Below, one piece after another: positions 1 through 32,711 of a stretch of 32,711 nt of DNA. The notes beneath the pieces were generated by a model. That model was not told the DNA's origin. It worked only from the letters and a program-made list of their open reading frames with translations, and did not search any database. The stretch is from Elusimicrobiota bacterium. GTDB lineage: Bacteria; Elusimicrobiota; Elusimicrobia; UBA1565; UBA9628. Position 1 is the first letter of the stretch, and every line of letters starts with the position of its first letter. Made by a program: the position numbers and the translations under genes. The DNA lies in assembly GCA_026388095.1 (NCBI GenBank), contig JAPLKL010000012.1, positions 1-32,711 of the forward strand, in the 5' to 3' direction.

Positions 1-411
1 GCGGCGGTGCCGACGACGAAGGTCTCCTTATCGAGCGGCGGGACGAACGCGGACAACTCCGGCGCGGGCCAGGGGGGCTTGTTCTACATGGCCACCTCCA
101 GCATCGTAGCCACCTCGCCCCTGACCGGCGTGCTCAAGGGCAACGGCAACGGCGCGCCCTCTGCCTTGACCGGCACGCCGAATTACCTTGCCTATTGGTC
201 GGATAACTACACCGTCGCGCCGACGCCGACGACGAAGGTCTCTTTATCGAACGGCGGGACGAACGCGGACAACTCCGGCGCGGGCCAGGGGGGCTTGTTC
301 TACATGGCCGCCTCCAGCATCGTAGCCACCTCGGCCCTGACCGGCGTGCTCAAGGGCAACGGCGCCGGCGCGCCCTCTGCCTTGACCGGCACGGCGAATT
401 ACCTCGCCTAG
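1..411 (+). CDS. Tail-fibre-like repeat protein, 5' part (partial, ends at in-frame TAG)
   Basis: The reading frame is open from the first base of the window, so the true start lies upstream. The product is a low-complexity Gly/Ser/Thr/Ala-rich protein built from a 72-residue repeat. Each unit carries motifs such as VSLSSGGTNADNSGAG, GGLFYMA, SSIVATS, LTGVLKGNG, GAPSALTGT and NYLAYWSD. Repeats of this style are typical of phage-tail-fibre-like and fibrous surface proteins. The frame stops at TAG 409-411, but the same frame resumes directly with the same repeat pattern through 894, so this is most likely the front part of one interrupted protein. The stop sits at the first codon of a 39-base duplicated segment. 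Its exact function is unknown; a surface-exposed fibre is inferred. Confidence 0.6.
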   Translation, partial: AAVPTTKVSLSSGGTNADNSGAGQGGLFYMATSSIVATSPLTGVLKGNGNGAPSALTGTPNYLAYWSDNYTVAPTPTTKVSLSNGGTNADNSGAGQGGLFYMAASSIVATSALTGVLKGNGAGAPSALTGTANYLA

Positions 412-636
412 CCCTCTGCCATGACCGGCACGGCGAACCAGATCGCCTATTGGTCGGATGCCAACACCCTCGCGTCGACACCGTACGTCTCCTTATCGAG
501 CGGTGGGATGAACGCGACCAACGCCGGCGCGGCCCCGGGGGCCTTGTTCTACATGGCCGGCTCCAGCATCGTAGCCACCTCGGCCCTGACCGGCGTGCTC
601 AAGGGCAACGGCGCCGGCGCGCCGGCAGGCGGCGCC
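22..636 (+). repeat. Tandem 216-bp (72-codon) coding repeats
   Basis: The GTCTC(C/T)TTATCGA block recurs at 22, 238 and 487. The first spacing is exactly 216 bases. The second is 249 because of a 39-base extra segment and a 6-base deletion. The first two units are nearly identical over long stretches, for instance the GGCGGGACGAACGCGGAC blocks. The third is more diverged. Confidence 0.85.
370..447 (+). repeat. 39-bp tandem duplication that introduces the TAG
   Basis: Bases 370-408 and 409-447 are two 13-codon copies of a segment encoding xPSA(L/M)TGTANxxA. They differ at only a few codons. The first codon is GCG in copy one and TAG in copy two, so the stop lies exactly at the duplication joint. 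Confidence 0.75.
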
Positions 637-894
637 TTCGTGTCCGATCTCCAGGAGACCGTATCCTACAAGCAGTACGATCAGACGAACGTGCCGATCA
701 CAGGCGTTCGCATCTCAGGCACGTCCCTGAGACTCATCTCGTACTCTCTGAGCTACCTAAAGGCCACCCTAGTCCCGGGCACCCCCACGGGACAGATGTA
801 CTTCTGCAACAGCTGCGTCCCGGTGAAGATCGCCGTCTCGACCGGCACGGCCGCCGGTGATGTCGCCGACGTGCGCGGCGGGCAGTTACAGTGA
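421..894 (+). CDS. Tail-fibre-like repeat protein, 3' part (same frame after TAG)
   Basis: This frame continues the preceding repeat protein after the TAG at 409. The ATG at 421 has no visible Shine-Dalgarno sequence, so independent translation is doubtful. The product begins with one more repeat unit (NQIAYWSDAN, VSLSSGG, LFYMAGSSIVATS, LTGVLKGNGAGAP). It then changes to a non-repetitive C-terminal part of about 95 residues containing TPTGQMYFCNSC and VKIAVSTGTAAGDVADV, which resembles the C-terminal end seen on fibre-like proteins with a Cys-x-x-Cys motif. It may be the tail of a pseudogene, a read-through product or a re-initiated fragment. The secreted FlgD-Ig protein follows 43 bases later. 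Confidence 0.5.
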   Translation: MTGTANQIAYWSDANTLASTPYVSLSSGGMNATNAGAAPGALFYMAGSSIVATSALTGVLKGNGAGAPAGGAFVSDLQETVSYKQYDQTNVPITGVRISGTSLRLISYSLSYLKATLVPGTPTGQMYFCNSCVPVKIAVSTGTAAGDVADVRGGQLQ

Positions 895-937
895 TTATGA
901 ATGGTGATGCCATGAAGCCCTTGGCGGAGGCCAGGCC

Positions 938-1507
938 ATGAGACAGGCGCTCTTGCTCGCAGCGTTCCTCGCCGTTGCCGCGGCCGCGGCGCGCCCGGCC
1001 TGGGGCCAGGCCACCTGCACGCAGGGCCTGCCCGCCGCCTCCGGCCTCTGCATGGCCGAGTCCGCGATCAGCTCCGGCGGGGGCCGCATGTGGGGCTCCG
1101 ACGTCAGCAGCTCCACCACCGCAGGCATACATCTCACCTACTTGATGGGCAAATTCATCACGCCCATGAGCGGCGGCAACCTCAAGATCTGGCCCGGAGT
1201 CCTGGCCGCGGTGACGCTGGCGAAATCCGACACGAGCGCCTCGCACCCCTTCCCCACGCCCTTCATCCCCTCCCAGGGCCACACCCAGATCGTGTTCTCG
1301 TCCTTGCCCCCCGAGGTCATAATCACGATCTACACGCTCTCCGGGCACCTGGTCAAGACCCTCAACAAGTCGGACAACTCCGACCGGATCGCCTGGGCGC
1401 CGGTGGCCAACGAGCAAGGCTCCCCCGTCGCCAGCGGCGTCTATTTCTACATCGTCAAACAGCCCGGGGTCGGCCAGAAGAAAGGCAAGCTCATGATCAT
1501 CAAGTAG
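938..1507 (+). CDS. Secreted protein with FlgD-Ig / T9SS-type C-terminal sorting-like domain
   Basis: A protein of 189 residues. It starts with a clear signal peptide (MRQALLLAAFLAVAAAAA, likely cut after AWGQ). A short Cys-containing region of about 50 residues follows. The C-terminal 80 or so residues have the pattern of FlgD-like Ig or T9SS type A sorting domains: PFIPSQGH, VIITIYTLSGHLVKTL, IAWAPVANEQGSPVASGVYFY, ending in GKLMIIK. Such tails direct proteins to the surface or pack as an Ig-like module in several Gram-negative phyla. The start has GGAGG-like purines at 925-930. It follows the fibre-like frame on the same strand and may be co-transcribed with it. Its last 8 bases overlap the convergent gene on the other strand. 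The substrate or partner is unknown. Confidence 0.75.
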   Translation: MRQALLLAAFLAVAAAAARPAWGQATCTQGLPAASGLCMAESAISSGGGRMWGSDVSSSTTAGIHLTYLMGKFITPMSGGNLKIWPGVLAAVTLAKSDTSASHPFPTPFIPSQGHTQIVFSSLPPEVIITIYTLSGHLVKTLNKSDNSDRIAWAPVANEQGSPVASGVYFYIVKQPGVGQKKGKLMIIK

Positions 1508-2462
1508 CGCGCTCACGCAGGCGCCTGTAAGTCAGCCCCAGCAGCCGGTCGCTGCGCGCGCACAGGACGGACTGCCCCAGCCACAGGTTGACCCGCCATT
1601 GCGGGACCATCACCCGGCGCGACGGGTCCAGCGGGTTGGCGCGGCGCAGCAGCGCGACCGTCCCCAGCCCGATCCAGATCGGCCAGATGCAGGCCAGGCG
1701 CAGCCGCCAGAGCCGCGGGGGCAGGCGCAGGACGTAGGTCCAGCCCGCGTCGAGATGGCCCAGCGCCGTGTCCAGCCACCGCCCGTAGAGCTGGCGAACC
1801 TCGCCGAAGCTCGCCGGATCCAGCAACCGCCGCGGCTGCGCCGCCGGCAGGTAGCAGCGGCCGATGCGCAGGTCGCCGGGCAGATCGCGCAGGACGTTGA
1901 CGAGCTGCAGCCCCTTGCCGAAGCGCACCCCCAAGCGGACCATCTCCGCCTGGTCGAGCGCGGCGAAGGCGGGCAGATGCGCCGCGCACATCCTGGTCCA
2001 GAACTCCCCCACGCAGCCCGCCACCAGGTAGGTGTAGCGGTCCAACTCGGCGTCGTCCGACAGGGCCGAGAGCTCCCGCTCGCTTTCTCCCGGGAACCGC
2101 TCCAGATCGAAGATCTGGCCCGCCACGATGGTGTCGAGCAAAGAGCCGATGAGCTCCCGGTCGCCGGGCGCGAGGGCCTCCAGCGCCGCGGCGCAGCCGT
2201 CCAGACTCTCCAGCAGGAGCCGCTCCGCGGGCAAGGCCTGTCCGCTCGCCAGTTCCGAGACCGGACGGAAATCGCCCTGGCGCATGGCGCGCAGCAGCTC
2301 CAGCCGGCGCCGCCTGGGCACGGCCTTGGTGTCGGCCACGGTATCGCTGGCCCGGGCCAGCAGGTAGGCCAGGCTGACCTGCGCGCGCAGTTCCACAGGC
2401 AGGACGCGCAGGGAGAGATAGAAGGAGCGCGAGACGCCGCGCAGCAGCGCGTCGGGGATCAT
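1500..2462 (-). CDS. Squalene/phytoene synthase family protein
   Basis: A 320-residue trans-isoprenyl diphosphate synthase of the head-to-head class. Such enzymes join two prenyl diphosphates (two farnesyl-PP to squalene, or two GGPP to phytoene). The first Asp-rich motif is D40TVAD44. The second is N189VLRDLPGD197. The family-typical GVSRSFYLSLRVLP at the N-terminus and YTYLVAGCVGEFWT at about 143-156 look more squalene- than phytoene-synthase-like. The ATG at 2462 was chosen because it overlaps the upstream gene's TGA as ATGA and starts right at the conserved domain; a longer frame to 2528 adds only basic filler. It is the last gene of the coupled run. No hopanoid or carotenoid partner gene is present in the window, so the product is not settled. 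Confidence 0.88.
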   Translation of the reverse strand: MIPDALLRGVSRSFYLSLRVLPVELRAQVSLAYLLARASDTVADTKAVPRRRRLELLRAMRQGDFRPVSELASGQALPAERLLLESLDGCAAALEALAPGDRELIGSLLDTIVAGQIFDLERFPGESERELSALSDDAELDRYTYLVAGCVGEFWTRMCAAHLPAFAALDQAEMVRLGVRFGKGLQLVNVLRDLPGDLRIGRCYLPAAQPRRLLDPASFGEVRQLYGRWLDTALGHLDAGWTYVLRLPPRLWRLRLACIWPIWIGLGTVALLRRANPLDPSRRVMVPQWRVNLWLGQSVLCARSDRLLGLTYRRLRERAT

Positions 2463-3193
2463 CTCCGGGGAGCCGGCTTCTTTCCGGACGAAGCGGCCTT
2501 CTCGCCGGCGACACCGGTCACGGACCACGAGAAATTCACGAAGCCCAAGTCCTCGCCGCCGAAAGCGGCGTGGCGGACCCCACCGGCGTTGGGAGCGCGC
2601 GGCCCGGGGCCCGGGTTGATGGCCGTCAGCGCGATCTCCGCGCTGCCCGGCATCTGCTCGTTGAAATCAACTCCCTGGGAACGCAGGGTGAATGTGTCCT
2701 CCTTCTCGTCCGCGGGGGACCAAGCCCCCCCCACCACGCGAACCGCGGAGATCTCGACCTTCTCCAGGTAGCCTTCCTGGATGAAGAACCGCGCCTCCAG
2801 ATGCATCCTCCGGGGGCGCAGGGCGGCGGGGTAGACGCACACCACCAGCCAGAGGTCCTCGCCCGCCGGGTAGACGCGCGCCGCCGCCTTCACCGCCGAT
2901 GAGCGGCCCCGGTACCGGCCGCCGACCTTGCGCACATTGGCCTCGAAGGAGCTGCGGCCCCCCGCGGCCGGCCGCAGACGCACCGAGACCGGCTCCCAAT
3001 CCGCGGCCTCCCTATGCACGACGACACGGCTCCTGGGGACGACCGGCTCCTCCGGGGCCGCAGGGGGGCTGACCACAACCGGTGTGGAGGCCGCCACCGC
3101 GGCCGTGGACGACGCGACCGTCGCTGTGGAAGCCTCTTGTCCCAGAGCCGGACCGCACAGGGCCGCGGCGAGCAACAGGCCTGCCGTCGTCAA
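2459..3193 (-). CDS. Secreted protein of unknown function
   Basis: About 244 residues. The proposed start is TTG at 3193, which overlaps the valS TGA (TTGA) with AGGA about 8 bases upstream. It gives a signal peptide (MTTAGLLLAAALCGPALG). An Ala/Thr/Val/Pro-rich linker follows, then a folded region of about 170 residues containing RSSFEANVRKVGGRYRG, GEDLWLVVCVYP, LEARFFIQEGYLEKVEIS and a Lys/Arg-rich end. No family was recognised. The ORF stays open far upstream inside valS, but that part is a shadow of valS. Its stop overlaps the start of the squalene-synthase-like gene by ATGA, so the two are likely translated together. Confidence 0.7.
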   Translation of the reverse strand: MTTAGLLLAAALCGPALGQEASTATVASSTAAVAASTPVVVSPPAAPEEPVVPRSRVVVHREAADWEPVSVRLRPAAGGRSSFEANVRKVGGRYRGRSSAVKAAARVYPAGEDLWLVVCVYPAALRPRRMHLEARFFIQEGYLEKVEISAVRVVGGAWSPADEKEDTFTLRSQGVDFNEQMPGSAEIALTAINPGPGPRAPNAGGVRHAAFGGEDLGFVNFSWSVTGVAGEKAASSGKKPAPRR

Positions 3194-5883
3194 GAGAGCA
3201 TCCTGAGAGTCTCTCCCAGAAGATCCAGCCGGGAGCGGGCCGCGTCGTACTGCCGGCGCGCCAGCTCCACCTCGGCCTGCGGGGCGCGAGCCAGGAAATC
3301 CTTGTTCTCCATCTTGGCCGCGAGCTTGGCCAGATCCGCCTCCGTCTTCGCGATCTCCCGGCGCAACCGCCCGCATTCCTGGGCCAAGTCGATGATCCCC
3401 TCCAGCGGGACGTAGAAGCTCATGCCCGCGGCGACGGCCGTGGCGCTGTGCGCGGGCCGAGCGCCCTCCCGGGAATGCCGGATGTCGCGCAGATGCGCCA
3501 AGGCCGTGAGATAGGCGGCCCGCTTGGCGAGCAGCTCGCGGACATCGGCCGAGCCGCCGGCGCTGACCACGTCGATCTTGAGGCCCGGAGGGACGTTGAG
3601 CTGGGCGCGCAGGGAGCGCAACGCCGCCACCACCTCCATCACGGAGCCCATCTCGCCGCAGGCCTCGGCGTCCGACCAGTCGCCGGGGAGCTCCGGCGCG
3701 CCCGCTTGCACGATGAAAGCCGCCTGGCCCCCGTTGAAGGGCTTGAGCGACTCGTAGAGCTCCTCCGTGATGAAAGGCATGAACGGATGCAGCATGCGCA
3801 AGGTGCCGCTGAGCACCTCCACGAGCACCGTGCGCGCGGCCTCCTGGGCCGGCTGGTCCTGCCCCTGCAGCCGGATCTTGGCCAGCTCCACGTACCAATC
3901 GCAGAACTTGTCCCACAGGAAGCCGTAGAGAGCGTCGGCCGCGGCGGCGGGGTCATAAGCGTCGAGCTTCTGACGCGCCTGGGACAGCGCGGCCTGGTAC
4001 TCGGCGAGGATCCACCGGTCGCAGAGCTCCAGACGCCCGCGGTCCAGGGCCGAGAGGGCATAGGCCTTGGGAGCCGGCAGGTTCATGAGCACGAAACGAG
4101 TGGAGTTCCACAGCTTGTTGGCGAAGTTGCGCGAGCCGGTGATCGAGCTCTCCGCGAAGGGGATGTCCCGGCCCGGATGGGCCTGGATGACCAACGAGAA
4201 GCGGAAGGCGTCGGTCCCGTATTTGTCCATCATGACCAGGGGATCCACCACGTTGCCTAGGGACTTGGACATCTTCTTGCCGTGCTTGTCGCGCACGATG
4301 CCGTGGATGAGGCTCTCCGGGAAGGGCACCTCTCCCGTCAGCGCCAGGCCCATCATCTGCATGCGCGCCACCCACAGGTAGATGATCTCGTAGCCCGTGA
4401 CCAGCAGCGAGGTCGGGTAGAAGAACTTCAGTTCCGGCGTGCGGCCGGGCCAGCGGAACACGGAGAAGGGCCACAGGGCCGAGGAGAACCACGTATCCAG
4501 GACGTCCGGGTCCTGGACGAACTCGGCGCCGCCGCAGACCTGACAGGACTCGGGCGCCTCGGCGCGGAGCACGCCCCGCGCGCCCGCGACCTGGTGGAAG
4601 TCGGTCTTGATGCGCTCGCCGTGGCACTTGACGCAGTACCACACCGGGATGCGGTGGCCCCACCAGATCTGGCGCGAGATGCACCAGTCCTTGAGCTTGG
4701 AGAGCCACTCGCGGTAAGGCTTGGCCCAGGACTCCGGGTAGAGCCGGAACCGGCCCGAATCCAGGGCCACGGCGGCGGGCTTGGCCAGCTCCTCCATGCG
4801 CACGAACCATTGCCAGGAGAGCATGGGCTCGATGGGCTGGTTGCAGCGGTAGCACACCCCCACGCTGTGCGGGTAGTCCGCGACCTTCTCCAATGCCCCG
4901 GCGGCCTTGAGGTCCTCGACCACCTTCTCGCGCGCCGCCTCCCGGGAGAGCCCCGCGTAGGCCGCGCCCGCGGCCGCGGTCATGTGGCCGTCCGGCGAGA
5001 TCACGGCCACCGAGGCCAGCTTGTGCCGCTGGCCGATCTCGAAGTCGTTGGGGTCGTGCGCCGGGGTGACCTTGAGCGCCCCGGTGCCGAACTCGGAGTC
5101 CACGTACTCGTCGCCCACGACCCGGATCTCGCGGCCCGCCAGGGGCAGGCGCAAGGACTTGCCGATCAAGCCCTGATAGCGCGGGTCCTTGGGGTTGACC
5201 GCCACGGCCGTGTCGCCCAGCATGGTCTCCGGCCGGGTGGTGGCCACCACCGTGCCGCGGCCGCCGTCCGCGGCCGGATAATGGATATGCCAGAGATGGC
5301 CCTTGCGCTCCTCGAACTCCACCTCGATGTCGGAAAGCGCCGTGCCGCAGCGCACGCACCAGTTGACCATGCGCTCGCCGCGGTAGACCAAGCCCTTCTC
5401 CCAGAGGACCTTGAAGGCCTCGTGCACGGCGTCGGCCCGGTCCGCGTCCATGGTGAAGGCCTCGCGGCGCCAGTCCAGGGCGCAGCCCAGGCGCTCCAGC
5501 TGGCCCAAAATGGTGTTCTTGCACTGCTTGGTCCAGGCCTGCATCCGGGCCAGGAACTTCTCGCGCCCCAGCATCTGCCGGGTCAGCTTCTCCGCCTTGA
5601 GCTGCTTCTCCATGACGCTCTGCGTCGCGATGCCGCCGTGGTCCGTGCCCGGGATCCAGCACACGGGCCGGCCCAGCAGGCGCTGGTAGCGGGCGAAGAT
5701 GTCCTGCAGCGTGTTGTCCAGGGCGTGGCCGACGTGCAAGGCGCCGGTCACGTTGGGCGGCGGGATGACCATCACAAAAGGCCTCTCCCCTGAGCCGGGC
5801 TCGCAGTGGAAGAGGTCGGCGGCGCGCCAGCTCGCGCTCCACTTGTCCTCCACCGGCCTGGAGGTGTAGACCTTGTCGAGCAT
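3190..5883 (-). CDS. valS: Valyl-tRNA synthetase
   Basis: An 897-residue class I aminoacyl-tRNA synthetase that charges tRNA-Val in the cytoplasm, close to the usual family length. The HIGH signature is present as HVGH at residues 50-53, after PPPNVTGAL. KMSKS lies at 537-541. Between them lies the CP1 editing domain (TTRPETMLGDTAVAVNP, GTGALKVTPAHDPNDFEIG) and the Cys-rich insert (CYRCNQP, CVKCHGE, CQVCGGAEF). The anticodon-binding domain follows, and the C-terminal 70 residues are the charged coiled-coil arm typical of ValRS. The start shares one base with the stop of the response regulator (TGATG). The stop overlaps the next gene. Confidence 0.98.
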   Translation of the reverse strand: MLDKVYTSRPVEDKWSASWRAADLFHCEPGSGERPFVMVIPPPNVTGALHVGHALDNTLQDIFARYQRLLGRPVCWIPGTDHGGIATQSVMEKQLKAEKLTRQMLGREKFLARMQAWTKQCKNTILGQLERLGCALDWRREAFTMDADRADAVHEAFKVLWEKGLVYRGERMVNWCVRCGTALSDIEVEFEERKGHLWHIHYPAADGGRGTVVATTRPETMLGDTAVAVNPKDPRYQGLIGKSLRLPLAGREIRVVGDEYVDSEFGTGALKVTPAHDPNDFEIGQRHKLASVAVISPDGHMTAAAGAAYAGLSREAAREKVVEDLKAAGALEKVADYPHSVGVCYRCNQPIEPMLSWQWFVRMEELAKPAAVALDSGRFRLYPESWAKPYREWLSKLKDWCISRQIWWGHRIPVWYCVKCHGERIKTDFHQVAGARGVLRAEAPESCQVCGGAEFVQDPDVLDTWFSSALWPFSVFRWPGRTPELKFFYPTSLLVTGYEIIYLWVARMQMMGLALTGEVPFPESLIHGIVRDKHGKKMSKSLGNVVDPLVMMDKYGTDAFRFSLVIQAHPGRDIPFAESSITGSRNFANKLWNSTRFVLMNLPAPKAYALSALDRGRLELCDRWILAEYQAALSQARQKLDAYDPAAAADALYGFLWDKFCDWYVELAKIRLQGQDQPAQEAARTVLVEVLSGTLRMLHPFMPFITEELYESLKPFNGGQAAFIVQAGAPELPGDWSDAEACGEMGSVMEVVAALRSLRAQLNVPPGLKIDVVSAGGSADVRELLAKRAAYLTALAHLRDIRHSREGARPAHSATAVAAGMSFYVPLEGIIDLAQECGRLRREIAKTEADLAKLAAKMENKDFLARAPQAEVELARRQYDAARSRLDLLGETLRMLS

Positions 5884-6290
5884 CAGGGCTTCTCCTTCGG
5901 GGGCTGCGGCCCGCCGAGCAAGGCTCGGATCTTGGCGATGAGAGCCTCGCCGTCGATCGGCTTGGTGATGTACTCGAAAGCCCCGGCCGAGATGCCGCTG
6001 ATGACGTCTACGGTCTCGTTGGAGCCGGTGAACATCACGATGGGGATGGCCTGGGTCGCGGGATCGGCCTTGAGCCGGCGGCAGAGGTCGAAGCCGGAGA
6101 CCTCGGGCATGTAGAGGTCGAGGAGGACCAGGTCCGGCTGGCCTTTCTTGATGGCGTCGAAGGCCTGCGCGGAGTCCCCGAGCCCCTCGGCGTCGAACCC
6201 CGCGTGGCCCAGGGCGAGGGTCACGGTCTCGCGCACCATGTCCTCATCGTCGATGATGAGGATCTTTTTCTTCTTCTGTTCCATGGTCAT
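5883..6290 (-). CDS. Single-domain response regulator (CheY-like receiver)
   Basis: 135 residues, essentially only a receiver domain. Acidic pocket residues are D14 and D15 in IIDDED. The phospho-acceptor is D58 in LLDLYMP, the switch Thr is T88 in MFTGS and the conserved Lys is K110 in ITKP. No output domain or DNA-binding domain is present, so it probably acts by protein contact, or as a phospho-relay intermediate. No histidine kinase is in the window. The ATG at 6290 overlaps the phoH TGA (ATGA); a second ATG at 6284 is also possible. A Lys-rich start (EQKKKKILIIDD) precedes the first strand. It is sandwiched between phoH and valS. Confidence 0.92.
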   Translation of the reverse strand: MTMEQKKKKILIIDDEDMVRETVTLALGHAGFDAEGLGDSAQAFDAIKKGQPDLVLLDLYMPEVSGFDLCRRLKADPATQAIPIVMFTGSNETVDVISGISAGAFEYITKPIDGEALIAKIRALLGGPQPPKEKP

Positions 6291-7591
6291 AGCAGGTCCG
6301 AGGCCAAGGCGGCCAGGGGGCTCCTCTCGCTCTTGGTGAAGGTCACGTGCCCGAAGAGCGCCTGCCCCTTGAACCGCTCCACCAGGTAGGTCAGGCCGTT
6401 GGAGGATGCGTCGAGGTAGTAGTTGTCGATCTGATAAGGGTCGCCGGTCAGGATGATCTTGGCGCCCTTGCCCGCGCGGGAGATGATGGTCTTGACCTCG
6501 TGGGGGGTGAGGTTCTGGGCGTCGTCGATGATGATGTAGAGGTTGGGCAGGCTGCGGCCGCGCAGGTAGGTGACGGCCTCGATCTCCACGGTCCCGTCCT
6601 CCAGCAGCATCTGGATGTCCATGTCGGTGGTCTCCAAGGACCCCTTGGGCCGCTCCAGCAGGAAGCTCAGGTTGTCGTAGATGGCCCCCATCCAGTTGGT
6701 GAGCTTCTCCTGCTTGGTCCCGGGCAGGAACCCGATGTCGTGCCCGACCGCGACCACGGGCCGGCCCACCAGGATGCGCCGGTAGTACTTGTCCTCCAGC
6801 GTCTGCTGCAGGCCCGCGGCCAAGGACATCAAGGTCTTGCCCGAGCCCGGGACCCCGACCAAGGTCACCAGCTGGATGTCCTTGTTGAGCAGGAGCTCGA
6901 TGGCGAAGCGCTGCTCGGTGTTGAGGGGCTTGATGCCCCAGGGCGCCGTATCGCCCTTGGCCAGCGGCACCAAGGCCGCGGCCTTCACGTCGAAGCGCGC
7001 CAGGGCGCTCTGGGAGCCGCCTGAGGCGCTCTTCAAGACCGCGAACTCGTTGGGCTTGAACTCCACGCCCGGCAGCACGGCCTTCTTCTCCTTGTAGAAC
7101 CGGTCGATGACCCCGGCGTCCGCGGCCACCTCGCGCCAGCCGGAGTAGAGCACGTCCACGTCCACCTTGGACTTCTCATAGTCCTGCGCCTCCAGGCCCA
7201 GGGCCTCGGCCTTGATGCGCAGGTTGATGTCCTTGGAGATGAAGACCACGTTCTCGCCCTGCTTCCTGAGGTATTGCGCGCAGGACAGGATCTCGTTGTC
7301 CTTGGTGTGCTGGGAGAAGGACCGGGGCAGGCCTTCGGAGACCTGCATCTCGACCTTGAGCTGGCCGCCGTGCTCGAGCGGGACCCAGTCGGAGAGCTTG
7401 CCTTTCTTGCGCAGCTCGTCGAGCTGGCGCGCGACCAGCCGCGCCGACCGGCCGCGCTCGTCGTTGTTGCGCTTGAAGGTATCGAGCTCCTCGATGACGG
7501 GCAGGGGGATGACCACGCGCGCGCCCTGGAAAGCGAACATGGCCAGGGGGTCATGGAGGATGACGTTGGTGTCGAGCACGAAGGTTTTCAT
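6287..7591 (-). CDS. PIN-domain / PhoH-family ATPase (YlaK-type)
   Basis: A 434-residue two-domain protein. Residues 1-150 form a PIN-type RNase domain starting FVLDTNVILHDP, with acidic residues in VIEELDTFKRNN and a later KDINLRIKAEALGL. The C-terminal part is the PhoH ATPase, with a Walker A GVPGSGKT at 246-253, a Walker B-like LYIIIDDAQN and the family's GRPVVAVGHDIGFLPGT and ILTGDPYQIDN motifs. PIN-PhoH proteins are linked to RNA unwinding and cleavage and to stress. It sits between hemW and the response regulator, overlapping each by ATGA. The target RNA is unknown. Confidence 0.95.
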   Translation of the reverse strand: MKTFVLDTNVILHDPLAMFAFQGARVVIPLPVIEELDTFKRNNDERGRSARLVARQLDELRKKGKLSDWVPLEHGGQLKVEMQVSEGLPRSFSQHTKDNEILSCAQYLRKQGENVVFISKDINLRIKAEALGLEAQDYEKSKVDVDVLYSGWREVAADAGVIDRFYKEKKAVLPGVEFKPNEFAVLKSASGGSQSALARFDVKAAALVPLAKGDTAPWGIKPLNTEQRFAIELLLNKDIQLVTLVGVPGSGKTLMSLAAGLQQTLEDKYYRRILVGRPVVAVGHDIGFLPGTKQEKLTNWMGAIYDNLSFLLERPKGSLETTDMDIQMLLEDGTVEIEAVTYLRGRSLPNLYIIIDDAQNLTPHEVKTIISRAGKGAKIILTGDPYQIDNYYLDASSNGLTYLVERFKGQALFGHVTFTKSERSPLAALASDLL

Positions 7592-8694
7592 GTGCGCTCC
7601 TTGAAGGGGGCGACGAACTCCGCGAAGGCCTCATTGGCCAGGAACAGGCCTTCCCGCGTGAGCCGCGCCCGGCCTCCGTGCCGGGTCACCAGCCCCCGGC
7701 GCTCCAGGTCCTCCCACTCGCGGCGGAACTGGCTTTCCATGTCCGGCTCAAGAGGCAAGCCCGCGACGCGGCGCAAGCCCAGGAACACCCGTTCGCCGAG
7801 CTTGTCCTTGCCCGCCAAGGTCTCGCTCTCCGCCACGGGCCGCGCTCCGGCCTCGACCGTGCGGCAGTACTCGTCGAGGTCGGAGCTATTGCGGCTGCGC
7901 ACTCCGCCCAGATGCGAGGCCGCCGCGCAGCCCAGGCCGACGTACTCTCCCCCCGCCCAGTAGTTCAGGTTGTGGCGCGACTCGTGACCGGGCTTGGCGA
8001 AGTTGGAGATCTCATAGTGGCAGAGCCCCGCCGCCGCGATGCGGCCGATGGCGGCCTCGAGCAGTTCGCGGCCGGAATCCTCGTCGGGCATGAACCCGGA
8101 GCGTCCCAACGGAGTCTCTTCATGGACATCGAGCCCATACAGCGAGAGATGGTCCGGCCCCAGGGCCAGGGCCCGGTCGAGGTCCTCTCGGAACACGGCC
8201 GCGCTCTGCCCGGGCAGGCCGCAGATGAGGTCCACGGACAGCGACCAATCGCCGGCCTGACGGGCCAGCGCGAAGGCCCGCAGGCAGTCCTGGGCCGAAT
8301 GACGCCGGCCCGCCGCCTGCAAGACCCGGTCGTCGAGGGATTGCAGACCCAGGCTCAGACGGGTCACTCCCGCCCGCCGCAAAGCCGCCAGCTTGTCGCG
8401 ATCGAGGCTCTCCGGGTTGGCCTCGAACGTCACTTCCCGGTAGCGCCCCTTGGGCAGGCGGGCGAAAAGCTCCTCGATCTGCCCGGCGCCGAGCTCCGAG
8501 GGCGTGCCGCCGCCCACGTAGAGAGTCTCAAGGTCCGGCAGAGGGCCCCGGAGCGCCGCTTCGGCCTCCAGCGCCGCGAGGTAGCGCGGGATGTCGGCGC
8601 TCCGCCCGGGGAAGGAGGTGAAGTCGCAGTATCCGCACTTCCCCGAGCAGAACGGGAGATGGACGTAAAGACCCAGCGGGCCTGCTTCTGCCAA
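7588..8694 (-). CDS. hemW: Radical SAM heme chaperone HemW-like protein
   Basis: 368 residues. The radical SAM cysteines are C16, C20 and C23 (CSGKCGYCDF). The Phe after Cys-x-Asp, in place of a fourth Cys, fits HemW rather than coproporphyrinogen dehydrogenase HemN. Further family motifs are YVGGGTPSEL, VTFEANPESLD, GVTRLSLGLQSLDD and HYEISNFAKPGHESRHNLNYW. It binds heme and an iron-sulphur cluster and is thought to pass heme to target proteins; direct coproporphyrinogen oxidation is unlikely. The start is TTG at 8694, preceded by GAGGACC about 7 bases upstream, 11 bases after the slipin stop. The stop overlaps phoH as ATGA. Confidence 0.93.
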   Translation of the reverse strand: MAEAGPLGLYVHLPFCSGKCGYCDFTSFPGRSADIPRYLAALEAEAALRGPLPDLETLYVGGGTPSELGAGQIEELFARLPKGRYREVTFEANPESLDRDKLAALRRAGVTRLSLGLQSLDDRVLQAAGRRHSAQDCLRAFALARQAGDWSLSVDLICGLPGQSAAVFREDLDRALALGPDHLSLYGLDVHEETPLGRSGFMPDEDSGRELLEAAIGRIAAAGLCHYEISNFAKPGHESRHNLNYWAGGEYVGLGCAAASHLGGVRSRNSSDLDEYCRTVEAGARPVAESETLAGKDKLGERVFLGLRRVAGLPLEPDMESQFRREWEDLERRGLVTRHGGRARLTREGLFLANEAFAEFVAPFKERT

Positions 8695-8705
8695 CCTGGT
8701 CCTCG

Positions 8706-9446
8706 CTAGTTCTTCTTGATGAACATCGAGATCACGTCGATCGGGACCGGGAATATGGTCGTGGTGTTCTTGTCCACGGCTATCTCGGACAGGGTCTGCA
8801 GATAGCGCAGCTGGATCGCGGCCGGGTTCTGAGAGAGCACCGCCGCGGCCTGGCCGAGCTTCTCGGACGCCTGCAGTTCGCCTTCCGCGTGGATGATCTT
8901 GGCCCGGCGCTCGCGCTCGGCCTCGGCCTGCTTGGCCATGGCGCGCAGCATCTCCGGAGCGAAATCGACATTCTTGATCTCGACCGTGCTCACCTTGACG
9001 CCCCAGGGCTCGGTATGGGCGTCGAGGATTTTCTGGAGCTCGGCGTTGATCTGGTCGCGCTGGGCCAGGAGCGCTTCCATGTCCAGCTTGCCCAGCACGC
9101 TGCGCAGCGTGGTCTGGGCGATCTGGGAAGTCGCATAAAGATAATTCTCGATCTGGATGACGGCCTTCTCCGGGTCCATGACCCGGAAATAGACCACGGC
9201 ATTGACCTTGATCGAGACGTTGTCCCGCGTGATGACGTCCTGCGGCGGCACATCGAGCGTCACGGTGCGCAAGCTCACGCGCTGGGCGCTCATGATGCCC
9301 GGGACCACGATGATCGGCCCGGGGCCGCTCACCTTCCAGAGGCGGCCGAGGACGAAGACGACCATGCGGTCATACTCCGTGATGATCTTGATGGACATCA
9401 GGGCCACGACGATGATGATGAGGACCGGCATCGAGACTATTCCCAT
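8706..9446 (-). CDS. Slipin / SPFH (band 7) membrane protein
   Basis: 246 residues. One N-terminal membrane helix ([17 protein letters not shown]) is followed by an SPFH domain with the slipin pattern ([77 protein letters not shown]). A charged helical region with [20 protein letters not shown] comes next and a hydrophobic C-terminus ends it. Slipins form membrane-bound oligomers involved in membrane organisation. The usual NfeD-type partner protease is not next to it. A strong Shine-Dalgarno AAGGAGG lies about 10 bases before the ATG. It is probably the first gene of the run down to 1500. Confidence 0.95.
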
Positions 9447-9498
9447 CTTGGAGGCCTCCTTGGAATGGACGTCCGGCAGATTCTCCCAAATATGCGTC

Positions 9499-9518
9499 TC
9501 GCGCGCAAGTGCGCGCGA
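9499..9518 (-). terminator. GC-rich hairpin, possible terminator
   Basis: A perfect 8-bp stem (TCGCGCGC with GCGCGCGA) has a 4-base loop and lies about 20 bases downstream of the YfhO-like gene stop. Read on the minus strand it is followed by a weak U-containing stretch (ATATTT). A third GTGCGCGCG copy at 9522-9530 could pair in competition. Confidence 0.4.
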
Positions 9519-9536
9519 ACAGTGCGCGCGTACGAG

Positions 9537-11744
9537 CTACCAGGCCAGCAGGGCCACCCCGGCGGCGCCCAGGCTGGCCAAGGCCAAGCCCAGCCGCAGC
9601 CGCGGCGCGGTCAGTTCCAGGCGCAGGGTGTGCCGCCCCGGCGGCATCAGGCAGCCGACGAGGGCATGGTTGGTCCGATAGAGCGGAGTCTCGCGGCCGT
9701 CGAGCCAGGCCCGCCAGCCCGGATACCAGATCTGGCTGAGGATCAGGAAGTTGCGGCCGCGGCTGTCCACATCGTACCAATACCGGTCGTAGCCGCGGCG
9801 CGCCAGCCGCGCCACGCCGCCGGAGAGTTCGAGGTCCTGCGGCGGCAGGTCCGCGACATAGGCTTCCCGCGCCGAACCGGACGCGGCAACCGCCGCCAGA
9901 GACTCCGTGTCGCCGGCGACCCTCCGGACCGCGGTGGCGAAGTAAGCGGGCCCCAGCGGCCGCGTGTCCCGCCAGACCCGCACAGGCAGGCGCGTCATTC
10001 CCTGGTAGAAATCGAAGACCGGGACGCCCTGGGACTCGCCGGCAGGCGCATAGCCGATCCCCTCCAAAGCGACCGGCCCGTTGGCCACGATGGCCTCGAT
10101 GTCCAGGGCTCTGAGCAAGTCCGGCTTAGCGATAGATTCCAAGTCGGTCCACACCACAGGCCATCGCGGCGCGCGGCGCGCATCCCCGTACTTGAGCACC
10201 GAGAAGTAGTCCTGGAAATGCTTGAGGTTGAGCGGCTCGTAGCCGTTGGCCATGTCGATGCCCAGATAGCCGGCGGCCCCATAAGGGATGGCGCGGCGGC
10301 CGATGGCCGCGACCCGGCCATGCCCCGCGGCCCGCCGCAGCGGAGCGTAGAAGGCTTGCTGCGGAAAGATATCGGCCAGGGGAACGGCGACCGGAATCAT
10401 CCGCCAGGCGTTGTCCAGGAGCGGCAGCATCCCCAAAGAGGCGACGAGGGCCGGGCCGGGCAGCGCGGGCGTCAGCGCCAGGGCCGCCGCCAGCGCCAGC
10501 CCGCCCGCGGACACGGCCAGAGAGCCGCTCTTCCAGGCCGCCGCGAACCCGAAGCCCAAGAGAGCGGCCGCGCCGCAGGTCAGGCCGAAGCCCCGCCGCG
10601 ATCTTCCCCCGTCCGAAGCGCAGAGCGTCATCAGCCCCCGGCCTGCCAGGACGACGAGGGCGAACTGCTCCAAGAGGAGCAGGCGCGAATGGAGCCGGAA
10701 GAGCTTGAAGCCGGGGACCACGGCGTAGGCGAGCCGCAGTGCCGGTCCGTCGAAGCAGAAGACGGGCAACGCCAGGCAGACCGCCGCAAAAGCCAGGCTG
10801 CGCCTCCCGTCCTTCCAGAAGGCCAGGACGCAGGCGGGCAGCAGCCAAAGGCCGAAGTAGAGGCTCCTCTCCCAGCCCTCCGGACCGCTGCTCCGGTAAG
10901 GGTCGAGCAGCGTCCCGATATCCGACCAAGTGGGCATCCCACGGACTGCGAACGAAGGATCGAAGTTCAGGCGCGTGCTCAGCGAGACGAACTCCAGGCG
11001 CGGCAGGAGGTCCGGCGCCGCGATCAGCAGGCCGATGGCTCCCGCCGCAGCCAGACTCCCCAGAGCCCTCCACCTCGCGGCTCCGGCCATAGGCCGCAAC
11101 CGGCAGGCCGCGAAGAGCGCGGAAGCGAGGATGAGATAATAGGCCCCCTGGGCATAGCCCGTCATCAGGCACAGCGCGAAGACGGCTGCCGACGCCGCGA
11201 TCCGGCGCCCCCCGGGCCTCTCCAGGAGGCGGTCCAGCGACCAGAACAGGAGCGGAGTCAGGGCGTAGAGGCTCAGGACCGCGAACCAGCCGGCGTCGAT
11301 CATCTGCAGGCAGCGATGGCAGAACATGTAGCCGGCGGCGCAGAAGAAAGCCACGCTGCTCTCATGGAAGAGCCGCAGAGTCAGGAGATACATGGCCAGG
11401 CCCGCGGCCAGCACGGTGGCCAGAATCATGAGGTTGGTGGCCCTTGCGACGGGCAAGAAGAGATAGAACCAATGGGTCGGGAACGTCGCCATCGCGGCGG
11501 GCGCGGCGAAGGCGGGCGTCCCGCAGTTCACGGCCGGATTCCACAGAGCCAAAGACCCCTCCTCGGAGAGGGCCTTCTGGAAGACGGACTTGGTCCCGAC
11601 CAGGTAGGCGATGATGTCGGAGCGGGGAGAATAGACGATGCCCCGGCCCAGCCACAGCGCTTGGAAGAAGCCCAGCCCGAGGACCGTCAAGGCGGCGATG
11701 GGAAGCAGCGCGGGGCGGGATCCTTCGTGGGGCTGGCGGGGCAT
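9537..11744 (-). CDS. YfhO-family multi-pass membrane protein
   Basis: 735 residues with many hydrophobic helices in the first 470 residues, including a PIAALTVLGLGFFQALWLG start, and a soluble C-terminal region. The first loop has SPRSDIIAYLV, LWNPAVNCGTPAFA and FPTHWFYLFLP, which is the pattern of YfhO / GT-C-like proteins. A late extracytoplasmic segment has GIDMANGYEPLNLKHFQDYF. YfhO proteins are implicated in glycosylation of teichoic acid or other cell-surface polymers, or resemble polyprenyl-phosphate-dependent GT-C enzymes; the donor and acceptor here are not known. It is transcribed away from the glycan cluster across a 71-base divergent gap. A TATGAT hexamer lies 11 bases before its ATG. 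Confidence 0.85.
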   Translation of the reverse strand: MPRQPHEGSRPALLPIAALTVLGLGFFQALWLGRGIVYSPRSDIIAYLVGTKSVFQKALSEEGSLALWNPAVNCGTPAFAAPAAMATFPTHWFYLFLPVARATNLMILATVLAAGLAMYLLTLRLFHESSVAFFCAAGYMFCHRCLQMIDAGWFAVLSLYALTPLLFWSLDRLLERPGGRRIAASAAVFALCLMTGYAQGAYYLILASALFAACRLRPMAGAARWRALGSLAAAGAIGLLIAAPDLLPRLEFVSLSTRLNFDPSFAVRGMPTWSDIGTLLDPYRSSGPEGWERSLYFGLWLLPACVLAFWKDGRRSLAFAAVCLALPVFCFDGPALRLAYAVVPGFKLFRLHSRLLLLEQFALVVLAGRGLMTLCASDGGRSRRGFGLTCGAAALLGFGFAAAWKSGSLAVSAGGLALAAALALTPALPGPALVASLGMLPLLDNAWRMIPVAVPLADIFPQQAFYAPLRRAAGHGRVAAIGRRAIPYGAAGYLGIDMANGYEPLNLKHFQDYFSVLKYGDARRAPRWPVVWTDLESIAKPDLLRALDIEAIVANGPVALEGIGYAPAGESQGVPVFDFYQGMTRLPVRVWRDTRPLGPAYFATAVRRVAGDTESLAAVAASGSAREAYVADLPPQDLELSGGVARLARRGYDRYWYDVDSRGRNFLILSQIWYPGWRAWLDGRETPLYRTNHALVGCLMPPGRHTLRLELTAPRLRLGLALASLGAAGVALLAW

Positions 11745-11753
11745 CTCCGGGCC

Positions 11754-11762
11754 GTATCATAC
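11754..11762. promoter_or_regulatory. Divergent -10-like element between YfhO and methyltransferase genes
   Basis: The sequence GTATCATAC gives TATCAT on the plus strand and TATGAT on the minus strand. The latter ends 11 bases before the YfhO-like ATG, predicting a very short leader of about 5 bases. The -35 regions are not obvious. Confidence 0.4.
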
Positions 11763-11815
11763 CATCTTCGCCCGGTGTTGTCGTGGGGCGGCGGAAAATG
11801 CGAGGATGCCTTCCT

Positions 11816-12697
11816 ATGGACCACCTTGCCGGCTGCCCCGTATGCGGCGCGGACTCCCCCGCCGCAGCCGGAGCGCCCGGCTGCCCGCGCTGCGGCCTGG
11901 CGGCGCGCCGGGATGCGGAAGGGATATGGACCGTCGCCACTGCGGAGGATATCCGCTATCCGCAGGATGGCAACGCGCGCATGAGTCAGCTCGAGGAAAA
12001 GAGCTTCTGGTTCCGGCACCGCAACCAGGTCATCCTGGCGGTCATGCGCCGCTTGCCATGGAGCGGGACGCTCATCGACGTGGGCGGAGGCAACGGCCTG
12101 CAGAGCGCCCTTCTCCAGACGCTCAGCGACGCCGTGGTGCTGCTGGAGCCCGGACGCCAAGGCTGCCTGCAGGCGCTCCGGCGGGGCGTGGGCCGCGTCA
12201 TCCAGGGGACTCTGCCGGCCCTCTCCCTGCGGCCCGGCAGCCTGGGCGGGCTCGCCTGTTTCGACGTGGTCGAGCATCTTCCCGACCCGGCGCCGCTCCT
12301 GGCCGAGAGCCGACGCGTCCTGGCCCCCGGGGGACGGGTCTACATCACCGTCCCCGCCTACGGGACGCTGTGGAGCGGCGAGGACGACGAGGCCCGCCAT
12401 TGCCGAAGGTACACGGCCCGCAGCCTGCGCGAGACCCTGACCGCGGCCGGTTTCGAGGTCGAATTCCTCACCGGCTTCTTCCGGATGCTCGTGCTTCCCA
12501 TCCTTCTGTTCCGGGCAGCCCCCTACCGGCTCGGGCTGAGCCGCCGACCCGGCGCCCCGGGGCGGGAGCACGTCCCCGGGCCCTTGGTTTCCTGGACGCT
12601 GGGTCCCTGCCTGCGCAGAGAGCTGCGGCGCATCAGTTCCGGAGAGAGCCTGTCCTGGGGAGCCTCATGGTTCCTGGTAGGCCGGGTTAGGGTATAA
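11816..12697 (+). CDS. Class I SAM-dependent methyltransferase with N-terminal Zn-ribbon
   Basis: 293 residues from the ATG at 11816; an upstream in-frame start at 11783 is possible. The N-terminus has two CxxC pairs (CPVCGAD and CPRCGL), as in many glycan- and polyketide-linked methyltransferases. The methyltransferase fold shows motif I LIDVGGGNGLQ, a motif II-like DVVEHLPDPAPLLAESRRVLAPGGR and a following VPAYGTLWSGEDD. HCRRYTARSLRETLTAAGFEVEFLTGFF is the common end of the domain, followed by a hydrophobic stretch of about 15 residues. It stands first in a run with a glycosyltransferase, an acetyltransferase and an aminotransferase, so a sugar or lipid-linked sugar is a likely substrate; that is inference. 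Confidence 0.87.
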   Translation: MDHLAGCPVCGADSPAAAGAPGCPRCGLAARRDAEGIWTVATAEDIRYPQDGNARMSQLEEKSFWFRHRNQVILAVMRRLPWSGTLIDVGGGNGLQSALLQTLSDAVVLLEPGRQGCLQALRRGVGRVIQGTLPALSLRPGSLGGLACFDVVEHLPDPAPLLAESRRVLAPGGRVYITVPAYGTLWSGEDDEARHCRRYTARSLRETLTAAGFEVEFLTGFFRMLVLPILLFRAAPYRLGLSRRPGAPGREHVPGPLVSWTLGPCLRRELRRISSGESLSWGASWFLVGRVRV

Positions 12698-12698
12698 T
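12693..12698 (+). promoter_or_regulatory. -10 box TATAAT upstream of the glycosyltransferase gene
   Basis: A perfect TATAAT overlaps the methyltransferase stop codon, 35 bases before the ATG at 12734. The -35 candidate TTCCTG at 12671-12676 is poor. It would give the sugar genes their own promoter. Confidence 0.5.
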
Positions 12699-12733
12699 AG
12701 GCGTTCCGATCCTCAGCCCCGCGCGAGATTCCC

Positions 12734-13690
12734 ATGGAACCCACCTCCCCCGACCAGCCGGACGGAATCTCCGTGGTCGTCCCCGTCTACAACAGCGAGA
12801 CGTCGCTGCCGGAGCTCGCTCGGCGGCTCCTGGCCGTCCTCGCAGGACTCTCTTCCGCGCACGAGGTGATCTTCGTCGACGACGGCAGTCAGGACCGGAG
12901 CGGCTCGGTCCTACAGGACCTGGCCCGGCGGCACCCCGCCATACGCGCCATCCCGCTGATGCGCAACTACGGGCAGCACAATGCGCTCCTGTGCGGGATC
13001 CGCTCCGCGCGGTACGGCACCACCGTGACGATCGACGACGACCTGCAGAACCCTCCGGAAGAGATCCCCAAGCTGTTGTCGCGGCTGAAGGAAGGCTGCG
13101 ACGTGGTCTACGGCACACCGGCCCGGGAGACACATTCCGGCTGGAGGAATGCCGCCTCGCTGATGACCAAATGGACCCTCCAGCACGCCATGGGAGCCGA
13201 GGTCGCCGGCAGCGTCAGCGCCTTCCGCGTCTTCCGGACTCCTCTGCGGGACGCTTTTTCCCACTTTGCGGGTTCGCGCTTATCCATCGACGTGCTGCTG
13301 ACCTGGGGGACGACCCGCTTCACGACGGTAGCCGTGGCGCACGAGCCGCGCCGCCACGGCACCTCGCAATACACCTTCTTCAAGCTCATGACCCACGCCG
13401 CCAACATGCTGTTGGGCTTCAGCACCTGGCCGCTGCGGGTCACCACCGCGCTGGGCCTGCTCCTCTCAGGATTCGGGGTCTGCGTGCTGGGCTACGTGAT
13501 CGGCCGGTACTGGATCAATCACGGCAGCGTCCCGGGCTTCCCGTTCCTGGCCTGCATCATCGCGATCTTCTCCGGCGCCCAGCTCCTCTGCATCGGCATC
13601 ATCGGCGAGTACCTCGCGCGCATCTACGCGCGCACCATGGATCAGCCTGCATACGTGCCGCGCGGGCCCGAGCCTCCCACGCTGCGATGA
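12734..13690 (+). CDS. Glycosyltransferase family 2, ArnC/DPM1-like, with two membrane helices
   Basis: 318 residues. The N-terminal GT-A domain has SVVVPVYNSE, the VIFVDDGSQDRS nucleotide-sugar motif and TIDDDLQNPPEEIPKL (DDD for metal binding). HRRHGTSQ-like basic residues occur as EPRRHGTSQY. Two C-terminal membrane helices (about 235-260 and 270-300) end in GIIGEYLARIYART, the signature of polyprenyl-phosphate glycosyltransferases such as ArnC and GtrB. It likely moves a sugar from a nucleotide donor to undecaprenyl phosphate. The stop overlaps the next ATG (ATGA). With WecD/WecE-like genes behind it, the sugar could be an amino-deoxy sugar; this is inferred. Confidence 0.93.
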   Translation: MEPTSPDQPDGISVVVPVYNSETSLPELARRLLAVLAGLSSAHEVIFVDDGSQDRSGSVLQDLARRHPAIRAIPLMRNYGQHNALLCGIRSARYGTTVTIDDDLQNPPEEIPKLLSRLKEGCDVVYGTPARETHSGWRNAASLMTKWTLQHAMGAEVAGSVSAFRVFRTPLRDAFSHFAGSRLSIDVLLTWGTTRFTTVAVAHEPRRHGTSQYTFFKLMTHAANMLLGFSTWPLRVTTALGLLLSGFGVCVLGYVIGRYWINHGSVPGFPFLACIIAIFSGAQLLCIGIIGEYLARIYARTMDQPAYVPRGPEPPTLR

Positions 13691-14442
13691 GGAAGCGCGC
13701 GGCTGGCGGCAGTCCCGCAGTCCTCTCACCCTTGGACCAGAAGCGCTTCGGCGTCAGGACCGCGAAGGCGGCTGACTTCAACTCCGCGCAGTGGCCTCGG
13801 CTGAGCTCGTTCTGTAGGGACAAGGGAGTCGAATTCTGCATCGCGCGCTGCTCGGCCGATGACCTCGATGCGGCGCGGACGCTCGAGGCGCAGGGGTTCC
13901 GCCTGGCGGACACCCTCGTCTATTATCAGCGGCTTCTGCCGGGCGGGCTCGACGGGGTCCCCGAGCCGTCCATCGAGGTGCGCCCCCTGCGCAGGGGCGA
14001 GGAAAGGCCGGTCCGCGAGCTCGCGCGCCGGGCTTTCCGCGGCTACCCGGGCCACTACCGATGCGATGGGCGCCTGCCCCGGCGCGCCTGCGACGAGGTC
14101 TATGCGGACTGGGCTTATCGTGAAGCCCGGGCGCATCATCGCGGCGAGCGCTGCGTGCGGGTGGCCGAGCGCAACGGACATGTCGCCGGGTTCCTTTCCA
14201 TCCGCTTCAACAGCCCGCAGGAAGCCGAAGGGGTCCTCTTCGCGGTCTGCCCCCGGCTCGGGCGCCAGGGGGTAGGGCAGACCCTGATGCGCGACGGCGT
14301 CGCTTTCTGCGCGGGCCGGAGAGCGCGGCGCATGATCATCTCGACCCAGGTCACGAACCTGCGCTCGCAGAGATGCTGGATCCGCTGCGGCTTCGAGCCG
14401 CTGCGCTTCGTCCACACCTTCCACAAGTGGTTCGACCGATGA
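13687..14442 (+). CDS. GNAT acetyltransferase, WecD/RffC-like
   Basis: 251 residues from the ATG at 13687, which overlaps the glycosyltransferase stop; the reading frame is open farther upstream, but that part is a shadow. The N-terminal half resembles the WecD specificity part (FCIARCSADDLDAARTLEAQGFRLADT). The C-terminal half is the GNAT fold, with VAGFLSIRFN, a CoA-binding-like PRLGRQGVGQTLM and STQVTNLRSQRCWIRCGF. WecD acetylates dTDP-4-amino-4,6-dideoxygalactose. The gene lies directly before a WecE-like aminotransferase, which makes exactly that substrate, so the assignment is supported by context. The two overlap by ATGA. Confidence 0.85.
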   Translation: MRKRAAGGSPAVLSPLDQKRFGVRTAKAADFNSAQWPRLSSFCRDKGVEFCIARCSADDLDAARTLEAQGFRLADTLVYYQRLLPGGLDGVPEPSIEVRPLRRGEERPVRELARRAFRGYPGHYRCDGRLPRRACDEVYADWAYREARAHHRGERCVRVAERNGHVAGFLSIRFNSPQEAEGVLFAVCPRLGRQGVGQTLMRDGVAFCAGRRARRMIISTQVTNLRSQRCWIRCGFEPLRFVHTFHKWFDR

Positions 14443-15566
14443 AGGTCCCCTTCAACAAGCCCGCAGTGCTGGGCCGCGAATTCCGCTACATCCGCGACGC
14501 GGTCCGGCGCGGCCAGCTCTCCGGCGACGGCTACTACACCGGGCGGTGTTCCCGGCTCCTTGAGGACCGGCTGGGCGCGCGCCGGGTCCTATTGACGCCC
14601 TCCTGCACCCATGCTCTGGAGCTGGCGGGGCTCCTGCTGGACCTGAAGCGCGGAGACGAGGTGATCCTTCCCACCTTCACCTTCCCCTCCACTGCCAACG
14701 CCTTCGTCCTCCGTGGGGCGGTCCCCCGTCTTGTCGACATCCGGCCTGACACCCTGAACATGGATGAGAGGCTCCTGGAAGGTGCGCTCTCGCCCCGCAG
14801 CCGGGCCGTCTGTCCCGTGCACTACGCGGGCGTCCCCTGCCGGATGGACCTCATCTGCCGTTGGGCGAGCCGCCGCGGCCTCGCCGTCGTTGAGGACGCA
14901 GCCCAGGCTTTGGGCGCCTCCTGCGCCGGCCGCCCCGCGGCGGCCTGGGGGTCGCTCAACGCTCTGAGCTTCCACGAGACCAAGAACTGCGCCTGCGGCG
15001 AAGGGGGAGCGCTGGTCATCACCGAGCCCAGCCTCGTCGAGCGCGCCGAGATCATGCGCCAGAAGGGGACCGACCGCGCGCAGTTCCTGCGCGGGATGGT
15101 CGACAAATACTCCTGGGTGGACGTGGGCTCGTCTTATGTCCCCTCGGAACTCCAGGCCGCATATCTGCTGGCCCAACTGGAGAGACTGTCCTCCGTGCTC
15201 AAGACCCGCCGGAGGCTTTTCGACACCTACCGCCGGGCCCTGTCCCGGCACCAGGCCAGCGGGCGGCTGCAACTGCCGTCGATCCCGGCCGGCAGCCGCT
15301 CGTCATACCACCTCTTCCACATCCTCCTGGAGGACGAACGCGACCGGGACCGGGTCATGGCGGGGCTGCAGAAGCGAGGGATCCTGGCCATCTTCCATTA
15401 CGTCCCCCTTCACCTCTCGAAGATGGGACGCCGCTTCGGCTATCGGCCGGGCCAGTTCCCGGTGGCGGAATCGGCCAGCGGGAGGCTGCTGCGCCTGCCG
15501 ATGTACAACGCGATGAGCGAGCGAGAGCAGGGCGCCGTGATCCGGACGCTGGAAGCCCTGCTCTAG
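14439..15566 (+). CDS. wecE: dTDP-4-amino-4,6-dideoxygalactose transaminase, WecE/RffA-like
   Basis: 375 residues of the DegT/DnrJ/EryC1 PLP-dependent family. It opens VPFNKPAVLGREFRYI and has the WecE-type GDGYYTGRCSRLLEDRLG, VLLTPSCTHALELAGLLLD, VILPTFTFPSTANAFVLRG, VHYAGVPC and VVEDAAQALGAS. The Schiff-base Lys lies in FHETKNCACGEGGA. Later come QKGTDRAQF, DVGSSYVPSELQAAYL and AIFHYVPLHLS. It converts dTDP-4-keto-6-deoxyglucose to dTDP-Fuc4N. Its product is the presumed substrate of the preceding acetyltransferase. The dTDP-glucose synthetic genes and the downstream transferase and flippase are not in the window. The ATG at 14439 overlaps the previous stop; the longer open frame is not used. 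Confidence 0.93.
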   Translation: MKVPFNKPAVLGREFRYIRDAVRRGQLSGDGYYTGRCSRLLEDRLGARRVLLTPSCTHALELAGLLLDLKRGDEVILPTFTFPSTANAFVLRGAVPRLVDIRPDTLNMDERLLEGALSPRSRAVCPVHYAGVPCRMDLICRWASRRGLAVVEDAAQALGASCAGRPAAAWGSLNALSFHETKNCACGEGGALVITEPSLVERAEIMRQKGTDRAQFLRGMVDKYSWVDVGSSYVPSELQAAYLLAQLERLSSVLKTRRRLFDTYRRALSRHQASGRLQLPSIPAGSRSSYHLFHILLEDERDRDRVMAGLQKRGILAIFHYVPLHLSKMGRRFGYRPGQFPVAESASGRLLRLPMYNAMSEREQGAVIRTLEALL

Positions 15567-15570
15567 CGGA

Positions 15571-16188
15571 TCAGGGCTTGGCCTGGGCCGGCTCCTTGGG
15601 CTTCTCGGCGCGCAGGATGCCCTCGACCTCGATGGCGAGTTGGACCTGCTCTCCGACCATCAGGCCGCCGGCTTCCATGACCTTGTTCCAGGCCAGGCCG
15701 AAGTCCTTGCGATTGAGGCTCCCCGTGGCGGAGCAGGCCGCGCGGTGCCCGCCCCAGGGGTCGTTGACCTCGCCGCCGAAGACCGCGTCGAGCTTGACCG
15801 GCTTGGTCACGCCGTGCATGGTGAGCTCGCCCTCCATGACGAACTTGTCGCCCTTCATCTTGGAGATCCTGGTGCTCACGAACTTGAGTTCCGGATACTT
15901 CCCGACGTCGAAGAAGTCCGGGCTCTTGAGGTGCTTGTCTCGGGCCTCGATGCCGGTGTCGATGCTGGCTGCATCGATGACCGCTTCCACGCGGGCCGCG
16001 GCGGACTCGTGCTTGTCCAGCGTGACCGTTCCCTTGAATTTGGCGAACTTGCCGGGGACCGTGGTGATGCCCAGGTGCTTGATCTTGAAGCCCACCGTGG
16101 AATGGGCCGGGTCGATGTCATAGACCTCGGCCGCGCCCGCCCAGGACGCGCCCAGCGCCAGCGTGACCAGCCATATCGACTTTCTCAT
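15571..16188 (-). CDS. YceI-family periplasmic lipid-binding protein
   Basis: 205 residues with a signal peptide (MRKSIWLVTLALGASWAGA, cut near AEVYD). The YceI beta-barrel pattern is clear: YDIDPAHSTVGFKIKHLGITTVPGKF at the start, DAASIDTGIEARDKHLKSPDFFDVGKYPEL in the centre, then FVMEGELTMHGVTKPVKLD and a final DFGLAWNKV. YceI proteins bind polyisoprenoid or fatty-amide lipids in the periplasm. A purine-rich AGAGGGGGAG Shine-Dalgarno lies just before the ATG. The stop is only 4 bases from the convergent wecE-like stop. The HD-domain gene lies 27 bases upstream on the same strand. Confidence 0.95.
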   Translation of the reverse strand: MRKSIWLVTLALGASWAGAAEVYDIDPAHSTVGFKIKHLGITTVPGKFAKFKGTVTLDKHESAAARVEAVIDAASIDTGIEARDKHLKSPDFFDVGKYPELKFVSTRISKMKGDKFVMEGELTMHGVTKPVKLDAVFGGEVNDPWGGHRAACSATGSLNRKDFGLAWNKVMEAGGLMVGEQVQLAIEVEGILRAEKPKEPAQAKP

Positions 16189-16215
16189 ATCACTCCCCCT
16201 CTCCGCGAATTAGTG

Positions 16216-16815
16216 TCAGCGCTGGTAGATGGTCTTCCACCAGGTGCGTAGTCCCTCCCACTTCCCTCTAGCGAACACGCGCTTGAGGGCCTGTCCAAGC
16301 CTCTTGCCGGTCTTGGTCTGGAGCCGCCTGACGTTGGACTCGACCCACTCGCGCGCGACCGTCTTCTCCTGCCAGAAATACTCCAAAGCCTGGATCGCGC
16401 ATTCCAGATAGTCGGCGTCCCGAGCGGCCCTGGCCTCGGGGCTGCGGCCCGCGCTCCACTCGCGACCCAGCGCCTCGATGCGCGCGCGGCCGCGGCCTTC
16501 AGGCAGGCAGGCGTTCTGTTCGTCCCGGGCGCGGGCTTCATCAGCGGAGAGATTCTTCCAATAGCGCTTGACCACGGCATGGGCGTCGCCTATGCGCGCC
16601 TCGGGCAGGTCGTGGAACAAGCCCAGGGATGCCGCTTTGTAAGGGTCCGCGCCCTCCTCGCCCGCGATGTAGAAGGCCAGAAGCGACATGCGGTGGGAGT
16701 GCTCGGCGACGCTCTCGGGATCCTTGACCCCGGAGCACCACCAACCGGTGCGCTTGACGCGCTTGAGGAGTCCGGCCTCCACGGCCCACTGCAGTATCCG
16801 CTCTTCCCTGTTCAT
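16216..16815 (-). CDS. HD-domain hydrolase, YfbR/HDDC2-like
   Basis: About 199 residues from the ATG at 16815; an in-frame ATG at 16821 gives 201. The metal-binding HD motif is spread as ESVAEHSHRM, LFHDLPEARIGD and a later DADYLECAIQALEYF, as in 5'-deoxynucleotidases YfbR and HDDC2. WWCSGVKDPESVAEHS is the characteristic N-terminal pattern. The probable activity is dephosphorylation of deoxynucleoside monophosphates, in the cytoplasm. The start at 16815 is favoured because TATCAT stands exactly 6 bases before it. It is divergent from era across 22 bases. YceI follows on the same strand. Confidence 0.88.
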   Translation of the reverse strand: MNREERILQWAVEAGLLKRVKRTGWWCSGVKDPESVAEHSHRMSLLAFYIAGEEGADPYKAASLGLFHDLPEARIGDAHAVVKRYWKNLSADEARARDEQNACLPEGRGRARIEALGREWSAGRSPEARAARDADYLECAIQALEYFWQEKTVAREWVESNVRRLQTKTGKRLGQALKRVFARGKWEGLRTWWKTIYQR

Positions 16816-16821
16816 GGGCAT

Positions 16822-16831
16822 ATGATATCAT
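16822..16831. promoter_or_regulatory. Shared palindromic -10 for HD gene and era
   Basis: The 10-base palindrome ATGATATCAT lies in the 22-base gap between the two starts and contains TATCAT on both strands. The plus-strand copy is 16826-16831, 6 bases before the era GTG at 16838. The minus-strand copy is 16827 down to 16822, 6 bases before the ATG at 16815. A -10 at that distance places the transcript start at or next to the start codon. Confidence 0.55.
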
Positions 16832-16837
16832 TCCCTC

Positions 16838-17740
16838 GTGACCGACAAGGAGTCCAAGGCCGGCTTCGTCGTGCTGCTGGGGCGGCCCAACGCGGGCAAG
16901 TCCACCCTCCTCAACGCCCTGCTGAAATCCAAGCTCTCCATCGTCTCGCCCAAGCCGCAGACCACGCGCCACCGCATCCTGGGCATCCTCGACGGGGACG
17001 GTTTCCAGGCCTGCCTGGTCGACACCCCCGGCCTCATCGAGAACCCCAAGGATCCGCTCCAGAACTGCCTGCGCCGCCAGGCCATGGGCGCGGCCCACGA
17101 GGACCCGGACATCATGGTGCTCGTCGTCGAGCCGGCGATGCCGTCCGAGGACCTGCTGCGCGAGCTGGCGGCCCTGAACCGGGGCGGCAAGCCCTTCCTC
17201 CTGGTCCTCAACAAGGCCGACCTGCCGGCCCCGGCCGGCGCTCAGGACCGGGTCCTGCAGGCCTACGCGGAGGCTCTCAAGCCTACGGCCGCATTCAAGA
17301 TCTCCGCGCTCAAGAAAGACGGCGTCGCGGACCTGCTCAAGAAGATCGTGGAGCTGCTGCCCGTGTCCCCGCCGTTCTACGAGCCGGGCCAGTACACGGA
17401 CCGCTACGAGCGCTTCTTCGCGGCGGAGATCGTGCGCGAAGCCGTCTTCGACCTCTACGGCGAGGAGATCCCTCATGCCACGGCCGTGGTCATCGAACAA
17501 TTTCGCGAAGTCCCGGACGCGCCGGACCAGATCAACGCGACGCTCTACGTGGAGCGCGACACCCAGAAGGGGATCATCATCGGCAAGGGCGGCAAGGCTC
17601 TGCGCCAGCTGCAGGACCAGGCCCTGCAGGGCATCGTCGACTTCCTGGGCCGGCCCGCGGACCTGGAGGTCTGGGTCAAGGTGCGCAAGAACTGGCGCAA
17701 GGACCCCCGGTCGCTGAAGGAGTTCGGCTACCTGTCGTGA
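16838..17740 (+). CDS. era: GTPase Era
   Basis: 300 residues, normal for Era, starting with GTG. The G1 loop is G15RPNAGKST23, then KPQTTRHR (G2), VDTPGLIENP (G3), LVLNKADL (G4) and KISALKKDG (G5). The C-terminal KH domain has the GIIIGKGGKALRQL core and VWVKVRKNWRKDP. Era binds 16S rRNA near its 3' end and helps assemble the small subunit. No Shine-Dalgarno precedes the GTG, and a -10-like TATCAT ends 6 bases before it, so the mRNA may be leaderless. It converges on the next gene with a 9-base gap. Confidence 0.97.
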   Translation: MTDKESKAGFVVLLGRPNAGKSTLLNALLKSKLSIVSPKPQTTRHRILGILDGDGFQACLVDTPGLIENPKDPLQNCLRRQAMGAAHEDPDIMVLVVEPAMPSEDLLRELAALNRGGKPFLLVLNKADLPAPAGAQDRVLQAYAEALKPTAAFKISALKKDGVADLLKKIVELLPVSPPFYEPGQYTDRYERFFAAEIVREAVFDLYGEEIPHATAVVIEQFREVPDAPDQINATLYVERDTQKGIIIGKGGKALRQLQDQALQGIVDFLGRPADLEVWVKVRKNWRKDPRSLKEFGYLS

Positions 17741-17749
17741 CGGGCCAGG

Positions 17750-19750
17750 TCACTGGAAGCGCATGGCCCTGAAGACGTTCTTGTAGCCGTCGCTCCAGGC
17801 CCGGCTCGGGTCGGCCCGCAACGGGGACCAGCCGGCGCTGCGCAGCTTCGCGGCCAAGCTTTCGTCCGACGTCGCGGCGAACCACTGCGAGCCATGCAGG
17901 TAGGGGCTGTCGCCGCCCTCCGCCGCGGGGTCGGAATCCTTGGCGAAGCCCGCCATCCCGAGGGCCTGGGTGTCGGCCGCCAGCACGGGCGGAAGGAAGA
18001 AATAATTGCTGGAGCAATGGATGACCAGCATGCCGCCGTCTTTGAGCTTGGCCCGGTACAGCTGCATGGCCTCCGAAGTCAGGAGATGGAACGGGATATT
18101 GGCGCCGTTGAACGCGTCCAACAGGATCAGGTCCAGGCTCAGGGGCGGCTCTTTGGCGAGGGTCATGCGGGCGTCCCCGACCAGATACCGGAGCTCCGCC
18201 TGGCTGTCGGCCAGGAAAGTGAAGTGCTTGCGCGCCAGCTCTATGACGTCCGGGTCGAGCTCATAGATGCTCCACCGGCTGCCCGGGCGGGCGTAGGGCA
18301 GCAGGTCTCCCGCGCCCAAGCCCACGAGCGCCACATCGCGGGCGGCCGCGCTGATCGCGAAAACGTCGCGGACCGGGGAATTGGCTCCATAATAGAGCAG
18401 CGGCGTGCTCCTCTTGCCCTCGGCGAGGTACTGCATCCCGTGGGGCGTGGCTCCGTGGCTCATGATGCGCATCCCGCGGGCCAGATCGTCCTTCACATGA
18501 TAGACGCCGTAGAAATTGCGCAGGGCCTCGACGGTCTTGGGGCCCGGGACCGGGCGATTGGAGATGAGGACGCCTATGAGCACTATGGCCGCGGCGGCGG
18601 CGTATTTCCTGCCGCCCGCGAGCCTGCGCACGAAGAACAGGAGCAGCGCGCAGGCCGCGAACATGATGAGGACCGCGTCGATGTCCGCATATCGCGCGAA
18701 GACATGCCGCGCCAGGATGGGAAGGCCCAGGCAGATCACGGCGGTGCCGCAGAGCCCGCCGGCGGCGATGTAAAGATAGTATCGGGAGAGGAGGCCGTGC
18801 CCGGGCTTGATGCCATAGAGCTCCCGGTGCAGGAACAAGCAGCCGAGCATGAGGGCCAGGTTCGACATGCAGACGATCATAAGGCTCGCGGTCACATGGG
18901 GAGCCTTCGCCAAATAGAGAGCCGCCGCCGCCGCCAGCAGGAACGCCGAGCCCAGGATGTGCTTTTTATGGGGGGTCTCCAGGAAATAGGCGGCGAAAGA
19001 GAGCAGGTAGATGAGCAGCGGGACCATCCAAGTCAGGGGCATGGGGGAGGTCATGGTGTTGACGTAATTGGTGGCCGTGATCAGGGCCGCCGAGGTGGTG
19101 GCCGGCAGGAGGAACCAGAGGAAGGCGGCCTGGGACGGCTTGATGTCGTCGAAAGGTCCAGCCGCCTCCGGCAGTCTCTGATACTTCTGTCTCAGAAGGG
19201 GCAGGAACGCGGCGATGTAGGCCACGAAGAGCAGGCGCCAAAGCAGATAGATGGTCTTCAGATTGAAAGCCGGCTCCAAGACCAAGGGATAGGAAAGCAA
19301 GCCGAGCACCGAGCCCAGATTGGACCAGCCGTAGATGGAGTAGGGGCTGCGGCACTTGCTTTCAGGGGTCTGCGCGTAGAGCGCCTGGGCCATGGTCGAG
19401 GTCGCCGAGAGGAGCAGGAAGGGCAGGCCCAGGAAGATGGCCAGCCTGAACAGCATGTCGGCTGCCGGCTGTCCGGTCCAGGCGTGCCGGGGGAAGCGCC
19501 AAGGCATGACCACGGCCGACAACGCCAGCAGGCTGAGATGCAGCCTGACGAAGCGCTCGGATGATATCCGCCGGGGGATGAAGTAGGCGTAGAGGTAGCC
19601 GAGGAACAGCAGGCCCTGGAAGAAGAGCAGGCAGGTCGTCCAGATCTGGTAGCCCCCGCCGTAGATCGGCAGCACGAGCTGGCCGCTGATCAGCTCGACC
19701 TGGAACAGGAGGAAGGCCCCCAGGAAGGCCAGGACGGAATACCGGGCCAT
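17750..19750 (-). CDS. Fused multi-pass membrane / spermidine-synthase-like protein
   Basis: 666 residues. The N-terminal 400 or so residues contain many hydrophobic helices, with family signatures FLLFQVELISGQLVLPIYGG, SATSTMAQALYA and SIYGWSNLGSVLGLLSYPLV. The C-terminal 220 residues are a spermidine-synthase-like Rossmann domain: DVALVGLGAGDLLPYARPG, IYELDPDVIELARKHF, VGDARMTLA, LILLDAFNGANIPFHLLT. This fused MFS/spermidine synthase family is common, but few members have shown polyamine synthesis; the glycine loop GLGAGD differs from the classical GGGDG. The arginine decarboxylase gene lies nearby on the same strand, so a polyamine link is plausible but not shown. No Shine-Dalgarno is obvious. 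Confidence 0.9.
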   Translation of the reverse strand: MARYSVLAFLGAFLLFQVELISGQLVLPIYGGGYQIWTTCLLFFQGLLFLGYLYAYFIPRRISSERFVRLHLSLLALSAVVMPWRFPRHAWTGQPAADMLFRLAIFLGLPFLLLSATSTMAQALYAQTPESKCRSPYSIYGWSNLGSVLGLLSYPLVLEPAFNLKTIYLLWRLLFVAYIAAFLPLLRQKYQRLPEAAGPFDDIKPSQAAFLWFLLPATTSAALITATNYVNTMTSPMPLTWMVPLLIYLLSFAAYFLETPHKKHILGSAFLLAAAAALYLAKAPHVTASLMIVCMSNLALMLGCLFLHRELYGIKPGHGLLSRYYLYIAAGGLCGTAVICLGLPILARHVFARYADIDAVLIMFAACALLLFFVRRLAGGRKYAAAAAIVLIGVLISNRPVPGPKTVEALRNFYGVYHVKDDLARGMRIMSHGATPHGMQYLAEGKRSTPLLYYGANSPVRDVFAISAAARDVALVGLGAGDLLPYARPGSRWSIYELDPDVIELARKHFTFLADSQAELRYLVGDARMTLAKEPPLSLDLILLDAFNGANIPFHLLTSEAMQLYRAKLKDGGMLVIHCSSNYFFLPPVLAADTQALGMAGFAKDSDPAAEGGDSPYLHGSQWFAATSDESLAAKLRSAGWSPLRADPSRAWSDGYKNVFRAMRFQ

Positions 19751-19792
19751 GGTACGAGCATGTTACCATAATGCCGGAGGCCGGCTGAGGAC

Positions 19793-20440
19793 TTACCGAG
19801 GCGGGTTGGCGAAGTTGTCGCCCATGACCCGGGCAAAGGCCGCCTGCAGGTCGAACATCCGGTAGCCGCACTGCGCCGGGGGCTCGCCCGAGCTCCCGTC
19901 CGAGACCCACAGGATCGGGCAGTGCGCCTGATAGCGTTTGTACTCCCGGATCGCCGCTTCGGAGATGTGCTCCTCGCGCAGGGCCGGCTGATCCTCCGGA
20001 GCGCCCGGCGCCGAGGCCGCCGCGCTCCGCGGGGTGAAGAAGCGCACCTGCGCCTCCACGAAGCGGGAGAAGCTCTCCGGCGCGTCGCGGAGCACGACGA
20101 ACACGTCCGTGACCTGGCCGTCATCGAACTGAGGCGCCGCCAGGACGAAGTAGCGGAACCGGGTGGGGTTCTCCTCCGCGGTCCGGCTCAGGATGCGGCG
20201 CAGGCGCTCGTAGAACGCGGGGCCCAGCTTGTCGAGGCAGACCCCCCGCCGCGCCATGTTGACCAGGAGGAACGACTCGAAATCCTTCACGTCCTGCTCG
20301 CCGCGGCCCTCTTCCAGGGTCGCCGACCTCATCTCCTTCTCCCCGACCCTGATGACCACGCCCGGGTCCGGAGCGGGGATGTCCGCGCTCCGAACGGCCA
20401 TGGGAAGCCCCAAGACCAGCATCAAGGACCACAGGCGCAT
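19793..20440 (-). CDS. Secreted protein of unknown function
   Basis: 215 residues from the ATG at 20440; earlier in-frame starts are the ATG at 20449 and a TTG at 20461. A signal peptide is visible (MRLWSLMLVLGLPMAVRS). The mature part includes GVVIRVGEKEMRSATLEEG, VKDFESFLLVNMARRGVCLD, FRYFVLAAPQFDDGQVTDVFVVL and AAIREYKRYQAHCPILWVSD, with three cysteines. No family was recognised. It lies 42 bases upstream of the membrane/spermidine-synthase gene on the same strand. CTATAT at 20448-20453, 7 bases before the ATG, could be its -10. Confidence 0.65.
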   Translation of the reverse strand: MRLWSLMLVLGLPMAVRSADIPAPDPGVVIRVGEKEMRSATLEEGRGEQDVKDFESFLLVNMARRGVCLDKLGPAFYERLRRILSRTAEENPTRFRYFVLAAPQFDDGQVTDVFVVLRDAPESFSRFVEAQVRFFTPRSAAASAPGAPEDQPALREEHISEAAIREYKRYQAHCPILWVSDGSSGEPPAQCGYRMFDLQAAFARVMGDNFANPPR

Positions 20441-20491
20441 ACTATGCATATAGGGGCCCAAAGGCCCGCGGACAAAGGCCGGAGGGCCCCC

Positions 20492-20847
20492 GCAAGCCTA
20501 GGTCCAAAGGCCCAGGCTTGCAGGCTGCTGATAAAGTCCGTTCTGCGAGCGCCCGGCGGCCGTTTGCCGGCCGTAAGGAAATCCGTCCGGCCGGTACCTG
20601 CGGGACTTCCGATACCGCAGGTGCCGGGCGCAACCGACGCGCGCACCTGCCCGTAAGGAAGGCGGGCAGGTGCCGTGCGGCAATAGCGCACGGAAGCGCG
20701 GCGGCAGGACCCATCCGATAGGTCGAACGAAGGATGGCGCCCCTGCCCGTAAGGAAAACGGGGGCAGGGACCTGGCGACACGGCGTTCTCCTTTTCGCCA
20801 GGCCTTCGGCGCGACTGGCGAGCCTTCGGCTCGCCAGTTCGTTTTTT
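20492..20847 (+). ncRNA. Candidate structured RNA: tandem hairpins ending in a terminator
   Basis: This 356-base stretch has no coding support. Read on the plus strand it folds into a succession of hairpins: GCAAGCCT with its complement (20492-20499/20514-20521), GCCGGCC (20566-20572/20589-20595), GGTACCTGCGG (20593-20603/20615-20625), GCACCTGCCCG (20643-20653/20663-20673, perfect), CCGTGCG (20673-20679/20687-20693), CCATCC (20711-20716/20732-20737), CCCTGCC (20741-20747/20763-20769), CCTGGCG (20771-20777/20796-20802). Three of them carry CCGTAAGGAA or CCCGTAAGGAA in the loop region. A plus-strand terminator follows. Both neighbours lie on the minus strand. A dispersed repeat or a protein-binding array is an alternative. 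The promoter was not identified. Confidence 0.4.
20812..20847 (+). terminator. Rho-independent terminator on the plus strand
   Basis: A perfect 11-bp stem (ACTGGCGAGCC at 20814-20824 with GGCTCGCCAGT at 20828-20838) has a 3-base loop and is followed by TCG and six T residues at 20842-20847. The T run follows the stem only on the plus strand; on the minus strand it would be an A run before the stem. No annotated gene on the plus strand ends here. Confidence 0.7.
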
Positions 20848-20850
20848 GGA

Positions 20851-20888
20851 CCGTATACACACTGTGTCCGGACACAGTGTGTATACGG
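20851..20888. repeat. Perfect 38-bp palindrome without spacer
   Basis: The half CCGTATACACACTGTGTCC at 20851-20869 is followed at once by its exact reverse complement at 20870-20888. There is no loop and no mismatch. It lies 3 bases after the plus-strand terminator T run and 40 bases beyond the speA stop. No U run follows on either strand, so a terminator role is unlikely; a dimeric-protein binding site, cruciform or element end are possibilities. Confidence 0.9.
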
Positions 20889-20928
20889 CATGCGAGCGGA
20901 GATCTCTGGCGGGTTTGTCAGCAGCCTG

Positions 20929-22941
<2,013 letters not shown>

Positions 22942-22948
22942 CGCAGTC

Positions 22949-22954
22949 AGTATA
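22949..22954 (-). promoter_or_regulatory. -10-like TATACT before speA
   Basis: TATACT on the minus strand ends 7 bases before the speA ATG in the 17-base gap after the TPR gene. No -35 match was found. It fits the recurrent start-proximal hexamer pattern in this window. Confidence 0.4.
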
Positions 22955-22958
22955 TCAA

Positions 22959-24128
22959 TTACGCGCCGAAGGGCGAGATATGCCCCGGGTAGCCGTCTTT
23001 CCAGGGAGCGCGCAGGCCGGCTCTGGCGAACTGCCTCAGGTCCCACAGGTCGGGCTCGGCAGCCGCCGCCTTGTAGAGCTCCACGGCCTCCGGGCGCCGG
23101 CCCATGAGGTCGAGGAGGTTGCCGGCGCGGATCTCGGCCCAGACGCCCCAGCGCGTGATCTTGCCGTCGATGCGGATATCTTGGGCGGCGCGCAGGGCCG
23201 TGAGAGCCTCCTGGCGGCGACCCGCGGCCCAGAGCGTGGTGCCCTGGATCACCAGAGCCTTGGCCAGTTGCAGGGAGTCATATTCGCCGCTGCGCGCCCG
23301 CTCCAGGAACCCGTCCACGTCGGCCAGGACCTCGGGGTAGCGGCCGGCCTCGTAGTTCGCCACGAAATCGATGTCCTGGACCATGGCCGAGTCCGGGTAG
23401 CGCTGGCGCACCTCGGCGCTGAGCCGGGTGGCTTCGGACGGGTCGCGCAGGCCCCACTGGTCCTCGAGCAATATCTCGCACAGGATCATCTTGGAGACGA
23501 CCTGGCTGAAGGTCCCGCTCCGGGCCGAGCGCTTGAGCTCGTCGATGCCGCGCTCGCGGTTGCCGCGCAGGAAGAGCTTGGCCAACACGCGCACGAAGCG
23601 CGGGTAGGCGTCCGAATAATAGTCGTACATGCCCAGGCCCAGCCAGGGGTCGCCCATGGATGGATCCAGCAGGGCGGCCTTCTTGAGGTGCGCGACCGCG
23701 GTACGGCCATGCCAATAGGCCTTGAGCCATTGGTGGCGCACGGCGAGCAGGCGCGCCGAGACCCCGTAGGCCGCGCCCAGGGCCATGAAGCCCTCCGCGT
23801 CCCGGGGATGCTTCTTGACCCAGGCCGTGCCCTTGACGATGGCGTCATCGGTCCGCTTGGCGAAGGTGGCCAGCAGGGCCGGGTCGGCCTGCTCGGCTCC
23901 GTAGATGTACTGGATCATGGAGACCGCGGCCAAGCCGAAGTGGCCGTAAGGATGGTCCGGCTCCAGGGCGATGACGCCGCGCACCGCGGCGTCGGCCTCG
24001 CTCCACTTCATGGAATAAAGGAGGTCGAGCGCGTTCTGCAGCTGGCGGTCCATCTCCGGGGGGATGGCCCGGGCGCAGGCGGGCAGCAAGAGCAGCAGGC
24101 AGAGAGCTCGGCGCAGGTGTCTCATCAT
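22959..24128 (-). CDS. Secreted TPR-repeat protein
   Basis: 389 residues (a second ATG at 24125 is possible). A signal peptide MRHLRRALCLLLLLPACARA is followed by helical repeats. TPR-like units are seen in ALDLLYSMKWSEADAAVRG, ALEPDHPYGHFGLAAV, HLKKAALLDPSMGDPWLGLG, GIDELKRSARSG and AGNLLDLMGRRPEAVELYKAA. The Cys in LLLPACARA could suggest a lipobox, but the following residues are not the classic Gly/Ala/Ser-rich form, so lipidation is open. It likely works as a periplasmic scaffold; partners are unknown. It has a consensus promoter of its own and lies 17 bases before speA on the same strand. Confidence 0.85.
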   Translation of the reverse strand: MMRHLRRALCLLLLLPACARAIPPEMDRQLQNALDLLYSMKWSEADAAVRGVIALEPDHPYGHFGLAAVSMIQYIYGAEQADPALLATFAKRTDDAIVKGTAWVKKHPRDAEGFMALGAAYGVSARLLAVRHQWLKAYWHGRTAVAHLKKAALLDPSMGDPWLGLGMYDYYSDAYPRFVRVLAKLFLRGNRERGIDELKRSARSGTFSQVVSKMILCEILLEDQWGLRDPSEATRLSAEVRQRYPDSAMVQDIDFVANYEAGRYPEVLADVDGFLERARSGEYDSLQLAKALVIQGTTLWAAGRRQEALTALRAAQDIRIDGKITRWGVWAEIRAGNLLDLMGRRPEAVELYKAAAAEPDLWDLRQFARAGLRAPWKDGYPGHISPFGA

Positions 24129-24140
24129 GCGAGAATAAGG

Positions 24141-24169
24141 ATTCTAGCGGAGACCTCGCCTATTGTCAA
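24141..24169 (-). promoter_or_regulatory. Consensus sigma-70 promoter of the TPR gene
   Basis: On the minus strand TTGACA (24169-24164), a 17-base spacer and TAGAAT (24146-24141) lie 12 bases before the ATG at 24128. The 5' leader would be only about 5 bases. Confidence 0.75.
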
Positions 24170-24175
24170 TGATGG

Positions 24176-24943
24176 TCATCGAGTCTGCTGGAGGCCTCCG
24201 AAAGAGACGATGCCCCAGGCCGCCGTGGCCGCGCAGAAGAACAGCACCGCGGCCAGGTCCAGGCCGGGGGGCAGCACGCTCCAGCCGAGCAGGACCCAGC
24301 GCATGAGATCGACGCAGTAGGTGAAGGGATCGCAGTACGCGGCCAGGCGCAGCGCCGGCCCGCTCTGCGTGAGGTCGAAGAGGGCGCCGCCGAAGAAGAA
24401 CATGGGCCAGGTCAGGAAGCTCATGACCAGGCCGAAGCCCTCCATGCTGTTCATGCGCGCGCCGATGCCCAGGCCGACGTTGACCAGCAGGAACGAGAAG
24501 AGCGCGGCCAAGGCCACCGCGCCCGCGATCTTGAGCGGCCCCAGAGGCAGGATGAGCGCGGCGCCTATGATGAGCAGGATGCAGGCCTCCAGCGTCCCGC
24601 CCACCATGCCGCCCAGGGCCTTGCCGAAGAACAAAGTGCTGCGCGAGATGGGAGCCACCAGGACCTCCTTGAGGAAGTCCAGGCGCTTGTCCCAGATGAT
24701 GTAGAGGCCGTAAGTGATGGAGGTGAAGAGGATGACCATGCACAGGATACCCGGAAAGATGAACTGCTGGTAGTTGTAGCCCGGGACCGGGCTGTGCCCC
24801 GCCAGGCCCCGCCCCACCACGAAGAGGAAGAGCAGCGGCGAGACCATGATGGCGATGATGCGCTCCTTCTCCCGGAGGTAGACCTTGATCTCGCGCAGGA
24901 ACAGGGCGTAGACGGCGTTGAGGTCGGCGAGCAGGGGGCTCAT
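24176..24943 (-). CDS. ABC-2 type transporter permease
   Basis: 255 residues with about six hydrophobic segments, of the DrrB/ABC2 membrane class. It starts with a cytoplasmic FLREIKVYLREKERIIAIMVSPLLFLFVVG, then has YQQFIFPGILCMVILFTSITYG, LDFLKEVLVAPISRSTLFFGK (the coupling-helix type sequence), a run of hydrophobic helices and the final YCDPFTYCVDLMRWVLLG, which is typical for the family. With the ATPase upstream it forms an exporter of unknown cargo, perhaps a drug, lipid or polysaccharide. Its ATG overlaps the ATPase stop (ATGA). Confidence 0.95.
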   Translation of the reverse strand: MSPLLADLNAVYALFLREIKVYLREKERIIAIMVSPLLFLFVVGRGLAGHSPVPGYNYQQFIFPGILCMVILFTSITYGLYIIWDKRLDFLKEVLVAPISRSTLFFGKALGGMVGGTLEACILLIIGAALILPLGPLKIAGAVALAALFSFLLVNVGLGIGARMNSMEGFGLVMSFLTWPMFFFGGALFDLTQSGPALRLAAYCDPFTYCVDLMRWVLLGWSVLPPGLDLAAVLFFCAATAAWGIVSFGGLQQTR

Positions 24944-25917
24944 CGGGTATTGCGCGAGACCGCGATCCGCTGGAAGATGGTGTCCTGCCCCCCCTCCTCG
25001 TCGCGCATCTGCCGCCCGGTGAACTTGAGGAAGACGTCGTCGAGCGTGACCCGCCGCACCTGCACTTCCTCGATGACCGGGCAGCGTTCGAGCAGGGCCT
25101 GCAGGTGGCGCGGCGCCTCGGCCACGGTGAGCCGCAAAAACCCGTCCTCCCGGACCGCCTCCTTGACGAAGTCCAGCCCGGCGAAGTCCTCGGGACGGAC
25201 GTCGCCTTTGAGCCGGACCACGTCGCCGCCGACCTTGCGCTTGAGCTCGTCGGGAGTGCCGAGCTCCCGGATGCGGCCCCGGTCGATGATGGCGACGCGC
25301 TCGGCGAGGTTGTCCGCCTCTTCCATGTAGTGGGTGGTGAGGATGATGGTGGTGCCGGCGCGCCGGCGCAGCTCGCGGACGTAACCCCAGACGGCTTGGC
25401 GGCTGGCCGGGTCGAGCCCCAGCGTGGGCTCGTCCAAGAACAGGATGCGCGGCTCGTGGATGAGGCCGCGGGCGATCTCCAGGCGCCGGCGCATGCCGCC
25501 CGAATAAGTGCGCACGCGGTCGTCGCCGCGCTCGCTCAAGCCCACGGTGGCGAGCATCTTCTCGATGCGGCCGCCGATCTCGCGCCGGGGCACGCCGTAG
25601 AGCATGGAGTGGAGCTGGAGGTTCTCGCGGCCGCTCAAAAGGTCGTCGACGCTGGGCTCCTGGAACACGATGCCGATGTTCTGGCGCACCGCCAGGCCCT
25701 CGCGGACGATGTCGTGCCCGGCCACGCGCGCCGTGCCCGAGGTGGGCTTGACCAAGGTGCAGAGCATGCTGATGAAGGTGGTCTTGCCCGCGCCGTTGGG
25801 GCCGAGCAGGGCGAAGACCTCTCCCTCGGGGATGGCCAGGTCGATGCCGTCGACCGCGACGAGGTCTGCGAACCGCTTGGTCAGGCCTGCGGTCTCTATG
25901 GCGAAGGCGCTGCTCAT
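24940..25917 (-). CDS. ABC transporter ATP-binding protein, DrrA-like
   Basis: 325 residues. Walker A is GPNGAGKTT from residue 39, the Q-loop region is GIVFQEPSVDD, the signature is YSGGMRRRLEIARG, Walker B is ILFLDEPTLGLDP, and the H-loop is TTHYMEEADNLAERV. A C-terminal extension of about 90 residues (DELKRKVGGDVVRLKGDVRPEDF onward) is characteristic of the DrrA/NodI class. It powers the permease encoded next. TAGAAT ends 6 bases before the ATG, suggesting a leaderless transcript; there is no Shine-Dalgarno. Confidence 0.96.
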   Translation of the reverse strand: MSSAFAIETAGLTKRFADLVAVDGIDLAIPEGEVFALLGPNGAGKTTFISMLCTLVKPTSGTARVAGHDIVREGLAVRQNIGIVFQEPSVDDLLSGRENLQLHSMLYGVPRREIGGRIEKMLATVGLSERGDDRVRTYSGGMRRRLEIARGLIHEPRILFLDEPTLGLDPASRQAVWGYVRELRRRAGTTIILTTHYMEEADNLAERVAIIDRGRIRELGTPDELKRKVGGDVVRLKGDVRPEDFAGLDFVKEAVREDGFLRLTVAEAPRHLQALLERCPVIEEVQVRRVTLDDVFLKFTGRQMRDEEGGQDTIFQRIAVSRNTR

Positions 25918-25923
25918 GAAGTC

Positions 25924-25952
25924 ATTCTACGATTTTCACTAAATGTTATAAT
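25924..25952. promoter_or_regulatory. Divergent -10 elements for ABC exporter and nusB
   Basis: On the minus strand, TAGAAT at 25929-25924 ends 6 bases before the ATP-binding gene ATG. On the plus strand TGTTATAAT (an extended -10) has its TATAAT at 25947-25952, 40 bases before the nusB GTG. No good -35 was found for either. Confidence 0.55.
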
Positions 25953-25992
25953 AGTCGCGCGCTCTTTCATCCCGTGAACGAGGAGTCCCGCC

Positions 25993-29259
<3,267 letters not shown>

Positions 29260-29334
29260 CGTAGCTGGCAAACGCTATGATACCAAAACGCCGGCGGGAT
29301 GAAGACCCCGCAAACGAGCCCTCTTGCAGCTGAT

Positions 29335-29386
29335 TGGTGGGATTGTCCCACTTGACATTTATCCCACCATGGGGCATACTATGATC
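29335..29386 (+). promoter_or_regulatory. Operator and promoter of the toxin-antitoxin pair
   Basis: A consensus -35 TTGACA (29352-29357), a 17-base spacer and a CATACT -10 (29375-29380) stand 6 bases before the ATG at 29387. Three half-sites surround the -35: GTGGGA (29337-29342), TCCCAC (29346-29351) and TCCCAC (29362-29367). The first two form a 6-3-6 inverted repeat. The wider pair TGGTGGGAT (29335-29343) and ATCCCACCA (29361-29369) is a perfect 9-base inverted repeat. This suits autorepression by the antitoxin. Confidence 0.75.
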
Positions 29387-29695
29387 ATGGCCAAAAAGAC
29401 CAAGTATTCCGACGTCGTCCGGGAAGGCGACTTCCAGGACTACGGCGCGGTCAAGGCGGACGCCAAGCACCGCGTCGTCATCAAAGGCCCCGTCCACGAC
29501 CTCTACCGCGTCTACCGCAACGAAGCGGGCCAGATACTCCTCGACCCCCAAGTGCTGATCCCCGCCCGGGAAGCCTGGCTGTTCAAGGACAAGAAGGCTC
29601 TGGCCTCGGTGCGCCGGGGCCTGAGGCAGTTGGGAGAGGGCAAGTTCATCAAGATGCCGAGCCTCGCCAGCCACGCCGAAGACGACATCGATTAG
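29387..29695 (+). CDS. Putative antitoxin, AbrB-like
   Basis: 102 residues from the ATG at 29387; ATGs at 29381 and 29369 are in frame. The centre has YGAVKADAKHRVVIKG, then YRVYRNEAGQILLDPQVLIP, which resembles an AbrB/MazE-like swapped-hairpin DNA-binding region. The end has EAWLFKDKKALASVRRGLRQLGEG, a helix commonly seen in antitoxins just before the toxin-neutralising tail. It sits directly before a RelE/ParE-like gene with a 2-base gap and behind an operator-promoter with half-sites. It presumably binds both the operator and the toxin. The family assignment is by pattern only. Confidence 0.72.
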   Translation: MAKKTKYSDVVREGDFQDYGAVKADAKHRVVIKGPVHDLYRVYRNEAGQILLDPQVLIPAREAWLFKDKKALASVRRGLRQLGEGKFIKMPSLASHAEDDID

Positions 29696-29697
29696 CG

Positions 29698-29994
29698 ATG
29701 AACTTCGAGCTGGTCTACCTGCCCGATTCAGCCGAGCAACGCCGCGAACTCGCGGCTTCCCCCGCCCACGGCAAGGTCTGGAAGGCGGTCTGTAAGACCC
29801 TCGCCCTGCTCGAAACCAACCTCAGACACCCCAGCCTGAACACTCATAAATTCCTGGGCCTCCGCGGCCCCAACGGCCAGGAAGTCTTCGAAGCCTACGC
29901 CCAGCAGGCCACGCCCGGCGCCTACCGCGTGTTCTGGTGCTACGGCCCCGGCAAAGGCCAGATCACCATCATCGCCATAACGCCCCATCCCTAA
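29698..29994 (+). CDS. RelE/ParE-like toxin
   Basis: 98 residues. The order of predicted elements fits the RelE/ParE fold: a first strand FELVYLP, a long helical pair through KVWKAVCKTLALLETNLRHPSLNTHKFLGL, then strands QEVFEAYAQQ, AYRVFWCYG and QITIIAITPHP. The last two motifs are typical of the family, where the strand following the basic region carries the catalytic or gyrase-binding residues. RelE members cleave mRNA in the ribosome and ParE members act on gyrase; which applies here is not clear. The ATG is 2 bases after the antitoxin stop. Confidence 0.78.
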   Translation: MNFELVYLPDSAEQRRELAASPAHGKVWKAVCKTLALLETNLRHPSLNTHKFLGLRGPNGQEVFEAYAQQATPGAYRVFWCYGPGKGQITIIAITPHP

Positions 29995-30003
29995 ACGGTT
30001 TTG

Positions 30004-30009
30004 TATCAT
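30004..30009 (+). promoter_or_regulatory. -10-like TATCAT before the metallophosphoesterase gene
   Basis: TATCAT ends exactly 6 bases before the ATG at 30016. No consensus -35 is seen. It could drive a leaderless transcript of the metallophosphoesterase-purH pair. Confidence 0.4.
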
Positions 30010-30015
30010 TTGGTG

Positions 30016-30861
30016 ATGCCCACGAGATCCTTCAGGACCGCATGGCTCGGTCTCGCCTTCCTGCTGCTCGGCGCTTTCCCCGCGCGGGCTCAAGAGCCCT
30101 CCTGCACCCGCTGCATCGTCGTCTACGGCGACACGCGCAGCGACCACGAGGCGCATCGCCGCGTGGTCTCACAGCTCATGAAGTTCAAGCCCGCCGTGGT
30201 CTTCCACACCGGCGACATGGTCAGCCGCGGCTCCTCCGCGAAGGACTGGAGATACTTCAACGAGATCTCCTCCGGCCTGCGCGCTTCGGCCGAGTTCTTC
30301 CCCGTGCACGGCAACCACGAAGACCACGCTCCCCTCTACTACCAGAACTTCAACTTGGAGCCCGACCGGATCTGGTACTCCCTCGACCGCTCCGGCGTGC
30401 ACTTCGTGGTCCTCGACAGCGAATCGCCGCTCTGGGAGGGCTCCTCCCAGGGCAAATGGCTGGAAGACGACCTCTCCCTGGCGGCCGCCCGCTTCACCGT
30501 GGTGCTCCTGCACCGCCCGGTCTACGGCACCGGACAGCACGCCGTCCATGACACCAAGATCCTGGCTCCCATCCTCGCCCCCCTCTTCAAGAAATACGGG
30601 GTCGGCGCGGTGTTCTCCGGCCACGACCACATCTACGAGCGCTCGGAGGTCGGCGGCATCGCCTACATCGTCACGGGCGGCGGCGGGGCGCCGCTCTACA
30701 CCAAGCGCAGCGGCGCCTCGCCCTACTCGAAGGTGTTCATCCCGAAGCATAATTTCGTGACCCTGTCCGTGAAGCCCGAAGGCCTCTTCTGCGAGGTCTT
30801 CGACGATAACGGCGCCCCGCTGGACTCCTTCACGGTCCAGCCCCGAGCTCCCCGGAAATGA
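30016..30861 (+). CDS. Secreted calcineurin-like metallophosphoesterase
   Basis: 281 residues. A signal peptide (TAWLGLAFLLLGAFPARA) precedes the catalytic domain. Metal-binding motifs are IVVYGDTRSDHEAH (GD type, with Thr-Arg in place of the usual x-His), VVFHTGDMVSRGS, FPVHGNHED, VVLLHRPVYG and GAVFSGHDHIYERS. This pattern is close to the purple-acid-phosphatase-like and periplasmic calcineurin-like families. The substrate is unknown. The earlier in-frame TTG at 30001 was not used because the ATG gives a good signal peptide. The stop overlaps the purH-like start by ATGA. Confidence 0.92.
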   Translation: MPTRSFRTAWLGLAFLLLGAFPARAQEPSCTRCIVVYGDTRSDHEAHRRVVSQLMKFKPAVVFHTGDMVSRGSSAKDWRYFNEISSGLRASAEFFPVHGNHEDHAPLYYQNFNLEPDRIWYSLDRSGVHFVVLDSESPLWEGSSQGKWLEDDLSLAAARFTVVLLHRPVYGTGQHAVHDTKILAPILAPLFKKYGVGAVFSGHDHIYERSEVGGIAYIVTGGGGAPLYTKRSGASPYSKVFIPKHNFVTLSVKPEGLFCEVFDDNGAPLDSFTVQPRAPRK

Positions 30862-32357
30862 GCCATAAAGGCGAACGCTGGGCCCTGCTCCACGTCACGG
30901 ACAAGACCGGCATCGTGGAGCTCGCCTGGCAGCTCCAGTCGCTCGGCTTCAAGTTCATCGCGGACCAAAGCACGGCCGCGACCCTGCGCCAGGCCGAGCT
31001 GGAAGTCTCGGAGGTCCGCTCGCATCCGGGCCTGCTGCGCTCCTTGGCGGCCTCGGGAGAGACCGGCATCAAGGAGAAGTCCGCGCGCGTCCCGTCCGTC
31101 GAGCTGGTGGCCATCAACCTCTATCCCCTGGCCGAGCTGGCGGCCTCCGAGCTCTCCCAGGCCGAGACCCTCGCCTACGTGGACGCCGAGGCCCCGGCCC
31201 TGCTGCGCGCCGCCGCGCGCAGCTTCCGGCAGGTCATCTGCCTCTGCGACCCCCAGGATTACGGACAGACTTTAGACGTTTTGCGTCAGCACGGCGACCT
31301 CAGCTTCGAGCGCCGCCAAGCCCTGGCCGCCAAGGCCTTCCACTACACCGCCTACTACGATTCCACCGTGGCCCAATACCTCGGCAGCCGCTGGGAGAAG
31401 CTCCCGCAGGAGCTGGTCATGGGCCTGCGCAAGAGCGCGGAGCTCGGCTACGGTGAGAACCCCCACCAGCAAGGCGCGCTCTACGCCTTGAGCGGGGCCC
31501 GGCCCTGGGGCATCAACCAGGCCAGCCTCGTCTACGGCCGGCCCCTGTCCTTCAACCACTACTTCGACCTCGACACGGCCTGGGAGCTCGCGGGCGAGTT
31601 CACCGAACCGGCTTGCGCCATCGTCAAGCACGGGGTCCCGGCCGGGACCGCGGTGTCCAAGAGCCTGGCCGAGGCGGCCAAGCTCGCCTACCGCGGCGAC
31701 CCCCACGGCTGCCTGGGCGGCACGGCCGCGGTCAACCGCGAGGTCGACGAGGAGGCCGCCGCCTGGTTCGCCGAGGAGACGGTCAACTGCATCGCGGCGC
31801 CCGGCTTCTCGGCCAAGGCGCTGCTGGCCTTGAAGGCGAAGAAGGACATCCGCCTGGTCACCTTGCCCTCGACCTTGATCTCGGCGCACGAGCTGGACTT
31901 CCGTTCCGTGGCCGGCGGGGTCCTGGTCCAGGACCGGGACCACCAGAGCCTGCCCGAAGCCTTGAAGGTCACGACCAAGCGGCAGGCCACGGAGCTGGAG
32001 ATGCACTCCTTGCGCCTGGCCTGGCAGGTGGCCAAGCACAGCCGGACCCATGCCGTGGTCCTGGCCCGCGGCGGGCAGACCGTGGGCATCGGCAGCGGCC
32101 AGACCTCGCGGCTCGACGCCGTGCGCCTGGCCCTGCAGAAGAGCCGTGAGCGCCATCCCATCCTATCCGAAGACCTGCCTATCGTGCTGGCCTCGGACGG
32201 CGCGCTCTGCGCCGACCATGTCCTGGAGGCGGCCCGCGCCGGGGTCAAGGCCGTCATCCAGCCGGGGTTCTCGAGCGAGGATGAGGAGGCCACCAAGGCC
32301 TGCGACCTTCACGGGCTGGCCATGGCCTTCACCGGTGTGCGGCACTTCAGGCACTAA
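30858..32357 (+). CDS. purH: PurH-like bifunctional AICAR formyltransferase/IMP cyclohydrolase, divergent
   Basis: 499 residues, a little shorter than usual. The order MGS-like domain, then AICAR formyltransferase domain is kept: LLHVTDKTGIVELA at the start, VELVAINLYPL, YGENPHQQGALY, AIVKHGVPAGTAV (K257, H258), RSVAGGVLVQDRD, GIGSGQTSRLDA and the canonical RHFRH end. Several hallmarks are altered: STGGTA is DQSTAA, the DGRVKTLHPKVHGG region is missing or unrecognisable, KHxNPCG is KHGVPAG, the SNAI Asn is His398, SAFGG is GCLGG and SDAFFPF is SDGALCA. It could still act in the last steps of purine synthesis, or be a paralogue with changed activity. It overlaps the metallophosphoesterase by ATGA. 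Confidence 0.85.
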   Translation: MSHKGERWALLHVTDKTGIVELAWQLQSLGFKFIADQSTAATLRQAELEVSEVRSHPGLLRSLAASGETGIKEKSARVPSVELVAINLYPLAELAASELSQAETLAYVDAEAPALLRAAARSFRQVICLCDPQDYGQTLDVLRQHGDLSFERRQALAAKAFHYTAYYDSTVAQYLGSRWEKLPQELVMGLRKSAELGYGENPHQQGALYALSGARPWGINQASLVYGRPLSFNHYFDLDTAWELAGEFTEPACAIVKHGVPAGTAVSKSLAEAAKLAYRGDPHGCLGGTAAVNREVDEEAAAWFAEETVNCIAAPGFSAKALLALKAKKDIRLVTLPSTLISAHELDFRSVAGGVLVQDRDHQSLPEALKVTTKRQATELEMHSLRLAWQVAKHSRTHAVVLARGGQTVGIGSGQTSRLDAVRLALQKSRERHPILSEDLPIVLASDGALCADHVLEAARAGVKAVIQPGFSSEDEEATKACDLHGLAMAFTGVRHFRH

Positions 32358-32461
32358 GGACAATGCCGGTCACTTAGCGGCACGCAGTTGTTGTGCCATG
32401 ACGAAAGACGGCGACTTGATGTGCAAATTTGTCCTATTTTTCCATCACTTCCAGAAAATCC

Positions 32462-32479
32462 ACCGCCAGCGCTGGCGGT
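32462..32479 (+). terminator. Palindromic hairpin, possible weak terminator after purH
   Basis: ACCGCCAGC is followed directly by its reverse complement GCTGGCGGT, giving a 7-bp stem with a GCGC loop. An A/T-rich stretch (ATTGCTAAATTTATC) follows, but without a pure T run. It lies about 105 bases after the purH-like stop. Confidence 0.35.
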
Positions 32480-32574
32480 ATTGCTAAATTTATCTTTATT
32501 TCATAATTAGAATTAGCATTCGCGGTCGCCATCCAGATCACTGATACTTCAGCCCAATACTCTCTCTTCCTGCG

Positions 32575-32597
32575 CTCGCGGCGCTTGGCGCCGCGAG
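32575..32597. repeat. Perfect 10-bp GC-rich inverted repeat, 3-base loop
   Basis: CTCGCGGCGC at 32575-32584 pairs with GCGCCGCGAG at 32588-32597 around TTG. No T run follows on the plus strand. The role is unknown; a longer GC-rich stem lies just beyond. Confidence 0.6.
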
Positions 32598-32711
32598 CCG
32601 CGCGCGCCCCATTCCGCCTGCGCGCGCAACTTCATGAAGATCCAAGGGCCAAGGGATGAGGAAGTGACCCAGCACTCCGAATCCTCATAGGGTCGGCGCG
32701 ACAGAGGAATA

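Follow-up and report, generated by a model that had tools for sequence, protein, structure and literature searches.

An IS1182-type MITE in an Elusimicrobiota genome hosts nested hairpin micro-elements, relatives of one of which have inserted in frame into protein genes

What are the densely packed hairpins that fill some 400 bases between two minus-strand genes at 20453-20850 of the window, i.e., the whole 32,711-nucleotide stretch of Elusimicrobiota DNA analysed here? A sequence-only reading of this locus counted at least nine hairpins and offered three interpretations: an undescribed structured RNA, a protein-binding array, or a dispersed element. The fold of 20450-20895 gives about ten stem-loops, in agreement with that count, at -260.2 kcal/mol versus -200.6 (sd 7.2) in dinucleotide shuffles (z = -8.3). 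The shared loop CCGTAAGGAA lies on the plus strand at all three sites claimed for it (20571, 20651, and 20747), and the last two copies do have different stem partners, both being placed within a 26-nt direct repeat (20641 and 20737; 88% identical). Moreover, the stem followed by six T on the plus strand corresponds to a terminator-like hairpin at 20813-20839 and its TTTTTT (20813-20847 together), the sole such structure found in 20300-21100. Among the three interpretations, only that of a dispersed element is left standing, with 23 genomic sites for the left end of the unit that contains the block and 32 copies in this genome of one of its inserts, named element A.

The block is an IS1182-type MITE, a small dead-end transposon, inserted at a gene-ending CTAG. 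Specifically, the whole MITE measures 408 bp (20521-20928), nested inserts included, and is bounded by 15-bp terminal inverted repeats, namely CAGGCTGCTGATAAA on the plus strand at 20521-20535 and its complement, with one difference, on the minus strand at 20914-20928. These are flanked by the two copies of the 4-bp target duplication, CTTG at 20517-20520 (CTAG at this position in most copies) and CTAG at 20929-20932. The hairpin block proposed beforehand thus exists, with a left limit drawn too wide and a right limit too narrow, the real unit being 20521-20928 plus its CTAG-type flanks; the earlier reading overlooked the terminal inverted repeats, a perfect 38-bp palindrome that is part of the MITE (20851-20888), and the three-insert structure described below. 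A search of the same genome with the block returned 79 matches in a mosaic pattern, with the left end at 23 sites. The terminal inverted repeats are present in about 25 MITE copies, most of them with CTAG on both sides (CTTG/CTAG for the window copy), and copies aligned by eye delineate a family of ~250 bp bordered by CTAG left and right. The MITE end matched nothing in a scan of 84,980 genomes, a collection that may omit the genome of origin. The T-run is confined to one MITE subtype (the window copy and those at loci L009 and L015), and most MITE copies have GTTCGGGGA instead at this position, which speaks against a genuine or conserved terminator. We regard the identity and anatomy of the MITE and its micro-elements as highly probable.

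The IS1182 connection is provided by transposase remnants. One of them (G040:C453, E = 2e-14) lies inside CTAGCAGGTTGCTGA repeats, the same kind of ends as those of the MITE, and a second one (L153 in G043, E = 3e-9) adjoins a MITE-type end; on short transposase fragments Pfam gave no match, and the IS1182 match came from NCBIfam. This genome also encodes an intact 472-aa IS1182 transposase (G000:C46:65780-67099, L282) with 21-nt perfect inverted repeats beginning with CTAG. Although CTAG flanks this element too, its repeats, GAGCCTGTCCGAGTAAT, are unlike the MITE ends, and it is therefore a relative of the lost partner and not the partner itself. No intact autonomous partner with the ends of the MITE was found in this genome, in which contig ends truncate further IS1182 pieces; MITE status does not require such a partner. 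Like other IS1182-derived MITEs, the family combines terminal inverted repeats, a 4-bp CTAG duplication, no coding capacity, and the same ends around an IS1182 remnant; unlike them, the window copy has a very hairpin-rich interior that hosts nested micro-elements, and the intact IS1182 of the genome carries other terminal repeats.

The complement of the right CTAG copy is the TAG stop of an arginine decarboxylase gene (20929-23046, minus strand). CTAG is depleted about ninefold in the window (11 occurrences versus 99 expected), about half of the CTAG sites of the genus are likely stop codons, and 31 of the 61 tested MITE flank ends coincide with a TAG that terminates a likely coding frame, with a few copies possibly counted twice through both ends or overlapping loci. 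The scarcity of CTAG outside gene stops in these genomes is the apparent reason why MITE copies are placed there. Copies on a stop-codon CTAG can be seen at L002, L004, L007, L019, L021, and L029, one example being a gene that ends with RFDD-stop.

Within the MITE, three micro-elements on the plus strand, each made of two abutting hairpins, account for most of the loop-sharing hairpins of the block. Element A (20565-20623) is composed of TG (20565-20566), hairpin 1 (20567-20594), TA (20595-20596), hairpin 2 (20597-20621), and TG (20622-20623); element B (20644-20695) of CA (20644-20645), hairpin 1 (20646-20670), TG (20671-20672), hairpin 2 (20673-20693), and AA; element C (20740-20804) of CC (20740-20741), hairpin 1 (20742-20768), GA (20769-20770), hairpin 2 (20771-20802), and CC (20803-20804). 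A shorter sister MITE copy, at L015, matches the window copy in its outer sequence but has none of A, B, and C at precisely the positions given; no CCGTAAGGAA segment occurs in it, and the window copy therefore consists of this MITE with three insertions added. In another sister copy (L009), A and C are present and B is absent. The window element A scores 85.3 bits with a covariance model, while elements B and C have 11 and 5 genomic matches, respectively, with C-type copies at other sites (L049, L156, and L157). B and C have the first loop and the overall plan in common with A and differ from it in their stems. The common architecture is XY-[CC..hairpin 1..GG]-Y'X'-[CC..hairpin 2..GG]-XY, in which XY stands for the 2 bp of the target that are duplicated and Y'X' for the dinucleotide between the hairpins, which complements XY with transition mismatches allowed. 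C-type copies elsewhere keep this dinucleotide pattern (e.g., CA-TA-CA and CC-GA-CC), and element B follows it imperfectly.

Element A is also found alone at many sites. The copy count suggested by the sequence-only reading was obtained with the covariance model, which was built on 30 diverse copies and scored no more than 150 candidates in each genome. It recognises 32 copies in this genome (G000); four congeners have 36, 65, 17, and 6, while two others (G039 and G041) have none, the carriers overall being G000, G038, G040, G042, and G043. Among 44 genomes of the family to which the window belongs, element A is restricted to the genus of the window, and when 84,980 species were scanned for the pattern of its right hairpin, all 54 stretches retrieved came from Elusimicrobia MAGs; the genomes analysed are probably all MAGs. 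The search for covarying pairs, also suggested beforehand, revealed strong covariation in the stems of element A, with 94.8% of the cells paired, double changes at 9 of 16 pairs, and 53 double-change cells versus 15.5 in shuffles (none of 500 shuffles reached the observed level, and the slid controls collapse), although such shuffle values are not strict probabilities because the copies are related by descent. As for the proposed loop-motif rate, CCCGTAAGGAA alone is scarcely enriched (9 versus 5 in a reversed control): the enrichment signal resides in the whole hairpin and not in the loop string.

These observations weigh upon the two other interpretations of the block. A functional structured RNA or a regulatory hairpin array with a genuine terminator would be in keeping with the stable fold, the terminator-like hairpin with its T-run, and the covarying stems. 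The block is, however, accounted for by three separate insertions, an Rfam search of the window matched no family, the T-run is missing from most MITE copies, and the same element is found within enzyme genes on either strand, which makes this reading very improbable. A structured regulatory RNA is further disfavoured by the occurrence of copies in all contexts and on both strands, often inside genes and in several reading frames. The protein-binding array is unsupported because each shared loop belongs to its own insertion. The idea of selection on structure fares better in that the stems covary strongly, but the covariation may reflect a DNA hairpin employed in transposition, or arm-to-arm copying, no less than an RNA. 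A repeat-within-repeat architecture of this kind is readily mistaken for a structured RNA.

Relatives of element A jumped exactly in frame into genes, among them those of basic enzymes, which are thereby 19 amino acids longer. In-frame positions inside likely genes, adding 19 codons, were assigned to at least 51 of 137 copies, in frames +0 (16), -0 (14), +1 (10), -2 (10), and +2 (1); genes were called from open frames and codon-position GC, with Pfam for seven proteins. Element A can lodge in frame because the length of one insertion, 57 bp, is divisible by three and because four of its six frames are free of stops in almost every copy. Frame -1, although open in as many as 120 copies, is unused; the peptide read from its consensus contains many arginine and aromatic residues. 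For peptidase M18 and the PheT core domain, the Pfam match continues across the insert, with 19 surplus residues. Empty sites at the DNA level are available in homologous genes of the genus for glutamine synthetase III (GSIII; 93% DNA identity), PheT, the M18 aminopeptidase, and a tRNA synthetase of class I. At the GSIII junction, G000 reads GAGCGA-CG-CG and the carrier GAGCGA-CG-[55 bp]-CG-CG, and the other three junctions read likewise, so that the inserted unit is 55 bp plus the repeated dinucleotide, i.e., 57 bp or 19 codons. A transporter of the AcrB type also carries an insertion, but its homologues have diverged further at the target. Gene insertions would survive where the added 19-residue peptide is harmless. 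Exact 57-bp tandem pairs of element A were observed in G040 (L222-L226 and L109); in coding frames, tandem pairs would encode repeated 19-residue units.

The dinucleotides that frame and divide element A obey a common rule. In the alignment, the strongest linkage between identical columns is that of columns -1,0 with 56,57, and the left and right XY are identical in 107 of 134 full copies versus 83 upon shuffling within internal-dinucleotide classes (0 of 20,000 shuffles as high); as the two XY copies agree beyond chance within one middle class, this points to a true target duplication. The middle dinucleotide is the reverse complement of the target, with C-to-T or G-to-A transitions allowed, as in GA-TC-GA, AA-TT-AA, CC-GA-CC, GG-TC-GG, CA-TG-CA, and CG-CA-CG. 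The rule was derived from 81 distinct copies, and the hold-out consisted of 57 copies outside that set, mostly fetched afterwards and including seven truncated or reverse-read copies that were excluded from the 134-copy test. In this hold-out, left and right agree in 41 of 57 copies versus 22.9 in shuffles and, at non-CG sites, the middle matches the target in 11 of 22 versus 5.2 (p = 0.002). The 77 copies with CG on both sides have exact CG in the middle in 2 cases, CA in 59, and TG in 14; the rarity of the exact complement at CG sites argues against simple target copying and for wobble-tolerant recognition. Guide complementarity with wobble is statistically clear, as a correlation only; in a lineage test the control positions were as unclustered as the guide types, so that this test did not separate guide type from element lineage. 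Otherwise identical copies (distance 0-1) show joint differences across the three dinucleotides.

The best explanation as a whole, which we favour with some reserve, is an IS1182-type MITE invaded by micro-elements moved in trans, with a 2-nt guide. The micro-elements would be non-autonomous and moved by a putative hairpin-recognising enzyme, with a chemistry that probably takes place on single-stranded DNA, as for TnpA_REP/IS200-type HUH enzymes. The internal dinucleotide would choose the target dinucleotide, preferably in the context GG-XY-CC, and element A would resemble a stripped REP/IS608 logic in which a single 2-nt guide serves both ends. There are precedents for the single steps: TnpA_REP cleaves beside hairpins at CT/CA dinucleotides chosen by complementarity with a guide (PMC8266576), and IS608 can be retargeted through a change of the guide (PMC5934647). 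That the internal dinucleotide of the micro-elements works as a guide is a tentative proposal drawn from aligned copies, and one we would place below even odds. The broader proposal, in which a geneless transposon of <60 bp would carry a 2-nt address label that picks the landing dinucleotide, make a 2-bp duplication, and have spread through the protein genes of the genus, is possible but rather doubtful. To our knowledge, the combination of a 2-nt address label with a 2-bp duplication is found in no described transposition system. Known IS200/IS605 transposition produces no target duplication, whereas the agreement of the two XY copies within a middle class points to one in element A.

A Y1 (HUH) transposase was considered as the mover, but Y1 genes do not correlate with the elements across seven genomes: G043 has elements but no Y1 match, and G039 and G041 have Y1 genes but no elements. 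Among eight Y1 loci examined, none has a Y1 gene flanked by full element copies. At a single one of these loci (G000:C46:58138-59842; L136, L062), a truncated element A lies 1.3 kb away from the Y1 gene; G000 has another Y1 gene at C74:64046.

The same dinucleotides can be explained in other ways. In a target-templated fold-back synthesis with double template switching, the middle dinucleotide would be copied from the target, and the series XY - Y'X' - XY would be the expected trace of two successive fold-backs; the concerted change of all three dinucleotides between otherwise identical copies is in line with this, and arm-to-arm copying would also yield the observed stem covariation. Fold-back, though, predicts exact complements, and CG occupies the middle of only 2 of the 77 CG-flanked copies, which leaves this route unlikely. 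A site-specific recombinase (a serine recombinase or an IS110-like enzyme), which requires a circular element whose 2-bp crossover core matches the target core, would account for a core duplicated on both sides and for the palindromic GG-XY-CC context at the left, middle, and right junctions; such a core should be constant within a lineage, yet nine dinucleotides occur among the 107 matched copies, and we consider it improbable. To a like degree, we doubt that the three micro-elements represent conventional GTAG-type REP doublets mobilised by a genome-encoded RAYT, even if the two-hairpin doublet, the high copy number, the existence of intragenic REP copies (PMC3733652), and the presence of Y1 transposases in the genus are compatible with it, since the terminal GTAG or CGTC tag is absent, full copies flank none of the Y1 genes examined, and the distributions of Y1 genes and elements are uncorrelated.

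In-frame palindromic insertions have been known in Rickettsia since 2000, and we know of no explanation so far for their mode of movement. Like element A, the Rickettsia palindromic elements (RPEs) are short palindromic repeats found in frame in unrelated protein genes and between genes (PMC10969869); they measure about 150 bp versus about 57 bp and belong to another phylum, and, unlike them, element A has a defined 2-bp duplication and a middle dinucleotide matching the target. As to kinship in sequence, the pattern scan of 84,980 species matched Elusimicrobia only. REP/RAYT systems share with element A small hairpin doublets in high copy number, some of them intragenic (PMC3733652), and cleavage at dinucleotides chosen through complementarity (PMC8266576), for which element A offers a correlation only. 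Conversely, element A ends in XY-CC ... GG-XY without a GTAG or CGTC tag, has a shared middle dinucleotide rather than a tag 5' of each hairpin, and is linked to no transposase. The IS200/IS605 family (IS608) and its palindrome-only derivatives resemble it in the hairpin ends and would resemble it in target choice by internal guide pairing (PMC5934647), but the IS608 guide is 4 nt long versus 2 nt in element A, in which one middle guide would serve both ends, and element A shows an apparent target duplication and has no transposase gene. Neither sequence nor tags place it among RPEs or GTAG/CGTC REPs, though the behaviour is alike. A literature search that covered few subscription journals found no earlier description in Elusimicrobia. 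In this uncultured lineage, known from environmental metagenomes, many copies are available, together with DNA-level empty sites from one genus, a target rule that can be measured, and insertions in enzymes; the chemistry of insertion can therefore be tested directly, as can the consequences for protein function of acquiring 19 ready-made residues.

Lastly, some minor features accompany the elements described above. To the left of the MITE and outside it, two further hairpins (20453-20516) have a repeated GGCCCAAAGGCCC-like loop. Other hairpin inserts (AAGCTGTGAAAAAATC... and GCGACAAAACC...) occur inside MITE copies at L009 and L149-L151, some of them within hairpins, as if hairpins were preferred landing sites for such inserts. 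At L012, L013, L020, L032, and L143-L147, the central palindrome CTGTGTCCGGACACAG of several MITE copies is split by a repeated segment starting with CAGAGCTGTCCGGGG or CACTCCTGTCCGGGG, and several contigs terminate inside this segment.
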